Shown here: piece by piece, positions 1 to 64,000 of the stretch
Position numbering within the stretch: the stretch's first letter is position 1
How the letters are laid out: each line of letters opens with the position of its first letter
Origin: Neisseria dumasiana
GTDB taxonomy: Bacteria > Pseudomonadota > Gammaproteobacteria > Burkholderiales > Neisseriaceae
Reading direction: 5' to 3'
Assembly: GCF_022870885.1 (NCBI RefSeq)
Contig: NZ_CP091509.1
Coordinates: 1,922,001 to 1,986,000, forward strand
DNA: 64,000 nucleotides
The notes under the pieces: generated by a model
What the model saw: only the letters and a program-made list of their open reading frames with translations
The model's database searches: none
Told to the model about the DNA's origin: nothing
Made by a program: the position numbers and the translations under genes

Positions 1-228
1 CACCGCCGCCCGCCCGTGGAAGAATCCGCCCGCAACGATTTGGACATCGGGCAAACCGTGCAAATCAACCGCCACCTGCACGGCAATCTGTATGAAGTGC
101 ATTACCGCGGCACCGTGTGGCAGGCTCAGGCCGACAATGGTGCCGATCACGCTGCCGGACAAACCGCCGTTATCACCGGCAAAAACGGCAATATTCTGCT
201 TATTCATCTGCATTCATCATCAAACTAA
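1..228 (+). CDS. NfeD-like protein, C-terminal part (5' end outside window)
   Basis: The reading frame is open from the first base and ends at 226-228, ten bases before the stomatin-like gene. The visible part (about 75 residues) is a small beta-rich segment with the pattern G-x-V-x-x-N-x-x-L-x-G-x-x-Y-E-V-x-Y-x-G-x-x-W, which fits the soluble OB-fold domain at the C-terminus of NfeD proteins. NfeD is a membrane partner of SPFH/stomatin proteins and is commonly encoded next to them, as here. The membrane segments would lie upstream of the window. The family assignment rests on this short domain and on the neighbour. Confidence 0.7.
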   Translation, partial: HRRPPVEESARNDLDIGQTVQINRHLHGNLYEVHYRGTVWQAQADNGADHAAGQTAVITGKNGNILLIHLHSSSN

Positions 229-237
229 GGAAAAACC

Positions 238-1203
238 ATGGATTTCAGCCTGTTTCTCAGCTTTCCCATCCTGATTCTTATTGCCGTTGTCGTATTCGGC
301 TTCAAATCGTTTACCGTTGTGCCGCAACAGGAAGCCTATGTAGTCGAACGCTTGGGCCGCTTCTACAAAATCCTTAATCCCGGCCTGAACATCCTGATTC
401 CGTTTATCGACCGCATCGCCTACAAACACACGTTGAAAGAAATCCCGCTCGACGTGCCGAGCCAAGTATGTATTACCCGCGACAACACCCAGCTCACCGT
501 CGACGGTATCATCTATTTCCAAGTAACCGACCCGAAACTCGCTTCATACGGCTCGAGCAACTACATCATGGCGATTACCCAGCTTGCCCAAACCACGCTG
601 CGTTCGGTTATCGGCCGCATGGAATTGGACAAAACCTTTGAAGAGCGCGACGAAATCAACAGCATCGTCGTTTCCGCGCTCGACGAAGCCGCCGTATCGT
701 GGGGCGTAAAAGTGTTGCGCTACGAAATCAAAGACTTGGTGCCGCCGCAAGAAATCCTGCGTTCGATGCAGGCGCAAATTACCGCCGAACGCGAAAAACG
801 CGCCCGCATCGCCGAATCGGAAGGCCGCAAAATCGAGCAGATCAACCTTGCCAGCGGCCAGCGCGAAGCCGAAATCCAACAGTCCGAAGGTGAAATGCAG
901 GCCGCCATCAACGAATCAAACGGCGACAAAATCGCCCGCATCAACCGCGCCCAAGGCGAAGCCGAAGCCTTGCGCTTGGTGGCCGAGGCCAATGCCGATG
1001 CCATCCGCCTGATTGCCGCCGCCCTGCAAACTCCGGGCGGCAACGAAGCCGTGAACCTGAAAGTGGCCGAGCAATATGTAGAAGCCTTCAGCAAACTGGC
1101 CAAAGAAAACAACACGCTGATTATGCCCGCCAACGTGGCCGACATCGGCAGCTTGGTTTCTGCCGGACTGAAAATTGTCGAGGGCAATAAAACGGTGAAA
1201 TAA
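238..1203 (+). CDS. SPFH/band 7 (stomatin-like, QmcA type) membrane protein
   Basis: 321 residues. One N-terminal membrane segment (about residues 3-21) is followed by a band 7 domain starting near FTVVPQQEAYVVERLGR, then a long charged coiled coil rich in E, A, K and R (about 180-260), and a C-terminal part with an AxNxDAIRLIAAAL-like stretch. This is the QmcA/stomatin layout: a single-pass protein that oligomerises in membrane microdomains and affects protease or membrane organisation. A Shine-Dalgarno-like AAGGAA lies just before the ATG. It forms an operon with the NfeD-like gene upstream and is followed by a paired uptake-sequence terminator. Confidence 0.9.
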   Translation: MDFSLFLSFPILILIAVVVFGFKSFTVVPQQEAYVVERLGRFYKILNPGLNILIPFIDRIAYKHTLKEIPLDVPSQVCITRDNTQLTVDGIIYFQVTDPKLASYGSSNYIMAITQLAQTTLRSVIGRMELDKTFEERDEINSIVVSALDEAAVSWGVKVLRYEIKDLVPPQEILRSMQAQITAEREKRARIAESEGRKIEQINLASGQREAEIQQSEGEMQAAINESNGDKIARINRAQGEAEALRLVAEANADAIRLIAAALQTPGGNEAVNLKVAEQYVEAFSKLAKENNTLIMPANVADIGSLVSAGLKIVEGNKTVK

Positions 1204-1230
1204 TCCGGCTTCCCGCCCCAACGCTTGATG

Positions 1231-1264
1231 TTCAGACGGCCTCTTTACCGGAGGCCGTCTGAAA
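1231..1264 (+). terminator. Paired DNA-uptake-sequence hairpin after stomatin gene
   Basis: Two uptake sequences in opposite orientation (TTCAGACGGCCT and AGGCCGTCTGAA) separated by a few bases form a stable stem, followed by a run ending in TATTTT. Inverted uptake-sequence pairs act as Rho-independent terminators in Neisseria. Confidence 0.8.
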
Positions 1265-1408
1265 TATTTTAAACAGGCAGTTTCGCGCGCCTACCGAATC
1301 CGAACGCCTCAACAAAAGCCGCCCCCGCCCCTCGCACCCGTTTTCCAAGCCGCACGATTACAGGCATAATACCGCTTCCCTTTTTTATCGTTCACGGAAA
1401 GAAAAACA

Positions 1409-2701
1409 ATGACCGAATCCGTCCGCCTGCCCGCCGCCACACTCAAGCCCTCCACCGTCGCCCTGCCCGGCTCCAAAAGCATCAGTAACCGCACGCTGCT
1501 CTTGGCGGCATTGTCGGACAATGTGTGCGAAATCCATTCTTTATTAAAATCCGACGACACCGACCGCATGCTCGAAGCCTTGGAAAAACTCGGTGTCCAA
1601 CTGGAATTTATCTCGGAAGGCCGTCTGAAAGTGCACGGCACGGGCGGGCGTTTTCCCAACCGTGAGGCGGATTTGTTTCTCGGCAACGCAGGCACGGCGT
1701 TCCGCCCGCTTACCGCAGCCTTAGCTGTGTTGGGCGGCAACTACCACCTGCACGGCGTGCCGCGTATGCACGAACGCCCCATTGGCGATTTGGTCGATGC
1801 CCTGCGCACGGCCGGTGCCGATGTCCAATACCTCGGCAACGAACACTATCCGCCGCTGCGCATCCGCGAACGCACCGACAACGGCGTGCGCGTGATTCCG
1901 ATTAAAGGCAACGTATCCAGCCAATTTTTGACCGCGCTCTTGATGGCGCTGCCGCTGACCGGCCAAGCGTTTGAAATCCACATGGTCGGCGAGCTGATTT
2001 CCAAACCCTATATCGACATTACGCTAAAACTGATGGCGCAATTCGGTGTTAACGTCGAAAACCAAAACTACCGCGTGTTCAAGCTGCCTGCCGACGCACA
2101 CTACCATGCGCCGGAAAATCTGTATGTGGAAGGCGATGCTTCAAGCGCGTCTTATTTCCTCGCCGCCGGCCTGCTTTCCGGCGAACCCGTGCGCGTAACC
2201 GGTATCGGCAAAAACAGCATTCAGGGCGATGTCGCTTTTGCCCGCGAGTTGGAAAAAATCGGTGCCGATGTAACGTGGGGCGACAATTTTATCGAAATCT
2301 CCCGCCCTGCCGGCCACCCTATCCAAGCCTTTGATTTGGATGCCAACCACATTCCCGATGCCGCCATGACCTTAGCCGTCGTTGCCCTTGCCACCGGCGC
2401 ACCGTGCACCCTGCGCAACATCGGCAGCTGGCGCGTGAAAGAAACCGACCGCATCGCAGCGATGGCGGCGGAACTGCGCAAAGTCGGCGCAACCGTTACC
2501 GAAGAGCCGGAAGCCATCCACGTCATTCCGCCCGCTGCGCTCACGCCCGACGCCGAAATCGACACCTACGACGACCACCGTATGGCCATGTGCTTCTCAC
2601 TCGTTTCCCTGCTCGGCGTGCCCGTGGTCATCAACGATCCCAAATGCACCCACAAAACCTTTCCCACCTATTTCGAAGTGTTTGCTTCGTTGCAAAAATA
2701 A
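1409..2701 (+). CDS. aroA: 3-phosphoshikimate 1-carboxyvinyltransferase (EPSP synthase)
   Basis: 430 residues, normal length. It joins shikimate-3-phosphate and phosphoenolpyruvate in the sixth step of the shikimate pathway, in the cytoplasm. Visible signatures are the N-terminal [10 protein letters not shown], the [11 protein letters not shown] phosphoenolpyruvate-binding motif and DDHRMAM near the C-terminus, all diagnostic. The ATG follows GAAAGAAAAAC. It is monocistronic, with paired uptake-sequence terminators on both sides. Confidence 0.97.
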
Positions 2702-2719
2702 ACCGACACCGATAAACGC

Positions 2720-2755
2720 GGCCGTCTGAAACAATGGTTTTCAGACGGCCTTTTT
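2720..2755 (+). terminator. Paired uptake-sequence terminator after aroA
   Basis: GGCCGTCTGAAA and TTTCAGACGGCC face each other over a short loop and are followed by TTTTT. Confidence 0.85.
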
Positions 2756-2843
2756 ACAAAGCTATGCTTATGTAAAATATGAATTTTCGAGCGGCCTATT
2801 GATATATAATCAAAAATACACAATAACAAATACCGAGCACATT

Positions 2844-3611
2844 ATGACCCCCGTACCCGTTACCATTACCTCTTACAACATGCACAAAGGCATGTCGGCA
2901 CTCAACCGCAAAGTACAGGTGAGCAGCATGGCCGAAGCCTTGCAAGGTTTGAATTCAGACATCCTATTCTTGCAGGAAGTACAAGGCGAACACCAAACCC
3001 GCAGCATCAAACTGCCCGACTTCCCGCACCGCCCGCACTACGACATTCTCAGCGAGCATCTGTCGTTCAACAGCAGCTACGGCAAAAACGCCGTTTACCC
3101 CGAACGGCATCACGGCAATGCGATTCTCAGCCACATGCCCATCGACACCCGCCACAATCTCAATATCACGGTCAACAAACTCGAGCAACGCGGCGTGCTG
3201 CATTGCGAGATTCAGCCCGAATACTGGGAACACCCGCTCGTGTGCCTGTGCGCCCATCTCAACCTGCGCGAACCCGACCGCATGAAACAGTATCAGGCGA
3301 TTTTCGAATACGTTTCCCAGCAGGTTGACCCGCACAGCCCGCTGATTATCGCCGGCGACTTCAACGACTGGCGTTCCAAGTCTGCCGCCGCATTGGGCAA
3401 GGCGTTGAATCTCGAAGAAGTGTTTGTGGATGCTAACGGCAAACGCCCCAAAACTTTCCCCTCGCGCATGCCCGTATTGAGCCTCGACCGCATCTACACC
3501 CGCAACCTCGAAGTGCTCGATTCGCAAATCCACAAAGAAAAGCAATGGCAGCTGCTCTCCGACCACCTGCCCTTGAGCGTGAAAGTGCTGCCGAGAATCA
3601 AACAGCCTTAA
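2844..3611 (+). CDS. Endonuclease/exonuclease/phosphatase family protein
   Basis: 255 residues from the ATG at 2844; an in-frame ATA-led extension upstream has no ribosome site. The fold signatures of the EEP family are present in order: SYNMHKG, a catalytic Glu in FLQEVQGE, the GDFNDW Asp/Asn pair, and LSDHLPLSV with the terminal His. These are the metal-binding and catalytic residues of Mg-dependent phosphodiesterases. The substrate (DNA, lipid or nucleotide) cannot be told from sequence. No signal peptide is seen, so it is probably cytoplasmic. It stands alone between two uptake-sequence terminators. Confidence 0.85.
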   Translation: MTPVPVTITSYNMHKGMSALNRKVQVSSMAEALQGLNSDILFLQEVQGEHQTRSIKLPDFPHRPHYDILSEHLSFNSSYGKNAVYPERHHGNAILSHMPIDTRHNLNITVNKLEQRGVLHCEIQPEYWEHPLVCLCAHLNLREPDRMKQYQAIFEYVSQQVDPHSPLIIAGDFNDWRSKSAAALGKALNLEEVFVDANGKRPKTFPSRMPVLSLDRIYTRNLEVLDSQIHKEKQWQLLSDHLPLSVKVLPRIKQP

Positions 3612-3630
3612 TCTGTTTGCCGCATAACAA

Positions 3631-3666
3631 CAGGCCGTCTGAAAAATTGTTTTCAGACGGCCTGTT
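3631..3666. terminator. Paired uptake-sequence terminator, bidirectional
   Basis: CAGGCCGTCTGAAAA pairs with TTTTCAGACGGCCTG across a few bases. It sits between the convergent phosphatase-family gene and greA and can serve both. Confidence 0.85.
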
Positions 3667-3696
3667 GTCATTTAAAAGCTATAAAACACACAGCGG

Positions 3697-4173
3697 TTAA
3701 ATATACTCCACCGCAACAATATCGTATTCGCGCACGCCGCCCGGAGCCTGAACCTCCGCCACATCGCCTTCTTCTTTACCGATCAAGGCGCGGGCAATGG
3801 GTGAGCCGACGTATATTTTATTGGCTTTGATATCGGCCTCGTCCTCGCCCACAATCTGATAACGCACCTGCTCTTCGGTATCCAAATCTTCCAAGGTTAC
3901 GGTTGCACCGAACACCACTTTACCTTCGGCGTGGATTTCGGCGGGATTGATAATGTGTGCCATGGATAATTTATGTTCTACCTCTGCAATGCGGCCTTCG
4001 ATAAAACCCTGACGCTCTTTGGCCGCTTCGTATTCGGCATTCTCCGACAAATCGCCGTGCGAACGCGCCTCGGCAATCGCTTCGATCACTTGCGGGCGGG
4101 CAACGCTTTTGAGCTGTTGTAATTCTTCTTTCAACAATTCTGCACCGCGTACGGTTAACGGAATTTTCTGCAT
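3697..4173 (-). CDS. greA: Transcription elongation factor GreA
   Basis: 158 residues, the family length. An N-terminal coiled-coil hairpin (about 1-75) carries the acidic tip sequence [15 protein letters not shown], which reaches the RNA polymerase active site to stimulate cleavage of backtracked transcripts. The C-terminal FKBP-like domain ends in IGKEEGD...[12 protein letters not shown]. All expected elements are intact. The start ATG is preceded on its strand by CGGAGAAAAG. Single gene; its downstream end is shared with the convergent terminator at 3631. Confidence 0.97.
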
Positions 4174-4234
4174 GAAACTTTTCTCCGGTTTGTAACGGCT
4201 TGGAGGCCGTCTGAAATAATAGGCAAATAAAAAT

Positions 4235-4265
4235 ACAAGCCGCCTGAAACCGGCGGCTTGTTTTA
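4235..4265. terminator. GC-rich hairpin between patatin-like gene and greA
   Basis: ACAAGCCGCC and GGCGGCTTGT form a 10-bp stem with TTTT after it on the plus strand and TTTTTA after it on the minus strand. It lies upstream of greA, beside a solitary uptake sequence at 4205-4216. It may be a transcript boundary in the greA leader. Confidence 0.5.
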
Positions 4266-4400
4266 AAAAGTTGTATGGAAACGGATTGTATCAAAAACCC
4301 GTTCTCAGGCAAAGCTTTCCGGCGCCTATGCCCCAAATAGTGTTGCGCGGGCGGGTTTATCCTGCCGGGGCTTTTGCAAAAGCCTCGTGAAGCGGCACGA

Positions 4401-5897
4401 TTATTGCGGCTTCAACCACTGCGCGTCATATTCTACGGGAACATCCGAACCGGGCAGCGGCGGCCCTTCGCCCACAAACCACACAGGCTTGTTTACCGCA
4501 CGTTCCGGCTCGACGGGGTCGGCGGCCAAATCGGCCAGCAGCCGTTTATATTCGGCCGATTGTTGGAGCAAGGCGCGTGCTGCGGTTTTTAAATCGTTGA
4601 TGTCGTTGGGCGGCAAATAGAATGTGGTGGGAATATTCAATACATTCTTCCTCAACTGGGACTCAGGCAATTCCCTCAGATTGAGGCTCACGAAATACAT
4701 ACCGGTTTGGCTGCGGTTCTTACCTTTACCGATGCTTTTGTTCCATTGGTCTGCAAACTCGCGGAACCGGCGCAGCGATTCTTGCGAATACCTGTCTATC
4801 GGGATATCGACAACGGCATTGATCACATCGGTCAAACCCGGAACCGCGGCCGATTGGTCGATACGGCTGCTGATTTGGTTTTGGGCATTCACGTTGATGA
4901 TCACGATGCGGCGGATATGTTCGTCGTCGAGCTTGCGTTGCAGCATACTGCTCGAGCGTGCATCGGCTACGTCGAGCAGGCCGCGCAGGCCGAGATTGTC
5001 GGTAAGCCCGCCGTCCAAAAGATGAATGTAAGGCCGCTTAACGCTGTCGTTGTATTGCAGAAAACTCTGCACAAACTCGCGTTTCGTTTGGGTTTGCAAT
5101 CCGCCGCCGCGCACGGCGGTTGCTTTCTGCACTTCTTCGGGAACCATATAACCGCATCTGCCGCCGTTGTTGTTCAGGGTAATCGGGCTGAACACCAAAG
5201 GCACGGCACTCGAAGCAGCCACCGCCCGCGCAATCCGCAGCTGCGAGAGGTCGAGGCACATCATGTCGAAATATTCCTGCGTAAAATCCAAACGGCTGCC
5301 GGCCGCCATATCCGTGGCGGAAATCACGGCAAACGGGCCTTTTCGCTTTCTGTCCAAATCGCCGAAAGTGGCATCGCGGAAAAGCGTATTCTCAAACTGT
5401 TCCTGCAGCAAATCCCCCCTGCCGTATTCGGGCGAAGTCAGGCGCGGCACGTTGGCAAGCGAAAACAGCTGCTTGGTAAACTGACGCTGAAAGTTCTGTT
5501 TCAAAAAACGCCGCTCGAAAGCAGGTACGGTTTCCGGGCCGTGCATCGAAAAATAAGCCGCCAGCACCGAACCGCCCGACACGCCGTACACCATATCTAT
5601 ATTTTCCAGCAGGCTTTTTTCCCTGCCACCGATATTGACCTGCTGTTTTTTCAATTCTTCCAGCACGCCGTAACCCAAAGCGGCCGCGCGCGTGCCGCCG
5701 CCGGAAAAAATCAGCACCACAAACGTATCGTCTTCAGCGCGCCGGCTCAATGCCTTTTCTAAACGGTAACCTTTGTCGGTATCCACCTTATCAATCGTCT
5801 GTAACGGTTGAAACTGCACCAGTGCGCAAGAAGACAGCAAACAGGCAATCGATATGGCCGCACATTTTTTCAGGCCGTCTGAAAAACTCCGCATCAC
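4401..5897 (-). CDS. Patatin-like phospholipase lipoprotein
   Basis: 498 residues. The N-terminus is a lipoprotein signal with the lipobox LLSSC (Cys about 24), so the protein is probably membrane-anchored. The patatin fold follows: an oxyanion-hole motif SGGGTRAAALG near residue 66, the nucleophile elbow GVSGGS near 105 and the catalytic Asp in DGGLTDN near 295. These make a Ser-Asp dyad typical of RssA/patatin lipid acyl hydrolases. An uptake sequence is built into the signal-peptide codons (about 5870-5884), giving residues FSDGLKK. It lies just upstream of plsY on the other side of a gap and is probably its own unit. Confidence 0.88.
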   Translation of the reverse strand: MMRSFSDGLKKCAAISIACLLSSCALVQFQPLQTIDKVDTDKGYRLEKALSRRAEDDTFVVLIFSGGGTRAAALGYGVLEELKKQQVNIGGREKSLLENIDMVYGVSGGSVLAAYFSMHGPETVPAFERRFLKQNFQRQFTKQLFSLANVPRLTSPEYGRGDLLQEQFENTLFRDATFGDLDRKRKGPFAVISATDMAAGSRLDFTQEYFDMMCLDLSQLRIARAVAASSAVPLVFSPITLNNNGGRCGYMVPEEVQKATAVRGGGLQTQTKREFVQSFLQYNDSVKRPYIHLLDGGLTDNLGLRGLLDVADARSSSMLQRKLDDEHIRRIVIINVNAQNQISSRIDQSAAVPGLTDVINAVVDIPIDRYSQESLRRFREFADQWNKSIGKGKNRSQTGMYFVSLNLRELPESQLRKNVLNIPTTFYLPPNDINDLKTAARALLQQSAEYKRLLADLAADPVEPERAVNKPVWFVGEGPPLPGSDVPVEYDAQWLKPQ

Positions 5898-5926
5898 ATC
5901 ATTCCTTCAAACCAAATCAAAACAAA

Positions 5927-5947
5927 AAAGCAGCCGAGGCTGCTTTA
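5927..5947 (-). terminator. Terminator downstream of plsY
   Basis: On the minus strand AAAGCAGCC/GGCTGCTTT forms a 9-bp stem followed by TTTTTTG, immediately after the plsY stop. Confidence 0.85.
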
Positions 5948-5951
5948 ACAT

Positions 5952-6575
5952 TTATTCTCCGGATTCGGATTTATCCGCTTTTTCCCCGATTTTCGTTTCT
6001 TTGCCGCTCAACAGGTTTCTAATGTTGGTTTTATGCCTGTAAAGCACCAGCAACGCAATCACTGCGGTAGACCATATCCACGAATCGTAAGGCATAAAGA
6101 AAAAAGCCACAATCGGGCTGGCTACCGTAGCAACCAATGCCGCCAGCGAAGACACTTTAAATCCGAACGCCATCACCAGCCAAATCAGCGCACACACCAG
6201 CGCAGTCGGCCACGACAAAGCCAGCAACACGCCCAAAGCAGTCGCCACCCCTTTGCCGCCTTTAAAGCCGAAAAACAGCGGCCACATATGCCCCACCAAA
6301 GCGGCAACCGCCACCAAAGCGATGGTTGCGTTGTCCAATGCCAGCGGCTCCTGAAGGTAGCGCGCCAGCAAAACCGCCAGCAGCCCCTTCAACGCATCGC
6401 CCAACAGCGTCAATGCCGCAGCCTTCTTTTTGCCGCTGCGTAAAACATTGGTCGCCCCCGGATTGCCGGAACCGTAAGTACGCGGGTCATCCATGCCGTA
6501 AAATTTCGATACCATCACGGCAAACGACAACGAGCCTATCAGATAACCTGCAGTAATCATCAAGAAATTAAACAT
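5952..6575 (-). CDS. plsY: Glycerol-3-phosphate acyltransferase PlsY
   Basis: 207 residues from the ATG at 6575; a longer in-frame start at 6662 would overlap folB and lacks the family N-terminus. It is an integral inner-membrane enzyme that moves the acyl group of acyl-phosphate to glycerol-3-phosphate, the first step of phospholipid synthesis. The conserved blocks GSLSFAVMVSK, YGSGNPGATNVLR and FGFKGGKGVATALG are all present with five or so membrane segments. It is divergent from folB with about 60 bases between starts, so the two promoters must overlap. Confidence 0.95.
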   Translation of the reverse strand: MFNFLMITAGYLIGSLSFAVMVSKFYGMDDPRTYGSGNPGATNVLRSGKKKAAALTLLGDALKGLLAVLLARYLQEPLALDNATIALVAVAALVGHMWPLFFGFKGGKGVATALGVLLALSWPTALVCALIWLVMAFGFKVSSLAALVATVASPIVAFFFMPYDSWIWSTAVIALLVLYRHKTNIRNLLSGKETKIGEKADKSESGE

Positions 6576-6636
6576 TGCAAAAACTTTTGTTTTAGAATGG
6601 AGCCGTGATTTTAACGTGAAAACGGCGTAACACAAA

Positions 6637-6990
6637 ATGGATAAAATCTTTTTATACGGCATGAAAGCCGAAACCCTTATCGGGCTTTACGATTGGGAGC
6701 GCGGCCAAAAACAGACGCTGGTTCTTGATGTGGTTATCGGCGTTCCTGAAAAATCGGCTGCCGACGACAACATCAACGACACCGTTCATTATGCCGACGT
6801 GTGCGAAGCGGTGCGCAGCAGTCTTAAAAACCAACAGTTTCTGCTGCTTGAAGCTCTGGCCGAACACGTTGCAGGTTTAATCTTGTCGGATTTCGGCGCA
6901 CTGTGGGTGCGTGTACGCATCGTTAAACCCGGCATCCTCGCCGATGTAAAAGAAGTCGGCGTAGAAATCGAGCGCAGCAGAGAAATCTAA
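6637..6990 (+). CDS. folB: Dihydroneopterin aldolase
   Basis: 117 residues, the usual size. It cleaves 7,8-dihydroneopterin to 6-hydroxymethyl-dihydropterin and glycolaldehyde in folate synthesis. The start FLYGMKAETLIGLYDWER carries the conserved catalytic-site region with Glu at about residue 12 (AETLIG), and a Lys in VRIVKPGILADV near the C-terminus matches the catalytic Lys of the family. Divergent from plsY. Confidence 0.95.
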   Translation: MDKIFLYGMKAETLIGLYDWERGQKQTLVLDVVIGVPEKSAADDNINDTVHYADVCEAVRSSLKNQQFLLLEALAEHVAGLILSDFGALWVRVRIVKPGILADVKEVGVEIERSREI

Positions 6991-7076
6991 AAAACTTTTT
7001 AAATCCGATCGATTATTTATTATCGCCCCTTTTTAACAGACAGGCCGTCTGAAAATTATTCTCGGCTTCACGCACC

Positions 7077-7697
7077 ATGAATACAGTCCATTACCCGATA
7101 AACACCGTTACTCTCGCCTTTACCGGCGCATCAGGCATGCCCTACGGCATCCGCCTGCTTGAATGTTTGCTGCAAAGCGGCAAAACCGTGTGGCTTTTAT
7201 ATTCTCAAGCCGCACAAATTGTAGCCCGCCAAGAAATGAATCTCACCCTGCCGGCTTCTCCCTCTGAATGTCAGGCAGTTTTGTGCGAACGCTATCACGT
7301 ATCTCCTGCCCAGCTGCGCGTATTCGGCAAAGACGAATGGTTCGCCCCGCCGGCATCCGGCACCAACCCCGCAGATGCCATGATTGTTTGCCCTGCCAGC
7401 ATGGGCGTGGTAGCCGCCATTGCACACGGCACTTCAGACCACTTGATCGAACGTGCCGCCGATGTGTGCATAAAAGAACGTCGCCCGTTGGTTATCGTGC
7501 CGCGCGAAACGCCGCTTTCCACCCTGCATTTGGAAAACCTGCTCAAACTTTCCCGCTTGGGTGCGGTTATCCTGCCGCCCTCCCCCGGTTTCTACCATCA
7601 CCCCGATACGCTCGACCACATGATCGATTTTGTGGTTGCACGCATTCTTGACCAGCTGCGCATCCCCCACCAACTGATGAAAAAATGGGGAGAGTAA
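7077..7697 (+). CDS. ubiX: Flavin prenyltransferase UbiX
   Basis: 206 residues. UbiX attaches a dimethylallyl group to FMN to make the prenylated flavin cofactor of the UbiD decarboxylase in ubiquinone synthesis. The FMN-binding motif FTGASGMPYGIRLLE is at the N-terminus, CPASMGVVAAIAHG is in the middle and RRPLVIVPRETPLS follows, all characteristic. A single uptake sequence (7042-7054) lies before the start. Confidence 0.94.
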   Translation: MNTVHYPINTVTLAFTGASGMPYGIRLLECLLQSGKTVWLLYSQAAQIVARQEMNLTLPASPSECQAVLCERYHVSPAQLRVFGKDEWFAPPASGTNPADAMIVCPASMGVVAAIAHGTSDHLIERAADVCIKERRPLVIVPRETPLSTLHLENLLKLSRLGAVILPPSPGFYHHPDTLDHMIDFVVARILDQLRIPHQLMKKWGE

Positions 7698-7756
7698 AAT
7701 TAACAAACAATTTCAACAAGATAAAAATTAAACCTACTTAAAAACCCAAATAAAAG

Positions 7757-7785
7757 TTGACAATCTCCAATACCCTGATTTACAT
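7757..7785 (+). promoter_or_regulatory. Candidate sigma-70 promoter for leader/attenuator transcript
   Basis: TTGACA at 7757-7762 is a perfect -35 box. With a 17-base spacer, the -10 position holds TTACAT (7780-7785), a 3 of 6 match. Transcription would begin about 7792, almost at the leader-peptide ATG (7794), which implies a leaderless or nearly leaderless start. Confidence 0.5.
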
Positions 7786-7793
7786 TGGCCGCC

Positions 7794-7874
7794 ATGAACA
7801 CATTAAACATTCGCCCCTTTGCTTATTACTATTGGTACCACACAAACGTGCGGTACTCTTTTGCGCTTGTCTGA
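7794..7874 (+). CDS. Aromatic-rich 26-residue leader peptide
   Basis: ATG at 7794 to TGA at 7872-7874 encodes 26 residues with FAYYYWYH at positions 9-16 and further Tyr21 and Phe23: eight aromatic residues in all. The peptide is followed 33 bases later by a strong hairpin with a T run (7908-7935), and then by a gene with a good ribosome site. This is the classical layout of ribosome-mediated transcription attenuation, where stalling at Tyr/Phe/Trp codons changes the RNA fold. There is no clear Shine-Dalgarno before the ATG. Role and effector amino acid (Tyr most likely, by codon number) are inferred. Confidence 0.6.
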   Translation: MNTLNIRPFAYYYWYHTNVRYSFALV

Positions 7875-7907
7875 AACACAGATAAACCAAGCAAACGCGA
7901 AACAGCA

Positions 7908-7935
7908 GCCGCCCGAATATTCAGGCGGCCTTTTT
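7908..7935 (+). terminator. Attenuator hairpin downstream of leader peptide
   Basis: GCCGCC and GGCGGC arms close over the loop CGAATATTCA and are followed by TTTTT (7931-7935). The 3' arm GGCGGCC (7924-7930) can also pair with GGCCGCC at 7788-7794, overlapping the leader start codon, which gives a possible alternative fold. Cloverleaf-free and short, it fits an attenuator better than a plain gene-end terminator. Confidence 0.65.
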
Positions 7936-7981
7936 ATTGCTTTGCCGCCTGTTACTCCCCATATCACAGGAGCAGATAACA

Positions 7982-8488
7982 ATGAAAACCGCCACGTTGC
8001 CAACCCTAGAAAAACCGACCACCGTTTTGCAACCCATACACCTGATTGTAAACGGCAATGTTCACCGTTCAGACCTGTTCGCCTCACCGGCCGTTTCAAC
8101 CGGCGGTGTTCAAATCAGCGAGGCACTTTTGCCGCAAATCCGTACTGTGGCCACTTTAATCGCAGCCATGCGTCATGATTTTAACCACCGCAGCCCCGAC
8201 ACCTTTACCGAAGAAGCCGATTGGTTTGCCGCTCGCATTATCGTATTGGGCGTTAAACGCTTTCATCTCGATGTTACCCTGCTTCCGATGTTGAAAGCAG
8301 CCAACCAACGCGCCCAAGCTTTCGCCGCTTCCCGCAAAATCCCGTTTACACCGGCAGAAATCCGCATGAGCCTGCACGCCGTTCGACCTGCCAATCTTTT
8401 AATCGCCGAAACCGGGCATCTCATCGAAGATTGCGGCAATATGGTTGAAAACAGCATGGCATTGAAACAGCAGCTGGCCGATTTTTAA
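7982..8488 (+). CDS. Conserved hypothetical protein behind attenuator
   Basis: 168 residues; start chosen at the ATG preceded by AGGAG with 9-base spacing. I do not recognise the family. It is soluble, without signal peptide or membrane segment, mostly helical in character, with an N-terminal segment LQPIHLIVNGNVHRSDLF, an ADWFAARIIVLGVKRF block and an ETGHLIEDCGNMVENSMALK tail. Because an aromatic-rich leader and terminator precede it, a link to aromatic amino acid metabolism or sensing is likely but not shown by the protein itself. Confidence 0.7.
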   Translation: MKTATLPTLEKPTTVLQPIHLIVNGNVHRSDLFASPAVSTGGVQISEALLPQIRTVATLIAAMRHDFNHRSPDTFTEEADWFAARIIVLGVKRFHLDVTLLPMLKAANQRAQAFAASRKIPFTPAEIRMSLHAVRPANLLIAETGHLIEDCGNMVENSMALKQQLADF

Positions 8489-8836
8489 TCAACCTATCAG
8501 CCGCACATTCGGCAATAAGCAATCAATTTCATGACAAACTAAATGCAGCGATACCCAACATAAAATGAAATGCGCTGCCTGTAAAAGCTTATAAAAAATA
8601 TCCGCACATTTTCGTGCGGGTCAATTTATGGCATCAATTATTTTTGATTCAAACCCACACCACTCAATCAAGCTGCATCATTCGAGCCGCGCCGTTAACG
8701 GCATGTTGCCACCCGCTCCGATACAGCATTCTCTACTTTGCCGGTTCGCTCTTTAGATATATGCAAGGGCGGATGTCGCCTGCCGCCTGAAAGCAAAGCT
8801 GCTAAAATAACGCATTCGTTTTTTCAGACGGCCTTT
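8489..8836. other. Intergenic stretch between hypothetical gene and Correia-type element
   Basis: No gene seen. It holds a small hairpin (CCGCAC 8602-8607 with GTGCGG 8614-8619), T-rich after it only on the minus strand, and an uptake sequence at 8823-8832 just before the Correia-type element. Confidence 0.6.
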
Positions 8837-8941
8837 TATAGTCAATTAACTCAATTTTAATGCAAGGCAGCAAGCCGCAGACGGTACACTCTTTAAACTA
8901 AGGCACAGCAACGCCGCAGTAAGTTAAGTTGATTGACCATA
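8837..8941. repeat. Correia-type repeat element upstream of hemL
   Basis: 105 bp with inverted ends: TATAGTCAATTAACTCAA on the left and, read from the other strand, TATGGTCAATCAACTTAA on the right. The interior has CAAGCCGCAGACGGTAC and AAGGC-CAGCAACGCCG, which match the internal blocks of the Neisseria Correia repeat enclosed element, though shortened and with TCAAT in place of the usual GGAT. It ends 35 bases before hemL and may affect its transcription. Confidence 0.65.
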
Positions 8942-8976
8942 TCTGTGCCAATATCTATTCGACAAAAGGATACCCC

Positions 8977-10260
8977 ATGAACCGCAACGAAGCATTGTTC
9001 AACCGTGCCAAAGCCATCATTCCCGGCGGCGTCAACTCGCCCGTGCGCGCATTCGGCAGCGTCGGCGGCGTGCCGCGCTTTATCAAAAAAGCCCAAGGCG
9101 CATATGTTTGGGACGAAAACGATACCCGTTATATCGACTATGTAGGCTCGTGGGGGCCCGCGATTGTCGGCCACGCCCATCCCGAAGTGATCGAAGCTGT
9201 GCGCGAAGCAGCCTTGGGGGGGTTGTCGTTCGGTGCGCCTACCGAAGGCGAAATCGTGATTGCCGAAGAAATCGCCAAACTTGTGCCCAGCGTGGAACAG
9301 GTGCGCCTCGTCAGCTCCGGCACCGAAGCCACCATGAGCGCCATCCGCTTGGCACGCGGCTTTACCCAACGCGACAAAATCATCAAATTTGAAGGCTGCT
9401 ACCACGGCCATTCCGACAGCCTGTTGGTTAAAGCGGGCAGCGGCCTGCTCACGTTCGGCAATCCCAGCTCCGCCGGCGTACCCGCAGATTTCACCCAACA
9501 CACGCTGGTTTTGGAATACAACAACGTTGCCCAACTCGAAGAAACCTTCGCCCAAATCGGCAACGAAATCGCCTGCGTGATTCTCGAACCGTTTGCCGGC
9601 AACATGAACTTGGTGAGGCCGTCTGAAAACTTCATCAACGCGCTGCGTTCGCTTACCGAACAACACGGCGCGGTGTTGATTTACGACGAAGTGATGACCG
9701 GCTTCCGCGTGGCGTTGGGCGGCGCGCAATCGCTGCACGGCATCAAACCCGACTTAACCACCATGGGCAAAGTGATCGGCGGCGGCATGCCGTTGGCGGC
9801 GTTCGGCGGCCGCAAAGACATCATGGCCTGCATCTCCCCGCTCGGCGGCGTGTATCAGGCAGGCACGCTGTCGGGTAACCCCGTGGCCGTGGCCGCCGGT
9901 TTGAAAACGCTGGAAATCATCCAACGCGAAGGCTTCTACGAAAACCTCGCTAAGCTCACCGATCAACTGGTTAACGGTTTTCAGACGGCCTCGAAAGAAG
10001 CGGGTATTACTTTCAGCGCCGATTACGTCGGCGGCATGTTCGGCCTCTATTTTGCCGACAGCACGCCGCAAAGCTATGCCGACATGACCCGCTCCAACAT
10101 CGAAGATTTCAAACGCTTCTTCCACGGCATGCTCGAGCGCGGCGTGGCGTTCGGCCCCTCGGCTTACGAAGCCTGCTTCATGTCGGCGGCACATACGCCT
10201 GAATTGATAGACGAAACCGTTGCCACCGCCAAAGAAGTGTTTGCCGAGATGGCGAAATAA
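8977..10260 (+). CDS. hemL: Glutamate-1-semialdehyde 2,1-aminomutase
   Basis: 427 residues from the ATG at 8977, which has AAAGGA seven bases upstream; a longer in-frame start lies inside the Correia-type repeat and is unlikely. The PLP enzyme converts glutamate-1-semialdehyde to 5-aminolevulinate for haem synthesis. Seen are [12 protein letters not shown], the [15 protein letters not shown] phosphate-binding block, YDEVMTGFR and the PLP lysine in [18 protein letters not shown] (about residue 265). Two uptake sequences are embedded in its coding sequence (about 9617 and 9978). Confidence 0.97.
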
Positions 10261-10276
10261 AATGATTGGCTTTAAA

Positions 10277-10417
10277 TATAGTCAATCCACATTAACTTTT
10301 ACGACGGCGTTGCTGCGCCTTAGCTCAAAGAGAACGATGATGTAAGCCGCTGAAGCGAGCCAACTGTACTGTCTGCAGCTTGCTGCCTTTTATTAAAAAT
10401 TAAGTGGATTAACTATA
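10277..10417. repeat. Correia-type repeat element downstream of hemL
   Basis: 141 bp with inverted TATAGTCAATCCACATTAA / TTAAGTGGATTAACTATA ends. The interior carries the known Correia blocks GCGTTGCTGCGCCTTAGCTC, AAAGAGAACGAT, GTACTGTCTGCAGC and TTGCTGCC. It is better preserved than the copy before hemL and is oriented opposite to it, so the two bracket the gene. Confidence 0.8.
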
Positions 10418-10423
10418 AGAATA

Positions 10424-10456
10424 AAAAGGCCGTCTGAAATTTTCAGACGGCCTCGT
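10424..10456 (+). terminator. Paired uptake-sequence terminator after hemL
   Basis: AGGCCGTCTGAAA and TTTCAGACGGCCT form a near-perfect stem right after the Correia-type element. Confidence 0.8.
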
Positions 10457-10459
10457 ATA

Positions 10460-10487
10460 AAAAAGCACTCTTCATCAGAGTGCTTTT
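10460..10487. terminator. Terminator of tssBC operon
   Basis: AAAAAGCACTCT and AGAGTGCTTTTT form a 12-bp stem with A and T tracts on both sides, 15 bases past the tssC stop. It can stop transcripts from both strands. Confidence 0.88.
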
Positions 10488-10501
10488 TGCATAACCAAAA
10501 C

Positions 10502-12040
10502 TTATTTCTTTTCTTTCGGCATTTGTGATACCAAAGACAAGTTCACATCCAAGCCCTCAATTTGGAAGTGCGGGCGGGCATACAAGCGCACTTTGAAGAA
10601 GCCCGGATTATCTTCGATATCTTCAACAATCACTTTGGCCTCTCTCAAGGGATGGGTAGCTTGCAATTCATCGCTCGGATCGGTCATTTCCGTTACCAAA
10701 CCGCTAATCCAAGTGTTCAACTCCAATTCGAGCATGCGGCGGTCTTTAGTAGTGCCGATGTTTTCACGTTGAATCAGCTTCAGGTAGTGAGCCAAACGCG
10801 ACAATAAGAATACATACGGCAAGCGTGAGTTGATGCGGCTGTTGGCCGTTGCCTCTTTGGTTTCAAACAAAGCCGGTTTTTGTGCCGAGTTAGCAGAGAA
10901 GAAGCAGGCGTAATCACGGTTTTTATAGAACGAGAGTGGCACGAAGCCCAAGTTGGCAAACTCAAATTCACGCGTTTCGGGAATCAATACCTCAGTAGGA
11001 ATTTTCACCTGATTGCCTGTGCCCAAGTCGTACATGTGAATCGGCAAATCCTCAATCAAACCGCCTGCCTGCGGACCGCGAATCTGTACACACCAGCCGT
11101 TGTTAATAAAGCTGCGAACCATATTGGCAGCAAAGGCGAAAGAAGCATTCGCCCACAGATAACGCTCGTGATCATTGCCTTTAACCTGCTCTTCATAATT
11201 AAAGCTGCGCACCGGCACTGTGTCGCTGCCATAAGGCAAACGGGCGAGGAAGCGCGGCAAAGTCAAACCGATGTAGCGCGAATCTTCACTTTCACGGAAG
11301 CTCTTCCATTTAATGTATTCGGCACGGTCAACATAGCTGGCAATATCCTGAATCGCAGCCACTTCTTCCATATGTTCTTTACCGAAAAACTCCGCGCCAA
11401 CCGAACCGATAAACGGCATGTGCGCCGAAGCTGAAACACGGGAAATATTGCGGAGCAACGCGATATCCTGCGGATTTCTGCCGAATTCGTAATTGGAAAT
11501 AATGGCACCGATCGGTTCTCCGCCCGGCGTGTCGTATTCCATCGTATAAGTATGGCGGTAAAGGCCGCTTTGTGAAATTTCTGGCGTATCTTCAAAGTCT
11601 TGCACCAAATCTTCTTTAGAAATATCCAGAATTTCGATTTTTACGTTGCGACGGAAATCGGTGCGGTCAACCAAAAATTTCAAACCGCGCCAACCCGATT
11701 CCACTTTCTGAAATTCTTCGTTATGCAGAATTTCATCTAATTGCCGGCTGATTTTTTCATCTATTCTAGCGATATGATAATCCAATAAACTACGGTCAAG
11801 ACGTTCCACTTTTTGGGAAGAATCCTGCACCATTTTCAAAAATACGTTAACCGCCGCCGCAATCCTTTCATCGGCAGAAGATTCCGACATTTTCTCATTG
11901 CTTTGGAACTTCTCGATATCGATAACAGAATCAACGGTATTTAAATTGATTTTTTGGCAAAGTGTTTCGTAAATATTACCGCTTTGAATATTTTCAGTTT
12001 TTTCAACAACCGTTGTTTTAGCCTGCTGGACTTTTTGCAT
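10502..12040 (-). CDS. tssC: Type VI secretion sheath large subunit TssC (VipB)
   Basis: 512 residues from the ATG at 12040 (MQKVQQAK); the longer frame to 12139 would overlap tssB. TssC and TssB polymerise into the contractile sheath around the Hcp tube in the cytoplasm. Family signatures: DEILHNEEFQKVESGWRGLKFLV, EFGRNPQDIALLRNISRVSASAHMPFIGS, and the C-terminal region FFKVRLYARPHFQIEGLDVNLSLVSQMP. Transcribed after tssB with a 37-base gap, divergent from the tssK operon. Confidence 0.96.
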   Translation of the reverse strand: MQKVQQAKTTVVEKTENIQSGNIYETLCQKINLNTVDSVIDIEKFQSNEKMSESSADERIAAAVNVFLKMVQDSSQKVERLDRSLLDYHIARIDEKISRQLDEILHNEEFQKVESGWRGLKFLVDRTDFRRNVKIEILDISKEDLVQDFEDTPEISQSGLYRHTYTMEYDTPGGEPIGAIISNYEFGRNPQDIALLRNISRVSASAHMPFIGSVGAEFFGKEHMEEVAAIQDIASYVDRAEYIKWKSFRESEDSRYIGLTLPRFLARLPYGSDTVPVRSFNYEEQVKGNDHERYLWANASFAFAANMVRSFINNGWCVQIRGPQAGGLIEDLPIHMYDLGTGNQVKIPTEVLIPETREFEFANLGFVPLSFYKNRDYACFFSANSAQKPALFETKEATANSRINSRLPYVFLLSRLAHYLKLIQRENIGTTKDRRMLELELNTWISGLVTEMTDPSDELQATHPLREAKVIVEDIEDNPGFFKVRLYARPHFQIEGLDVNLSLVSQMPKEKK

Positions 12041-12077
12041 TTTATTTTCCTTGTTCAATATTCTCACGTTGCTGAAA

Positions 12078-12578
12078 TTACTTATCAACCGGCGCGATTT
12101 TTTCCAACTCGTTACGCAGTTCTTTAGATAGCGATTCATCTTTCAAAATCGTTTCCAGCTCACGGCGGAAACCGGCGTCATCAAGCAAATTGGATTTCAA
12201 ATCACGCAACAGGTTACGCATTGCCAGCAAAGCACGCAGTTCGGGAACGCTTCTGGCAATCTGTTCGGGATGGAAATCGTCCATCGAAGTGAAGTTCAGA
12301 TCCACGTTCAAATCGCTGCCGTCGCCGGCCAAAGTGTTTTTAACGGCGATATTCACTTTCGGGTTGTAATCGGCAAGAACCGAATCAAAGTTGTTTTTGT
12401 TTACGTTAACTTTTTCACGCTCTGCAAGCGGGCGGTGATCCTGTCCGTTACTGTAATCGCCCGCTACCAATAATTTAAGAGGCAGTTCCACCTTCTTCTG
12501 CGCTCCGCCCGTATGCAAATCCAATTTGATATTAATCCGCGCAGGCGGTACTTCGTTTTGAAAACTCTTGCTACTCAT
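12078..12578 (-). CDS. tssB: Type VI secretion sheath small subunit TssB (VipA)
   Basis: 166 residues. The N-terminal segment NEVPPARINIKLDLHTGG and the following LPLKLLVAGDYS are the family hallmarks, and MDDFHPEQIARSVPELRALLAMRNLLRDLK is the helical C-terminal part that packs against TssC. Stop codon and tssC start are close, consistent with a two-gene operon, and AGGATAACG lies upstream of the ATG. Confidence 0.96.
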   Translation of the reverse strand: MSSKSFQNEVPPARINIKLDLHTGGAQKKVELPLKLLVAGDYSNGQDHRPLAEREKVNVNKNNFDSVLADYNPKVNIAVKNTLAGDGSDLNVDLNFTSMDDFHPEQIARSVPELRALLAMRNLLRDLKSNLLDDAGFRRELETILKDESLSKELRNELEKIAPVDK

Positions 12579-12687
12579 GATCGTCGTTATCCTAAAGATT
12601 GTTGTTTAAATCATACAAAGATAAAACCTTGTACACGTTTTAAAAAACCATACCGCGGCAATGAATCAATATCCTATTCGCTCAGTT

Positions 12688-12716
12688 TTGAAAATATACC
12701 GCTAATTATTTATTTT
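12688..12716 (+). promoter_or_regulatory. Candidate promoter of tssK operon
   Basis: TTGAAA (12688-12693), 17-base spacer, TATTTT (12711-12716) in the AT-rich gap between the divergent tssB and tssK genes. Transcription would start near 12723. Confidence 0.5.
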
Positions 12717-12788
12717 GAGTATATGAGCTAAGATATGCTATTGTCCAGAAATGATGATTATCGGTTATTTTTTAGGAATAAAGCGGTC

Positions 12789-14138
12789 GTGAAAATTTAC
12801 AAACCATTATGGGAAGAAGGCATATTATTGTCACCCCAGCATTTTCAACAACAAAATCAATATAATGATTTTGTAGCGGCTACTATGCTGAAAACAACAA
12901 GGGCGTTTAATTGGGGAGTTGTGCAGCAACATCTTGATCACAAAGCACTTGAAGTCGGAAAAATCAAAATCGATTTCATACAGCTGTGCCTGCCCGACGG
13001 TATTGTTTTAGATACCCGTTTAAGTAACGATATTATTGAAGCCCGTCCTTTAGATATCATTCCGGAGTCGGCCAAAAATGTTTTGGTTTATCTGGCTGTT
13101 CCCATTTGGCAAAGCCACACCTCGAATTTGTCGGGCAAACAAGACACTGCAGGCGCACCACGCCGTTTCAAAAAATATTTTGAAACGGTTTCTGATTTAT
13201 TTTCAGACGAAGAAGTGGAAATTGCCGTCGAGCAATACAATCTCCAAATCAGATTCGATTTTGAAGACAACGACAACTATATTTTATGCCCGGTTGCCAG
13301 ATTGTCTAAAAACGAACACGGAAAATTCACTTTCGACAGCCGCTATGTTCCTCCTTCTGTGCTGCTTGAAAGCTCGCCTTATCTTGTTGAGCTTTTACAA
13401 AGGCTTAAGTCTTTATTATTTTCACGCATACACAGTTTGTCGGCACGTCGGAAAGCCCGTAGCGAAGATCTTGTAGATTTCTCCGTTTCCGATTCGACTT
13501 TGTTTTGGTTTTTGCACAGCCTCAACAGCGTGTATCCCGAAATATCGCATCTTGAACTGCATCCGAACCACCATCCCGAAGAGTTGTACAAGCTGATGAG
13601 CAGACTTTTAGGGATGTTGTACACCTTCCGCATCTCCGAATCCGTTGAAAACATAGACAACTACGACCACTTAAATTTATATAAAACCTTCAATAATTTA
13701 GAAATAAAAATTCGAGACTTGCTGGACGAAGTGATTCCATCCCCCGTTATTGAAATCAGTTTGGATCACTTCAAACCGACGCAATGGAGAGCACAGATAT
13801 TCGATAGCCGCATTGATGGTTCGGCAGAATTTTTCCTGTCTGCACACTCTGAAACCTTATCGTTTCTCGACCTTCAGAAACAATTGCCTTTAGTCAGCAA
13901 AGTCGGCGCACCTGATGATGTGGAAAGAGTTATCAACACCGCTGTGTTGGGTGTGCCTTTGCAATTGTTGAATCAAGCTCCGGCAGGCTTGCCGGTACGC
14001 ATGGACAATGTTTATTTCCGATTGGATAAAAACCACCCTGCTTTCAAACGCATGTTGGAATCTCAAGCATTCAGCATCTATGTTCCGGCATCTGTTACCA
14101 ATTTGCGTTTAAGTTTATATGCCGTTGTAAACCTTTGA
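12789..14138 (+). CDS. tssK: Type VI secretion baseplate protein TssK
   Basis: 449 residues if started at GTG 12789; an ATG at 12735 would add 18 residues. The GTG is preferred because TssK proteins begin with KIYKPLWEEGILLSPQHFQQQ exactly as read from this codon, with AGGA about 13 bases upstream. TssK is the trimeric adaptor linking the baseplate to the membrane complex TssJLM. The C-terminus LRLSLYAVVNL is also typical. It starts a plus-strand operon with tssL and the OmpA-like gene. Confidence 0.93.
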   Translation: MKIYKPLWEEGILLSPQHFQQQNQYNDFVAATMLKTTRAFNWGVVQQHLDHKALEVGKIKIDFIQLCLPDGIVLDTRLSNDIIEARPLDIIPESAKNVLVYLAVPIWQSHTSNLSGKQDTAGAPRRFKKYFETVSDLFSDEEVEIAVEQYNLQIRFDFEDNDNYILCPVARLSKNEHGKFTFDSRYVPPSVLLESSPYLVELLQRLKSLLFSRIHSLSARRKARSEDLVDFSVSDSTLFWFLHSLNSVYPEISHLELHPNHHPEELYKLMSRLLGMLYTFRISESVENIDNYDHLNLYKTFNNLEIKIRDLLDEVIPSPVIEISLDHFKPTQWRAQIFDSRIDGSAEFFLSAHSETLSFLDLQKQLPLVSKVGAPDDVERVINTAVLGVPLQLLNQAPAGLPVRMDNVYFRLDKNHPAFKRMLESQAFSIYVPASVTNLRLSLYAVVNL

Positions 14139-14155
14139 GTGAAAGAAACCCATAA

Positions 14156-14815
14156 ATGAATAATCAATTTTTAATCAGAAGCAGCCTGCGGGATACCGCG
14201 ATTGCCGTTGCCACTCTCTCTTCCGGCGCCACGCCCGAAACCGCAGCTACTTGGCACGAATATGGAAAAACATTGGTTACGCAATTCAAAAACCATCTGC
14301 ACGAGCATGGTTTTTCATCAGAAGAAATCGATGCCCTATCGTATGCCCAATGCGCCCTTCTGGATGAGATGGCATTAAAACACCTTCAAGGGCAAGACCG
14401 GGACGTTTGGGAAATGGAACCTTTGCAAGTCCACTTTTTCCAGTCTTATCACGCAGGGGATGTTTTGTGCGACAGAATCGAAAAATTATGCTCAGAAAAA
14501 ACGCCCGACAGCAAAATTGCCGAAGGATATTTAAGTATTTTGAATTTAGGCTTCAGAGGCCGATATGTTTTAGATGAGCAGGAAGCGCAAAAGTGGCGCA
14601 ACGAGTTAAGCCGTTTTGTGCCCAAGCCCGCTTATTCCGCCGATACTTCAGACGGCCACTTTTTCTATTCAGACTACAAAGGCACATTGCTGAAAAAAGG
14701 TTTCTCTTTCAATCCGGGTTGGGTATTTGCCTGTTTATTGGCTATTACCGTTGTAACGTATTTTATATACGATTTTTATTTGAGTAATTTAGCGCAACAA
14801 ATCACAACCAAATAA
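14156..14815 (+). CDS. tssL: Type VI secretion membrane-complex protein TssL (DotU/IcmH)
   Basis: 219 residues. The cytoplasmic hook domain fills residues 1-185 with ALSYAQCALLDEMAL, PLQVHFFQSYHAGDVLCDRIEKL and GYLSILNLGFRGRY, the DotU signature. A single C-terminal membrane helix (PGWVFACLLAITVVTYFIYDFYL, here given as positions about 188-210) anchors it. It is the short form without a peptidoglycan-binding domain, which is instead in the next gene. The gap to tssK is 17 bases. Confidence 0.93.
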   Translation: MNNQFLIRSSLRDTAIAVATLSSGATPETAATWHEYGKTLVTQFKNHLHEHGFSSEEIDALSYAQCALLDEMALKHLQGQDRDVWEMEPLQVHFFQSYHAGDVLCDRIEKLCSEKTPDSKIAEGYLSILNLGFRGRYVLDEQEAQKWRNELSRFVPKPAYSADTSDGHFFYSDYKGTLLKKGFSFNPGWVFACLLAITVVTYFIYDFYLSNLAQQITTK

Positions 14816-14828
14816 GCATAACTGAAAT

Positions 14829-16487
14829 ATGGATTCAAACCGCTATACTTTTTTATCCTTGCTGCTGGCCTCCGGGCTGGCAGCTTTCTGCATCATCATT
14901 TTTTATATCGACACCCATTGGTTGATAAAAAGCGTTGCCCTTTTACTAATCGTAATCGGCTGTGTATCGCTATGGTTTTTCAAAAGAAAAGAATTTCTTT
15001 CAAAAAACACGGGCTATCAAGGTGAATGGTTTGACATCCGCAACCAGATTAAGAACCTTGAGCAGACAGTTAAGTTTATTTTCATTTTGGATACCGACTT
15101 AACGGATAACAAAGTTAATGTTTCAGACGGCATCGCCTATATTCCAGTAAACAATCCGGAATATCTAAACAAAATAGCACTCGGATTAATGGATGAATAC
15201 AAAAGCAAACCTCTTTTTTTGGGGTTGGCTCTGGTATGTCGTCCTGCAAAACATAGCGACATAACCCCTCTACTGAAAAACTGGCTGAGAAATATTCTTT
15301 TTCTGCAAAAAAACATTGATGCTTGCGTTCCTGTAAATCTGATTATCGATATGCCTGCAGATTTTTTAGGGGTGAATGAATTTTCAGAACCTGTGTGGTT
15401 TGCACAAAAATTAAACACGGGTATCCAAGAATCAAATCTGCCCAAGCAGTTTGAAAGCTTTCAACAACATTTGGCATCAGAATTTATCCATAATCACAAC
15501 ATTCTGAACAACCAACATTATATTCACCTGATCGAAGCACTTGATTGCTTAAAACAATATTTCAACCATCAGCATGATATAGGTTGGTCTTATATCGATG
15601 TACGCAGTATCGGCCTTGTTAACCGTTCAGACGCCACTCCTCATTCCCAATGGCATAAATTTATCTCAAACCGTACAGGCAAACTGAATATTCAATACTC
15701 AAATATCCGGAAGGTTTATCCATCCTATGCGCTGCATTTACCCGAAAAAATTATCGGTCGGGATTCTTTCCATCAAACCAACTGGCTGCAAAAACTGTTA
15801 TTCAAAATATCTTCAATCATAGTTGCCGCCATTTGGGTAGCCGTTATGTGTTCAGGCTATAACAATGCCGCTTTTCTCAAAGGAATACAGGCACACGTTG
15901 ACGACTTTAAAAACAAAGAGAATCTTTCTGAATCCGAACGCCTGAAAGTAACCGATACCCTATATGCCGACCTGAATATGCTTAAACGTTACCAAAACGA
16001 AGGAATTCCTACCCATTACGGTCTCGGCCTTTACCACGGTAACGACTTAATCATCAGCCTGGAAAAAATGCTTACCCCTTCCAAGCCTGCCGCGCCGCAG
16101 CCCACGCCTAAGAAGGAACCGGTGGTATTGACGATTGACAGCCTTGCCCTCTTCGAATCAGGGCAATACGAATTAAAAGCCAATGCCAACAAATCGTTAA
16201 TCAAAGTGATCCGGGCAATTGAGGAGCAGCCTGATACACAAGTCATTATCGAAGGCCATACCGATAATGTCGGCAACCCGGCAGCCAACCAGAAATTATC
16301 CGAGCAACGTGCCGTTGCCGTGCGCGATTGGCTGGTTATTTCTTCCAATATCCCTGCCAGCCGCTTTGCAACCAAAGGTTACGGAGATACGAAACCTATA
16401 GCCGATAATGAAACCGAACACGGCAAAGCACAAAACAGACGGGTTGAAATCACCTTGATTCCCAACGAAATGATTAATCACAAATGA
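14829..16487 (+). CDS. TssM-like/OmpA hybrid membrane protein of T6SS
   Basis: 552 residues. Two membrane helices at about 7-50, a cytoplasmic region (50-325), a third helix near 326-346, and a periplasmic part ending in an OmpA peptidoglycan-binding domain (about 433-548) with TQVIIEGHTDNVG, LSEQRAVAVRDWL and GYGDTKPIADN-type motifs. The three-helix topology and the post-helix stretch YNNAAFLKGIQAHV...LGLYHGNDL resemble the corresponding parts of TssM, but the large periplasmic TssM domain is missing and replaced by OmpA. It directly follows tssL (13-base gap) and may anchor the complex to the wall. The TssM relationship is inferred from topology and short motifs. Confidence 0.75.
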   Translation: MDSNRYTFLSLLLASGLAAFCIIIFYIDTHWLIKSVALLLIVIGCVSLWFFKRKEFLSKNTGYQGEWFDIRNQIKNLEQTVKFIFILDTDLTDNKVNVSDGIAYIPVNNPEYLNKIALGLMDEYKSKPLFLGLALVCRPAKHSDITPLLKNWLRNILFLQKNIDACVPVNLIIDMPADFLGVNEFSEPVWFAQKLNTGIQESNLPKQFESFQQHLASEFIHNHNILNNQHYIHLIEALDCLKQYFNHQHDIGWSYIDVRSIGLVNRSDATPHSQWHKFISNRTGKLNIQYSNIRKVYPSYALHLPEKIIGRDSFHQTNWLQKLLFKISSIIVAAIWVAVMCSGYNNAAFLKGIQAHVDDFKNKENLSESERLKVTDTLYADLNMLKRYQNEGIPTHYGLGLYHGNDLIISLEKMLTPSKPAAPQPTPKKEPVVLTIDSLALFESGQYELKANANKSLIKVIRAIEEQPDTQVIIEGHTDNVGNPAANQKLSEQRAVAVRDWLVISSNIPASRFATKGYGDTKPIADNETEHGKAQNRRVEITLIPNEMINHK

Positions 16488-16555
16488 CATCTGTCTTAAA
16501 AATATGACTTTCGTCTAAAAAATAAATTTAATATAGATAATTTCATTAGAATAAA

Positions 16556-16590
16556 GAAAGTTTACCAATATGCTTATTGGGCAAACTTTC
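16556..16590 (+). other. Long hairpin in hcp leader
   Basis: GAAAGTTTACC-AATA and TATTGGGCAAACTTTC form an imperfect stem of about 15 bp, with no clear T run. It ends 50 bases before the hcp start. It may end the upstream operon or stabilise the abundant hcp mRNA. Confidence 0.5.
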
Positions 16591-16639
16591 TCCCTTTCAG
16601 GGAGTATCTTAACCTTCCTCATTACACAAGGAGTAATAT

Positions 16640-17128
16640 ATGGCAATTCCTGCTTATATGTGGCTGAAAGACGACGGTGGCTCTGCCATTAAGGGTTCTG
16701 TAGATGTAAACGGCCGTGAAGACAGCGTTGAAATCGTTGAATTCCAACACAACGTACGTATTCCTACTGATGCAAACACCGGCAAATTAACCGGCACCCG
16801 CGTACACGAGCCGATCGTTTTGTATAAAGAATACGATGCTTCTTCTCCCTACTTGTTTAAAGCGGTTACTACCGGCCAAACTTTAAAAGAAGTAGAGATC
16901 AAATGGTATCAAATCGACGAATCCGGCCAAGAGAAAGAGTATTTCAATACCAAGCTGGATAACGTTAAAGTGGTAGGTGTTGCACCCGTAATGTACAACA
17001 TCAAAGATCCGCAACGCGAGCGCTACAACCACTTGGAGCGTGTAGAATTGCGTTACGAAAAAATCACTTGGACTTACAAAGACGGCAACATCATCCACTC
17101 TGACAGCTGGAACGAAAGCCGCGCTTAA
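16640..17128 (+). CDS. hcp: Type VI secretion tube protein Hcp (TssD)
   Basis: 162 residues. Hexameric Hcp rings stack into the inner tube that the sheath expels, and Hcp can carry effectors. The start MAIPAYMWLKDDGGSAIKGS and VEIVEFQHNVRIPTD, EPIVLYKEYDASSPYLFKAV and the C-terminal VELRYEKITWTYKDGNI fit the family. A strong AAGGAG lies 7 bases before the ATG, in keeping with high expression. It is separated from the flanking genes by a hairpin before and a terminator after, so it is probably its own transcript. Confidence 0.96.
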   Translation: MAIPAYMWLKDDGGSAIKGSVDVNGREDSVEIVEFQHNVRIPTDANTGKLTGTRVHEPIVLYKEYDASSPYLFKAVTTGQTLKEVEIKWYQIDESGQEKEYFNTKLDNVKVVGVAPVMYNIKDPQRERYNHLERVELRYEKITWTYKDGNIIHSDSWNESRA

Positions 17129-17134
17129 GCCGCT

Positions 17135-17163
17135 AAAGTGCTGCCCACCGGCAGCACTTTTTA
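17135..17163 (+). terminator. Terminator after hcp
   Basis: AAAGTGCTGCC and GGCAGCACTTT form an 11-bp stem with TTTTTA following, seven bases after the hcp stop. Confidence 0.9.
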
Positions 17164-17189
17164 TTAAACACATTAACTAGAGAATTATT

Positions 17190-19964
17190 ATGTCTGCTCA
17201 GAATCAAGCCATGCTTCTCCGACGTTTGAACCATTACTGCCAACAGGCTATGGAAGCGGCGGCCAGTTTATGTCAAACCCGCGGTCATGCCGAAATTACC
17301 GTCGACCACCTATTTATCAAACTGTTGGAGCTGGATGAAGGCGATATTGTATCGATTCTCCGCCGCTATGAAATCAATTCAGACGGCATCTGGAATCCCC
17401 TTCTGGCAACCATGGACAAACTGCCCCGAAATGTGCGCGGCAACCCCAGCCTGTCCAAATCATTGGTTGCACTATTGTCTGATGCCTGGCTGCAGGCTTC
17501 TGATGACGGCAGCACAGAAATCCGTTCCTCACACCTTTACATTGCCTTATTAAAATCACCCTACCGCTTAATGAGCCAAGATGCCTGGCCGCTTTTCAGC
17601 ATCACCGAAACACAGATAGGCCGTCTGAAAAACTGGCTGGACGAAGTTTCTACCGAAGGCATCCAACACACAAGCGATGCGGCGGAAAATGCCTCATCTG
17701 CATCAGCAGGCAATACCGAATCAGCCGCTTTTTCCGTTGCCCAAAACCACCAAAACGAAGCCTTGGCCAAATTTACCGTTAACCTTACCGAAAAAGCACA
17801 AAAAGGCGAGATAGACCCTATTTTCGGAAGAGAAACCGAAATCCGCCAGATGATCGACATTCTGCTGCGCCGCCGTAAAAACAATCCCATTTTGGTCGGC
17901 GAACCCGGTGTCGGCAAAACTGCATTGGTAGAAGGCTTGGCATTGAAAATTGCAGCCGACGAAGTGCCTGCCATTTTGAAAGACACTCAATTACTGGTAT
18001 TGGATTTAGGCTTGCTGCAAGCCGGTGCCGGCGTGAAAGGCGAATTCGAACAACGCTTGAGAAACGTAATCGAAGCCGTTCAAAACGCTGAAAAATCAAC
18101 ATTGCTGTTTATTGACGAAGCACACACTTTAATTGGTGCGGGCAACAGCGCCGGCGGCGCCGACGCCGCCAACTTGCTCAAACCCGCATTGGCCAGAGGC
18201 GAATTGCGCACCATTGCCGCAACCACTTGGAGCGAATACAAACAGTATTTTGAAAAAGACGCCGCCCTAGAGCGCCGTTTCCAAATGGTTAAAGTGGACG
18301 AACCCGATGATGAATCGGCCTTTACCATGCTGCGCGGCTTGAAACAGCGCTATGCCGCATACCATAACGTACATATTCAAGATTCCGCCATCGTGGCAGC
18401 CGTTCAACTTTCCCGCAAATACATTACCGGCCGCCAACTGCCCGACAAAGCAGTTGATTTGTTGGATACGGCTTCTGCCCGTGTCCGCATGAGTTTGGAC
18501 ACCGTACCGCATCAGTTCAGCCTGATGGATGCCCAAGCCGCATCTTTGCAACGTGAAATTGAAGCGTTGAAAACCGATGATTTATTAAGCCAAGCAACCG
18601 AATCAGAGCAAGAAAAAATGGCTTTGGCCCAGCAAGAACTCGACGAACTGAATGCCAAAAAAGCAGCATTAACTGCACGTTATGAAGCAGAAAAACAGCT
18701 GGCCGATAAAGTGCAGGAATTAATCGCAAAAATCAAACACCCCGACACCGATGAATCCGCTCGCATTCACGCGAAAGACGAATTGCACGCAGCCCAAGCC
18801 GAATTGGAAAAAATGGCTTCAGACGGCCAAAGTTTAATATTTACCAGCGTTGACGAAAGCGTGATCGCCAACATCATCGCCGACTGGACCGGTGTGCCGA
18901 CAGGCAGCATTCTCAAAGACGAACTGGCCAACCTGCTGCAATTGGAAAGCATCATGTCTAAGCGCGTGGTAGGCCAAGACGAAGCCGTCCACGCCATTGC
19001 GCAAAGCCTGCGCGCCGTTAAAGCCGGTTTGAAAACCAATGAATCCCCGTTGGGCGTATTCCTGCTTTCCGGCCCATCCGGTGTCGGCAAAACCGAAACC
19101 GCATTGGCATTGGCCGATGCTTTATTCGGCGGCGAAAAATCTCTCATCACCATCAACATGTCTGAATATCGGGAAGCTCATACCGTATCGCAACTGAAAG
19201 GCTCTCCTCCCGGATATGTCGGTTACGGGCAAGGCGGCATCTTAACCGAAGCCGTACGCCAAAAGCCTTACAGCGTGGTTTTATTGGACGAAATTGAAAA
19301 AGCCCATAAAGATATTCTCAACCTTTTCTATCAGGTGTTCGACAAAGGCATCATGCGGGACGGAGAAGGCAGGGAAATCGACTTCAAAAACACCGTTATT
19401 TTGATGACTTCAAACCTGGGTGCCGACGAACTGCTCCAGCTGCTCCAACCTGTTGAAGACGCTCCGGCAGAACAGCCCGAAACAGAAGGTTCATCCACTC
19501 CGGAATCTACCGAATCCGAACAAAAACAGCCCGAAATGCCGGAAGAAGACAGCAGCACCGAAACACCGGAATACACACAGGCAGAACTCCAAGAAGCTAT
19601 CCGCCCTATTTTGGTAGATCATTTCCAAGCCGCATTGCTGGCGCGGATGCAGGTTATACTGTACAGACCGTTGCAAACAGAAGCCTTGGCTGAAATCGTA
19701 CGCCTCAAGCTCAATAAAGTAGCGGCACATCTGCATGAACAACATCAAACCAAACTGGTGTACAGCGATGAATTTGTTCATCTGATTGCATCTTCCTGCA
19801 CAATCAACGACAGCGGCGCCCGCAATATCGACCACCTGCTCAACCAGCAAGTGCTGCCGGTTATTGCACAAAGCTTCCTGCAATGGCAGCAAACCGTCGG
19901 CCACCCGCCCAAACAGGCAACATTGGCGGTAGCCAACGGCGAGATTGATGTATTGTTTGAATAA
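17190..19964 (+). CDS. clpV: Type VI secretion AAA+ ATPase ClpV (TssH)
   Basis: 924 residues. ClpV recycles contracted TssBC sheaths using ATP. Seen in order: Clp N-terminal repeats (1-145), first AAA module with GEPGVGKTA and FIDEAHTLIGAG, a middle coiled coil (about 430-540), second AAA module with GPSGVGKTET and VVLLDEIEKAH, and the C-terminal small domain. Odd point: about 40 acidic, Pro/Ser/Thr-rich residues (about 757-797) sit between TSNLGADELLQLL and LQEAIRPILVDHFQAALLARM, where relatives have a short loop. The start is preceded by TAGAGAA. Confidence 0.95.
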   Translation: MSAQNQAMLLRRLNHYCQQAMEAAASLCQTRGHAEITVDHLFIKLLELDEGDIVSILRRYEINSDGIWNPLLATMDKLPRNVRGNPSLSKSLVALLSDAWLQASDDGSTEIRSSHLYIALLKSPYRLMSQDAWPLFSITETQIGRLKNWLDEVSTEGIQHTSDAAENASSASAGNTESAAFSVAQNHQNEALAKFTVNLTEKAQKGEIDPIFGRETEIRQMIDILLRRRKNNPILVGEPGVGKTALVEGLALKIAADEVPAILKDTQLLVLDLGLLQAGAGVKGEFEQRLRNVIEAVQNAEKSTLLFIDEAHTLIGAGNSAGGADAANLLKPALARGELRTIAATTWSEYKQYFEKDAALERRFQMVKVDEPDDESAFTMLRGLKQRYAAYHNVHIQDSAIVAAVQLSRKYITGRQLPDKAVDLLDTASARVRMSLDTVPHQFSLMDAQAASLQREIEALKTDDLLSQATESEQEKMALAQQELDELNAKKAALTARYEAEKQLADKVQELIAKIKHPDTDESARIHAKDELHAAQAELEKMASDGQSLIFTSVDESVIANIIADWTGVPTGSILKDELANLLQLESIMSKRVVGQDEAVHAIAQSLRAVKAGLKTNESPLGVFLLSGPSGVGKTETALALADALFGGEKSLITINMSEYREAHTVSQLKGSPPGYVGYGQGGILTEAVRQKPYSVVLLDEIEKAHKDILNLFYQVFDKGIMRDGEGREIDFKNTVILMTSNLGADELLQLLQPVEDAPAEQPETEGSSTPESTESEQKQPEMPEEDSSTETPEYTQAELQEAIRPILVDHFQAALLARMQVILYRPLQTEALAEIVRLKLNKVAAHLHEQHQTKLVYSDEFVHLIASSCTINDSGARNIDHLLNQQVLPVIAQSFLQWQQTVGHPPKQATLAVANGEIDVLFE

Positions 19965-20351
19965 CGATTGTTCAACTTCCCAAATGCTTGTGCCGGCTTT
20001 TACACAACGTCTCCAAAATGCTTCAAAAGATTGTGCGTATTGTGAAAAAGCCGGCACAGGCCTTTTCACTCGTTCATACAGCCGGACACCTTTGCAACAC
20101 CTCCGCATGCGGATGCAGTTCAAAGCATAGCAGCGCAATAAGCACATCATATTCGCAAATAATCTCAACTTGCTCCATCGTTGCTGCATCTCCGACGGAG
20201 TTCTTGCAAAAGCCTCACCTTATCTGCCCGGCCATTCGTTTTCAGACGGCCTCACCCGCAAAAAAATGTTATGATTCTGCCAAACTCAATGCCTGCTGCC
20301 GGATACGCTTGCCGCAGGCTCGCGAAACCGATATTTGAAAAGGAAGTTACC
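19965..20351. other. Intergenic stretch between clpV and luxS
   Basis: No convincing gene. A 13-bp perfect inverted repeat (TGTGCCGGCTTTT at 19989-20001 and its complement at 20046-20058) may form the clpV terminator with a 44-base structured loop. A degraded repeat holding CCTTTGCAA and TTGCAAAAGCCT (20090-20217) and an uptake sequence (about 20241-20252) follow. Confidence 0.55.
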
Positions 20352-20858
20352 ATGCCATTGCTGGACAGTTTTAAAGTCGACCACACCCGTATGCACGCTC
20401 CGGCGGTGCGGGTAGCTAAAACCATGCGCACGCCCAAAGGCGACGACATTACCGTATATGATTTGCGTTTCTGTGTGCCTAACCGTGAGATATTGTCGGA
20501 AAAAGGCATACACACGTTGGAACATCTGTTTGCCGGATTCATGCGCGAACATTTAAACGGTGAAAACGTAGAAATTATCGACATTTCGCCAATGGGCTGC
20601 CGTACCGGCTTTTACATGAGCCTGATCGGCACCCCCGATGAGGAACAAGTTGCCGCAGCTTGGCTTGCTTCTATGCAAGACGTTTTAAACGTGCAGAATC
20701 AAAACGAAATCCCCGAATTAAACGAATACCAATGCGGCACTTATCAAATGCATTCGCTGATTGAGGCACAAGACATTGCCAAAAATGTGTTGGAGCGCAA
20801 AATCAGCGTAAATAAAAGCGAAGATCTGATGCTCGACGAGCGTTTGCTCAATTCATAA
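20352..20858 (+). CDS. luxS: S-ribosylhomocysteine lyase LuxS
   Basis: 168 residues from the ATG with AAGGAAG nine bases upstream. It cleaves S-ribosylhomocysteine to homocysteine and DPD, the autoinducer-2 precursor, in the activated methyl cycle. Metal ligands are visible: His54 and His58 in HTLEH and Cys128 in YQCGTY; catalytic Cys83 is in [10 protein letters not shown] and Glu57 lies in the HTLEH motif. Complete and unremarkable, with its own terminator. Confidence 0.97.
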
Positions 20859-20915
20859 ACACCAAAGCAAACGATACCGTGCGCTTTTACGGCAACCGGT
20901 ATCTTTAATCTTCTG

Positions 20916-20953
20916 CATCAAGGCCGTCTGAAACTATTCAGACGGCCTTGATG
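20916..20953. terminator. Perfect 17-bp-arm uptake-sequence palindrome after luxS
   Basis: CATCAAGGCCGTCTGAA and its exact complement flank ACTA. The palindrome extends five bases beyond the uptake sequence on each side. Confidence 0.85.
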
Positions 20954-20989
20954 TATTGGCCACTGCCATACCCAACCAAAATTTTCCTA

Positions 20990-21061
20990 TATAGCCAAAT
21001 CAACTCACTTTTACTCCAGCATTGTGGCACCTTGCCATTATAGTTAAGTAGATTGACTATA
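20990..21061. repeat. Degraded Correia-type element
   Basis: 72 bp running from TATAGCCAAATCAACTCA to an inverted TAAGTAGATTGACTATA, with interior CCAGCATTGTGGCACCTTGCC recalling the Correia block. Immediately after it, GTTGTCTACTGCTTGCTGCC (about 21067-21086) looks like a piece of another copy. Confidence 0.45.
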
Positions 21062-21231
21062 CTTATGTTGTCTACTGCTTGCTGCCTAGTATCACAAATA
21101 AGTTTATTCGCGATATGAGCTCTTTTCAAAACCCTATAATTTTTAATCTAAAAGCATAAAGCATAGCATTTCACTCAAGAATTTACTCAATTAATTTCCA
21201 TTTAAAACATAAGTTTATAAAATATATTACT

Positions 21232-21277
21232 AATAATAACAATTATCATTTGCAAGACAGCATTTTTTCCGTATAAT
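21232..21277 (+). promoter_or_regulatory. Candidate Fur box overlapping a sigma-70 promoter
   Basis: Bases 21232-21250 match 13 of 19 positions of the Fur consensus GATAATGATAATCATTATC. They abut the -35 TTGCAA (21250-21255), which is 16 bases from a perfect TATAAT (21272-21277). The arrangement predicts iron-dependent repression of the following gene. Confidence 0.55.
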
Positions 21278-21323
21278 GCACATCAACGGTTCAGCACATG
21301 AACAGATACAAAAGGAGAAAGAA

Positions 21324-21800
21324 ATGCCTGAAAGTATTTTTAAGCAGATTTCTCTCGATATTCTGAGATTGCACCAAAAAGCTGTGCATTCACTGCTGGC
21401 AACACAATGTAGCGACTGTCCGGAAATCCATAGCGCAGTGTTTATCACACTAAACGGCAGATATTACGTTTGGCTTGAACACAACCCGCAAAACGAACCC
21501 GATACCGGTATTCTGCTGATTGAAACCGAAGATGCTTCTACCCGCTTAAGCTGGATCACTTCAGCCCGTACCGTAGAGCAAAAAGACAAACTGCACCAAC
21601 GCGTTACCGCAGCACTACAACGACGTTTGCGTGCAACCAAAGAAACATTTATCCAAGCTGCAAACAGCCGCCTGATCGAACTTACCCCCCGTCAAGGCCG
21701 CTTAACCACAGCAGATAATCGGGATTATACGCTTTCGCCTTCCGACTTAATGAAGGCTTTATATCCGGCAAAACAAACAATAGAAGAATTTGCCCTGTAA
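21324..21800 (+). CDS. Hypothetical protein, probably iron-regulated
   Basis: 158 residues; the ATG is chosen for the AAAGGAGAAAG just before it. No signal peptide or membrane helix. An N-terminal segment about NGRYYVWLEHNP...ILLIETEDA and the tail ELTPRQGRLTTADNRDYTLSPSDL faintly recall split-barrel haem-utilisation proteins of the HugZ type, but I cannot confirm that. The candidate Fur box over its promoter suggests a role in iron or haem use. A terminator follows closely, so it is monocistronic. Confidence 0.6.
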   Translation: MPESIFKQISLDILRLHQKAVHSLLATQCSDCPEIHSAVFITLNGRYYVWLEHNPQNEPDTGILLIETEDASTRLSWITSARTVEQKDKLHQRVTAALQRRLRATKETFIQAANSRLIELTPRQGRLTTADNRDYTLSPSDLMKALYPAKQTIEEFAL

Positions 21801-21830
21801 AAGTTTTGGTAGTGGTTTGTGTTCCTTTTG

Positions 21831-21855
21831 CGCCCCCTAGTGGGGCGGTTTTTTT
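21831..21855 (+). terminator. Terminator after iron-regulated gene
   Basis: CGCCCC and GGGGCG close over a short loop, followed by seven T residues. Confidence 0.85.
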
Positions 21856-21958
21856 GGTTCACGATTCCGCGCAACAAATTTTATTGAAACAAAACATAAC
21901 GCTTTTAAAAACAGCCATACCGATTTACAATCGGCAAAAATATTCCAAAAGAATAAAA

Positions 21959-22798
21959 ATGGCTCGTTTTTACAATATCGCACTTCTTTGCTGTGCTTTT
22001 CTGCCAGGTATCCGCACCGCTTCAGCCGAACCAATGCACAACCGCATCCAATTTTCTGTGGGTGTAGAAAATTACCGGGAAACCTATCGAGAATACAGAC
22101 ACGGCACCCAACGCATTATGCAGCAGCGCGGCAAGTTATGGTCTGTTTCGGCAGGCATGGCATACCCGTTCAACCGTTACCATAGCGCAAACCTGAATGC
22201 CCGTTATGCCCAAGGCAAGTCGGATTACACGGGAGGCATAACGGCCAATCATGAAACGCCCGCCACACCTTACAGCTCTGTTTCCTACCATAATACGCCC
22301 CGAAAAGCCTACCATATACAAGCCGCTTACCAATACCGTTACCCGATTGGTGAAAAAACATCGCTTCTGTTGGAAACAGGCTTAGGTTACCGTGTACTTA
22401 AAGACTTACCCCGCAAACAAAACGAACACGATTACGACCGCCAAAACCAAGCCGTTTACGCCCGCGCAGCAGCCGGCCTGCACATTAAGCTGCCACGCTC
22501 GTTAGAACTCACACCGTTGGCGGCGTACCATCATGTACTTCACAGCCGACAACACAGCTACAACAACCGCTTTAACGTCACATTAAAACAAAAAAACGGC
22601 AAAGGTTTCGAAGCAACCCTGCCTTTATCGAAGCGTTTTTCTGATCAATCCGCACTAAGCATCGGCCCGTTTTACCGGGGATGGAAAGTATTTGATTCCG
22701 ATACCGGCCACATTCGCAACGGCAACCAAACCCTTTCCGTTATCGAACCTAAAAACTATACACACGAAGCAGGGTTAAGACTGGAATACCACTTTTAA
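21959..22798 (+). CDS. Outer-membrane beta-barrel protein
   Basis: 279 residues from the ATG at 21959; upstream in-frame codons run through the previous terminator and were rejected. A cleavable signal (about 1-24, ending TASAEP) precedes alternating hydrophobic strands with Tyr/Arg-rich loops, and the chain ends LRLEYHF, with the terminal Phe required by the BAM machinery. Strand pattern suggests about 10-12 strands. The specific family is not recognised. It sits behind a terminator, so it needs its own promoter in the short gap. Confidence 0.75.
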   Translation: MARFYNIALLCCAFLPGIRTASAEPMHNRIQFSVGVENYRETYREYRHGTQRIMQQRGKLWSVSAGMAYPFNRYHSANLNARYAQGKSDYTGGITANHETPATPYSSVSYHNTPRKAYHIQAAYQYRYPIGEKTSLLLETGLGYRVLKDLPRKQNEHDYDRQNQAVYARAAAGLHIKLPRSLELTPLAAYHHVLHSRQHSYNNRFNVTLKQKNGKGFEATLPLSKRFSDQSALSIGPFYRGWKVFDSDTGHIRNGNQTLSVIEPKNYTHEAGLRLEYHF

Positions 22799-22910
22799 AC
22801 CGAAAGCTTTATGAAAATAGCTTTATATAGTCAATAAGTTGGAGCTGGCAGAAATACCCGTCCTGTGATATTTATTTTAAAGACATAAAACTGCTTAGCC
22901 AAAACCATTA

Positions 22911-22942
22911 AAAAAGATACGCATAAAAATGCGTATCTTTTT
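22911..22942. terminator. Strong bidirectional terminator
   Basis: AAAAAGATACGCAT and ATGCGTATCTTTTT form a 14-bp perfect stem with AAAA loop between the barrel gene and the convergent rnhA. Confidence 0.9.
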
Positions 22943-23034
22943 AGTTCGGTAAAAATATTCTATAAAGGGGAAAACAGCCTTCGCGCGGCTACATCAAACC
23001 GCAAAGGGTTTTTCCCAAAATTTTCAGACGGCCT

Positions 23035-23475
23035 CTAGCGTGTGTATAACCCAACTCCCCTATTGGCCAACTCATCCGCCCGTTCGTTTTCTGCATGACC
23101 GGCATGCCCCTTCACCCAAGTCCAACGGACATGATGCCGGCCAACCAAACCGTCCAATTCCCGCCACAAGTCCTCGTTTTTTACCGGCTGCTTCGAAGCC
23201 GTTTTCCAGCCGTTTTTCTTCCAACCGTAAATCCAACTCTCCATACCGTTTTTCACATATTGCGAATCCGTACAAATCTGCACATTGCAAGGCCGCTTCA
23301 ATGCTTTCAGCCCTTCGATAACAGCGGTTAACTCCATTCGGTTATTGGTTGTTTCCGCCTCGCCCCCGAACAATTCTTTCTCATTAGCGCCATAACGCAT
23401 CAACACGCCCCAGCCGCCCGCACCCGGATTGCCCTTACATGCGCCGTCCGTATAAAGATAAACCGTTTTTTCCAT
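23035..23475 (-). CDS. rnhA: Ribonuclease HI
   Basis: 146 residues from the ATG at 23475, matching the family start ([11 protein letters not shown]); an upstream ATG at 23508 would add 11 residues. It degrades the RNA strand of RNA-DNA hybrids. The catalytic acids are in place: Asp in [11 protein letters not shown], Glu in [13 protein letters not shown], Asp in CTDSQYV and Asp in [10 protein letters not shown]. An uptake-sequence pair lies right upstream. Confidence 0.96.
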
Positions 23476-23513
23476 ATCAATCTGCTTTACTTTTGATTGA
23501 GCCATCATATCAC

Positions 23514-23544
23514 AGGCCGTCTGAAAAGCTTTTTTCAGACGGCC
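23514..23544. terminator. Paired uptake-sequence hairpin
   Basis: AGGCCGTCTGAAAA and TTTTCAGACGGCCT between the VanZ-like gene (ends 23578) and rnhA; it would end the transcript from the VanZ-like operon. Confidence 0.8.
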
Positions 23545-23577
23545 TCAATACTGCCTAAGCACTTGTTATTAAAGTCG

Positions 23578-23952
23578 TTAAGACTTCAAGAGCTTGGCCT
23601 CTCTCACTTTACTTGCCAGCCACAAAGCCGCCGCCACTCCGAAAACATCTGCCAAAACATCCGCCAAACTGCCTTCTCTGGTTGTTGTCCACACAGCTTG
23701 TGCCACTTCGCTTCCCACCGCAAACAGCATAGCCAAAACAAATAACATCCGATAAGGAATCGGTTCGCCTTCTGCAATAAAAGCCTTTGCACACAACCAA
23801 GTTTGGGCAAAAAAGAGGGCGAAATGCGCTACTTTGTCAAAATGGCGGAACGGCGGCGCACCGCCCGAATCACGCAACAGCAAAAAATACACCCCGGCAA
23901 AAAACCACAACACGGCAAAAACAGTATAACGGTTGGCAGGCAGCCTAATCAT
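23578..23952 (-). CDS. VanZ-like family membrane protein
   Basis: 124 residues with three or four membrane helices. The pattern FDKVAHFALFFAQ followed by GSEVAQAVW...REGSLADVLADVFG is the VanZ-like family signature. The biochemical role of these short proteins is not known. It is translated right after the 67-residue gene: its ATG (23950-23952) overlaps that gene's stop, so the pair is coupled. Confidence 0.75.
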   Translation of the reverse strand: MIRLPANRYTVFAVLWFFAGVYFLLLRDSGGAPPFRHFDKVAHFALFFAQTWLCAKAFIAEGEPIPYRMLFVLAMLFAVGSEVAQAVWTTTREGSLADVLADVFGVAAALWLASKVREAKLLKS

Positions 23953-24155
23953 TAGCCCTCCTCATCCAGCCACGTTTGGCATTGCGCAGCCAAACGGGCA
24001 AATTTACCCCCACGTTTGGTTAACACATCGCGCCAAGCCTCAACTTCTTGAATTGAAGGCGCTTCTTCCAAACTACATTCATACAAAAAGAAATCCAATG
24101 TTTCGGCAACAGCTGCCGGAGCCTCGGTGCTCATCAGTTCCAAAAGTGGCGTCAT
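23952..24155 (-). CDS. Conserved small hypothetical protein
   Basis: 67 residues, acidic, no signal peptide or membrane helix, with LDFFLYECSLEEAPSIQEVEAWRDVLTKRGG in the middle positions (about 20-50). The stop overlaps the start of the VanZ-like gene, so the two form an operon. Function not recognised. Confidence 0.6.
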   Translation of the reverse strand: MTPLLELMSTEAPAAVAETLDFFLYECSLEEAPSIQEVEAWRDVLTKRGGKFARLAAQCQTWLDEEG

Positions 24156-24328
24156 ATTTCACAATAACAATAAAAAGCAGATTGAACCGGCTGAAAATCC
24201 GCATGGTTTTTCAAAAGAGCCGTTCTGATTGTCAAAGCAGATATTCTATAACGAACTCAATCAAACAAAATCGAATCTTCAACATGCAACCGCTTAAATC
24301 TGCCTGAAATAATACAACGAAAAAAGAT

Positions 24329-24420
24329 AAAAAAATGCACACAATCGTAAGATTGTGTGCCAAGTCTACAAAGGAGAAATAGAGGAGAAACTATCAGCTG
24401 ACTACTCAAATCAGCCAACG
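24329..24420 (-). ncRNA. Candidate small RNA 1 (NmsR/RcoF-like sibling)
   Basis: On the minus strand, TTGACG (24450-24455), a 17-base spacer and CATAAT (24427-24432) predict a start near 24420. A 92-nt RNA would contain TTTCTCCTCTATTTCTCC, an anti-Shine-Dalgarno-like CU-rich stretch, and end in a hairpin (GCACACAATC/GATTGTGTGC) plus a T run at 24335-24329. The second copy at 24800-24890 shares promoter, CU-rich core and terminator layout. The arrangement recalls the paired Neisseria sRNAs NmsRA/NmsRB (RcoF1/2), Hfq-dependent repressors of central metabolism; homology is inferred from layout and core. Confidence 0.75.
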
Positions 24421-24799
24421 TCGCGAATTATGCCCAAGCATTTGAGCTGCGTCAATATTTTTATTTATATAATTTATCAATTCAGCCATTAAAATTATTT
24501 ATAAGACTCTATTTCTGCAGCTTTGAAACCAATCATAGGGTATCGGATCATCTTAATATCAAAAATATCTTACATGTTCGCAAACGAATAAAAACGATGA
24601 ATATAAATCCTGCTTTTTTTTAGAAACAACAAACCAAATCTGCCAAACAACCTTCAACATGTTTTACCTCAACCGTTGGGTTACGATGGCTACATTCATA
24701 AAAACTGCTTCGCAACCTAAACTGCTATCAAAGCATATTATATTAAGTGCATGATTTATATAAAAATATAAAATCATTTATCCTATAAAACCTTCAGGC
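24421..24799. other. AT-rich spacer between the two sRNA genes
   Basis: About 380 bases with the promoter of small RNA 1 at its left end. No gene, repeat or other site was made out in the rest. Confidence 0.5.
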
Positions 24800-24890
24800 A
24801 AAAAAATGCGCATAGCCCGTTAGGGTATGCGCCAAGTCTACAAAGGAGAAATAGAGGAGAAAACATCAAGCTGCACAAAGCAACCTGATG
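24800..24890 (-). ncRNA. Candidate small RNA 2 (NmsR/RcoF-like sibling)
   Basis: Promoter TTGACT (24919-24924), 17-base spacer, CATAAT (24896-24901) on the minus strand; predicted start about 24889. The core from GTTTTCTCCTC to GTAGACTTGGC is nearly identical to the first copy, while the 5' part and the terminator stem (GCGCATA/TATGCGC) differ in sequence but keep the same shape. It ends in seven T residues (24806-24800). The separate promoter and terminator make it an independent gene. Confidence 0.75.
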
Positions 24891-25038
24891 TGCGTATTAT
24901 GCCAAGCCTTGAATTTGAAGTCAAACAAAATTTTCAAAATATTTTCGCCATCAACCAAAAAAGCAACAAACATCGTTCGTTTTATGTTCGGTTATGTTCC
25001 TTTATCCAAAAATCATACACTGCAAAGCGCATAACCTC

Positions 25039-26367
25039 TCATAATCTAGCTGCAAGCTGCTTTGCCGCTTCCTCACGTTCGCGCCTGCTTTGCTCCGGCA
25101 AATGCGTGTTCAAAGCAGACCATTTCGGCTGGCTTCTAGCTTTGTTCAATTCAGACGGCAGTTTAGAAGGCTGCCACGGCGTTTTGCCGCTCAGCATCTG
25201 AATCCGGGCTTGCGCCGCATGGCCGCGTTTTTGCAGCGCGTTGAGCAAATCCAAAGCGCGGGCGGCCAGCAAGGTGATGGTTTCCGGGTCGATATGCAGC
25301 GTTTGGATGCCGGATAATTTATCGCTGATGGTCTGCATATTCGGCAGCACACCGCCGAGCACACCACCGATGGCCGTACCCAAACCGAGCGAGCCGCCCA
25401 GCGTTACCATGTCCACGCCCAAGCCGATTAACGCACCCGTGGCCGCGCCCGTGCCGGTGCGGATGCCGTATTCTTTGAGCAAATCCGCATCAAACGGGTC
25501 TTGGCGGAATTCTTTCAACGCCCATTCACCCGTGTCGATTTCGCTGTGGTAAAAACGGTAGGTTTGGAACAATTGCTGCTGAAGTTGGCGCTCCAACTGG
25601 CGCACAGCGGCCTGCATAGTTTGCAATACCGGCTCGGGGTTGTCGTCTTCGTCGATTTCCTGCTTGTACGCGGCGACATCGAGCAGAAAATGGGCGATAT
25701 CGTGTTTGGCATCGCTGTCGAGCTTTTGCCACTCGCGGCGGCGCATACCCATCAAGCGGTCAAGCGTATCGCGTTCGGGCAGCATGGTGGCGAGGTTATC
25801 CCACAAGCGGATTTCACCTTCAAAATCAAAGGCAACGGTATCGAATCCGCTGTAAACATGCAGCCCGCGCCGTGCCAGCATGGTTGTCCATTCGCTTAAA
25901 TCCTGCCCTTCGATAAAGTTGAACACAGGCATCACGGGTTTGGCGCACCACGAAAGCACAGTCAGCTCGTCTTTATATTTGTTCAACACCGGCTCGCGCG
26001 CATCCACCACATACAAAGCCATATCGCTCTGCAAAAGCTGACGCAGCACTTTGGCTTCCTGATTGAAATCGCCCGCCGCTTCGGGGCTGTCGAGAAACTG
26101 CTGCAAACGCTCGATGCCGTCTGAACGGCTTGAAGTATTGGCTTCCAACCAATCCAGCACACCGCCCGCATCTTCCAAACCGGGCGTGTCGTAGAGGTAA
26201 ACCAGCGTATTGCTGCCGTCGCTAATCGCCGCCTCTTCCACATGGCGCGTAGTGGCGGGTGCGTTTTTGACTTCGCCGAACTGACTGTCGCGCAGCAAGG
26301 TACGCAGCAGAGAAGTTTTACCGGTGTTGGTGTGGCCGACGACGGCTAGGGATAGGGGATTTTGCAT
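25039..26367 (-). CDS. GTPase with DUF3482 domain
   Basis: 442 residues. An N-terminal Era/dynamin-like GTPase domain shows G1 GHTNTGKTS, a T in the switch (PATTRHV) and G3 DTPG; a clear G4 N/TKxD is not evident. The C-terminal half (about 230-400) contains a glycine-rich hydrophobic hairpin (GTGAATGALIGLG...GGVLGG) that may insert into membrane. Proteins of this kind are usually coded beside a DUF2868 membrane protein, found here at 27682, but separated by 1.3 kb of other genes. Cellular role unknown. Confidence 0.82.
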   Translation of the reverse strand: MQNPLSLAVVGHTNTGKTSLLRTLLRDSQFGEVKNAPATTRHVEEAAISDGSNTLVYLYDTPGLEDAGGVLDWLEANTSSRSDGIERLQQFLDSPEAAGDFNQEAKVLRQLLQSDMALYVVDAREPVLNKYKDELTVLSWCAKPVMPVFNFIEGQDLSEWTTMLARRGLHVYSGFDTVAFDFEGEIRLWDNLATMLPERDTLDRLMGMRRREWQKLDSDAKHDIAHFLLDVAAYKQEIDEDDNPEPVLQTMQAAVRQLERQLQQQLFQTYRFYHSEIDTGEWALKEFRQDPFDADLLKEYGIRTGTGAATGALIGLGVDMVTLGGSLGLGTAIGGVLGGVLPNMQTISDKLSGIQTLHIDPETITLLAARALDLLNALQKRGHAAQARIQMLSGKTPWQPSKLPSELNKARSQPKWSALNTHLPEQSRREREEAAKQLAARL

Positions 26368-26831
26368 GGCAAAAGCTTACATTGAATTAACAGCCTGCAT
26401 TTTAGGCTGCAGGTCTTGTACCGACAAGGTATTCTCGTTAACGTAAAAGTAAACGTAAAAGTATAAATGCTAATTCACATAGAATTGATGGCTGTTTTTT
26501 AATTTTCTGAGTATTTTCAGCCTTAATATAGTCAATCAACTTAAGTTTAATAACAAAACCGTCATACTCGAACTTAACTCAAGCATGACGGAACGGTTGC
26601 TAAGTAATTGATTTGATAAACAAGTAAAATTTTTCTCTGCAATGTTGTAGGGGCGGATTACATATCCGCCCGCAGCGGCAAATCTTGCAAGGATTGTCCG
26701 GATATTCCGGAAATGTAAACACGGGCGGATATACAATCCGCCCCTACTATTGTGTTACTAAGTAAATAGTTTAGCTAATATAAACCCATCAAATATCTCC
26801 ATAAAACTAGGCCGTCTGAAATAAACAGAAT
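26368..26831. other. Repeat-filled gap upstream of the GTPase gene
   Basis: No gene. It holds a tandem GTAAAAGTAAAC run (about 26438-26465), a lone Correia-type end (TATAGTCAATCAACTTAA, from about 26526), a hairpin CCGTCAT/ATGACGG (26560-26592) and the 101-bp palindromic repeat listed separately. Confidence 0.55.
26647..26747. repeat. 101-bp palindromic repeat (GTAGGGGCGGATT ends)
   Basis: Perfect 13-bp terminal inverted repeats GTAGGGGCGGATT / AATCCGCCCCTAC, with a second inner inverted pair ATATCCGCCCG / CGGGCGGATAT. The whole can fold into one long stem-loop. It looks like a small non-coding mobile or REP-type repeat; I saw no second copy in this window. Confidence 0.6.
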
Positions 26832-26849
26832 TTATTTCAGACGGCCTAG
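26807..26849. terminator. Uptake-sequence palindrome at end of XRE gene
   Basis: CTAGGCCGTCTGAAATAAA and its exact complement flank CAGAA. The 3' arm overlaps the last codons of the regulator gene. Confidence 0.8.
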
Positions 26850-27086
26850 TTTTGCCAAATCACGCTGTAACAATTCTTCTAAGGGCAATTCCAGCGCATC
26901 TGCAATCCGCCCCATTATATCAATCGACACTGCTCTGCTGCCCCGTTCTATTTCGCAAATATAAGTTTTACTGATTCCTGCCTCAAATGCCAGTTCTTCT
27001 TGAGAGATTTCCCTCAAGCGACGGACTTGGCGCATATTTTGTGCAAAAACCAAGCGGTAAGGGTGTGGGTTGTTTTGTTTTTCCAT
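26832..27086 (-). CDS. XRE-family helix-turn-helix regulator
   Basis: 84 residues, essentially one Cro/C1-type domain: NMRQVRRLREISQEELAFEAGISKTYICEIERGSRAVSID gives the five-helix fold, with residues about 14-68 forming it. Such small proteins act as dimeric repressors. It is divergent from the 37-residue peptide gene, with about 145 AT-rich bases between, and is likely to control that gene or itself. ATG preceded by TACTCTATTAA only; weak ribosome site. Confidence 0.85.
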   Translation of the reverse strand: MEKQNNPHPYRLVFAQNMRQVRRLREISQEELAFEAGISKTYICEIERGSRAVSIDIMGRIADALELPLEELLQRDLAKLGRLK

Positions 27087-27232
27087 TTAATAGAGTATGG
27101 AAAAACCCGACCGTCCAAACAATTAATTATAATGGTATATTTTTCAACTATAATTGAATTATATTAAATTTTAATTTATATTTATTTCTCCTTTTCAGGA
27201 AATTATTCAACCCAATAATAAGGAGACGATGA

Positions 27233-27346
27233 ATGTACGCAAATAACGGTAATAATCCTAACTGGCCAAGCAAAACAGGTAATCCTTCGGGTGGCGGCAG
27301 AGGAAATAATCCGCCTTCAGGTCAAGGTGGTTCTAACAAAAAGTAA
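27233..27346 (+). CDS. Gly/Asn-rich 37-residue peptide
   Basis: ATG at 27233 with AAGGAGACGATGA directly before it, a strong ribosome site, and stop at 27344. Composition is extreme: about half the residues are Gly, Asn or Pro, with repeated GNNP and PSGGG/PSGQGG units and a basic SNKK end; no hydrophobic stretch. It lies between an XRE regulator and a lipoprotein gene. It could be a secreted or structural small peptide; not recognised. Reality as a gene rests on the ribosome site and codon pattern. Confidence 0.55.
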   Translation: MYANNGNNPNWPSKTGNPSGGGRGNNPPSGQGGSNKK

Positions 27347-27370
27347 TATCTTTTTTTCAATTAAATTGCG

Positions 27371-27622
27371 ATGAAAACCATGAAAATTATTCTTTCTTGT
27401 TTCACTTTAGCTATCTTAGTTTCAGCGTGTGGATCTCCCCGACAATTACAACCATACCGTTATTGGTTTAAAGAAGGGGTATCCCAAGAAGCAACCGCAG
27501 ATCAAGTAGGTCATTGCCGCCATGAGGTTAGAGCCAGCGACTTATCCCGCGAACAGGCTGCCAAATTAATTGGATATTGTATGCGCGCTAAAGGTTATAT
27601 TGTTATGACAGGCTACCGTTAA
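27371..27622 (+). CDS. Small lipoprotein with four cysteines
   Basis: 83 residues. A lipoprotein signal ends at the lipobox LVSAC (Cys about 20); the mature part (about 63 residues) has two further cysteines (GHCRHEV and GYCMRAKG) that could form a disulfide. An ATG nine bases later is an alternative start. It follows the 37-residue peptide gene by 24 bases and may be co-transcribed. Not recognised further. Confidence 0.7.
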   Translation: MKTMKIILSCFTLAILVSACGSPRQLQPYRYWFKEGVSQEATADQVGHCRHEVRASDLSREQAAKLIGYCMRAKGYIVMTGYR

Positions 27623-27640
27623 CCTATTCGCCAATCAAAC

Positions 27641-27678
27641 CAAAAGCCGTCTGAAAATGAATTTTAGACGGCTTTTTG
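27641..27678. terminator. Terminator between lipoprotein and DUF2868 gene
   Basis: AAAAGCCGTCTGAAAAT and ATTTTAGACGGCTTTTT form a long stem from a slightly altered uptake-sequence pair; another uptake sequence overlaps the next gene's end. Confidence 0.85.
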
Positions 27679-27681
27679 TTT

Positions 27682-29028
27682 TCAGACGGCCTCCCGCTCC
27701 AACCGCTCCCGCTGGCTAACCCTAGCCGGATCCAACCACGGCAAACTGCGTTCGGTTAGGGCTGCGTGCCATTGGCTTAAATAGTCTTCGAGGCCGTCTG
27801 AAAAGTCTTTTTCCACCAGCAACTGCACCACTGCTCCGCCTTGTGCGGCTTCGGCCAGAGCGGTGATTTGGCGCAGGATGCCGCGGTCGGGCACGCTGCG
27901 GGCGCGGATACCGATCAGCAGTTGTGCGGGCTGTGCCTGCAATTCGTTTTTTAAGACGGCCACGGCATCGCGGCTGTCGGCGGTGCCTTTGTCGAGCCAG
28001 TCTTGGCCTAAGATATGTTTGAACCATGTTTTGTCGGGCCATTCGGCATCGAGCATCACGGCCCATTTGGGGGATTGGTTGAGGCTGATTTTGGGGGCGA
28101 CGGCAGTTACGGTTTCGCTTTGGGTGTCGGCATCGACAACGCGCTGCTGCCATTGTTGGATGATTTGTTGGTAATAGGGTTTTTCAAGCGGCAGCGGGCT
28201 TTGAGTGCGGCGGGCAAGGATTTTGCACACGAGCCATGCGGCGAAGCGCGGCAGCAGACCGTAGCAGATAATGCTGCCGATTAAGAGGCCGCCCCATTGT
28301 CGGGAGGCGGTGATGTCGTTGTTCAGGCGGCTGTTTAAGACGGCCTCGGTATCGGGCACGGGAAAGCCGAGTTTGGCGGGCAGCCATGATAAAACCTGCA
28401 CGGCTTTGACAAAGGTGCTGTCGCTCAACAGGGTGCTTTCCCAGTTAAAGGTGTATTGGCGCACAGTAAGCAGCAGCACGACGGCGGCGAGCATGCCGAG
28501 CAGTGTGGCCAGCCACAGGCGGTGGGTGGTTTGGCCTATCAGCCAACGGGTGGCGGGTTTGTTCCATTCGTCGCTATACAGGCGCAGGATGGCTTGGTTG
28601 ACGGGGTCTTTGCCGCGTATCCACATGGCAGGATTGGCAAAAAAACCGTTGGGTTTGAAGCGCATGCCTACGGCGACAAGCCACACCAGCAGCATCAGGG
28701 TGTGCAAACCAAGCACGCCTGCCAACACGAAAAAGAAGTTCAGCCCCGATTGCTGCATTAGGGTAAAGGTGCCGAGAAACCCACTTACCAGCCAAAACAC
28801 GGTAGCCGCCAGCAGCAGCCATGCAAACAGGCTGCGGACGCGGGCGAGGCTGTCTTGCAGCTTGTGGTCGCTGTCGATCATTTCGGCGCGGCGGTTGAGT
28901 TTGGTTTCGGGATTGCCGTCGGCATGGCGCAGGGCTTCGGTGATGGGTTGCGGGTCGGCAGGGAAAATGTAGCTGCGTTCCTGAAGCAGGCGCACGAGTT
29001 CGGTAAGCTGGCGGTGTGGGTTGAGCAT
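27682..29028 (-). CDS. DUF2868 membrane protein
   Basis: 448 residues. After a short soluble start, four membrane helices are visible: about 66-90, 96-122 (LNFFFVLAGVLGLHTLMLLVWLVAVGM region), 170-190 and 245-270. The C-terminal 150 residues are soluble. The pattern matches DUF2868 proteins, which are typically found with DUF3482 GTPases; the likely partner is at 25039-26367. Function unknown; a membrane complex with the GTPase is inferred. Confidence 0.78.
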   Translation of the reverse strand: MLNPHRQLTELVRLLQERSYIFPADPQPITEALRHADGNPETKLNRRAEMIDSDHKLQDSLARVRSLFAWLLLAATVFWLVSGFLGTFTLMQQSGLNFFFVLAGVLGLHTLMLLVWLVAVGMRFKPNGFFANPAMWIRGKDPVNQAILRLYSDEWNKPATRWLIGQTTHRLWLATLLGMLAAVVLLLTVRQYTFNWESTLLSDSTFVKAVQVLSWLPAKLGFPVPDTEAVLNSRLNNDITASRQWGGLLIGSIICYGLLPRFAAWLVCKILARRTQSPLPLEKPYYQQIIQQWQQRVVDADTQSETVTAVAPKISLNQSPKWAVMLDAEWPDKTWFKHILGQDWLDKGTADSRDAVAVLKNELQAQPAQLLIGIRARSVPDRGILRQITALAEAAQGGAVVQLLVEKDFSDGLEDYLSQWHAALTERSLPWLDPARVSQRERLEREAV

Positions 29029-29090
29029 AGAAAATGAAGAGGCTGTTTGAAAATAAGGCGTTATTTTAGCATAGGCCGCTTTTCAGACGA

Positions 29091-29224
29091 CCTGAGACCT
29101 TTGCAAAAGCTCTAGAACGTGCCTTTTCAGGCAAGCGGCACGGAGAATACAGACATATCATATATAGATAGGCTGGGCACAGCATAGAAATGCCTGTAGG
29201 TAGGAGTTTTATAGAGGTCTCAGG
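29091..29224. repeat. 134-bp inverted-repeat element at edge of conjugative region
   Basis: Ends are CCTGAGACCTTTGCAAAAGC and, on the other strand, CCTGAGACCTCTATAAAACT. GAGACCTTTGCAAAA resembles the ends of Neisseria IS5-family elements (IS1106 type), so this may be a non-autonomous relative or a deletion remnant. It holds no open frame. Confidence 0.55.
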
Positions 29225-29719
29225 CTACGGTTCCCAATTAAATACATTTGTTATCTATGTTTCGGATTTTATCAGCCGGCTTTCAAATTGCTTATTTGAC
29301 GATCGTTTAGCGGCATTCGTTGGCAAATACGCGAAATTGTACCAACTAAAATCAGTTGATTGAAATCGGCTTAAAGAACAAGACAAGCTGAAAATAGGGG
29401 AAAGCCTTTTAAATATAGCAAATAAACTTATTTTAAGTCCTAAAATATAAATATAACTAATTGTTTTTAAACAAGAGTGAAGCCTGCAATTACAGTCATA
29501 AACAGCCTTATTTAAGTGCAATCAGGCACAAATTAGGCACACCTTGAAAACGAAAACTTAAGCCTGCCTATCGTAAAGGGTATGTTTAAATTTTCGTTTT
29601 TATTTTGAATGTAGCTATGAAAATAGCGTAAACAAATTAATGTTTATATATCATTTAGCGTGATGCCGTCTGAAGTATTTCAGACGCCTTTTTTTGCCCT
29701 TCACAAAGGAGTATGTAAA
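29225..29719. other. AT-rich gap upstream of virB operon
   Basis: No convincing gene. It ends in a terminator-like hairpin made of an imperfect uptake-sequence pair (29662-29694, with seven T after it), 25 bases before virB1. The promoter of the virB operon and the left end of the element are probably in this stretch, but I could not define either. Confidence 0.5.
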
Positions 29720-30334
29720 TTGAAACGAAATAAAACTATTTTCGTATTGGCGGCAGCATTCTGTTCCGCCATCTGTACCGCAGCACCGTATCCTCAATAT
29801 CAACATTTAGTAGAAAAACATGCGGCGGCGCAAGGTTTAGACGCAAATCTAGTATGGGCGGTTATGGCTCGTGAAAGCGGTGGCAACCGTTACGCATTGT
29901 CAAATAAGAACGCCCGCGGATTGATGCAAGTTATTCCGCCGACTGCTGCAAGAATGGGTGTTAACCCAAAACATTTGTATGACCCTGAACAGAATATTAT
30001 CGCCGGTACGCGGTATTTGCGTTACCTGACGAAGTATTTTAACGGTAACTTGGATTTTATTTTAGCGGGATACAACGCCGGTGAAGGGGCGGTGAATAAA
30101 TATAAAGGCATTCCACCGTATCCCGAAACTAAAAAATATGTCCATTTGGTTCGTAACCGTTATGCAAAATTGAGCGGCAACCCTGCTTATGCAGCTGGGA
30201 AACATACAGCATTCGCTAAAGCGGTTTACCGGGCCAAACCTGTCGCTAAAGCAGAACGAGCCGAACCTTTAGAAGCCGCTTATGCTCAGGCCCCCAAACA
30301 GCATGCGTCTTGGGATGTATTTGGTGACTTTTAA
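29720..30334 (+). CDS. virB1: VirB1-like lytic transglycosylase
   Basis: 204 residues from a TTG at 29720, selected because AAAGGAG lies eight bases upstream and the protein then starts with a normal signal peptide (about 1-22, ending CTAAP). The SLT domain has the catalytic Glu in MARESGGN and RGLMQVIPPTA, PEQNIIAGTRYLRYL and AGYNAGEGAV motifs. It opens the peptidoglycan for assembly of the type IV secretion channel. First gene of the virB operon. Confidence 0.93.
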   Translation: MKRNKTIFVLAAAFCSAICTAAPYPQYQHLVEKHAAAQGLDANLVWAVMARESGGNRYALSNKNARGLMQVIPPTAARMGVNPKHLYDPEQNIIAGTRYLRYLTKYFNGNLDFILAGYNAGEGAVNKYKGIPPYPETKKYVHLVRNRYAKLSGNPAYAAGKHTAFAKAVYRAKPVAKAERAEPLEAAYAQAPKQHASWDVFGDF

Positions 30335-30361
30335 TTAATTAAATATGTAGTTTTTGTGTGT

Positions 30362-30383
30362 CCGCCTCTAGGCGGTTTTTTTT
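30362..30383 (+). terminator. Hairpin between virB1 and virB2
   Basis: CCGCC/GGCGG over TCTA with nine T residues. It probably reduces read-through or marks a second transcript start for virB2. Confidence 0.75.
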
Positions 30384-30395
30384 TTGGAGATTTGT

Positions 30396-30716
30396 ATGAA
30401 ATATGTAAGTGAAAATACCCGTCAATGGATTAAAGCTTTTTTGTTGTCCGTCATGCTTGGCGGAGCACAAGTTGCATTGGCTGCCGGAGGATTATCTTCT
30501 GCCGAGAGTAGCCTCAAAGATGCGATTATGGGCTTCTACGGTATTGTAGGTATCTTGGCCGGTCTGGCTATGCTTGTAACGGCTGTTTGGGGTTATTTGG
30601 GTAACAAAACTTTGAAAGACGTGGTGGAAGTATGTGGTTGGATTTTTCTTGCCGGTGCGGCCTTGGCAATAGCTAAGGCGGTCTTTGATTGGGGCAAACA
30701 AGCCTCCTTTTCTTAG
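30396..30716 (+). CDS. virB2: VirB2-like major pilin
   Basis: 106 residues from the ATG with GGAG 7 bases upstream. A long signal (about 1-34, ending LAAGG) and two hydrophobic helices (about 48-70 and 82-100) are the TrbC/VirB2 pattern; the mature pilin would be about 70 residues. It polymerises into the conjugative pilus. Confidence 0.88.
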   Translation: MKYVSENTRQWIKAFLLSVMLGGAQVALAAGGLSSAESSLKDAIMGFYGIVGILAGLAMLVTAVWGYLGNKTLKDVVEVCGWIFLAGAALAIAKAVFDWGKQASFS

Positions 30717-30727
30717 GATAACTAAAA

Positions 30728-31159
30728 ATGCGGAATTTACCGGAAGTCGATATAGATACCGAATACAGCACCTATGACGGACTGTCCCGCGAGGCCATGA
30801 TAGCCGGTGTACCGATAGTACCGGCTTTTATTTTGCTTATAGCATTGATGGTTAGTGCAATGGGGCTAATACCTTTGTTGGGCTTAAAAGCTCTTTCCGT
30901 TTTTTTACTGGGTATTCCCGTAATTATTTTTTTGCGCATCTTGGTTAAACGGGATGATCAGGCAATAAGAATATTGGGATTGGAAATCTACTGGTGGTTT
31001 GTCCGACGGAAGTCCGTTTTATTCGGAGACACTTTAACTATTTCTGCAACTAAATTTGGAAGAGACCGAGATGATTATACCCGATTTATTAATGAAGATA
31101 TTGAGGAAGCAGCCGCCGCAGCAAGACTTCTTTCCGAAAGTCAGTCGGCACGTTTCTGA
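30728..31159 (+). CDS. virB3: VirB3-like inner-membrane protein
   Basis: 143 residues. Start LSREAMIAGVPIVPAFILL and two membrane helices (about 28-48 and 52-72), followed by a conserved RDDQAIRILGLEIYWW, fit VirB3. Its 3' end overlaps the start of virB4 by about 90 bases in another frame, so the two are translationally linked. Longer than usual because of an extended C-terminal tail. Confidence 0.88.
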   Translation: MRNLPEVDIDTEYSTYDGLSREAMIAGVPIVPAFILLIALMVSAMGLIPLLGLKALSVFLLGIPVIIFLRILVKRDDQAIRILGLEIYWWFVRRKSVLFGDTLTISATKFGRDRDDYTRFINEDIEEAAAAARLLSESQSARF

Positions 31160-33458
31160 ACATATTTTTCATTACGACAGCGGCTACTTTGGTTTTACCC
31201 TAAAGTTTGAGGGTATTCCTTTTGAAGGTGTTAACGATGGGCATTTGATTGCAGCCAATGAAACATTGAAAAGGGTGCTTAATGCTGCGGGTAAGCAGTA
31301 TGGAAGTCGGCTTGGCTTATGGACAACAATTCAGAGACAGGAAATCGGCTTAAATCACAAGTATGAGTTCTCCTCGAATTTCTGTAAGGAGTTTTCAGAA
31401 CACTATATCAAAGAGTTCGGCGGGAAAAATTACTATGAGAACCTGTTTTACATAACAGCCGTATTGAAATATACAGATTTTTCAGACGGCCTTGAGGAAG
31501 CCCAAGAGCTTTTGGAATTGATGGTAAAAGGGTTGTCACTCTTTGAGCCGCAGCCTTTGTCGGTTTATGAAAATGATTCAGGCGTGACATTCTCCGAGGC
31601 ATATCAGTTTTTAGGTACTTTGTGCAATGGCGGCTTGCGTGAAGAAATTCCCTTAACCGCATCCGCGGCATATAAGGTCATTCCGTCGGCAGATCTGCAT
31701 TTCGGTACGGATATTTTGGAAATCAGGAGTGCCAGGCACCGTAAATTCGCCACATGTTATGACTTAAAGGACTTTGGCAAAAGCAAAATCATGGTTTTGC
31801 TGCCCGTTCTCTCATTGCCTTGTGAATTTACACTGACGCAGAGTTTTGTCTTTACTGAAAATGCGGAGATGCAGACGGCCATTAATAAACAGAACAATGC
31901 CTTGATTAGTGCCAATGACCAAGCAACAGATCAGCAGGAAGAGTTGCTCATCGGTAAAGGCGAGCTGGCCGCGGGCAGAACCATGTTTGGCGATTATTCC
32001 GCTTCTCTTGTGGTTTATGGTAAGACGGAAAAGGCTGCTGACAGAAACGGTTCGGCAGCCGTGACGGCATTCCTAAATGCCCATTCCTTCCGTTTTGTCC
32101 GGGCTACAGGCTCCATGCCTTCAACCTTCTTCAGCCAAATACCGGGCTATCGCCAACGTCCTCGTATGATTCCCAAAACCACTACCAATCTTGCTACTGT
32201 CTTCGGTATGCACAATTACCCTCAAGGCAAGAGTTGGGGAAACCCAATTGGTGACGGCTCCCCCGTTATGCCGCTGAAAACGCTGTCCAACACGCTGTTT
32301 AATCTAAGCCTGCATTACAGCCTTAAAGACCTCAATATGGTCGGCAAAAAAATAGCGGGACATACTCTGATTACCGGTGCGACGGGCACAGGTAAGACGG
32401 CACTCGAAACGGCTGTTTTAGCATTTATGGAACGCTTCAACCCTTATATGTTCGTGTTGGATTTGGATAGAGGGATGGAGATTTTTGTACGGGCATTGGG
32501 TGGGTCATATTTTGCCCTGGAAGAAGGCGTGGATAGCGGGTTAAATCCGTTCCAACTGCCTGATTTGCCGAAAAATCGCAGTTTTCTGTACCGGTTGGTC
32601 AATCTGTGTGCCGGTGGTGCGGACGCTTCGGAAGAAAGGCAGATCAAATTGGCGGTAGATACCTTGTATGAGCTGGCTTCAGAACATAGAAATTTCAGCA
32701 CTTTGTTGGATAACCTGCCTTTTTCCACTTCCAAAAATTCGCTACGCACCCGTTTGTCAAAGTGGTGTCGAAGCGAAAATGGGGAATACGCATGGTGTCT
32801 AGACAGCCTGCAAAACCGTTTCAATCCCGACGCTTTCTACCGGATAGGAATGGATGCCACTTGTATTCTGAAAACAAATTATGAGCCAACAGGACCAGTA
32901 TTGTCGTACCTGTTTTACCTGAAAGAAATCATGTCGGAGCGTGTAGCACAGGACGGCAGTCTGTTGGCTTCGGTTATTGCCGAGTTTTGGTATGCAGACC
33001 GTTTCGATATTACTTCCGAGTTGATGCTTAAAACTTTGAAGACCGGCCGGAAGTTGGGTGAATTTATGTTTTTAGATTCACAGTCTCCCGAGGACGCGGC
33101 CAAATCTCCCAATGCAGCCGCAATTGTTCAGCAGACACCAACTAAGATTTTCCTGCCTAATCCTGATGCCAGCAGAGACGCTTATATGCAATGCGGACTG
33201 ACGTATAAAGAGGCTGAGGAAGTCATCAAGCTGCACCCGCTCAGCCGCACATTCCTGATTAAGCAGGGAAAACAAAGCACGTTGGCAACGCTTGATCTGC
33301 ATGAGTTCGACAAGGAAATGATTGTCTTGTCCGGCACGTCGGAAAACGTAGCTCATATGCACCGCATCATTGAAGAGACCGGCAGCGAAGATCCCGAAGT
33401 ATGGCTCCCGCTGCTTTATCAGACGGTACTAGGGGAAGCGACCGCTAATACCGCCTAA
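31071..33458 (+). CDS. virB4: VirB4-like ATPase of type IV secretion
   Basis: 795 residues if started at the ATG with GGAAGAG six bases upstream; an ATG at 31092 is a possible alternative. It is the largest ATPase of the machine and drives pilus assembly and transfer. Walker A ITGATGTGKTAL near residue 433, MFVLDLDRGMEIF near 459 and the conserved AEFWYADRF near 634 are present. The N-terminal CagE/TrbE domain is complete. An IS1655-like element is inserted directly after its stop codon. Confidence 0.94.
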   Translation: MIIPDLLMKILRKQPPQQDFFPKVSRHVSEHIFHYDSGYFGFTLKFEGIPFEGVNDGHLIAANETLKRVLNAAGKQYGSRLGLWTTIQRQEIGLNHKYEFSSNFCKEFSEHYIKEFGGKNYYENLFYITAVLKYTDFSDGLEEAQELLELMVKGLSLFEPQPLSVYENDSGVTFSEAYQFLGTLCNGGLREEIPLTASAAYKVIPSADLHFGTDILEIRSARHRKFATCYDLKDFGKSKIMVLLPVLSLPCEFTLTQSFVFTENAEMQTAINKQNNALISANDQATDQQEELLIGKGELAAGRTMFGDYSASLVVYGKTEKAADRNGSAAVTAFLNAHSFRFVRATGSMPSTFFSQIPGYRQRPRMIPKTTTNLATVFGMHNYPQGKSWGNPIGDGSPVMPLKTLSNTLFNLSLHYSLKDLNMVGKKIAGHTLITGATGTGKTALETAVLAFMERFNPYMFVLDLDRGMEIFVRALGGSYFALEEGVDSGLNPFQLPDLPKNRSFLYRLVNLCAGGADASEERQIKLAVDTLYELASEHRNFSTLLDNLPFSTSKNSLRTRLSKWCRSENGEYAWCLDSLQNRFNPDAFYRIGMDATCILKTNYEPTGPVLSYLFYLKEIMSERVAQDGSLLASVIAEFWYADRFDITSELMLKTLKTGRKLGEFMFLDSQSPEDAAKSPNAAAIVQQTPTKIFLPNPDASRDAYMQCGLTYKEAEEVIKLHPLSRTFLIKQGKQSTLATLDLHEFDKEMIVLSGTSENVAHMHRIIEETGSEDPEVWLPLLYQTVLGEATANTA

Positions 33459-33482
33459 ACAATGCGGTGTGCCGCCAACAAA

Positions 33483-33507
33483 TACCGTCTGAATTTTTCA
33501 GACGGTA
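33483..33507. terminator. Imperfect uptake-sequence hairpin after virB4
   Basis: TACCGTCTGAA and TTCAGACGGTA pair over a short loop right after virB4 and before the IS1655-like insertion. Confidence 0.6.
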
Positions 33508-33512
33508 GCGGA

Positions 33513-34583
33513 TTCAAATTTGAAGTGCAACTTTCCACAACAGAAAAAGGCCAGTATGCGGTAGCATACGGCCTTTCCTGCAAGAAAGATTGCATATGAG
33601 CTACACACAACTGACCCAAGACGAACGATACCACATCCAATACCTGTCCCGCCACCACAGCATCAGCGAAATCGCCAAACGGCTTAACCGCCATAAAAGC
33701 ACCATCAGCCGCGAAATCAAACGGCACTGCCCGCAAGGGCAGCAATACAGTGCCAAAAAAGCCCAACAGCAAAGCCGGCTTACCAAGCAGCGCAAAAGAA
33801 AGCCCTATAAGCTCCATTCGCAGCTGATCCAACACATCGCTACCCTCATCCGCCGCAAACTCAGCCCCGAGCAAGTGTGCGCCTATTTGCACAAACACCA
33901 CCAAATCACACTCCACCACAGCACCGTCTATAACTATCTGCGCGACGACAAAAGCAACGGCGGCACTTTGTGGCAGCATCTCAGAATATGCAGCAAATCC
34001 TACCGTAAACGCTACGGCAGCACATGGAGCAGAGGCAAAGTACCCGACCGCATAGGCATTGAAAACCGACCCGCCATCGTCGACGAAAAATCCCGTATAG
34101 GCGACTGGGAAGCCGACACCATCGTCGGCAAAGATCAGAAAAGCGCATTATTGACACTGGTCGAACGGGTTACCCGCTACACCATTATCTGCAAATTGAA
34201 GAACTTCAAAGCCCAAGATACGGCCAATGCCGTCATTCGGGCGCTGAGGGCGCATAAAGACAGGGTGCACACCATCACCATGGATAACGGCAAGGAATTC
34301 TACCGCCACACCCGGATAGCCAAAGCATTGGCAGCGGAAACTTATTTCTGCCGCCCTTACCGTTCTTGGGAAAAGGCGCTGAATGAAAACACCAACGGAC
34401 TCATCCGCCAATACTTCCCCAAACAAACGGATTTCCGCAACATTAGTGAGCGGGAAATACGCAGGGTTCAGGATGAGCTGAACCACCGGCCAAGAAAAAC
34501 ACTTGGCTATGAAACGCCAAGTGTTTTATTCTTGAATCTGTTCCAACCACTACTACCTGAGTGTTGCACTTGAAATTAGAATC
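33513..34583 (+). mobile_element. IS1655-like insertion sequence (IS30 family)
   Basis: About 1.07 kb bounded by inverted ends reading AATTTGAAGTGCAAC on the left and, on the other strand, AATTTCAAGTGCAAC on the right; the exact edges and target duplication are uncertain by a few bases. A hairpin (AGGCC-GTATGC/GCATAC-GGCCT, about 33546-33575) before the transposase would block read-through translation, and another lies near its 3' end. It sits between virB4 and virB5 without breaking either, though it could interfere with the operon's transcript. Confidence 0.85.
33590..34573 (+). CDS. IS30-family transposase (IS1655 type)
   Basis: 327 residues; an in-frame ATG six bases later (33596) may be the true start. 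The N-terminal helix-turn-helix ISEIAKRLNRHKSTISREIKRH binds the inverted ends. The DDE core is intact: IGDWEADTIVGK, the second Asp in TITMDNGKEF, and the Glu in YRSWEKALNENTNGLIRQYFPK. Both the frame and the ends are whole, so the element may be active. Confidence 0.95.
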   Translation: MHMSYTQLTQDERYHIQYLSRHHSISEIAKRLNRHKSTISREIKRHCPQGQQYSAKKAQQQSRLTKQRKRKPYKLHSQLIQHIATLIRRKLSPEQVCAYLHKHHQITLHHSTVYNYLRDDKSNGGTLWQHLRICSKSYRKRYGSTWSRGKVPDRIGIENRPAIVDEKSRIGDWEADTIVGKDQKSALLTLVERVTRYTIICKLKNFKAQDTANAVIRALRAHKDRVHTITMDNGKEFYRHTRIAKALAAETYFCRPYRSWEKALNENTNGLIRQYFPKQTDFRNISEREIRRVQDELNHRPRKTLGYETPSVLFLNLFQPLLPECCT

Positions 34584-34644
34584 TAAGGGTATTTGCTTTT
34601 GTCCGCCATTTGGCGGCTTTTTCTTTATCTAAAGTGAGGTAATC

Positions 34645-35313
34645 ATGAATATTCGAAAATTCAAAAAATCTGCTGTCGCCGTTCTTGTTTCAGCAGGCTT
34701 GATGCTCGGTTCTTCAACGGCTGCCGTTGCAGCCGGTATTCCTGTTTTTGACGGTGCGGCTGTTGCCCAAGCTATCCAACAAGGGATTCAGATGGGAGAG
34801 CAGATTCAAAACCAAATCAAACAGATTTCCGAACTGAAAAGCCAGTTAAAGGCGATTACCGGAAATCGGAATTTGGGTAATATCCTGAAAACCGAAGCAC
34901 TCGAGCAATTGCCGGACGAGTGGAAGTCGGTTTACAGCCAAGCCATGAAGGCTAAAAACGGGAACTTTAAAGATTTACTGAGTTCCAAAGGCTATGACAA
35001 GAATGCGGACAATGACCGTTTGGTTAAGCATTACGATCTGACTTTAAAGGCTATTAAAGATTCAGAGCTACGTTTTAAAAACATCAAGGCATTGATGAAT
35101 CAGGTCAACACAACCCAAGATGCGAAGGCGGCTGCCGACCTGATGAACCGTATTCAATTGGAAAATGCCTATATCCAGCAAAACCAAACCCAATTGGATA
35201 TGTTGGAACGCTTTATGGCGTTGGACGAAAAAGTACAATTTAAGAAACGGCAGGCCGTTGATAGCTGTATTCGCCAAAACCGTATCAACAACACAAATAA
35301 ATCCTGTGGTTAA
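34645..35313 (+). CDS. virB5: VirB5-like pilus-tip protein
   Basis: 222 residues. A signal peptide (about 1-29, ending VAAG) precedes a helical domain with IQQGIQMGEQIQNQIKQISELKSQLKAITG, the VirB5/TraC pattern. VirB5 lies at the pilus tip and helps in cell contact. The last residues, with DSCIRQNRINNTN and two cysteines, also occur at the end of the next gene's product, which is unusual. Good AGTGAGG before the ATG. Confidence 0.88.
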   Translation: MNIRKFKKSAVAVLVSAGLMLGSSTAAVAAGIPVFDGAAVAQAIQQGIQMGEQIQNQIKQISELKSQLKAITGNRNLGNILKTEALEQLPDEWKSVYSQAMKAKNGNFKDLLSSKGYDKNADNDRLVKHYDLTLKAIKDSELRFKNIKALMNQVNTTQDAKAAADLMNRIQLENAYIQQNQTQLDMLERFMALDEKVQFKKRQAVDSCIRQNRINNTNKSCG

Positions 35314-35333
35314 ATATTGAAAGGACATCTGAA

Positions 35334-35540
35334 ATGAAACTTCAACTGTTGGGCTTAATCAGTGCGGCTTTGTTATTATCTGCCTGCGGAAAATCCGAAG
35401 AAGAGAAGTTTTATGAAAAGATGAACAAGGATATGGAAATCAGCAAAATCCGCCAAGAACGTGATAGTTGTATTCGTCAAAATCGAATCAACAATACTAA
35501 TGTGGATTGTCACAAGAAGTTTCCTATACCTGAAAATTAA
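35334..35540 (+). CDS. Small lipoprotein (EexN-like candidate)
   Basis: 68 residues. Lipobox LLSAC (Cys about 18) after a hydrophobic signal; mature part is about 50 residues, charged, and ends with DSCIRQNRINNTNVDCHKKF, nearly the same as the end of VirB5. Small lipoproteins in this place between virB5 and virB6 often act in entry exclusion (EexN), blocking redundant transfer into cells that hold the element. That role is inferred from position and size. Confidence 0.7.
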   Translation: MKLQLLGLISAALLLSACGKSEEEKFYEKMNKDMEISKIRQERDSCIRQNRINNTNVDCHKKFPIPEN

Positions 35541-35557
35541 CCACGATTAACCATATA

Positions 35558-35586
35558 AAGCCACCGGTAAAACGGTGGCTTTTTAA
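35558..35586 (+). terminator. Hairpin upstream of virB6
   Basis: AAAGCCACCG and CGGTGGCTTT form a 10-bp stem with T run, between the lipoprotein gene and virB6. Another in-operon hairpin like that before virB2. Confidence 0.8.
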
Positions 35587-35598
35587 TTGGAGACGTTT

Positions 35599-36579
35599 AT
35601 GTCTACTTTTTTTGCAGACGTGGCAAAAACGCTTGGCGCAGATTTGGGGCAGAATCTTCTTGATAAAACCGGGGACTTTATCAGTCAGATTTCCCCGTTG
35701 TTTCTCTCAGGCTTCTCCCTGTATGTGCTGTTGGTGATATGGGACTATTACGGACAAAGTTTTGATACCACGCTGGTTGATTTCATCAAAAAATGTTGCG
35801 GTTGGATGGTTATTATCAGTCTTGCCTTTGCCCCGGCAGCGTACATGAAACTGGCCGTACTTACATACGGTTTACCGGATGAAATTGCAGGTATTTTTGC
35901 CGGCGGTTATACCGTTGATGCTTCCGCATTGGATGCCAGTTGGAAACTGTTAATGGATTTGCTGTATAGCATTTCTAAATTACATGAACAATATCAATGG
36001 TATGACTTGGGGGTGCATTTCGGTTTAGCAGTGAAGATAAGTGCCATTATCCTTGTTTGTGGTGCATTGGTTGTCGGACTATCGTTTGCCTTTTATATGG
36101 TGGCAAAAATATCACTGGCATTGGTTTTGATGATCGGACCGCTTTTTCTCGCGTTCATGCTTTTTCCTGCCACCCGTCAATATGCAATCAATTGGATCGG
36201 ACAATGTATGAACCATATCATCACCTGCACGATGTTTGTTTTGCTGGCTAAAGTCCAAATGACCGCATTTGATAAAGCAATCAATATGGCACTCAGTGGC
36301 GGGGTGGCTGATTATGCTGCTGCCGAATTGCTGCCGCCGTTGTTTTTATTGCAAACCATTATTTTCCTAGTGGTTGTTTTCAATATTCCAAGCATCGCTT
36401 CTGCTTTAACCGGTGGAGCCATATTGTCAGGTGCAACCCGACACTTGAACTCTTTGGCAGGCGGCATGGGTACTGTCGGCCGCTTGGCCGGTCGTGCCGG
36501 TGGAGCTATGTTGTCTGCTGCCTCTACACGGCGCAGCGGCGGCGGTATCTCCCCTATGCTCAACAAGCGGCCTTCTTAA
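35599..36579 (+). CDS. virB6: VirB6-like polytopic channel protein
   Basis: 326 residues from the ATG with GGAG seven bases upstream. Six or so membrane helices (for example about 32-52, 62-84, 145-170 and 175-198, 245-265) and the TrbL/VirB6 motif around the Trp in INWIGQCMNHIITCTMFVLL. It forms the inner-membrane pore for substrate passage. The C-terminal tail is Gly/Ala/Arg-rich and cytoplasmic. Confidence 0.9.
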   Translation: MSTFFADVAKTLGADLGQNLLDKTGDFISQISPLFLSGFSLYVLLVIWDYYGQSFDTTLVDFIKKCCGWMVIISLAFAPAAYMKLAVLTYGLPDEIAGIFAGGYTVDASALDASWKLLMDLLYSISKLHEQYQWYDLGVHFGLAVKISAIILVCGALVVGLSFAFYMVAKISLALVLMIGPLFLAFMLFPATRQYAINWIGQCMNHIITCTMFVLLAKVQMTAFDKAINMALSGGVADYAAAELLPPLFLLQTIIFLVVVFNIPSIASALTGGAILSGATRHLNSLAGGMGTVGRLAGRAGGAMLSAASTRRSGGGISPMLNKRPS

Positions 36580-36602
36580 CCTTAATCATGTAGGAGTACA
36601 AT

Positions 36603-37064
36603 ATGACCGCCCGTCTGTCTTGGGTAGTGTATATCCAATATTTTGCTATCGGTGTCCTGCTGTATTTATTTGTCGTTTCATCGGCATTTTCGATTATATC
36701 GGGGCTACTCGGCTTGGCTTTGGGAAAAGTTGCCGCCCAGAGTGTATTTTACGGGTTGACGTTGCTGTATTTGTCCGGCTTCGGATGGGTGATGTTCCAA
36801 CTGAGCCGCTGTCGCGCCTATGTTGATGAAACAGGAGTATGGTATTACAGCGGCCTGCTGCCCTGGGCAAAAGGCATACGCGGCATACGGTGGGAAAACT
36901 TCGATCAAGTACAGTATGGGCAAAGCGTCTTTGGATGGGCTGCCCATAGCTACACCGTTTACCTGTTGGACAGATACGGTAGAACTGTTACCATTAGAAA
37001 TCTGTACAACGGACGCGATTGGAGTGCCGAAGTAAACAATTATGCTTTTGAGCATATAAGGTAA
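36603..37064 (+). CDS. Membrane protein with PH-like C-terminal region
   Basis: 153 residues. Two membrane helices (about 10-38 and 45-67) are followed by a beta-rich segment CRAYVDETGVWYYSGLLPWAKGIRGIRWENFDQVQYG of the kind seen in bacterial PH-domain membrane proteins. It is not a standard virB gene; its place between virB6 and virB7 suggests an accessory transfer or entry-exclusion role. The ATG follows TAGGAGTACAAT. Confidence 0.65.
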   Translation: MTARLSWVVYIQYFAIGVLLYLFVVSSAFSIISGLLGLALGKVAAQSVFYGLTLLYLSGFGWVMFQLSRCRAYVDETGVWYYSGLLPWAKGIRGIRWENFDQVQYGQSVFGWAAHSYTVYLLDRYGRTVTIRNLYNGRDWSAEVNNYAFEHIR

Positions 37065-37084
37065 GCCCAAAAGGAGAATCCATC

Positions 37085-37249
37085 ATGAAAATGCTGTTAG
37101 GAATAGGTGTGGTATGGGCACTGGTTTTGGTTGCCTACTTCAACCGGGATAGTAACATTGCTCCGGCAATTATGATGATTTTGATTTTTCCCGCTGCATT
37201 GTTTGCAGTGGCCTGTTCCGGTCGTCGCCGTGATTGGTACGACGACTGA
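37085..37249 (+). CDS. Small membrane protein
   Basis: 54 residues: ATG at 37085 after AAAGGAGAATCC, stop at 37247. Two hydrophobic helices (about 3-17 and 25-44) and a basic-acidic tail CSGRRRDWYDD. It follows the PH-like membrane protein by 20 bases and could be a partner. Unknown. Confidence 0.6.
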   Translation: MKMLLGIGVVWALVLVAYFNRDSNIAPAIMMILIFPAALFAVACSGRRRDWYDD

Positions 37250-37266
37250 TTTTAGACGACAACAGC

Positions 37267-37298
37267 TAAAGCCCGACAAGATATCTTGTCGGGCTTTA
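37267..37298. terminator. Perfect 32-bp palindrome upstream of virB7
   Basis: TAAAGCCCGACAAGAT and its exact complement with no loop. As RNA it would form a strong stem ending in CTTTA, between the small membrane gene and virB7. Confidence 0.75.
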
Positions 37299-37322
37299 TG
37301 TTTACCGACAAGGAATACCGCT

Positions 37323-37442
37323 ATGAAGAAAGTTATATTACTGGCAGTTTTGGCTGCCATTCTCTCGGCCTGTTCATCATCACCCAAACAGCCTTACGGA
37401 CAGGCTTTTCCGATTAACGCTCAACAGAACGGGATGAAATAA
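37323..37442 (+). CDS. virB7: VirB7-like lipoprotein
   Basis: 39 residues. Lipobox LSAC (Cys about 17), mature peptide about 23 residues with SSSPKQPYGQAFPIN. VirB7 is the small outer-membrane lipoprotein that stabilises VirB9 in the core complex. The TAA overlaps the virB8 ATG (TAATG), so translation is coupled. Confidence 0.8.
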   Translation: MKKVILLAVLAAILSACSSSPKQPYGQAFPINAQQNGMK

Positions 37443-38185
37443 TGTTCAAACGCAAATCCAATAAACAACCTCAAACACCCGAGCAATTGCAAAAAGAGCA
37501 GAAAAAAAGCGTTCATAAAGAAGTGAACCAAATGATCAACATGGCTTTAGGTTTTGAAAAATCTCTCGTTGACGAAGCTCAGAAGAATGCACGCACTTGG
37601 AAACGGGTAGGTATCGGCAGCCTTGTCATTGTCGGTTTAGCAGTTGCTGCCGTTATGGGGCTGACACCATTAAAGGAAGCCGTGCCTTATGTTGCCCGCG
37701 TCAATGATACTACCGGAGCGGTGGATATCATGACCACGATAAAAAATAAAGAAATGAAATATGACGAAGTAACTAACCGTTATTGGCTTTCGCAATATGT
37801 CCGTTATCGTGAAGCATACGACTGGAACACGATTCAGGCCACTTATGATGCAACCAATCTGCTTAGTTCTCCCGCGATACAGACTGAGTTCAGAAACATC
37901 TACAACCATGCTGCCGCGCCGCATAAGATGTTGAAAAACCATTTTAAAACAACGGTAAAAGTAACCAATATCTCGTTTGTAGGTGATATGGCTCAAGTTC
38001 GTTTTGAAAAGAGAACCATACCGGTAGGGGCGGATGCGGATACCAAATCTGCACCTCCGCAAAAGATGATTGCCACAATGGCATTTGAATTCAAGTCAAC
38101 ACCGATGAGTGAAGCCGACCGCCTGATAAATCCGCTGGGCTTTCAGGTGTTGAGTTACAACGTCACTGAAGAGGTTGCACCATGA
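37442..38185 (+). CDS. virB8: VirB8-like inner-membrane protein
   Basis: 247 residues. A cytoplasmic N-terminus (1-58), one membrane helix (about 60-78, VGIGSLVIVGLAVAAVMGL) and a periplasmic NTF2-like domain with YWLSQYVRYREAYDWNTIQATYD and LINPLGFQVLSYNVTEEV at the end. It links the inner-membrane parts to the VirB7/9/10 core. Overlaps virB9 by four bases. Confidence 0.93.
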   Translation: MFKRKSNKQPQTPEQLQKEQKKSVHKEVNQMINMALGFEKSLVDEAQKNARTWKRVGIGSLVIVGLAVAAVMGLTPLKEAVPYVARVNDTTGAVDIMTTIKNKEMKYDEVTNRYWLSQYVRYREAYDWNTIQATYDATNLLSSPAIQTEFRNIYNHAAAPHKMLKNHFKTTVKVTNISFVGDMAQVRFEKRTIPVGADADTKSAPPQKMIATMAFEFKSTPMSEADRLINPLGFQVLSYNVTEEVAP

Positions 38186-39021
38186 TAAAACCTACCTTGT
38201 TGATAACCGGCCTGATGGCCGGTTTTTCGTTTCAGACGGCCACGGCCGCAGTCAATCCCAAACATTCCTCTTTCGATACAAGGATTCAGCATGTCAATCA
38301 CAATCCCTACGATGTGGTTGTCGTTAGAGCAAAAGTTGGTTATGCCTCACTGCTTCAGCTGGAAGAAGGTGAAACGGTTGATGTGGCTAATCCTGTCAAT
38401 GAAGGTTTGGTGACCGGCTACGGTAAGGCATGGGGTTTTTCTGTCCGTGGCAACAATATTTTTTTCAAGCCGACGAAGCCGCAACCGGCAACCAATCTGC
38501 TGATGGTTTCCAATAAAAACCGCCGCTATTCGCTCGATTTGAAAATGTCCAATCAAAACCACCCGCCAACCTATGTACTCGAATTCCGCTATCCGAAAGA
38601 AGCGCGCAAACGACAGCAGGCCGAGATGGCTAAATACGCCAACGCGGAAGCCGTACTTCGTATGGAGGAAGCACGCAATCCCGTTCGTAAAGGATACAAC
38701 CTTGACTATTGGGGGCGGGGTAAAAAATCGTTGGCACCAACGGAAATTTACGACAACGGACGCTTTACCTACTTCCGTTTCGATAATGCAAAAGACCTGC
38801 CTGCGGTATTCCGGGTTAAAGCCGACGGTACGGAAGCTGCCGTCAACAGCCACGTTGAAGGTGATACTTTGGTTGTACATGAAACAGCCAAGCATTTTGT
38901 ACTGCGTTTGGGTAAATCGGTTCTCGGCATCGAAAACCGCAGTTACAACCCCAAAGGTAAATTCAACATTACCGGTACGACCCAAAGTCGCACTGTACGC
39001 ATGAAAAAGGAGAAGAAATGA
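38182..39021 (+). CDS. virB9: VirB9-like outer-membrane core protein
   Basis: 279 residues. Signal peptide (about 1-22, TATAA) and two beta domains; the N-terminal one with DTRIQHVNHNPYDVVVVRAKVGYASLLQLEEGE and the C-terminal one with YWGRGKKSLAPTEIYDNGRFTYFRF, both typical. With VirB7 and VirB10 it forms the outer-membrane ring. An uptake sequence is embedded in the signal-peptide codons. Overlaps virB10 by four bases. Confidence 0.94.
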   Translation: MIKPTLLITGLMAGFSFQTATAAVNPKHSSFDTRIQHVNHNPYDVVVVRAKVGYASLLQLEEGETVDVANPVNEGLVTGYGKAWGFSVRGNNIFFKPTKPQPATNLLMVSNKNRRYSLDLKMSNQNHPPTYVLEFRYPKEARKRQQAEMAKYANAEAVLRMEEARNPVRKGYNLDYWGRGKKSLAPTEIYDNGRFTYFRFDNAKDLPAVFRVKADGTEAAVNSHVEGDTLVVHETAKHFVLRLGKSVLGIENRSYNPKGKFNITGTTQSRTVRMKKEKK

Positions 39022-39242
39022 GCCGTAATCATATTCCTTCCGAAGAAGACCGTCAGACCCTGCAAGAGCGCATCGGCGATAACACTATCGAACGCGGTAT
39101 CCCTACAAACCTCAATACGAAAAAAAAGAACAGTATGCTGGGTTTTGTGCTGTTCCTTATAGGCTTGATGGTTGCAGGCTTGGCTATCGGCGGCTTGATG
39201 ATGTTTGCCGGCGGTTCTGACGAAACACCGGTTAAAAAAGAG

Positions 39243-39955
39243 GGGGCTGAAGTAGATTAGCCCTAAACACCACACCAAAGCCGCAAAGTTTTTAACTGCT
39301 GCCTTGGTGTCCCGAAGTTAAAACGAAACTCACATTCTTTCAAGAACAGAGGAAAAGATTTTCGGTCGATTCCGTTGTATTTGCGCAAGACACGTTTCGC
39401 CTGATTCCAAAAATTCTCAATGCCGTTGATATGGTTGTGTCGGTCGGCAAACTTTTTGCTGTGATTAATCCTGTGATGGTGAAAACCGCTGACATCCAAC
39501 ACGTCGTAACTGCTCAGGCAGTCCGTATAAACTACGCTATCAGGTGTAATTTTCCTTGTAATAACAGGAAATAAACTTTCCTTTCGGGCATTATTCACTA
39601 CAACCGTATAAACCTTACCTCCACGTTTAAGGATACCGAAAACCACCACTTTACCTGCTGCTCCCCTACCGCGCTTTCCTTTACGCTTACCGCCGAAATA
39701 GCTCTCATCCAATTCTATAGCGCCCTCAAAAACCTGATCTGCTTCCAAAGCCAAATGATGGCTGATAACAAGACGGATTTTACGGTAGAAGAGAATAGCC
39801 GTATTGGGCTGAATACCCAAGATATCGGCAGCAGAACGTGCGGTTACTTCCAATACAAAATATTCAAGCAGTTTTCTTTGCAGACTCTTCTTTAACTTAC
39901 AGTGGGTTATCTTCATTTTGGCAGCCTATCATGACTGCTAATCTACGTCAGCCCC
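39243..39955 (-). mobile_element. IS1016-like insertion sequence (IS1595 family)
   Basis: 713 bp. The 19-bp inverted ends are GGGGCTGAAGTAGATTAGC on the left and GGGGCTGACGTAGATTAGC on the right (other strand), one mismatch. Flanks carry a perfect 8-bp target duplication AAAAAGAG (39235-39242 and 39956-39963). Ends, size and transposase agree with IS1016. The insertion interrupts virB10. Confidence 0.95.
39263..39916 (-). CDS. IS1595-family transposase (IS1016 type)
   Basis: 217 residues. The ISXO2-like transposase core is intact: DDE-type residues in AIELDESYFGGKRKGKRGRGAAGK, VVYTDCLSSY and the HxxGIENFWNQAKRVLRKYNGI block. A helix-turn-helix (LEVTARSAADILGIQPNTAILFYRKIR) leads. The frame is open, so the element may still move. 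Confidence 0.95.
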   Translation of the reverse strand: MKITHCKLKKSLQRKLLEYFVLEVTARSAADILGIQPNTAILFYRKIRLVISHHLALEADQVFEGAIELDESYFGGKRKGKRGRGAAGKVVVFGILKRGGKVYTVVVNNARKESLFPVITRKITPDSVVYTDCLSSYDVLDVSGFHHHRINHSKKFADRHNHINGIENFWNQAKRVLRKYNGIDRKSFPLFLKECEFRFNFGTPRQQLKTLRLWCGV

Positions 39956-40950
39956 AAAAAGAGGAAGAAACTGTCAATAATAAAGCCGGTAGTAAAAGCT
40001 TTGCATCTGAACAGGAAGAAATCTTGGAAATGACGCAAAAGCCCGAAATTACCGCTTCAGAACCTGCGAAAGAAGAAAAAGTTGCAGCTGCTTCTTCTGT
40101 ATCCGACAAGGTAACTATCAATGAAACCTCAATTCCGGCTCAAGTTCCGCCGCCACCCGACGAACGTTTGGATTCGGACTTGTCTCCACAAGGGCTAGGC
40201 AATTCCGGCAGCAATGCAGCCGGTCAAATTGCGTCAATTGGGGAAAGAGGTAGCATGGATGGGAATCTTTCTACCGGTAACATCTCTTCCCCTTCTGATA
40301 ACGCCTTAACAGCCAAGTTGCGTCCCGGAGCATATCAGACGGCGTTAGCAGAAAGCCGTGGCGATTTAACGTATGTATTGGGTAGAGGTACAGGGATTCC
40401 TTGTGTTACCACAAGCAAAATTGTAACCACTCATCCCGGCTTAGCCCGCTGCCAAGTAACCAAAGACGTATATTCTGCGAACGGCAAAACACTTTTGGTC
40501 GAGCGCGGTTCAACCGTCATCGGAGAGCAAACCTCCGCATTGACGCAGGGTCAGGCACGGGTGTTTGTTTTGTGGAACACCCTTGAAACACCTGAAGGTA
40601 TCCGTGTGGCGATAGACAGTCCCGGCGGTGATGCGCTTGGTGCGTCAGGCCATCCGGCTAAAGTCAAACACCATTTTTGGCGCAGAATCGGCGGTGCGGT
40701 CATGATCAGCATGATACAAGATGTTGTGGCTGTCGCAGGAAACCGCCGTAGCAGCAAGGGAACCGATGTGAGTTTTGAAAGCACAACAGAATCCGCTCAG
40801 GACTTGGCAACCGAGATATTGAAAAACAGCATTAATATTCCGCCGACAGGTTATGTCAATCAAGGCACGGAAATCATGATTTTTGCTGCCCGCGATGTCG
40901 ATTTTTCAGGGGTATATGAAAATATTACCGTTCCGGGTGCCTACTGACCA

Positions 40951-40983
40951 CAAGCCGTTTCCCATATGGGAACGGCTTTTTTG
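40951..40983 (+). terminator. Terminator between virB10 and virB11
   Basis: AAGCCGTTTCCCAT and ATGGGAACGGCTT pair with no loop to speak of, followed by TTTTTT. Confidence 0.8.
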
Positions 40984-41016
40984 AGGTATCCACAATAAGT
41001 ATTTTGAGAGAAAGAT

Positions 41017-42111
41017 ATGGCTCACGACAATTCAGTATCATCCCGAAATTTATTGGAAAAGTTACGACTGACTGAATATCTCAATATGCCGGGAATAACG
41101 GAAGTATTTATTAACCGGCCGGGCGAAGTATTTTTGGAAGGTGCCGATGGCCGCCGCCGATTAGAAAGAGAGGATTTGACTTTCCATACATTGGAAAAGT
41201 TGGCGAACACTTTGTGTACTTATAACAAAAAATATATCTCCCACGAATCTCCCATTCATTCCGTTACCTTACCTGATGGCGAACGTGGTCACATCATGAT
41301 GCCGCCTTCCTGCGAAGACGGAACAATGGTGTTCGCCTTCCGTAAACCATCGAACAACCGTTTCAGCTTGGATGACTATATCAATACAGGCCGTCTGAAA
41401 GACTTTAACGATGTATCATCTCACGGTGTACCTGAACGTCGTATGGCATCCGAAATTGAAATTGACAGCCGTTATGTCCGTGATGTTTGCGACAAGATGA
41501 AGTTGCCGCACGATGTAAAGTTGGCTGACTGGCAGTATAAGATGTTGGAACACAAAGCCAATGGGAATTTGGTCGAGTTTTTTAAAATAGCGATTGCCCG
41601 TAAGTTAAATATCTGCATGGTTGGCGGCACGGGTTCCGGTAAAACCACGTTTACTAAAGCCCTTGCCGACTTAATTCCCGAAAACGAGCGTTTGATTACC
41701 ATTGAAGACACGCACGAATTGAGCCTGCCCAACCATCCTAACCATGCCCATCTTTTTTATAAAGAACACATTTCGGCCAAAATGATCGTTGCTGCCTGTA
41801 TGCGGCTGAAACCTGACCGTATATTTTTGACAGAGCTTCGCGGTGATGAAGCATGGGATTACTTGGCCGCACTCAATACGGGACACCCGGGTGGGTTAAC
41901 TTCGGTCCATGCCAATGATGCCCGCTCCGTTCATTATCGTATCGCGCAGCTGGCGATGGAATCTCCGGCAGGGAAAAGTATGGATCATTCGTACATACTG
42001 AATACTGTTCGGGCAACCATTGATGTGATTTGTTACTTTGAAAAAACCCGCATGACCGAGTTGTATTTCGATCCGGTTGAAAAATTCTATGCCATGAGCG
42101 GCCGTCTGTGA
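41017..42111 (+). CDS. virB11: VirB11-like hexameric ATPase
   Basis: 364 residues. N-terminal domain with ITEVFINRPGEVFLE, C-terminal RecA-like domain with Walker A GGTGSGKTTF near residue 205, Asp box ITIEDTHELSLPNHPNH, and ELRGDEAWDYLAALNTGHPGGLTSVHAN (His box). It powers substrate transfer and pilus production together with VirB4 and VirD4. An uptake sequence sits in the coding sequence near 41389. Confidence 0.95.
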   Translation: MAHDNSVSSRNLLEKLRLTEYLNMPGITEVFINRPGEVFLEGADGRRRLEREDLTFHTLEKLANTLCTYNKKYISHESPIHSVTLPDGERGHIMMPPSCEDGTMVFAFRKPSNNRFSLDDYINTGRLKDFNDVSSHGVPERRMASEIEIDSRYVRDVCDKMKLPHDVKLADWQYKMLEHKANGNLVEFFKIAIARKLNICMVGGTGSGKTTFTKALADLIPENERLITIEDTHELSLPNHPNHAHLFYKEHISAKMIVAACMRLKPDRIFLTELRGDEAWDYLAALNTGHPGGLTSVHANDARSVHYRIAQLAMESPAGKSMDHSYILNTVRATIDVICYFEKTRMTELYFDPVEKFYAMSGRL

Positions 42112-42124
42112 CGGCTGTTTTTTT
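42103..42124 (+). terminator. Terminator at end of virB11
   Basis: GCCGTC/GACGGC stem overlapping the virB11 stop codon with seven T following. Confidence 0.75.
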
Positions 42125-42149
42125 GTAGGTTGAGAAGAAAGGTATTTCA

Positions 42150-42476
42150 GTGACATTGCCGGTTAATGGGAAAAAACTTTGGTATGTGTGCGGTACGGTT
42201 TACGGCTTGGGTGAAGATGGTTTGGCAGATTTAAACAAAGAAATTCGGGCCGTAAGTCGGATTTTCGAGTATGAAATGGGAGACAATTATATAGATATTT
42301 TTTATTACATTTTTGCCTTATTTTCAAAACAATTTAACCAAGAAACTGAGGAATTGGTTATTCAAGAATTGTCTATGCTTTCCCGCATACGAAACTCTTC
42401 AGATGTCCTGAATACGGAAGCCAGTGATAATCAAAATGACTGCGAAATTATTCATCAATATATACGTTGCTATTGA
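42150..42476 (+). CDS. Hypothetical protein, paralogue of next gene
   Basis: 108 residues from a GTG preceded by AAGAAAGG; start uncertain. Soluble. The N-terminus (PVNGKKLWYVCGTVYGLG...ADLNKEIRAVSRIFE) aligns with the start of the following gene's product (PVGEKFSYFVRASVYRST...ADMSNKIRAISLILE), so the two are diverged tandem duplicates. The rest is acidic and helical. No function recognised; lies between virB11 and ssb. Confidence 0.55.
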   Translation: MTLPVNGKKLWYVCGTVYGLGEDGLADLNKEIRAVSRIFEYEMGDNYIDIFYYIFALFSKQFNQETEELVIQELSMLSRIRNSSDVLNTEASDNQNDCEIIHQYIRCY

Positions 42477-42524
42477 ACATGGTTGTTGCTGCTTTTTTTG
42501 CGATTAAAAAAGAAAGGTTTACCA

Positions 42525-42854
42525 ATGACTTCACCTGTTGGAGAAAAATTCAGTTACTTTGTCCGCGCATCTGTTTACAGATCAACAGGGGGGGATTATG
42601 CAGATATGAGTAATAAGATTCGTGCTATATCACTCATATTGGAATCTCCCCCCATTCGGGTTTGGGAGGATTTAAATAAATCTATCCTACCTGAGCTTAA
42701 AAAACAGTATCACGAGGAAAACGAAATAATCGATATAGAATCGATTGTCCCTGTTTGCTGGCCGCAAACATCCTATATGGTATTAGGCTCCCCGGGGAGT
42801 GGTAAAACCGGTCGAACGCATACTGTTCTTAACACTTTTGAAACAGATAAATAA
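42525..42854 (+). CDS. Hypothetical protein with C-terminal P-loop-like sequence
   Basis: 109 residues from the ATG preceded by GAAAGG. The N-terminal half is paralogous to the preceding gene. The last 30 residues hold VLGSPGSGKTGRTH, an exact match to the Walker A pattern GxxxxGKT, but the chain stops soon after, so this is not a complete ATPase. Either chance or a remnant. It is followed by ssb after 17 bases. Confidence 0.55.
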   Translation: MTSPVGEKFSYFVRASVYRSTGGDYADMSNKIRAISLILESPPIRVWEDLNKSILPELKKQYHEENEIIDIESIVPVCWPQTSYMVLGSPGSGKTGRTHTVLNTFETDK

Positions 42855-42871
42855 GTCAAAAAGGGGGGAGT

Positions 42872-43267
42872 ATGCCGTATATCAACAAAATCGAAGTCAT
42901 GGGCAACTTGGCCAAAGACCCAGTGTTACGTTACATGCCCGACGGAACGCCCACAACCAAAATCACAGTCGCCGTTGCCGAAAAATGGACAGATAAAAAA
43001 ACAAAAGAATTGAAGGAACACGTCGAATGGTTCCCTGTCTTGCTATACGGCCGTCACGCCGAAGTCGTGTGCCAGTATATGAAAAAAGGCGATTGCATAC
43101 AGGTGTACGGTAAATTGCGGACACGCCCATATACCGACAATAGCGGTATAGAGCGCAACGTAACTGAAGTAATCGCAAACGAAATGCAGATTATCCATAC
43201 AACCAACCGTCATACACAATCCGGTAATGATGTTCCGCAGGATGGCAGTTTATACAACATGATGTAA
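42872..43267 (+). CDS. ssb: Single-stranded DNA-binding protein
   Basis: 131 residues. OB fold with the start NKIEVMGNLAKDPVLRYMPDGTPTTKITVAVAEKW and WFPVLLYGRHAEVVCQYMKKGDCIQVYGKLRTRPYTD. It is shorter than chromosomal SSB and lacks the DDDIPF protein-interaction tail, ending SLYNMM; typical of element-encoded SSB that coats transferred single-stranded DNA. Good GGGGGGAG before the ATG. Confidence 0.93.
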   Translation: MPYINKIEVMGNLAKDPVLRYMPDGTPTTKITVAVAEKWTDKKTKELKEHVEWFPVLLYGRHAEVVCQYMKKGDCIQVYGKLRTRPYTDNSGIERNVTEVIANEMQIIHTTNRHTQSGNDVPQDGSLYNMM

Positions 43268-43282
43268 TCTGACCTTGTTTTT

Positions 43283-43313
43283 CAGGCCGTCTGAAATTTT
43301 CAGACGGCCTTTG
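43283..43313 (+). terminator. Paired uptake-sequence terminator after ssb
   Basis: AGGCCGTCTGAAA and TTTCAGACGGCCT followed by TTG; between ssb and virD4. Confidence 0.8.
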
Positions 43314-43328
43314 ATTTGGAGTTTGTCC

Positions 43329-45374
43329 ATGAAGAAATATTTGGTAGCGGCTTTTGTATTCTGTCTGTTGATGGCCGTGTCCGTCTGTGGCGGTTTGTAT
43401 GTCGGAGCTATGCTTTATACACAATGGTTAGGATTAAAAACCGAACCGTCGGTATTTCTGCTTATCAAATATTGGCAGCATATCGAACAGTTGCCTAAAG
43501 GCATGGTTTGGCGGCTGCACGTCTCCAGCGTTGTTGCTGCCTTATTGCCGGTTTTCGTTGTGGTATTGTTTCTGACAGCGTTGTTTTCCCGCCCGAAAAA
43601 AGAACTGCACGGCTCGGCGCGCTTTGCCAAGCCCAGTGAAATAATAAAGGCCGGTTTGTTGGAGAAAAAACCGTTACTGTTTTGGCTAAAGCCCAAGCCC
43701 GATAAGTATCCTGATTTAATCATGGGAAAGTTTAACGGTGAATATCTGCGTTGGCCGTCTGACAGCCCTGTATATTTGGCCGCACGTCCGCGTAGCGGTA
43801 AGGGTGTGGGCTTTGTCATCCCTAATTGTCTGCATTACAACGGAAGCATGGTTGTAAATGACGTTAAAAAAGAGAATTTCTTCATTACGGCTGGGTTCCG
43901 AGCTGCCCACGGCCACAAAGTTTATTTTTTCAATCCAAGCGGCACGATGCCGTATCACGACCGCGATCAAAGTGCGCCCCTTATCAGTCACCGTTGGAAC
44001 CCTCTGACTTATGTGCGGCGAAACCCGATTAATACCTACAAGGATGCTTTGGCGGTGGCAGCGGTGTTTTACCCTCTGCCAACGGAAGACAGAGGAAGCG
44101 CAAAATTTTTCCAGTTGGAGGCACAAAAGTTGTTTGCTGGATTGTTGCTGTATTTGATCGAGACTGAAAAGGAGCGCGATTTAAGCCAGCTGGAAAACAA
44201 AACCACGATGGCCAACCTGTTCCGCCTCACCACCCCAACAGACGGCAAGACCCTGCAAGAGTGGATACGGGCAGAGTTTGAATTGCGGGCGGCACAACCG
44301 GATACAACTCAACTCAGCAACAACTGCAAAACACTGTTATTGGGCTTTGCCAACGCAAATGCCAAAACCAGCGGTGATGTTTTGTCCACCATGACCGCGC
44401 CGCTGGCGATTTTTTTGGATCCGGCGGTTGAGGCGGCCACCGGCGGTGATGATTTTTACTTGGATGATGTCCGCCGTAAATTGATGACGATTTATTTGGG
44501 GGTATCGCCGGAAGAATTGAAAGTGTACGGTACACTTCTCAATCTATTTTTCAGCCAGCTTGTCGACGTGAATGTCCGGCAGGGGTTGCCCAAAGACAAC
44601 AAAGATTTGAAATACCAATGCCTGCTGATGTTGGATGAATTTACGGCTCTTGGCCGCATTCGTGCGATTGAAGAAGGTATTGCATATTTGGCCGGTTACG
44701 GTATCCGTCCCGTTCCCGTTTTTCAGGCTCCTTCACAAGTTGAGAACGTCTATGGCAAAGCTGCAAGTCAAACGTTCTTTTCCACATTCGCAGCCCGTAT
44801 CGTTTTTGCCCCCCGGGAGCAACAAGATGCTGAAGAGTTAAGTAAGCTGATAGGCTATTACACCTATAAGGCGAAATCATCTTCCCGTTCGAGAGGCAAA
44901 AACAGCAGTAGCACCGGCAGCAACATCAGTGATCAAAAGCGGGCGGTAATGAATCCTGATGAGCTTAAAACGATGTCGAACACTAACTGCATCATCACAA
45001 TGGAAGGCGTGAATGCCATTTTTGCAGACAGAATCGTTTATCACGAGGATCCCATTTTTAGCGAACGGGCTGACTGGCCTGTGCCGGATGTTCCCGTTTT
45101 AGAAGTTACCATTACTAAAAAACAACCGCCGAAAGTGATAACACCGGACTATGTTTCCCCCGAAGATATGGCGAGCTTCAAATGGGAGGAAGCAGCCAAC
45201 AACGAAGAGATTGCCCGTGCGCTGATTACGGCACTGATTCCGCCGGACAGCAAGCCGGAGTTTGTGGCCGAAGTGGTGCCGGTCATCATCCAAAACTGGG
45301 GTGAAGGCAGAATGGCCATCGTGTCGGAAATCCTGAAAAACACTTCGACAGACGACAAGCCGAAAGCGGCTTAA
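43329..45374 (+). CDS. virD4: VirD4-like coupling protein
   Basis: 681 residues from the ATG with GGAG upstream (43318). Two N-terminal membrane helices (about 5-30 and 60-83), then the RecA-like ATPase with Walker A ARPRSGKGVGFVIP near residue 152-165 and Walker B LLMLDEFTALG near 430. It brings the relaxase-DNA complex to the channel. A Ser/Gly-rich stretch follows near 520 (SSSRSRGKNSSSTGS). Confidence 0.95.
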   Translation: MKKYLVAAFVFCLLMAVSVCGGLYVGAMLYTQWLGLKTEPSVFLLIKYWQHIEQLPKGMVWRLHVSSVVAALLPVFVVVLFLTALFSRPKKELHGSARFAKPSEIIKAGLLEKKPLLFWLKPKPDKYPDLIMGKFNGEYLRWPSDSPVYLAARPRSGKGVGFVIPNCLHYNGSMVVNDVKKENFFITAGFRAAHGHKVYFFNPSGTMPYHDRDQSAPLISHRWNPLTYVRRNPINTYKDALAVAAVFYPLPTEDRGSAKFFQLEAQKLFAGLLLYLIETEKERDLSQLENKTTMANLFRLTTPTDGKTLQEWIRAEFELRAAQPDTTQLSNNCKTLLLGFANANAKTSGDVLSTMTAPLAIFLDPAVEAATGGDDFYLDDVRRKLMTIYLGVSPEELKVYGTLLNLFFSQLVDVNVRQGLPKDNKDLKYQCLLMLDEFTALGRIRAIEEGIAYLAGYGIRPVPVFQAPSQVENVYGKAASQTFFSTFAARIVFAPREQQDAEELSKLIGYYTYKAKSSSRSRGKNSSSTGSNISDQKRAVMNPDELKTMSNTNCIITMEGVNAIFADRIVYHEDPIFSERADWPVPDVPVLEVTITKKQPPKVITPDYVSPEDMASFKWEEAANNEEIARALITALIPPDSKPEFVAEVVPVIIQNWGEGRMAIVSEILKNTSTDDKPKAA

Positions 45375-45390
45375 TTTAGGCTTGAATTAA

Positions 45391-45420
45391 AGACGGTCCT
45401 TTGTGTCCGTCTATTTTTTT
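45391..45420 (+). terminator. Terminator after virD4
   Basis: AGACGG/CCGTCT stem followed by ATTTTTTT. Confidence 0.75.
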
Positions 45421-45431
45421 GGAGATTGAAG

Positions 45432-46073
45432 ATGAAGAGAATTGTGTTGGTAACAGGGGGAACGGAACGGCAACGTAACCGCTATATTGCAAGTCAGCAG
45501 AATCAAACAAAGAACAGGGATATCAGAGCCGTTTTAGCACTCGGCAATGAAGAAATACTGCATGATTTGGAACACGCATGGGGTGTTGATTTATATATCG
45601 GCATGAATAATACCGAACACATTGCGCAAGAAGTTTTGGATAAGGTAACGGAACGTGTCCACCTTTCACATGAAAACGGACAGCTTACAGTTATTGAAAC
45701 AGATAATTCAGGAAAAGAAATCAAATATAAATTTGATAACGATGCAGATATTTCATGTTGGCAGGCGATTACACATACCCAAATAGTCATTATAGGTAAT
45801 AGTGATGATGGTCGGACAATTTTTCCCTCTGAACTGTTAAATGAAGATGGTTGCGATGCGGCCTTTGCTTTCGCCGTATTGCTCGCAACAAGAGAATTGC
45901 ATGATCCTTTTGCGCATTTGGACACTGAAATTGGCAGCCGACTGGATAAGTTGTTTTCTTATAAACTCAATACCGTTTCTTATGATCCGAAGACACGCAC
46001 CGGATTTGCATCAATACGCGACTATCCGCCTCCAGCCGTTGGAACGATTCGGGGACTTCCTGAAGATAGATAA
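45432..46073 (+). CDS. Hypothetical protein of conjugative element
   Basis: 213 residues from the ATG with GGAG upstream. Begins RIVLVTGGTERQRNRYIASQQNQ, suggesting an alpha/beta nucleotide-binding-type start, but no complete motif follows. Soluble. A C-terminal part with DPFAHLDTEIGSRLDKLFSYKLNTVSYDPKTRTGFASIRDYPPP. Not recognised; between virD4 and the primase. Confidence 0.55.
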   Translation: MKRIVLVTGGTERQRNRYIASQQNQTKNRDIRAVLALGNEEILHDLEHAWGVDLYIGMNNTEHIAQEVLDKVTERVHLSHENGQLTVIETDNSGKEIKYKFDNDADISCWQAITHTQIVIIGNSDDGRTIFPSELLNEDGCDAAFAFAVLLATRELHDPFAHLDTEIGSRLDKLFSYKLNTVSYDPKTRTGFASIRDYPPPAVGTIRGLPEDR

Positions 46074-46167
46074 AACTGCATTTACTCGTCTGAATTTAAT
46101 ATGCCCATTTATTTTTAAACCCTTATAAAGCCGCAAGCGGAAGCTGCTAAATTAACGTTTATACACA

Positions 46168-46197
46168 GGCCGTCTGAAAATTTCAGACGGCCGTTTT
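46168..46197 (+). terminator. Paired uptake-sequence terminator before primase gene
   Basis: GGCCGTCTGAAA directly joined to TTTCAGACGGCC, followed by GTTTTAAT. Confidence 0.8.
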
Positions 46198-46214
46198 AAT
46201 TTTGGAGAACAGTT

Positions 46215-49200
46215 ATGAGCAACTACGATGACATCCGTAATGCACTAACTTATATCGATGCCCATGACCGCGACACATGGATACAGATTGGCTCAGCCCT
46301 GAAAGACGAGCTGGGCGAAGAAGGTTTTAACCTGTGGGACAGCTGGTCTCAAGGAGCGGATAACTATAATGCCCGTGATGCTAAAACAGCTTGGAAATCA
46401 TTCAAACCCGGGCTGGTACACATTGGCTCTCTGTTTTATCACGCCCGTGCCAACGGCTACCGTTCCGACAAACCCTATACGCCGCCGTCGCCCGAAGAAC
46501 AGGCGCGGATTCAGGCAGAGCGGGAAGCGGTGCGTTTGGCCGAAGAACAAGCCCGTGCCGAACGCAAGGAACAAGTAAAACATCTCGCCCAACGGATTTG
46601 GGCAGGTGCTACACCTGCCGACATCAGCCACCCCTACTTGGCAGCCAAAGGCATTACGGATCCGGCCACAATTGCCGGGCTGCGACAAAACATGTATCAG
46701 GGCGACAATAATCTGTTGGTGCCCGTGTATTACAACCGCGAGATTGTCAACATCCAGTCCATCAATCAGGATGGCAGCAAGCGGTTTTTGGCCGACGGCC
46801 AAGTACAAGGCGGTTTTGCGGTAGTGGGCGACGCCGCCAACACCCAAAACGGTATCGTAATCGCCGAAGGTTTTGCGACGGCCGCAAGTATCCACCAAGC
46901 CACGGGTAAAACCGTTATCGTGGCGTTCCATGCCGGAAATATGGTAACGGTATCGGAACGTTTATCCAAAAGTTTGCCTGAAAACGTACCTGTTACGCTT
47001 GCAGTAGATAACGATGCCAGTCAGACAGGTATGAAAAAGGCTTTACAGGCAGCGGCATACTTCGGCGGTCGGGCACAGGTTGTCGAACCGGAATTTACCA
47101 TGACCCAAATCAGACAATACCAACAGGAAAACGGCATGGACGAACAAGGCCGCCCCAAGCTGCCGAGCGATTTTAACGACTTGCACCATTTGGCCGGTAT
47201 CGAAGCAGTGCGTGAAAAAATGGAAGCGGCTTTCAGACGGCCTGAAGCGGCACCCGCTGTCGCGCCGGAAGTCGGGCAACCGCGCCCCGCAGCCGCATCC
47301 GCCATGACAGATGAAGAGTGGGCAGCCGTAGTTGCCGAAGAAGCCCGCTTGTCGGGCTATTCCGCGCCGCCGCCCGCCGAACCGCCACACCAAGCCGCCC
47401 AAACTGAGGCGGCTTCTGTTTTACAGGAGCAGGCACAAGAGATGAACAGTAACGAACATGATGCAGTTGGGACGGAAGCCGCTTCGGGAAAGCCGTCTGA
47501 AAACGCCGCCTTGCCGGAAAATACCATCGAATATACTGCGCTGCGTCGGGGCAAAGAACCCGAACCCTATCAGGGTGTGGATCCCGATCACGTTTTCGGC
47601 AGAGGCCGTACCGCCGACGGGGTATCCGGCCATTCGTATTATGAAGGTGATTTCAAACACTATGAAATGCACGATCCACGCACCGATACCCAGTATTTGC
47701 AGGATACACCGGAAAAAATCCAAGCCGATTTGGATAAAGCGGGCGATATAGGCGAGTATGAAGGCGTAACCCACGACGGTGAATTGATTACATTCCGTAA
47801 AACAGAAGCGGGCTGGGAATCGCCCCTTCCGGGTAACGCCCCGGAGAAAAACGAAGGGATACCCGAACATGATGCCGCATCAGTCAAAAAGCCCGTGACT
47901 GATTTGAATTACCGTATCCCGCCGGAAAGCATTGAGAGCCGTTACGTTGTTGCCGGTGGCAAATATTTGTCGGCAGCCAACCACACTACCGTGATGTTTG
48001 TGGATGCGGGTAAAAAAATCAGTACCGCCAAAACCGATATGCAAACCATCAACGATATGCTCGAGGTGGCCAAAGAGAAAGGCTGGGACAGCATCAAAAT
48101 CAGCGGCAGCCAAGAGTTTAAATCCATGATGTATGTGGCGGCTGAAAGCCGGGGTATCCGCACCACCGGATACCGCCCCAAACCCGAAGACTTGGCCTTG
48201 TTGGAGCGGATGCGGCAAGAGCGGTCACTGAATGCCATCGAACCGCAGCCCGAACGCGCACCGGCAATAGAGCCGGTAAAGGAAAAGGTTGCGCCCGCCC
48301 CATATCCCGGCGATAAGCGGCAAAAGCCGTCTGAGACCCAAGCGGACGCAGCGGCCAAAACCGCATCGGCCGCAGAAGTGGGCGAACGGATTGTGGACGT
48401 TGGCACGGCACATTACCGCCACAACCCTAAAGAGCAACTCAGTCCGTATATCGTGTTGGAGCGCGAGGGCAAGGAACGCACCGTTTGGGGCGTGGATATT
48501 CCCGATGCAATGGCACGCAGCGGAGCCGAAGTCGGCGACCGCATCCACTTGCACAAGTTGGGTAAACAACCGGTTGAGATTGAAGTAGCTGTCCGTGATG
48601 AAAACGGCCAAGTTACCGGTACCGAGAAAAAAGAAGTTGAGCGCAATCTTTTCAGAATGGAGATCGTGCAAGACAACCGGCAGCAGCAGGAGAAAGAAAC
48701 GCCGGCTAAAGGCGAGCAAAAGGTGTCCACCAAGCCCGATGTGGAGATGCTGTCGAAGGCAGATAAGATGATGGCGCAGAATGAATTGCCGTCTGACGCT
48801 ACGATCAATTCTTCCCCTGCCGCCGATACACAGCTAGGCGTTCCCGTGCAAGCCGTCGGGCAGTCCGAAATCCGCTCCGAAGTGGTTATACAGGCAAACC
48901 GTATGAAAACGGCTGCTTTGGAGACAAACTATCTGTCGGCCAAAGCGGTTTACGCGGATAAGGCAGCCAAGTTGTCTAAAGCGAACAAACAGCACCTGCA
49001 ATGGCACGAGCGAAATGTTCTAGACACCATCCGCGGCCTGAAAGGTGATGCCCGCACGTTGGCATTGACCAACTATTATGAGCATACGGCCAAACAGATG
49101 AGCGGTTCCAAGCTGAAACTGCCCAAGCCGATTAAGCAGCCCGCCCATCAGCAAACGCCGACCAACCAAACAACCGAACGCAACCAACAGCATGAACGTT

Positions 49201-49232
49201 CGCAAGGTAAAGAAATGGAAATTGAGCGTTAA
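46215..49232 (+). CDS. TraC-type conjugative DNA primase
   Basis: 1005 residues. Domains: a PriCT-2-type start (about 1-80; YDDIRNALTYIDAHDRDTWIQIGSALKDE), a Toprim-like domain (about 205-300) with IVIAEGFATAASIHQATGK and TLAVDNDASQTG, a low-complexity Pro/Ala/Glu linker (about 350-450), and an LPD7-like domain (about 560-670) with SIKISGSQEFKSMMYVAAESRGI. Such primases are carried into the recipient to start complementary strand synthesis. The long tail (670-1005) has repeat-like charged segments. A good GGAG precedes the ATG. Confidence 0.88.
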   Translation: MSNYDDIRNALTYIDAHDRDTWIQIGSALKDELGEEGFNLWDSWSQGADNYNARDAKTAWKSFKPGLVHIGSLFYHARANGYRSDKPYTPPSPEEQARIQAEREAVRLAEEQARAERKEQVKHLAQRIWAGATPADISHPYLAAKGITDPATIAGLRQNMYQGDNNLLVPVYYNREIVNIQSINQDGSKRFLADGQVQGGFAVVGDAANTQNGIVIAEGFATAASIHQATGKTVIVAFHAGNMVTVSERLSKSLPENVPVTLAVDNDASQTGMKKALQAAAYFGGRAQVVEPEFTMTQIRQYQQENGMDEQGRPKLPSDFNDLHHLAGIEAVREKMEAAFRRPEAAPAVAPEVGQPRPAAASAMTDEEWAAVVAEEARLSGYSAPPPAEPPHQAAQTEAASVLQEQAQEMNSNEHDAVGTEAASGKPSENAALPENTIEYTALRRGKEPEPYQGVDPDHVFGRGRTADGVSGHSYYEGDFKHYEMHDPRTDTQYLQDTPEKIQADLDKAGDIGEYEGVTHDGELITFRKTEAGWESPLPGNAPEKNEGIPEHDAASVKKPVTDLNYRIPPESIESRYVVAGGKYLSAANHTTVMFVDAGKKISTAKTDMQTINDMLEVAKEKGWDSIKISGSQEFKSMMYVAAESRGIRTTGYRPKPEDLALLERMRQERSLNAIEPQPERAPAIEPVKEKVAPAPYPGDKRQKPSETQADAAAKTASAAEVGERIVDVGTAHYRHNPKEQLSPYIVLEREGKERTVWGVDIPDAMARSGAEVGDRIHLHKLGKQPVEIEVAVRDENGQVTGTEKKEVERNLFRMEIVQDNRQQQEKETPAKGEQKVSTKPDVEMLSKADKMMAQNELPSDATINSSPAADTQLGVPVQAVGQSEIRSEVVIQANRMKTAALETNYLSAKAVYADKAAKLSKANKQHLQWHERNVLDTIRGLKGDARTLALTNYYEHTAKQMSGSKLKLPKPIKQPAHQQTPTNQTTERNQQHERSQGKEMEIER

Positions 49233-49247
49233 TGCTGCTCCTTTGAG

Positions 49248-49279
49248 ATAAGGCCGTCTGAAATTTCAGACGGCCTTAT
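49248..49279. terminator. Perfect 32-bp uptake-sequence palindrome
   Basis: ATAAGGCCGTCTGAAA and its exact complement, no loop, after the primase gene. Confidence 0.8.
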
Positions 49280-49345
49280 CCGTTGACAAAACAAAGCCGT
49301 ATCAGGCACGATAGCCCTATCCAATCTTTTGAAAGAGGTTCCGCG

Positions 49346-49546
49346 ATGGCAGAAACCGCATTGAAACTTGATCCGAGACTTTCGGAATTCGATTCCCCGA
49401 ACGAAGCCGATTCTTACCTGCAATGGCTTGAAAACAAGGTCGAGTCCGCCCGTGCTGCTTCCACAGTCAGCCATGAAGAAGCATTAGCGCACTTTGAGCA
49501 GCAACGGATGAAGAGACTGGAACGCCTGAAAAATGCACATCATTGA
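49346..49546 (+). CDS. Antitoxin of RelE/ParE-type pair
   Basis: 66 residues from the ATG at 49346 (AGAGG about 12 bases upstream). LKLDPRLSEFDSPNEADSYLQWLENKVESARA resembles the RelB/ParD-like antitoxins that pair with the next gene. Ends overlap the toxin start by 14 bases. Confidence 0.75.
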   Translation: MAETALKLDPRLSEFDSPNEADSYLQWLENKVESARAASTVSHEEALAHFEQQRMKRLERLKNAHH

Positions 49547-49808
49547 ATGGTCGGCAGGCGCATTGTCTGATGTTGACGATATTCTCGACTTTATTTTTGC
49601 AGACAATCCTCATGCAGCCGTTGAAATGGATTTGCTGATACATGATTCGGTTCAGCATTTGTCCACCCTGTCGTATATAGGCAGAAAAGGTCGCGTGGCC
49701 GATACCAGAGAATATGTGATACACCCTAATTACTTGATTATTTACGAAGTATCCCCAAGCCGTGTGAAAATCCTGTCGGTACTTCATGTACGGAAAGAAT
49801 ATCCGTAA
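49533..49808 (+). CDS. RelE/ParE family toxin
   Basis: 91 residues. IEWSAGALSDVDDILDFIFADNPHAAVEM, GRKGRVADTREYVIHPNYLIIYEV and RVKILSVLHVRKEYP is the RelE/ParE fold signature. It would block translation or gyrase when not bound by the antitoxin. Overlap with the antitoxin gene shows coupling. It stabilises the element in the cell. Confidence 0.88.
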   Translation: MHIIEWSAGALSDVDDILDFIFADNPHAAVEMDLLIHDSVQHLSTLSYIGRKGRVADTREYVIHPNYLIIYEVSPSRVKILSVLHVRKEYP

Positions 49809-49830
49809 CCTTATATTTTGTTTATCGCCT

Positions 49831-49858
49831 ATGGCCGTCTGAAATTTCAGACGGCCAT
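49831..49858. terminator. Perfect 28-bp uptake-sequence palindrome
   Basis: ATGGCCGTCTGAAA and its exact complement, after the toxin gene. Confidence 0.8.
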
Positions 49859-49923
49859 ATTCACATTTGAACCATACCGCCCGGACATCGCAGTTCAGGC
49901 TTATTTTGTTTCGGAGTAAGTAC

Positions 49924-50862
49924 ATGGAGAACGAAAGCAAACCCGCCGACAGTAAACGCATGGAGATTTTGCAGCAGTCTTTGGCCAAAAAGCAGACTGC
50001 TTTCGACAACAAATTACAGGCGCATTTCGACGACGTGCAGTCTGCAAACGGCCAACCGCTTAACGACAAGCGCAACGGCCAAGCGACCATGAACCGTTGG
50101 GAACGACAGAATGAGAGTTTGCGCACTCTTCAAAAAAGCATCGAAAAAACAGAGGCGGCCATTGAGCGGGAGCAGCGGAAAATTGATTATGTCGCACGCA
50201 CCCCGATTCCCGAATTTTTAAAGCCTATGTTGGAAGCGGGAGAAATTACGCAATGGCGCAAGTATCCCAACCGCTTTTTCGTGCCGGGCGTGGAAAAAGC
50301 CCGTATTGTGTGGCACGAAGACAAACAGGAGTTCGGTTACAGTCATTTGCAAGGCGTTAAAGGGGAACAATACGCCAAATTCCGCGATACCTATAATCAT
50401 ATCCGTGCCCTGCATAAGCAGGAACGCGAAAAAACGCTGAAAACAAACAGTATGGAAAACCCCGCTCAAGATACCGTTGCCGATAAAGCATGGCAATCTG
50501 CTTCGCCGGACAATGTTTCAGACGGTCTCTTTACAGAGCCATCTGAAAAAAGTTTAAGTAGCTCAATGAGGCCGTCTGAAACCGTTCAGACGGCCTTTTC
50601 CAATGGCGTGTCGGAGCAAAGTCCGCAAGGCAGCTTGAATGTACTCAAACACCAATACCTGATGCAGACGGCCACGTTGTCAACGGCAGACAAACAGCAC
50701 CGCACCGTTTTGGAACATGCGTTGGAAAAAACCATCGCCGACTTGCCTGCCGATGTGCAATTACAGGCACGGATTAATTTTTACCGTTCGCAAACGCAGG
50801 CAGCCGCAAATAAATATGAGGTTACGGTGGAGCGGCAACCTGAAACCGGTATTGAGCGGTGA
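49924..50862 (+). CDS. Hypothetical coiled-coil protein of conjugative element
   Basis: 312 residues from the ATG (GGAGT upstream). Residues about 10-90 are predicted coiled coil (KRMEILQQSLAKKQTAF..., LQKSIEKTEAAIEREQRK). A middle segment, EFLKPMLEAGEITQWRKYPNRFFVPGVEKARIVW, is a compact domain seen in plasmid proteins. A pair of uptake sequences is read through in the coding sequence near 50571-50597 (translated RPSETVQTAF). Role unknown. Confidence 0.6.
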   Translation: MENESKPADSKRMEILQQSLAKKQTAFDNKLQAHFDDVQSANGQPLNDKRNGQATMNRWERQNESLRTLQKSIEKTEAAIEREQRKIDYVARTPIPEFLKPMLEAGEITQWRKYPNRFFVPGVEKARIVWHEDKQEFGYSHLQGVKGEQYAKFRDTYNHIRALHKQEREKTLKTNSMENPAQDTVADKAWQSASPDNVSDGLFTEPSEKSLSSSMRPSETVQTAFSNGVSEQSPQGSLNVLKHQYLMQTATLSTADKQHRTVLEHALEKTIADLPADVQLQARINFYRSQTQAAANKYEVTVERQPETGIER

Positions 50863-50884
50863 TTCTGAATAGCGTTTGTAGATT

Positions 50885-50915
50885 AGCCTGCATCTATACG
50901 CGATGCAGGCTTTTT
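50885..50915 (+). terminator. Terminator before mobC
   Basis: AGCCTGCATC and GATGCAGGCT with TTTTT after. In the 68-base gap before mobC, which is a usual place for oriT, but no nick site was recognised. Confidence 0.85.
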
Positions 50916-50930
50916 CAGGATGTATGATTT

Positions 50931-51476
50931 ATGAATGAAACAGCTAACCAAGCGAAATCAATACCTGTCAGGGTGTTTGGTCTAAAAGAACACGAATTAC
51001 AATCTCTTCGCGAAGTGGCCTTTAAACGTTTCGGGAAAGCCAGTGTATCTTTATTGGCCAAAAAACTGTTGCAGGCGGAGTTGGAAGCAGCCGCCGAACC
51101 CGATCCGGTACAACTGCCGCCACCCAAATGTAAAAAGCGCATCACCCTGCGCCTACCTGATAAAGACCGTGCTTATCTTGAGGCGGCAGCGGAGACACGT
51201 CGCGGCTCCATCAATGATGTCGTCAGAGATATTATCCAATCCCATATCTCGCATCATCCGATTTTGTCGGCATTTGAAGCCGACGTGCTGTCGCAGTCGA
51301 ACTACCAATTGGTCATGATAGGCAGAAACCTCAACCAAATCGCCCGCCGTCTGAATGCGGGCGAAAACATATCTTTAAGCAGCCAACAGATTACCGACCT
51401 GAAAAAGTTCATTGATGCCCACGTCGGCAATGTAAACCACGTGCTGCAAACCAACCGCCGCAGGAAGCGGGAGTAA
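50931..51476 (+). CDS. mobC: MobC-like mobilisation accessory protein
   Basis: 181 residues. A ribbon-helix-helix type segment KKRITLRLPDKDRAYLEAAAETRRGSINDVVRDII (about 65-100) and the C-terminal MobC motif YQLVMIGRNLNQIARRLNAGENIS. It binds oriT DNA and helps the relaxase to nick. Fifteen bases before the relaxase gene. Confidence 0.9.
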   Translation: MNETANQAKSIPVRVFGLKEHELQSLREVAFKRFGKASVSLLAKKLLQAELEAAAEPDPVQLPPPKCKKRITLRLPDKDRAYLEAAAETRRGSINDVVRDIIQSHISHHPILSAFEADVLSQSNYQLVMIGRNLNQIARRLNAGENISLSSQQITDLKKFIDAHVGNVNHVLQTNRRRKRE

Positions 51477-51491
51477 CCGGAAGGAGTGAGG

Positions 51492-52559
51492 ATGACATTG
51501 CACCGAAAAATAGACGATTGGTTTTTGGGTTATAAAACCCGTGCCGTCAAAGCCAAAAAAGACGGCGGGCTGTATTTCGGCAATGGGCGGCGCAGCCATG
51601 CCAAGCCGTTGAAGCCCGGTAGCGGTTTGGCCAACTTGCGCGCCGCCGCACTTAAACACCCGGAAGTTATGGTTAAAATTCCCAAGCGGCTCAGTAACAA
51701 TTCCAAAGGTATGAAAGGTGTCCGCAACCATTTGGATTATGTATCGCGTAATGGCGAAGTGCCGCTGGAAACGCAATCCGGCGAAAAGCTGGTTGGAAAA
51801 CGTGCAGTCATGGATTTTGCAGACGACTGGCGGAAACTCGGCATTCCCGAAGAAAGCAAACATAAGGAAGCACTCAATATTGTGCTGTCTATGCCCGAAG
51901 GCACGCCGCCGGATGCGGTGTTGAATGCCGCCCGCAACTTCGCCGCCGAACAATTTGCCGGGCATCAATATGTGTTCGGCCTGCACCACGACAGCCACGA
52001 TCCCGACGAGCCGAAGCACCCTCACGTCCACTTGTGCGTGTTGATGCGGGACGAGTTCGGGCAGCGGCTTAACCCGCGCAAAGCCGATCTGTTCGAGTGG
52101 CGCGTCCGTTTTGCCGAAAAGTTACGCGAAGAAGGAGTGATGTGCGCGGCCACCAAGCGCATACACCGGGGAAAAGTCCAAAAACCGGAAAACAGCCTGC
52201 TGCGTGCCATGCGGCAGCGTGGTGTGTTGTCCAATGTGGCAAGACAACAGGCCGTCGAATTGATAGAAGCCTTGAAAAACAATGACCGCCCCAAGCATCC
52301 GTATCTAAAAGAAACCATACAGACGCGCGGCATTGTCCTGGAGCAATACGGCCAAATAGCCAAAGAGCTTTATAAGATGGGCAATAAAACCGAAGCCCGC
52401 ATCATCAGCCAACTGGCAAAAGAAGTGGCCGGGCAATCGTTTAATACCCTGGCGCAGAATCAATACGACAGTATCCACAATAAGCGCCCCGATCTTGAAA
52501 AATTGCAATCTCAGGCAATGGTATTCCGCGACAAGCAAGATAAGGATATTCAGCGTTAA
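51492..52559 (+). CDS. mobA: Relaxase (MobA/VirD2 family)
   Basis: 355 residues from the ATG five bases after AAGGAG; a GTG at 51486 overlaps the ribosome site. Relaxase motif III is seen near residues 165-180 as HHDSHDPDEPKHPHVHLCV, giving the metal-binding histidine triad; motif I Tyr may be the one in VRNHLDYVSRNG (about residue 85). It nicks oriT and is led with the strand into the recipient. Shorter than most (no extra C-terminal domain). Confidence 0.9.
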   Translation: MTLHRKIDDWFLGYKTRAVKAKKDGGLYFGNGRRSHAKPLKPGSGLANLRAAALKHPEVMVKIPKRLSNNSKGMKGVRNHLDYVSRNGEVPLETQSGEKLVGKRAVMDFADDWRKLGIPEESKHKEALNIVLSMPEGTPPDAVLNAARNFAAEQFAGHQYVFGLHHDSHDPDEPKHPHVHLCVLMRDEFGQRLNPRKADLFEWRVRFAEKLREEGVMCAATKRIHRGKVQKPENSLLRAMRQRGVLSNVARQQAVELIEALKNNDRPKHPYLKETIQTRGIVLEQYGQIAKELYKMGNKTEARIISQLAKEVAGQSFNTLAQNQYDSIHNKRPDLEKLQSQAMVFRDKQDKDIQR

Positions 52560-52738
52560 ACTAAAATAAAATCAAGATATTGATTTAATTAAATTTATTA
52601 TTATTATGATATTTAATATAACTTCTATTATGTTTAGAAAAGAAGGTTTTTTGATGCAGTCAGAACTTTGAGTACAGAAACAGAATCAAATCTTTTCTAG
52701 TATTAATTTGTTACTTAGTATTTAGTTCGGAGGGTGCA

Positions 52739-53023
52739 ATGCAAAAGTCTTTATTAAGTTTTATTGTAACTACATCTGTGGTTCTGTTTCCTCAAACTGT
52801 ATCTGCCAAAGTGTTTACTGACAAAGCTCAATGTTATATTCAAATACACGATAAAAGTTTGGATCCTTCTAAGACACCTACAAAAACTTTTGGTACTGCA
52901 ACTTCCAAAGTATCACAAAACGATGCTTGTAAAGAAGCCAAAAGGGTTGCAACACAAAAAGCACCTCGTGGCACTTATCCTAGACACTGTTTTTGCGACA
53001 GCGAAAAAAATGGTAGAAAGTGA
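52739..53023 (+). CDS. Secreted small cysteine-containing protein
   Basis: 94 residues. A signal peptide (about 1-23, ending VSAK) then a short basic domain with four cysteines (QCYIQIH, DACKEAK, HCFCDSE). The gene is AT-rich like the cargo region further right. CGGAGGGT lies before the ATG. Unknown function. Confidence 0.65.
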   Translation: MQKSLLSFIVTTSVVLFPQTVSAKVFTDKAQCYIQIHDKSLDPSKTPTKTFGTATSKVSQNDACKEAKRVATQKAPRGTYPRHCFCDSEKNGRK

Positions 53024-53084
53024 AAACGATATTTTGAAACAATAAAACCAGTCAGGAAAAAGTATTAATATTTAGGAGATGGAA

Positions 53085-53387
53085 ATGTTCTATGAAATCA
53101 AAACATTCACCCTACCGGTGATTGAAATTGATGATGATGTTTTAGTTTTTCGTGTAGAAATTACACAAAAGGATAACCAATACTTTGGACAACTGTTGAG
53201 ACGGGAAATTTATCGACTCAAACCTACTTACGCACCGGAGGAAGTTGTTGCAGATGAAGAAATTTATGTACTGGATTACCATACAATTCCCCCGTTTGAG
53301 CAGCAGGTATTTAATAGCATAGATGACTGTTTAAATTATGCTCATAGTTATTTACAGGATTTTTTTAATCAAAAAAGTCATAAGTGA
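53085..53387 (+). CDS. Hypothetical acidic protein
   Basis: 100 residues, starting at the ATG with AGGAG six bases upstream (an ATG at 53079 touches the ribosome site). Acidic, mostly beta, no signal: FYEIKTFTLPVIEIDDDVLVFRVEI. Not recognised. Followed by a strong terminator. Confidence 0.6.
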   Translation: MFYEIKTFTLPVIEIDDDVLVFRVEITQKDNQYFGQLLRREIYRLKPTYAPEEVVADEEIYVLDYHTIPPFEQQVFNSIDDCLNYAHSYLQDFFNQKSHK

Positions 53388-53406
53388 TATAACTTGTAAT
53401 ATTCCC

Positions 53407-53432
53407 AAAACACCGCTCAGCGGTGTTTTTTT
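53407..53432 (+). terminator. Terminator
   Basis: AAAACACCG/CGGTGTTTT stem with seven T. Confidence 0.88.
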
Positions 53433-53453
53433 ATGGATATTAAAAGGACGAAA

Positions 53454-54185
53454 ATGAAGCATCACAACCAATCCATTCTTCATATTGGCGACTGCCGCCT
53501 TGTACTCCCCCGGTTGGCCCGGCAAGGCGTGAAAGTTCAAACCTGCATTACCTCACCGCCGTATTACGGTTTGCGCGATTACGGCTGTAACGGACAAATC
53601 GGCTTGGAGCCGACCGTGAATGAGTATGTCGGCAATTTGGTAGAAGTGTTCCGTATGGTGCGTGATGTATTGGCCGATGACGGAACCTTATGGCTCAACC
53701 TCGGCGACAGTTATGCAGGCAGCGGCAAAGGCCGCAATGCCGACGGCAGCCCGTTTAGCGGATATCAAGATTCATTTCAGACGAGAACCCAACTGACAGG
53801 CCGTCTGAAAAGCACACCGCTATCAGACGGTCTCAAAGCCAAAGACCTGATCGGCATTCCGTGGCGCGTCGCCCTGGCTTTGCAGGCAGACGGCTGGTAT
53901 TTGCGCCAAGATATTATTTGGCACAAAACCAACCCGATGCCCGAATCCGTCACCGACCGCTGCGTCCGCTCACACGAATATCTCTTCTTGTTATCCAAAA
54001 ACAATCGTTACTACTTCGATCATGAAGCCATCCGGGAGCCTTCGGACAGTTACGAACGCCCCGGCGCAAACCGACAAAATGATTTCTGCCGGACGAAAGG
54101 CAAATACACGGCAATGCCGAATCCCGGCCAGCGTGCAACCCAACACCGCAGTAACCGCGAGCACACACCTGTACGAAGACCTTGA
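53454..54185 (+). pseudogene. DNA methyltransferase (N4/N6 type), C-terminus lost
   Basis: 243 codons from the ATG with AAGGA before it. Motif IV-like TSPPYYGLRDY near residue 33 and DGTLWLNLGDSYAG, then DLIGIPWRVALALQADGWYLRQDIIWHKTNPMPESV fit the beta-class order. The region that should follow with the SAM-binding DPFxGSGT is missing: the frame degenerates after NPGQRATQHRSN and stops at 54183. Probably inactive. Confidence 0.8.
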
Positions 54186-54477
54186 TTCCGCTTTACGGGA
54201 TTTTTGTGCCTATGAGCATTTGGGCGCACGTCTCTATTTAATCAATGATGCGGGCGAAAAGGAATATTGGTTTTGGGATTTTTGGCATCGGTACGGCTGT
54301 TTTCAGACGGCCTGTTTTGATGCCGACGGCCTTTTCCCGTCCGATTATCAGAAAGTGAATTGCGAGAGGGTTTTGCAAAGGTCTCGGCCTGTTTGGGTAG
54401 ATAACATCCGACGGCAATGCGAGGCTGCCGGAACCGCGTTTTTCTTCAAACAATGGGGCGGGGAGCAGACGGCATAA
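54158..54477 (+). pseudogene. C-terminal remnant resembling phage Gp37/Gp68 (DUF5131)
   Basis: Open in the next frame after the broken methyltransferase. The end, RPVWVDNIRRQCEAAGTAFFFKQWGG, is the recognisable C-terminus of DUF5131 proteins; the part before (HLYEDLDSALRDFCAYEHLGARLYL) has no clear match. No start codon of its own with ribosome site. It suggests a deletion that joined parts of two genes. Confidence 0.5.
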
Positions 54478-54586
54478 AGCGCAGTAAGCGTGCCAATGGA
54501 TGTTTGCTCAATGGGGAACTTCAACAGGGGTTTCCTAAATTATTATTCAGCAATTAAGTAAACTAGAAATCAAAAAGGAATCTGAT

Positions 54587-55006
54587 ATGAAAAACAAATT
54601 ACATCAATACCCCACAAATTATATTTTTGATTCAACACTGGGGCGAGATGAAATAACCCCACAGTGGGTAGCCAAACTTAATCAATTGACTACATATCTT
54701 GATAAATATCTGAACGGGATTGATAAAATCCATTGGGACTTTTACCGTTATAAAGATGGTTGTTTTTCTGCGGTGGACATGCACGGATTAAACGGAGAAA
54801 CCTTTTCTCTGACGCTGACGGTAGGAAGAGAGAATGTTTGGCCCTCTAAGCTTTTTGAGGGATTAAAAAAAGCAGAGGATGCAGATATTCAAATGCTGGA
54901 TACAGTCGATATTCATAAGTTGGTCACTTTCATCCTTCATCAGTACGAGCTGGATACTTGTATATCTGAAAACAATCAATTATGTTTTTTTAGGCGTACC
55001 AATTAA
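54587..55006 (+). CDS. Hypothetical protein
   Basis: 139 residues, ATG preceded by AAAAAGGAATCTGAT. Soluble, acidic, with a middle segment KIHWDFYRYKDGCFSAVDMHGLNGETFSLTLTVGRENVW. AT-rich. Its last 27 bases overlap the end of the convergent gene. Looks like small immunity-type proteins in size, but no evidence for that. Confidence 0.6.
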   Translation: MKNKLHQYPTNYIFDSTLGRDEITPQWVAKLNQLTTYLDKYLNGIDKIHWDFYRYKDGCFSAVDMHGLNGETFSLTLTVGRENVWPSKLFEGLKKAEDADIQMLDTVDIHKLVTFILHQYELDTCISENNQLCFFRRTN

Positions 55007-55975
55007 TCTAAAAAAATTCAAATCAGAGATAGTTATTTGTATTTCCTTCCAACCGGAATCAAATTTATACTCAGTAACGATGTTAGGCTTTGGTATAAAA
55101 TACGCTGTCAAACTTTCAAATTTCTCATAATTGTTCAATATATCAAGCAGAGCATTACGATGGCGGTATTCGCGTATTTGCTCTGGCGATATATAAATAG
55201 TGACTGCTAGCTCATTTATTTTCGCCCAGAACTTAACTCTAAAACCTGTTCCATATTTTTTTATTCCATTATTGTTGGAAAGCTGGCCAAATAATATGCA
55301 GTCATACTCATGTTCTTCATTGTCCAGTATTAATGCATATTTGATTAACCGAAAATACTTATAGAAATTGGTATCTCCTAAGCCTGTTACGTGCAATGGG
55401 ATTTCTTTTAAGTCATTTAAATTTGGCAGTACTTTTGCAAGTTCATAGTGATATTGGCAAATTTTTTGAAAGGAATGAGTTGTTCTTCCATGGCTGCCCG
55501 TATGTATTTTGTCTTGGGACTGGGAGGAGGGATTGACTGTATTTGAACCTAAAACAGTTACTGGACTGCTTTCTGTACGAACCCCGGTATCAGGTTCATA
55601 AGGTGTGTATGTTGTAATCCAGTCAGAAACTGTATTGTAAGTTTGTTGCCGGATTACAGCTAAACGTTCTGTTTCACCCGGGTGTGGAGATGGGTGGCTC
55701 AGGTAATTATGCATGATTACCCATTCACAATCGGGATGATGTTTATATTCGTGATTTTCTCGGAAATGCATTGCATTTTGCTGTTGAGAGATAGGTTTAT
55801 CGTAGTTTACCCCTATTATTTTCACACCCTTTTCCCTGCATCTAGGGTCAGAGCAAAGAAACTCAAATCTTTTATAAGGTGCTCCTCCTCTCATAGATTC
55901 TTCATGAGCACGGTCAATGTCTACTACATCTCCCAATTCAACGCAGTATGCTTCTGTAATTTTAACTTTCCTCAT
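54980..55975 (-). CDS. Hypothetical protein with zinc-binding-like N-terminus
   Basis: 331 residues. Residues about 38-85 hold FLCSDPRCREKGVKI...MHFRENHEYKHHPDCEW: C-x4-C, then an HF...H...HH..C set resembling the zinc site at the start of CoiA-like proteins. The remainder is alpha/beta without a recognised catalytic motif. AT-rich; transcribed with the ThrH-like operon upstream (79-base gap). Function unknown; a nucleic-acid role is possible. Confidence 0.6.
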   Translation of the reverse strand: MRKVKITEAYCVELGDVVDIDRAHEESMRGGAPYKRFEFLCSDPRCREKGVKIIGVNYDKPISQQQNAMHFRENHEYKHHPDCEWVIMHNYLSHPSPHPGETERLAVIRQQTYNTVSDWITTYTPYEPDTGVRTESSPVTVLGSNTVNPSSQSQDKIHTGSHGRTTHSFQKICQYHYELAKVLPNLNDLKEIPLHVTGLGDTNFYKYFRLIKYALILDNEEHEYDCILFGQLSNNNGIKKYGTGFRVKFWAKINELAVTIYISPEQIREYRHRNALLDILNNYEKFESLTAYFIPKPNIVTEYKFDSGWKEIQITISDLNFFRLIGTPKKT

Positions 55976-56054
55976 GCGTCAACCTCATTATTGTTTCTAA
56001 AGGATAATTGATAAATAACTTTTAAATACTCAATAAAGAAATACTTCATATACC

Positions 56055-56672
56055 CTATTCTAATTTTCCTTTTAAATATTCTGTTATCTGATCATAGTTT
56101 CGTACTACTCTAAAATTTGGGGAAGCCATCAACAAAGCCTGTTGAGAAGGATTAAACAAAAAGCCATCATCTGCGTAGTCAAGCATAGTGAAATCATTAA
56201 AAGTATCGCCTATCGCAATAGAATAAGCATTCCGCTTCTCTTTTAATATTTGTTCCAAGACTTCATATTTCCCTTTCTCTCGCATATAAATCGCGTCAGT
56301 AATATATCCTGATTCATCACATGTGAAATGGTTAGGATAAATATTACATACTTCCAAATTTTTAACACTATCCCCAATAATTTCCAAAAAGGCGTCAGTA
56401 ACAATATAAATGTCAAAATGCATTTTTTGTAAGGATTTTACAAAGTCCAAGGCACCATCTAGTAGCTTAATTTGTTTGGATAACGTGGATAGATGTTGCA
56501 ATTGAACATTGTTTTTTTTCAGTATTTTGATTCTTTCACTAACCAATTTTTTAAAATCAGGTTCTTCTCTAGTAGTTTTGCCCAACTCCGGCAATCCAAG
56601 CTTGTGTGCATAAATTTCCCAAATTTCGGGATACAGTACCCCTTCCAAGTCTAAAAAAGCAAAACGTTCCAT
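56055..56672 (-). CDS. thrH: ThrH-like HAD phosphatase/phosphotransferase
   Basis: 205 residues from the ATG with AAGGAGA upstream. HAD motif I is FLDLEGVLYPE (Asp8, with Glu in the third position, characteristic of ThrH rather than DxD), motif III includes the Lys in REKGKYEVL, and motif IV is IAIGDTFNDFTML. EIWEIYAHKLGLPELGKTTREEPDFKKLVSERIKIL closely follows ThrH of pseudomonads, which acts as phosphoserine phosphatase and phosphoserine:homoserine phosphotransferase. Last of three operon genes with an exporter and a dioxygenase. Confidence 0.85.
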   Translation of the reverse strand: MERFAFLDLEGVLYPEIWEIYAHKLGLPELGKTTREEPDFKKLVSERIKILKKNNVQLQHLSTLSKQIKLLDGALDFVKSLQKMHFDIYIVTDAFLEIIGDSVKNLEVCNIYPNHFTCDESGYITDAIYMREKGKYEVLEQILKEKRNAYSIAIGDTFNDFTMLDYADDGFLFNPSQQALLMASPNFRVVRNYDQITEYLKGKLE

Positions 56673-56698
56673 AATATTTTCTCCTTGTTTAATTTCGC

Positions 56699-57316
56699 TC
56701 AAAACGGAATTGATGAAAATATCAGCATTCCACCCAGCAAAATTAAAATTGCTCCGATAAAACGGTTAACATATTTCTGTTTTTGCAATAATCTATTTCT
56801 AATTAATGGGCTGGATAACACCTCCGCTACAAATACAAACCAAATTAGATGTGCAATAGACATAAATGCCCCATACCCTAATTGGATGTAAATAGAAGTG
56901 GTTGGTTTTACTATTTGAGTAAATGTACTCAATACAAATAGAGTTGTTTTGGGATTTAAAGCATTTGTTACAAAACCATTTTTAAATGCTTCAATATCAC
57001 TAAGTGTCTTTGATGAGGCATTTAAATCCACGGTTACGTTGTGATGATTAAATGTTTTAAATCCGATATAAACTAAATAAGTTGCGCCCAATATCTTTAT
57101 AAAATGAAACAATGTAGGAAATTTGAGCAACAATATGCTGACACCTAGCAGTGTGTAACCTATATGGATCCAAACGGCAGAAGCTATACCTAAAGATGTC
57201 AATACTCCTGCTCTCCTGCCATGCAGATAACTGTTTCTAGTGACCATGGCGAAGTCCCCACCGGGACTGATAACCGCAAGTATGGTAATTAAGGCTACGG
57301 CTATGAGTTCTTGCAT
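56699..57316 (-). CDS. LysE/RhtB-family amino acid exporter
   Basis: 205 residues, six membrane helices. The family signature ISPGGDFAMVTRNSYLHGRRAGVLTSLGIASAVWIH is at the N-terminus, followed by LGATYLVYIGFKTF and FKNGFVTNALNPKTTLFVLSTF. RhtB-type proteins export homoserine, threonine, leucine and relatives. The start lies three bases after the dioxygenase stop, so they are translated together. Confidence 0.93.
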   Translation of the reverse strand: MQELIAVALITILAVISPGGDFAMVTRNSYLHGRRAGVLTSLGIASAVWIHIGYTLLGVSILLLKFPTLFHFIKILGATYLVYIGFKTFNHHNVTVDLNASSKTLSDIEAFKNGFVTNALNPKTTLFVLSTFTQIVKPTTSIYIQLGYGAFMSIAHLIWFVFVAEVLSSPLIRNRLLQKQKYVNRFIGAILILLGGMLIFSSIPF

Positions 57317-57319
57317 GAC

Positions 57320-58078
57320 TTAATCCGTTTCTTTAAAGGTGATAACTAATATATCTCGATATGCTTCGCCTTCAATTGCTGAATGTTTGTAAACAGGAGA
57401 TACACTGTGGAATACTTTTGTATCATCTACAATAGCGATATCCAAAGTATCCATTAAGGTAAATTGTGCTAATGGTTGTTTATCTAAATCGTAAATTGTC
57501 GTTTCTTCACCTTGAACGTTATTTCTTTTAACCATAGCCATTAAAACGTATGCAACGCCATCACGATGGATACCTTCGGGCGTGGGTAATCCGATAACAC
57601 CTTCTTTAGCTTTTATACGGAACTGATGAACCTCAATAAAATAGTTTGTAGGTTTAAGCCCTGAAAATAGTAGGTAGGCAAATTTCATCAATCCCTCAAA
57701 CACCTCATTTTTTAACACTTGTTCAGGGATTTCTTTAAAGTATCTAGCTACACCTCCATTTAGCTCATTGTAATATTTTGTTTGGAAATGTGGCTGGTAC
57801 GGTAATAGGCACACCGAATTGTCGGATACCGACGAAGCGAAAACCGCATGTGTTCTTTCACGATATTTACCTCCATCAGCCATGAAAGTGTCTTCTTCTA
57901 AATTGAACCAAGTGTTGATAAATTCATTTATTGATTCTTTAGAAGGATAATGCAGTAGAATCTCTCCGATAATCTGTCTTGCTTGTTCTGAAGGAATGTG
58001 TGAGAAATAGTTACTTTTAACTTGCTCTTTGATAGTTTCAATAGATGAAGAGTTCGATTTAATATTTTGATATATCAT
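57320..58078 (-). CDS. 2-oxoglutarate/Fe(II) dioxygenase (amino-acid-hydroxylase type)
   Basis: 252 residues from the ATG with GAGGAA upstream. It fits the 2OG-Fe dioxygenase family that includes the Bacillus isoleucine hydroxylase: FNLEEDTFMADGGKYRERTHAVF, EVHQFRIKA, the iron ligands His-x-Asp in GIHRDGVAYVLMAM, distal His in DTKVFHSVSPV, and Arg in YRDILVITF for the co-substrate. It may hydroxylate a free aliphatic amino acid; substrate unproven. Lead gene of an operon with exporter and ThrH-like enzyme. Confidence 0.82.
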   Translation of the reverse strand: MIYQNIKSNSSSIETIKEQVKSNYFSHIPSEQARQIIGEILLHYPSKESINEFINTWFNLEEDTFMADGGKYRERTHAVFASSVSDNSVCLLPYQPHFQTKYYNELNGGVARYFKEIPEQVLKNEVFEGLMKFAYLLFSGLKPTNYFIEVHQFRIKAKEGVIGLPTPEGIHRDGVAYVLMAMVKRNNVQGEETTIYDLDKQPLAQFTLMDTLDIAIVDDTKVFHSVSPVYKHSAIEGEAYRDILVITFKETD

Positions 58079-58182
58079 AATAATTCCTCGCTTTGAAATT
58101 GTATGAGCCATTATGTGCGAAGAATTTTGCGCCAAAATTTAAACTAAAAAAATCGAATTATTATCTTTTCATGTGTGAGATT

Positions 58183-59040
58183 ATGGAAAATATTAGACGA
58201 TTACCACTTAATGCACTTAAGTTTTTTTATTTCGTTGGAAAATATGGAAGTCTAGTTGCCGCTTCGCAGCAACTTCATGTAACACATGGTGCAGTAAGCA
58301 AGCAATTGAAGCTTCTAGAAGAGCACCTGAATGAAACATTATTTATTAAGCAAGGCCGCAATCTCCGACTTTCTTCTGCAGGATTAATATTGTATGAATC
58401 CTGCCAGTACATTTTTTCAGAACTCCAAAGCACATTAACTAAATTAGATCATGGTAAAGATAAAGATTTGGTGGTTTCGTGCGAACCTACTTTGGCGATG
58501 AGATGGTTAATTCCTAGAATTACTCGCTTCCCAAAGGATTTCGGCTTTAATGTGGTAATTTTAGCTGCTGGAGGGAACGTAGATTTTCATCATCAAAAGA
58601 TTGATGTAGCTATACGGCGAAATGACTTTTCATGGCCCAAAACAATTTATTCTGAATTGTTGTGTAATGAAAGAATGGGGCCGGTACATATCCCTTCACT
58701 TTCTACGGATGCAAAAAAGTTGCATACATACACACGCCCTCATGCATGGAAAGATTGGGAGAAATGTCATAGAAATAAATTTTCATGTAAAGAAAATATG
58801 TTTTTTGAACACTTTTATCTATCCATTCAAGCTGCAATCGCAGGACTGGGGATCGCTATGGCTTCTGAGCTGATGGTTGAAGACGAAATAAAGCAAGGGA
58901 TATTAATCGCACCTTATGATTTCAGGGAGGATGGATCTAGATATTATTTGCTATCAGAGATAGCTTTTGAAACTGATTATCGCAGAATTAAATTTTTATC
59001 TTGGTTGCGAGAACAAATGAATGATTTTATTGGGGAGTAG
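58183..59040 (+). CDS. LysR-family regulator (GcvA-like)
   Basis: 285 residues from the ATG at 58183; ATG at 58171 would add four residues. Winged-helix start RRLPLNALKFFYFVGKYGSLVAASQQLHVTHGAVSKQLKLLEEHL, then a periplasmic-binding-like effector domain (about 90-285). It is divergent from the dioxygenase operon across about 105 AT-rich bases and most probably controls it in response to an amino acid or its derivative. Confidence 0.9.
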   Translation: MENIRRLPLNALKFFYFVGKYGSLVAASQQLHVTHGAVSKQLKLLEEHLNETLFIKQGRNLRLSSAGLILYESCQYIFSELQSTLTKLDHGKDKDLVVSCEPTLAMRWLIPRITRFPKDFGFNVVILAAGGNVDFHHQKIDVAIRRNDFSWPKTIYSELLCNERMGPVHIPSLSTDAKKLHTYTRPHAWKDWEKCHRNKFSCKENMFFEHFYLSIQAAIAGLGIAMASELMVEDEIKQGILIAPYDFREDGSRYYLLSEIAFETDYRRIKFLSWLREQMNDFIGE

Positions 59041-59262
59041 CATACATTAATCATAAATAAGAAAAAAATGATGATAATTCCCGCAGGAGGGGGCAAGTCG
59101 GGCTTGGGCTTGCCGGTTGCGTAGGTTGCCGCAGGTGCCGGAGCGGTCGGCATGGTCAAGTCCGGCTTGGGGGCGTGGGGACGTTTCGGGCGGAGGTACG
59201 GAGCCGGGAACGGGGCTGCTGCGGGCTGGATTTTGACAAACGGGCTTCCCACCTGCCATATT
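59041..59262 (-). pseudogene. Proline-rich coding remnant
   Basis: Read on the minus strand, 59252 to about 59080 gives a 55-residue Pro/Ala/Lys-rich stretch (GSPFVKIQPAAAPFPAPYL... KPKPDLPPPAG) in GC-rich DNA which changes abruptly into AT-rich frame filler. It looks like a piece of a proline-rich linker protein cut by the arrival of the AT-rich island. Too short for naming. Confidence 0.35.
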
Positions 59263-59298
59263 CAGGCCGTCTGAATCCGTCTCTTTCAGACGGCCTGC
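59263..59298. terminator. Paired uptake-sequence hairpin
   Basis: CAGGCCGTCTGAA and TTCAGACGGCCTG over nine bases, just after the end of the minus-strand gene at 59303. Confidence 0.8.
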
Positions 59299-59302
59299 TA
59301 TA

Positions 59303-59842
59303 TCAAAAATTAAAGATTACTTGCTCGATTGTCCACCAAGTTTTAGGGTATGCTTCCCTAAATTCGTCAATTTCCCATAGATTTTCTTCATCATCAATTC
59401 CTGTATCATAGATAAATTTTCCGTCTGAACCTATAAAATGTGTTGCTCTTATACAACCATTTCTTATACTGGCCTCCACATTGGCGACATTTTCCAGCAT
59501 CAGCAGATTAGTTAAGGCTACTGTGTCTAGCCTTGTATTAGGTGGAATATCTCCTTTCAGGCAGTCTGAAAACAACTTGTCATACGTTGTGCGGGGTAAC
59601 AATGCAAACGTGTCCGTCATAGTTCCGACACCGAAATCCTCACATGTTTGAGCCAGTAAGTCGTAAGTAAAATCGGAACTGCCTTTTAAGGCCGAAGCAA
59701 AAATTTCTATACAATCGTCCGCGGTCAAACCATCATTCAAGCCGTCCATATCACGCCACATCGTCATAAATACTTCCCGCATCTGCTTCGGGTGAAGTTC
59801 TGATATTTGAGTGAGAATGTGGTCAACATTGTTTACTTGCAT
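59303..59842 (-). CDS. Hypothetical protein
   Basis: 179 residues, acidic, soluble, mostly helical. FMTMWRDMDGLNDGLTADDCIEIFASALKGSSDF and TFALLPRTTYDKLFSDCLKGDIPPNTRLDT are its clearest stretches; not recognised. Stop-start overlap of 10 bases with the next gene upstream, so the two are an operon. Confidence 0.6.
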   Translation of the reverse strand: MQVNNVDHILTQISELHPKQMREVFMTMWRDMDGLNDGLTADDCIEIFASALKGSSDFTYDLLAQTCEDFGVGTMTDTFALLPRTTYDKLFSDCLKGDIPPNTRLDTVALTNLLMLENVANVEASIRNGCIRATHFIGSDGKFIYDTGIDDEENLWEIDEFREAYPKTWWTIEQVIFNF

Positions 59843-60303
59843 TGTTCCGCCTCCATAACTTCTTCAACGTTTTGAATCCCTTTCGCTGCAATCTCTTTTT
59901 CAAACCATGCAGCGGGGTTTACATAAAAATCAGACGGAAAATCCAACTCAACATTAAAATCAATATTGGTATTCCGCCAAAACCAATGGGCGGCAATATC
60001 GAGTGCACCGTAAAAACAGATTTCAAAACAGCATCCCATCAGCGCATATTCAAACGAGCCGCTAATACTCCGTATAGAAGCCTCCATATAGACTTTGACC
60101 ATTTTTCGGCTTTCGCCCGCCGCTAATAGCATTCGGTGCAGACGGCAATAAAGGTCTATATCAAAAGTTACGGTTAAGTCCCGATAATATTCGCTCAAAC
60201 AGTCCAACTCTTCATCCGTGCAGCCGATATAGTCAAGCTCGCTATCCAATTCGGCCACCATCAGGCGGCTGCCGTCATTTCTGTATTCAAACCGATATTT
60301 CAT
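59833..60303 (-). CDS. Hypothetical protein
   Basis: 156 residues from the ATG at 60303 (AAAAAGGAAATAG before it). Acidic, soluble: FEYRNDGSRLMVAELDSELDYIGCTDEELDCLSEYYRDL. Co-transcribed with the genes on either side. Not recognised. Confidence 0.6.
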   Translation of the reverse strand: MKYRFEYRNDGSRLMVAELDSELDYIGCTDEELDCLSEYYRDLTVTFDIDLYCRLHRMLLAAGESRKMVKVYMEASIRSISGSFEYALMGCCFEICFYGALDIAAHWFWRNTNIDFNVELDFPSDFYVNPAAWFEKEIAAKGIQNVEEVMEAEQCK

Positions 60304-60325
60304 TTCTATTTCCTTTTTTAAACGG

Positions 60326-61108
60326 TCAAAATAAAACAAGCTGTTCCTCAAGCGTAAACATGCGCTGCGGAATTACCGTAATCGGATTTTCTTTACTTTC
60401 TGCTGCTTCTTTCTTGTCGGCGGATATTCTGTCCGCCATTGCCTGTCCAAAGCCGCCGAGTATCCAATCGGCAGTACACCAAGCCGCCCAAAATTCGTTC
60501 GTCAAACTGTTGCCATGCACGATTTTGGCGGGGATACGGTAAAGCTGGCATTGGATAAAACACATCCAAACGCACAAGGCATCAATATCAATTCCGATAG
60601 CGGCCATGTGCTGTGCAGGTGTGTAGCCAAGTGAACAGACGTTTTCGGCGAAAGCAATCACGTTCGCCCCACTTCCGCAGGTAGGCTCTAAAACGCTTAC
60701 AAATGGCTCGGTTTTCAGCTTTTCGGCCAAATCCTGATTAACAATGGCCGCCATCAGTTTACTGATGTTGTAGGGCGTAAAATATTGCCCGCTGTTTGGG
60801 TTGCCCAAACCTAAATCCATATACAGGCAGCCTAAAATATCGGCAAATAAGCCCTGTTCTCTGTGGCTATGGGTTTCAACAATCAATAAGCCCAGTATTT
60901 CTGCAAACCGCTTAAAATCACTTTCCGAATACTGTTTGCGGATTTCGTGGTAACGGTTTTCCCGTTGCCCCCATCTATCGTCAAATGCGTATTGGTTAAT
61001 CAATACAATGGCGGCCACTTCGACAAAATCCCTAAATAAATCTGCAACCCGATAGGCAGCACCGAACGACTGAAACAATCTGACAATCTCTTTATTGATG
61101 TCGGCCAT
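60326..61108 (-). CDS. N-6 adenine methylase-like protein lacking catalytic NPPY
   Basis: 260 residues. N-terminal helical part, then the SAM-binding motif I SVLEPTCGSGANVIAFAE near residue 140 and GIDIDALCVWMCFIQCQLYRIPAKIVHGNSLT. Where methylases have NPPY/F, this one reads WAAWCTADWILGGFG. Such catalytically doubtful methylase-like proteins are common on plasmids and conjugative elements. GQYFTPYNISKLMAAI is the type I HsdM-like lead to motif I. Confidence 0.75.
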   Translation of the reverse strand: MADINKEIVRLFQSFGAAYRVADLFRDFVEVAAIVLINQYAFDDRWGQRENRYHEIRKQYSESDFKRFAEILGLLIVETHSHREQGLFADILGCLYMDLGLGNPNSGQYFTPYNISKLMAAIVNQDLAEKLKTEPFVSVLEPTCGSGANVIAFAENVCSLGYTPAQHMAAIGIDIDALCVWMCFIQCQLYRIPAKIVHGNSLTNEFWAAWCTADWILGGFGQAMADRISADKKEAAESKENPITVIPQRMFTLEEQLVLF

Positions 61109-61131
61109 ACCGTTTAATCTCCGTTGTGTCG

Positions 61132-61159
61132 TTCAGACGGCCTCAACAGGCCGTCTGAA
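61132..61159. terminator. Paired uptake-sequence hairpin
   Basis: TTCAGACGGCCT, CAAC, AGGCCGTCTGAA between the 61173 gene and the methylase-like gene. Confidence 0.8.
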
Positions 61160-61172
61160 ACATGGTTAACGA

Positions 61173-61574
61173 TTACCACCAACTGTCATAAAAGACTGCC
61201 AAGCCGTTTGCTATGGCTTCGCGGGCGGCTGCAATAAATTTCTTGGTCTCTTCTATGTCTTCGGGGTACACCTCTTCTCCGCCGAAGAAAAAGCCCGGCG
61301 TATATTCCAATTCGTTGTTGTCCAACGCCTGCTCCAACCGTACCAAGTCCGCTAACTCCAGCCTTACCGTGCGGCAGTTAAACACCTCGTCTTGCCCGCC
61401 TTTTTCTCTGTAAAGCTCTTCCATCCAACCATGCAGATGATTGAATTTGCGCCAATAGGCAATATCGGTTAGCTGCGCCTGCTCGCGCTCTTCATCAGTT
61501 TTTGGCATCACATCGGTTTGTCGGTCGCCCGCAAACTCGGCACGCATGGTGTAGCCGTACATGTCCAATCCCAT
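61173..61574 (-). CDS. Conserved plasmid/phage hypothetical protein
   Basis: 133 residues from the ATG with AAAGGAATG upstream; GLDMYGYT at the start, YWRKFNHLHGWMEELYREKGG, FNCRTVRLELADLVRLEQAL, GFFFGG and the end GLAVFYDSWW are typical of a family widespread on mobile elements, function unknown. Confidence 0.7.
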   Translation of the reverse strand: MGLDMYGYTMRAEFAGDRQTDVMPKTDEEREQAQLTDIAYWRKFNHLHGWMEELYREKGGQDEVFNCRTVRLELADLVRLEQALDNNELEYTPGFFFGGEEVYPEDIEETKKFIAAAREAIANGLAVFYDSWW

Positions 61575-61610
61575 AGTCATTCCTTTCATGTGAAATAATT
61601 AACAATAATT

Positions 61611-61837
61611 ACAACCATCGGGGGCGGTCGCCGCCGTGTTGTGATGTCGTTAAAAATTTCAAAGCGCAAAAAGTCCAGACTGGCTTTGTGCGGCTTTCAT
61701 CTTTGTCCGGTGCGCCCTTAGCGGCGTGGTGGAAAAGGTGGAAGACGTGCAAAGACACTCGTCTTGGTCTGGACTTTTTGCGCTTTGAAATTTAGACATC
61801 TAGAGACAACACGGCGGCGACCGCCCCCGATGGTTGT
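61611..61837. repeat. Large inverted repeat with 70-bp arms
   Basis: Arms 61611-61680 and 61767-61837 share two exact blocks: an outer 32-bp block (61611-61642 with 61806-61837, ending ACAACCATCGGG...) and an inner 27-bp block (61654-61680 with 61767-61793), separated by a non-matching 11-13-bp bubble. The 86-base loop contains TGCGCCCTTA (61711-61720). No open frame is significant. The structure could be an origin of transfer or replication, or a foldback element. Confidence 0.85.
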
Positions 61838-62194
61838 TTTATGGGACAGCCGCTTGCGGCGTTTCCGCCTTTTGGCGGAATTTTTAAAAACGCTTTGGGG
61901 CGTTTTTTGGCACTCGTTGCCTATCCTGCGTCTAGTTTGAAAATAGGTTTATTTAGGAAGTTTCGCGTTTTTAGCAGGGGTGAGGTACGCGCGGACATAG
62001 ATAATTACGTTTGTTTAGTTAGTATTGATTTAGTATTAATATGATTTTATTTTGATTAATTTTGTTTTATTTTGTATTTTATCAATATTAATTTAGTTTT
62101 TATTTTTTGTTTTCTTTGTACATTTCTGTCAATTTTTCTGTACAATTGGTATTGTTGAGTTTTTATTTTGTATTTATTTTGTTGAGGTTACGCA
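61838..62194. other. Hairpin cluster and AT-rich tract, origin-like
   Basis: Following the large inverted repeat: hairpins GCCGC/GCGGC (about 61849-61861), TTCCGCC/GGCGGAA (61863-61880) and AAAACGC/GCGTTTT (about 61886-61908). Then strongly AT-rich DNA with repeated TTTATTTTG units (about 62045, 62064, 62160 and 62172) and an inverted TTGTACA (62116-62122) / TGTACAA (62139-62145). It ends in front of the 62195 gene. The mix suggests a plasmid-type origin or control region. Confidence 0.5.
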
Positions 62195-62605
62195 GTGAGC
62201 GATTTGGACGATTTCATCAAAGAACACAATCTGAAACCTGAAAAAAACAAAAAATCTGTATTGGCACCGTACCAACACGAGATTTTCAAGATGAAGGAAA
62301 TGGGATTTACAGAAAAGATCATCCTGCAATTCTTGAAAGAGAAAAAAGGTATTTCAGTTAGTCAGCAAACTTTAAACTGGTTTATTCGCAGTCGGAAAAA
62401 TGATACGAAGCCAGTTTCTAGCGCTCAAAAGACGCCCGTTAAGCCTGTTCAAGTGGAAACCGACAAACTGGTTATTCATAAGCCGCATACAAATCAGGTT
62501 GAACATGGTTCCCCAAGAAAATTCGAGTGGGGAGAGACCCCTTCTGATGCGGAACTGTTCGGATCTTCTGATGAAGAACAGCCCCAAGATGATAAAAACA
62601 AATAG
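62195..62605 (+). CDS. Small mobile-element protein of the helix-turn-helix type
   Basis: 136 residues from a GTG? or ATG-like start at 62195 (GTG, with GAGGTTAC upstream). Residues 22-70, KSVLAPYQHEIFKMKEMGFTEKIILQFLKEKKGISVSQQTLNWFIRSRK, are the helical DNA-binding-like region seen in small proteins of plasmids; the rest is linker and acidic tail (SSDEEQPQDDKNK). Its promoter region bears the TTGTACA inverted repeat, perhaps its own operator. Confidence 0.65.
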   Translation: MSDLDDFIKEHNLKPEKNKKSVLAPYQHEIFKMKEMGFTEKIILQFLKEKKGISVSQQTLNWFIRSRKNDTKPVSSAQKTPVKPVQVETDKLVIHKPHTNQVEHGSPRKFEWGETPSDAELFGSSDEEQPQDDKNK

Positions 62606-62662
62606 CTCTGTAAATTTATTTAGAGATTTTCTGTAACCGACCCTAAAAAATTTTTCACAAAA

Positions 62663-62690
62663 AAGCCGTCTGATTTTTTTCAGACGGCCT
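62663..62690. terminator. Convergent uptake-sequence terminator
   Basis: AGCCGTCTGA and TCAGACGGCCT across a T run, between the 62195 gene and yoeB. Confidence 0.8.
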
Positions 62691-62708
62691 CTTCAAAAAA
62701 ACTTGTGC

Positions 62709-62969
62709 CTAACGTCCATAGTGAAAGCGACAAGCATAAACTGTTACCGTATCTTCTTCTACGGAGTAAACCAGTCTGTGTTCCCGATCTATCCTACGCG
62801 ACCACAAACCTGATTTCTGATGCCTGAGTGGCTCCGGCTTACCGATGCCTTTAGGGTGGTTGATTTTAATATCTTCCAACAGAACTTTAATCCGTTCCAC
62901 CTTCCTTCCATCATGCTTTACCCAGTAGGCTAAGTCCTCTGCTGCATCTGCGGTAAAGCGGTGTTTCAT
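62709..62969 (-). CDS. yoeB: YoeB-family toxin
   Basis: 86 residues from the ATG at 62969. HRFTADAAEDLAYWVKHDGRKVERIKVLLEDIKINHPKGIGKPEPLRHQKSGLWSRRIDREHRLVY and the end CRFHYGR give the YoeB pattern with Arg65-like, His and terminal Tyr residues. Ribosome-dependent mRNase. Overlaps its antitoxin gene by four bases. Confidence 0.95.
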   Translation of the reverse strand: MKHRFTADAAEDLAYWVKHDGRKVERIKVLLEDIKINHPKGIGKPEPLRHQKSGLWSRRIDREHRLVYSVEEDTVTVYACRFHYGR

Positions 62970-63214
62970 AATTCGACATCCACAAACTCGCCACGCTCGG
63001 CTTGAGCCAAAGAATGCTCCAAACGGGCAGCATTGGTCGGGTTGCCAAACAGATAAAGCGTTTCCATAATTGAGTTGTACTCTTCTTCCGACATCAAAAC
63101 ACAATTGCCACCGTTGCGGCGGGTAATATGTGTAACGACATGATCATCACACACTTTGGTCATGATGTTGGCCAAGTCTTCTCGAGCAGCGGTGTAACTG
63201 ACTACATTGTCCAT
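62966..63214 (-). CDS. yefM: YefM-family antitoxin
   Basis: 82 residues: SYTAAREDLANIMTKVCDDHVVTHITRRNGGNCVLMSEEEYNSIMETLYLFGNPTNAARL is the Phd/YefM signature. It binds YoeB and represses the shared promoter. Confidence 0.95.
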   Translation of the reverse strand: MDNVVSYTAAREDLANIMTKVCDDHVVTHITRRNGGNCVLMSEEEYNSIMETLYLFGNPTNAARLEHSLAQAERGEFVDVEL

Positions 63215-63284
63215 TTTTCATCTCCAAATTTAAGCATGATTTTATTGTACAGGTTATATGTACATATATCAATTCTACTAAGAA

Positions 63285-63316
63285 AAAGCCGCCCGAAACC
63301 TTTCAAGCGGCTTTTC
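63285..63316. terminator. Terminator after vapC
   Basis: AAAAGCCGC/GCGGCTTTT, with T runs on both strands; 16 bases after the vapC stop. Confidence 0.8.
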
Positions 63317-63331
63317 CATCACAAAATAACC

Positions 63332-63736
63332 TTATTTCAACAACAACGCCGGCCTACCCAGTCTGTTTAAGATGCCAACCGCTTTTTTATCAAAAGTGGC
63401 AAATTTTTCCGCACCCAACCTGCTGCCAAGATATTCATTCACCCCATCAGCAAAATCGCCACCGTTTTCCATTACAGACAGTCCTGCTTCAACTTCATCT
63501 TCCTGCACGACTAAATTCGGCACTGAGCCGATAAAGTTTCTGAGCTGGGCTACTACCGTTTCTGACGGTATTTTATAAGCCCTAAGCAAAACCCACACCG
63601 TTTCCATCCATACTGAGGTCGGAATTACAATCTCATCATTAGCCTCAAATAAACGGATAGCCGTCTCCTGCTGGTTTTTATCGTCACCGATAAACAATCT
63701 GACCAATACATTCGTATCAACAGCCAAACTGCTCAT
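63332..63736 (-). CDS. vapC: VapC-type PIN-domain toxin
   Basis: 134 residues. AVDTNVLVRLFIGDD (first Asp), an Glu in SVWMETVWVL, DFADGVNEYLGSRLGAEKFATFDKKAV with the further acids: a complete PIN active site. RNase toxin. Start overlaps the stop of the upstream antitoxin gene (ATGA). Confidence 0.92.
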   Translation of the reverse strand: MSSLAVDTNVLVRLFIGDDKNQQETAIRLFEANDEIVIPTSVWMETVWVLLRAYKIPSETVVAQLRNFIGSVPNLVVQEDEVEAGLSVMENGGDFADGVNEYLGSRLGAEKFATFDKKAVGILNRLGRPALLLK

Positions 63737-64000
63737 ATGTTTTTCTCCAATCCTGCAATTCCTGATTCAGCGGCAGCGTCCGCAATAGCCTCATTTATTT
63801 CTTCAACGCTTAAGTGCACACCGGCAACATTTTCCATACAACCGGCAAAATCACGGGCAGATTTTAATCGGTTTTGTTTTGCCCTGATTCTGAGTTCTCC
63901 ACCAGGCAGTTTTAATACCTCTAACTCGTCACCAGTACCGATGCCTAGGTGCTGTAAATACTCTTTCTTAAACGTTACTTGATTTTTCGCAGTAATTTTC
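63733..64000 (-). CDS. vapB: VapB/AbrB-type antitoxin (5' end outside window)
   Basis: Reading from the window edge: ITAKNQVTFKKEYLQHLGIGTGDELEVLKLPGGELRI is the swapped-hairpin AbrB DNA-binding domain, followed by a helical toxin-binding tail ending IAGLEKNI. About 88 codons are visible and the start is missing, probably by only a few residues. Confidence 0.85.
   Translation of the reverse strand, partial: KITAKNQVTFKKEYLQHLGIGTGDELEVLKLPGGELRIRAKQNRLKSARDFAGCMENVAGVHLSVEEINEAIADAAAESGIAGLEKNI

What the first reader, a model, noticed from the sequence alone, without database searches (positions are those of the whole stretch)
54980..59040. Dioxygenase, amino-acid exporter and ThrH-like enzyme in one regulated operon on a conjugative element
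A 2OG/Fe(II) dioxygenase of the amino-acid hydroxylase type is translated together with an RhtB/LysE exporter (three-base gap) and a ThrH-like phosphatase/homoserine phosphotransferase, with a divergent LysR regulator. Together these suggest that the cell modifies and exports an amino acid, perhaps a hydroxylated or homoserine-related compound, as a signal, an antimetabolite or a detoxified product. The island is clearly more AT-rich than its surroundings and may also include the zinc-site protein at 54980. I know of no described Neisseria system of this make-up.
Basis: partly seen in the sequence, partly recalled or inferred. Interest (0 to 1): 0.78.

Follow-up and report, generated by a model that had tools for sequence, protein, structure and literature searches.

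The report
Mobile amino-acid hydroxylation and export cassette
A small block of genes, carried on a transferable piece of Neisseria DNA and also found in distantly related bacteria, appears to add a hydroxyl group to a free amino acid, probably threonine, and pump the product out of the cell, perhaps to poison competitors.

Summary
An AT-rich block (35% GC) holds a PF10014 2OG/Fe(II) dioxygenase, an RhtB/LysE exporter 3 nt downstream, a ThrH-like HAD enzyme and a divergent LysR gene, in a window with type IV secretion and relaxase genes. The linkage is not chance: 14 of 80 fetched dioxygenase loci carry all four genes in the same layout (Acinetobacter, Agrobacterium vitis, Polaromonas, Rugamonas and others), and N. 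animalis has an intact set. The cassette ThrH proteins form a lineage apart from 30 ordinary ones (100/100 support), with the catalytic residues kept. LysR–dioxygenase gaps share a bipartite sequence in 12 of 20 (shuffles average 0.02; pattern chosen after viewing). Best reading: a horizontally moving, regulated make-and-export cassette for a hydroxylated amino acid. Threonine to 4-hydroxythreonine (4HT), a known antimetabolite, is the leading guess: one of two PF10014 enzymes reported active on threonine comes from A. vitis, where 3 of 3 genomes searched have one PF10014 gene, inside this cassette. The ThrH-like enzyme would then act on phosphorylated 4HT. Substrate, product and role are inferred. 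It is a new variant of known hydroxylase-plus-exporter operons (IDO, Hil). The zinc-site gene travels with it only in Neisseria.

The parts
57320..58078 (-). PF10014 (BsmA/DUF2257) 2OG/Fe(II) dioxygenase, 252 aa; presumed iron ligands H171, D173, H224; R241
   Evidence: Pfam 1.5e-60; H171, D173, H224, R241 invariant in 20 aligned sequences; AlphaFold mean pLDDT 85.9; PDB fold matches 3pl0, HrmJ, 8w8h, 6lnh IDO, TqaL, BelL
56699..57316 (-). RhtB/LysE-family exporter, 205 aa, 3 nt after the dioxygenase stop
   Evidence: PF01810 6.3e-31; NCBIfam TIGR00949 1.5e-40, below curated cut-off
56055..56672 (-). ThrH-like HAD phosphatase/phosphotransferase, 205 aa; D8, E10, R47, T92, K135, G155-D156, N159-D160
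   Evidence: NCBIfam PRK13582 above cut-off; 1rku E 1.5e-25; own lineage, 100/100
58183..59040 (+). divergent LysR-family regulator (GcvA/DsdC-like), 285 aa; alternative in-frame ATG at 58171
   Evidence: PF00126 and PF03466; NCBIfam GcvA 186 bits, below cut-off 288
58149..58180 (-). candidate operator: TCTCAC (58175-58180) and TCGATTTT (58149-58156), bipartite pattern shared by 12 of 20 cassettes
   Evidence: TCAC-N15-21-TCGNTTT in 12 of 20 intergenic regions; mean 0.02, maximum 1, in 300 rounds of shuffles (pattern chosen after seeing the sequences)
58123..58139 (.). 17-bp inverted repeat containing T-N11-A (the LysR-box form, recalled)
   Evidence: found in window, L001 and L002; not reported in the other 16 regions scanned
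54980..55975 (-). zinc-site protein of unknown function; travels with the cassette in three Neisseria only
   Evidence: 13 database hits; conserved Cys/His; model pLDDT 80.7 with no PDB match at E <= 0.001
54537..59445 (.). block shared with N. dentiae at 95.3% identity in unrelated flanks: the mobile unit in Neisseria
   Evidence: flanks in N. dentiae are tRNA-synthetase genes, transposase genes and a zeta-toxin-type gene

Best explanation
It is a horizontally moving, LysR-controlled cassette that makes and exports a hydroxylated amino acid. The dioxygenase hydroxylates a free L-amino acid, most likely at C4, and RhtB exports the product (together about 0.7). The leading specific version (about 0.4) is L-threonine to 4-hydroxythreonine (4HT). 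4HT is a toxic threonine analogue that homoserine kinase turns into 4-phosphohydroxythreonine (4HTP). The ThrH-like enzyme would remove, or move, that phosphate, so that the producer is protected while RhtB sends 4HT out as an antimetabolite. Shown here: gene content, layout, conservation as a unit, intact catalytic residues, a dedicated ThrH lineage, a shared candidate operator, and occurrence of the block in unrelated flanks. Inferred: the substrate, the product, the ThrH reaction, LysR control and the purpose.
For: Same four-gene layout in 14 of 80 loci, in N. animalis and in 3 of 149 Acinetobacter genomes, one of them already among the 14. RhtB adjoins in 24 of 80. In the dioxygenase tree the 39-row clade that holds the M. 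flagellatus enzyme has RhtB beside 0 of 39. PMC8948231 (passages): MFL of M. flagellatus is inactive on threonine; AVI of A. vitis and BPE of B. petrii are the only two known with threonine activity. Three of 3 A. vitis genomes searched have one PF10014 gene, inside this cassette. Operon ThrH: 15 rows split from 30 ordinary ones at 100/100, catalytic residues kept. 4HT is toxic and ThrB makes 4HTP from it (PMC7954711 passages). P. aeruginosa ThrH is a phosphoserine phosphatase and phosphoserine:homoserine phosphotransferase (PMC1079889 passages). Pairwise distances of all six gene pairs correlate across 14 cassettes (r 0.61-0.89).
Against: No activity is shown. AVI was also usable as a C4 hydroxylase on leucine, and IlvA turnover is reported as about 16,000-fold above that of AVI or BPE, so threonine may not be the natural substrate. 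That AVI is the cassette enzyme is probable, not verified: another A. vitis strain has a different PF10014 gene on a plasmid. The window enzyme is 45% identical to the A. vitis one and 41% to MFL, too close to call by identity. Ten RhtB-linked loci lack a detected ThrH. The ThrH-like gene is out of frame in L001 and L002, and the dioxygenase too in L002, so the function is dispensable there. In 11 pruned cassettes the dioxygenase and RhtB distances do not correlate clearly (r 0.36, 121 of 2000 permutations as high). Two of four substrate-contact residues of IDO are not kept. Residue 180 (Met in all 25 RhtB-linked rows) is also Met in 6 rows without RhtB, so it marks descent, not linkage.
Confidence: 0.5

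Rival explanations
1. The substrate is a branched-chain or sulfur amino acid (leucine, isoleucine, norvaline, methionine). The product, such as 4-hydroxyleucine, is exported by RhtB; the ThrH-like enzyme has a side role in serine/threonine metabolism.
For: IDO acts on five aliphatic amino acids (PMC13336071 passages). AVI also served as a C4 hydroxylase in a leucine-based route, with lower yield than MFL. The RhtB protein also matches the leucine exporter LeuE model (65 bits, below cut-off 165).
Against: A dedicated ThrH lineage is hard to explain for branched-chain substrates. The clade with MFL has no RhtB or ThrH beside it (0 of 39).
Confidence: 0.25
2. A natural 4HT-dependent vitamin B6 route: the dioxygenase makes 4HT and the ThrH-like enzyme phosphorylates it from phosphoserine to 4HTP, the PdxA substrate. 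RhtB vents excess.
For: [quoted passage not shown] ThrH transfers phosphate from phosphoserine to homoserine.
Against: An exporter is not expected in a cofactor route. The cassette is sparse and mobile (3 of 83 Neisseriaceae genomes with a close relative). PMC9997740 (passage) states that such routes are yet to be found as the primary route in natural settings. Whether these hosts lack PdxB was not tested.
Confidence: 0.1
3. Different chemistry: ring closure (cyclopropane or aziridine) on an amino acid, giving an exported antimetabolite.
For: The fold matches include HrmJ, BelL and TqaL. Their ring-forming reactions are recalled, not from a call.
Against: The best fold match is the BsmA homologue 3pl0 and IDO matches with TM (target) 0.79-0.84; HrmJ ranks above IDO by E-value, so fold alone does not exclude this.
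Confidence: 0.07
4. Detoxification: LysR senses a foreign amino-acid analogue, which the enzymes modify and export.
For: A linked LysR and an exporter suit an inducible defence; sparse, mobile distribution.
Against: The IDO and Hil dioxygenases make hydroxy amino acids that their authors link to exported bioactive compounds (PMC3684760).
Confidence: 0.08

Closest known systems
IDO operon of Bacillus thuringiensis (PF10014 dioxygenase, AMKP reductase, RhtA exporter)
   Same: PF10014 free-amino-acid hydroxylase in one operon with an amino-acid exporter; the end product is proposed as an exported conditional antibiotic (PMC3684760)
   Different: No reductase here; the exporter is RhtB/LysE, not RhtA; a ThrH-like HAD enzyme and a divergent LysR are added
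Hil operons of Pantoea, Pseudomonas, Rahnella, Xenorhabdus
   Same: LysR regulator, PF10014 dioxygenase, exporter in some
   Different: No HilA (PF13640), HilP or HilC here; HilB model matched at only 32 bits against a cut-off of 350
AVI of Agrobacterium vitis (threonine-active PF10014 hydroxylase)
   Same: Very probably the enzyme of the A. vitis copy of this cassette
   Different: The A. vitis cassette enzyme is 45% identical to the window enzyme over 206 residues; its identity with the assayed protein was not verified
ThrH of Pseudomonas aeruginosa (1rku)
   Same: Sequence match E 1.5e-25; catalytic motif residues as in ordinary ThrH
   Different: Separate lineage; the Ser after GD (30 of 30 ordinary rows) is Ala 12, Thr 2 or Gly 1, and the Pro at 176 (30 of 30) is Ser (15 of 15)
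DUF2257-DUF1537 route to 4HTP
   Same: Would share the threonine to 4HT step (PMC7954711)
   Different: ThrH-like HAD enzyme in place of the DUF1537 kinase; exporter present

Membership tests
PF10014 free-amino-acid C4 hydroxylases | HxD...H iron triad and distal arginine | tested here: met
   H171, D173, H224, R241 invariant in 20 aligned sequences; they align with IDO H159, D161, H212, R227 (mapping is mine)
PF10014 free-amino-acid C4 hydroxylases | IDO substrate contacts Y143, S153, P155 | tested here: inconclusive
   P155 is kept as P167; Y143 and S153 correspond to I155 and P165 (mapping is mine)
PF10014 free-amino-acid C4 hydroxylases | fold like IDO | tested here: met
   model matches 6lnh, TM (target) 0.79-0.84
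PF10014 free-amino-acid C4 hydroxylases | hydroxylates a free amino acid | not testable with these tools
   needs an enzyme assay
Hil operon | core HilR, HilP, HilA, HilB, HilC | tested here: not met
   of these, only a LysR and a PF10014 gene are in the cassette
IDO operon | dioxygenase, reductase, RhtA exporter | tested here: not met
   no reductase among the five genes; the exporter is PF01810
ThrH | HAD catalytic residues DxE, S/T, K, GDxxND | tested here: met
   D8, E10, K135, G155, D156, N159, D160 in 15 of 15 operon rows; position 92 is S 12, T 3
ThrH | groups with ordinary ThrH | tested here: not met
   opposite side of a 100/100 branch from 30 ordinary rows; passes PRK13582 but not TIGR02137
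RhtB/LysE exporters | PF01810 above gathering score | tested here: met
   107.8 bits against 25.6
RhtB/LysE exporters | exports threonine or homoserine | not testable with these tools
   TIGR00949 best but below cut-off

The most novel reading that the evidence does not exclude
A dedicated natural 4-hydroxythreonine system: a mobile, LysR-switched cassette that makes the antimetabolite 4HT from threonine, protects its host with a specialised ThrH-type phosphatase acting on 4HTP, and exports 4HT through RhtB against competitors. In this Neisseria window it lies on the same stretch as type VI and type IV secretion genes, and its ThrH-like gene may be switched on and off at a homopolymer tract.
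Probability: 0.27. Interest if true: 0.75.

Novelty: new variant of a known kind. Interest (0 to 1): 0.52.

Why it matters
Why bacteria hydroxylate free amino acids with PF10014 enzymes is unsettled: the 2013 Hil paper offers hypotheses only (PMC3684760). A conserved cassette that joins such an enzyme to an exporter and to a dedicated phosphate-handling enzyme makes the question testable with LC-MS and a growth-inhibition experiment. If the product is 4HT, this would be a natural 4HT-producing gene set, whereas a review states that 4HT-dependent B6 routes are yet to be found as the primary route in nature (PMC9997740 passage). It would also mean that genes annotated as ThrH in such loci do something other than serine or threonine synthesis.

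Tried and rejected
Chance linkage: rejected. 37 of 37 other genomes with an ordinary ThrH in a class sample of 369, and 29 of 29 examined in an order sample of 399, had no dioxygenase or RhtB match nearby; flanks were at most about 1.5 kb for most, one extra partial match (G452) and 17 of 47 matching genomes of the order sample were not looked at.

The zinc-site protein as a core part: rejected outside Neisseria. Its model gave only weak OB-fold-like matches (best E 2.3e-3), so nothing is claimed. A defence role: no PADLOC match for P0001, P0002, P0003 or P0005 (P0004 was not put in).

Close plasmid relatives: none for the block. The A. vitis plasmid PF10014 gene is a different arrangement.

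Substrate by sequence identity: window to A. vitis 45%, window to MFL 41%, A. vitis to MFL 46%; this does not decide.

It is Met in 25 of 25 linked rows and Val in 39 of 39 and 10 of 10 rows of two unlinked clades, but of the ten rows left out of that count six without RhtB also have Met (four Chromobacterium, L052, L066), two have Val, and two with Met have no known context (L011, P0009).

The 17-bp palindrome as the general LysR site: rejected; reported in the three near-identical Neisseria regions only. Sigma-70-type promoter matches were no more than in shuffles (12 against a mean of 17.7).

Eight further Acinetobacter genomes with weaker dioxygenase-type matches (nine loci) have no RhtB, ThrH or LysR match in their short loci.

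Bordetella petrii BPE context and the Smirnov 2012 and Thiaville 2016 papers could not be examined; Smirnov 2012 may already describe some contexts.

Ten neighbour proteins from seven loci without RhtB showed no common partner.
Full report
What is there. On the minus strand, in transcription order: a PF10014 dioxygenase (57320-58078), an RhtB/LysE exporter (56699-57316; 3 nt gap), a ThrH-like HAD enzyme (56055-56672; 26 nt gap with an AAGGAG sequence) and a zinc-site protein (54980-55975). The LysR gene (58183-59040) is divergent. Family assignments are strong for the dioxygenase, exporter and LysR. They are mixed for ThrH, which passes one curated cut-off and fails another. The nearest solved structure by sequence of the ThrH-like protein is 1rku, E 1.5e-25 (recalled as P. 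aeruginosa ThrH).

A foreign block in a mobile island. The block is 35.4% GC against 47.2% and 44.3% on its two sides and 46.6% for the window; it is the most AT-rich stretch of its length in the window, scanned in steps of 250. It holds none of the 57 copies of the uptake word, which occur about once per kb elsewhere in the window. The window carries genes that I name VirB4, VirB11-like and VirD4 from their Pfam types, a relaxase and a primase at 31-52.6 kb, and type VI secretion genes (VipB; a ClpV-like AAA+ protein) at 10.5-20 kb. In Neisseria sp. MVDL19-042950 the block sits in a related element; the parts of the conjugation region that align are 72-93% identical. In N. dentiae 54537-59445 is shared (95.3%); its flanks there are tRNA-synthetase and transposase genes on one side and a zeta-toxin-type and an IS1595-type transposase gene on the other. 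So the block moves independently of the element. Of 83 Neisseriaceae genomes, three have a close dioxygenase (G001, G002, G012) and two a distant one. G012, taken as N. animalis from its contig length, has an intact LysR-dioxygenase-RhtB-ThrH set without the zinc-site gene.

The linkage is conserved. In these 80, 14 have LysR, dioxygenase, RhtB and ThrH-like in this layout, 4 have LysR, dioxygenase and RhtB, 6 (all Streptomyces) have dioxygenase and RhtB, and 56 have none of the partners in this layout; in 4 of the 56 the contig ends within 700 nt. The 14 are from Neisseria (two), Acinetobacter, Sphaerotilus, an Enterobacteriaceae strain, a Burkholderiales MAG, Polaromonas, Rugamonas, Pseudosulfitobacter, Agrobacterium vitis (three strains), Amantichitinum and Hydromonas. 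Beyond the four genes the sizes and strands of the neighbours differ. In Acinetobacter, 3 of 149 genomes have the full set, one of them the strain just named. In a tree of 84 dioxygenases a 39-row clade with the M. flagellatus enzyme has no RhtB neighbour, and all 25 RhtB-linked rows lie outside it.

The ThrH-like gene is a real part. Fifteen cassette ThrH proteins and 30 ordinary ones fall on opposite sides of a 100/100 branch; the catalytic positions are shared and a few other positions differ. The ordinary ones were the best-scoring matches in a sample of 369 genomes, which favours canonical proteins; seven lower-scoring ones fetched afterwards also scored higher against the ordinary set than against the cassette set and had no dioxygenase nearby. 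Acinetobacter Ver3 has both kinds (349.6 and 185.7 bits). Pairwise distances of the four proteins correlate over 14 cassettes (r 0.61-0.89; none of 2000 permutations as high for any pair). After pruning near relatives to 11 this holds for every pair but dioxygenase-RhtB (r 0.36, 121 of 2000).

A shared candidate operator. In 12 of 20 intergenic regions TCAC and TCGNTTT lie 15-21 nt apart; shuffles average 0.02. The pattern was chosen after looking at the sequences. Three Neisseria and three A. vitis rows are near copies, so about eight lineages carry it. The eight regions without it include two full cassettes of gammaproteobacteria (L003, L019), L025, L054 and the four LysR-dioxygenase-RhtB loci. 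In several loci TCAC lies at or near the LysR start, so that half may partly reflect coding.

What it probably makes. The dioxygenase has the iron triad and distal arginine of the family and its model matches IDO and other PF10014 structures. PF10014 enzymes hydroxylate free leucine, isoleucine and threonine (PMC3684760: part 1 of 5 of the full text and passages). PMC8948231 (passages) states that MFL is inactive on threonine and that AVI from A. vitis and BPE from B. petrii are the only two known with threonine activity. Three of three A. vitis genomes searched have a single PF10014 gene, and it is the cassette gene. A fourth strain carries another on a plasmid beside a DMT transporter and an argininosuccinate-synthase-related gene, so that AVI equals the cassette enzyme is probable, not proven. 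4HT is described as toxic and is converted by the homoserine kinase ThrB to 4HTP, the PdxA substrate (PMC7954711, passages). ThrH is a phosphoserine phosphatase that can pass phosphate to homoserine (PMC1079889, passages). These facts make threonine to 4HT, with ThrH acting on 4HTP and RhtB exporting 4HT, the most economical model. It is inference. The low threonine turnover of AVI, its use on leucine, and ten RhtB-linked loci without a detected ThrH count against it. A residue that at first seemed to track RhtB linkage (position 180) does not on a full count.

Relation to known systems. It works like the IDO and Hil operons, which couple a PF10014 hydroxylase with export, but lacks their defining reductase, HilA, HilP and HilC genes, so it is not a member of either. 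Ten literature searches listed no paper whose title or abstract opening described a PF10014-RhtB-ThrH set. The library holds open-access papers only, and Smirnov 2012 and Thiaville 2016 were not read.

Verdict.

Noticed in passing
56055-56672; L001:7407-8020; L002:7409-8022: The ThrH-like gene is in frame in the window but out of frame in Neisseria sp. MVDL19-042950 and N. dentiae, where a homopolymer tract differs in length. Another full-length database copy exists (P0139). Possible phase variation, or decay.
   Followed up: partly
L002:6001-6755: The N. dentiae dioxygenase gene is also broken by a frame change.
   Followed up: partly
10502-12139 and 17190-19964: Type VI secretion genes (VipB sheath, ClpV-like AAA+ protein) lie in the same window as the type IV conjugation genes.
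   Followed up: no
54312-59265: Stretch of about 5 kb free of DNA uptake words, bounded on the right by an inverted pair at 59266-59294.
   Followed up: partly
L088:2710-5606 (A. vitis plasmid pRvVAR0630b): Another PF10014 gene directly after a DMT transporter and an argininosuccinate-synthase-related gene: a different transporter-linked arrangement.
   Followed up: no
57320-58078, residue 180: Met or Val just after the HRDG iron motif splits the dioxygenase tree by clade; it does not strictly follow RhtB linkage.
   Followed up: yes
L023:5941-7576: The Chromobacterium sphagni dioxygenase gene is followed by a family-3 solute-binding-protein gene (PF00497), the family of HilP (HilP family from PMC3684760).
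   Followed up: no
53433-54477: DNA methyltransferase gene that looks truncated, followed by an overlapping ORF in another frame.
   Followed up: no
54980-55975: Small protein family (13 database hits) with a conserved Cys/His cluster, some named 'ATPase' in Pseudomonas; model with pLDDT 80.7 but no clear PDB match.
   Followed up: partly
L009:3566-6744; L005:3503-6759: Gammaproteobacterial dioxygenase genes behind a class-III aminotransferase gene and an NMT1-like binding-protein gene (L009 typed; L005 by similar layout only).
   Followed up: no
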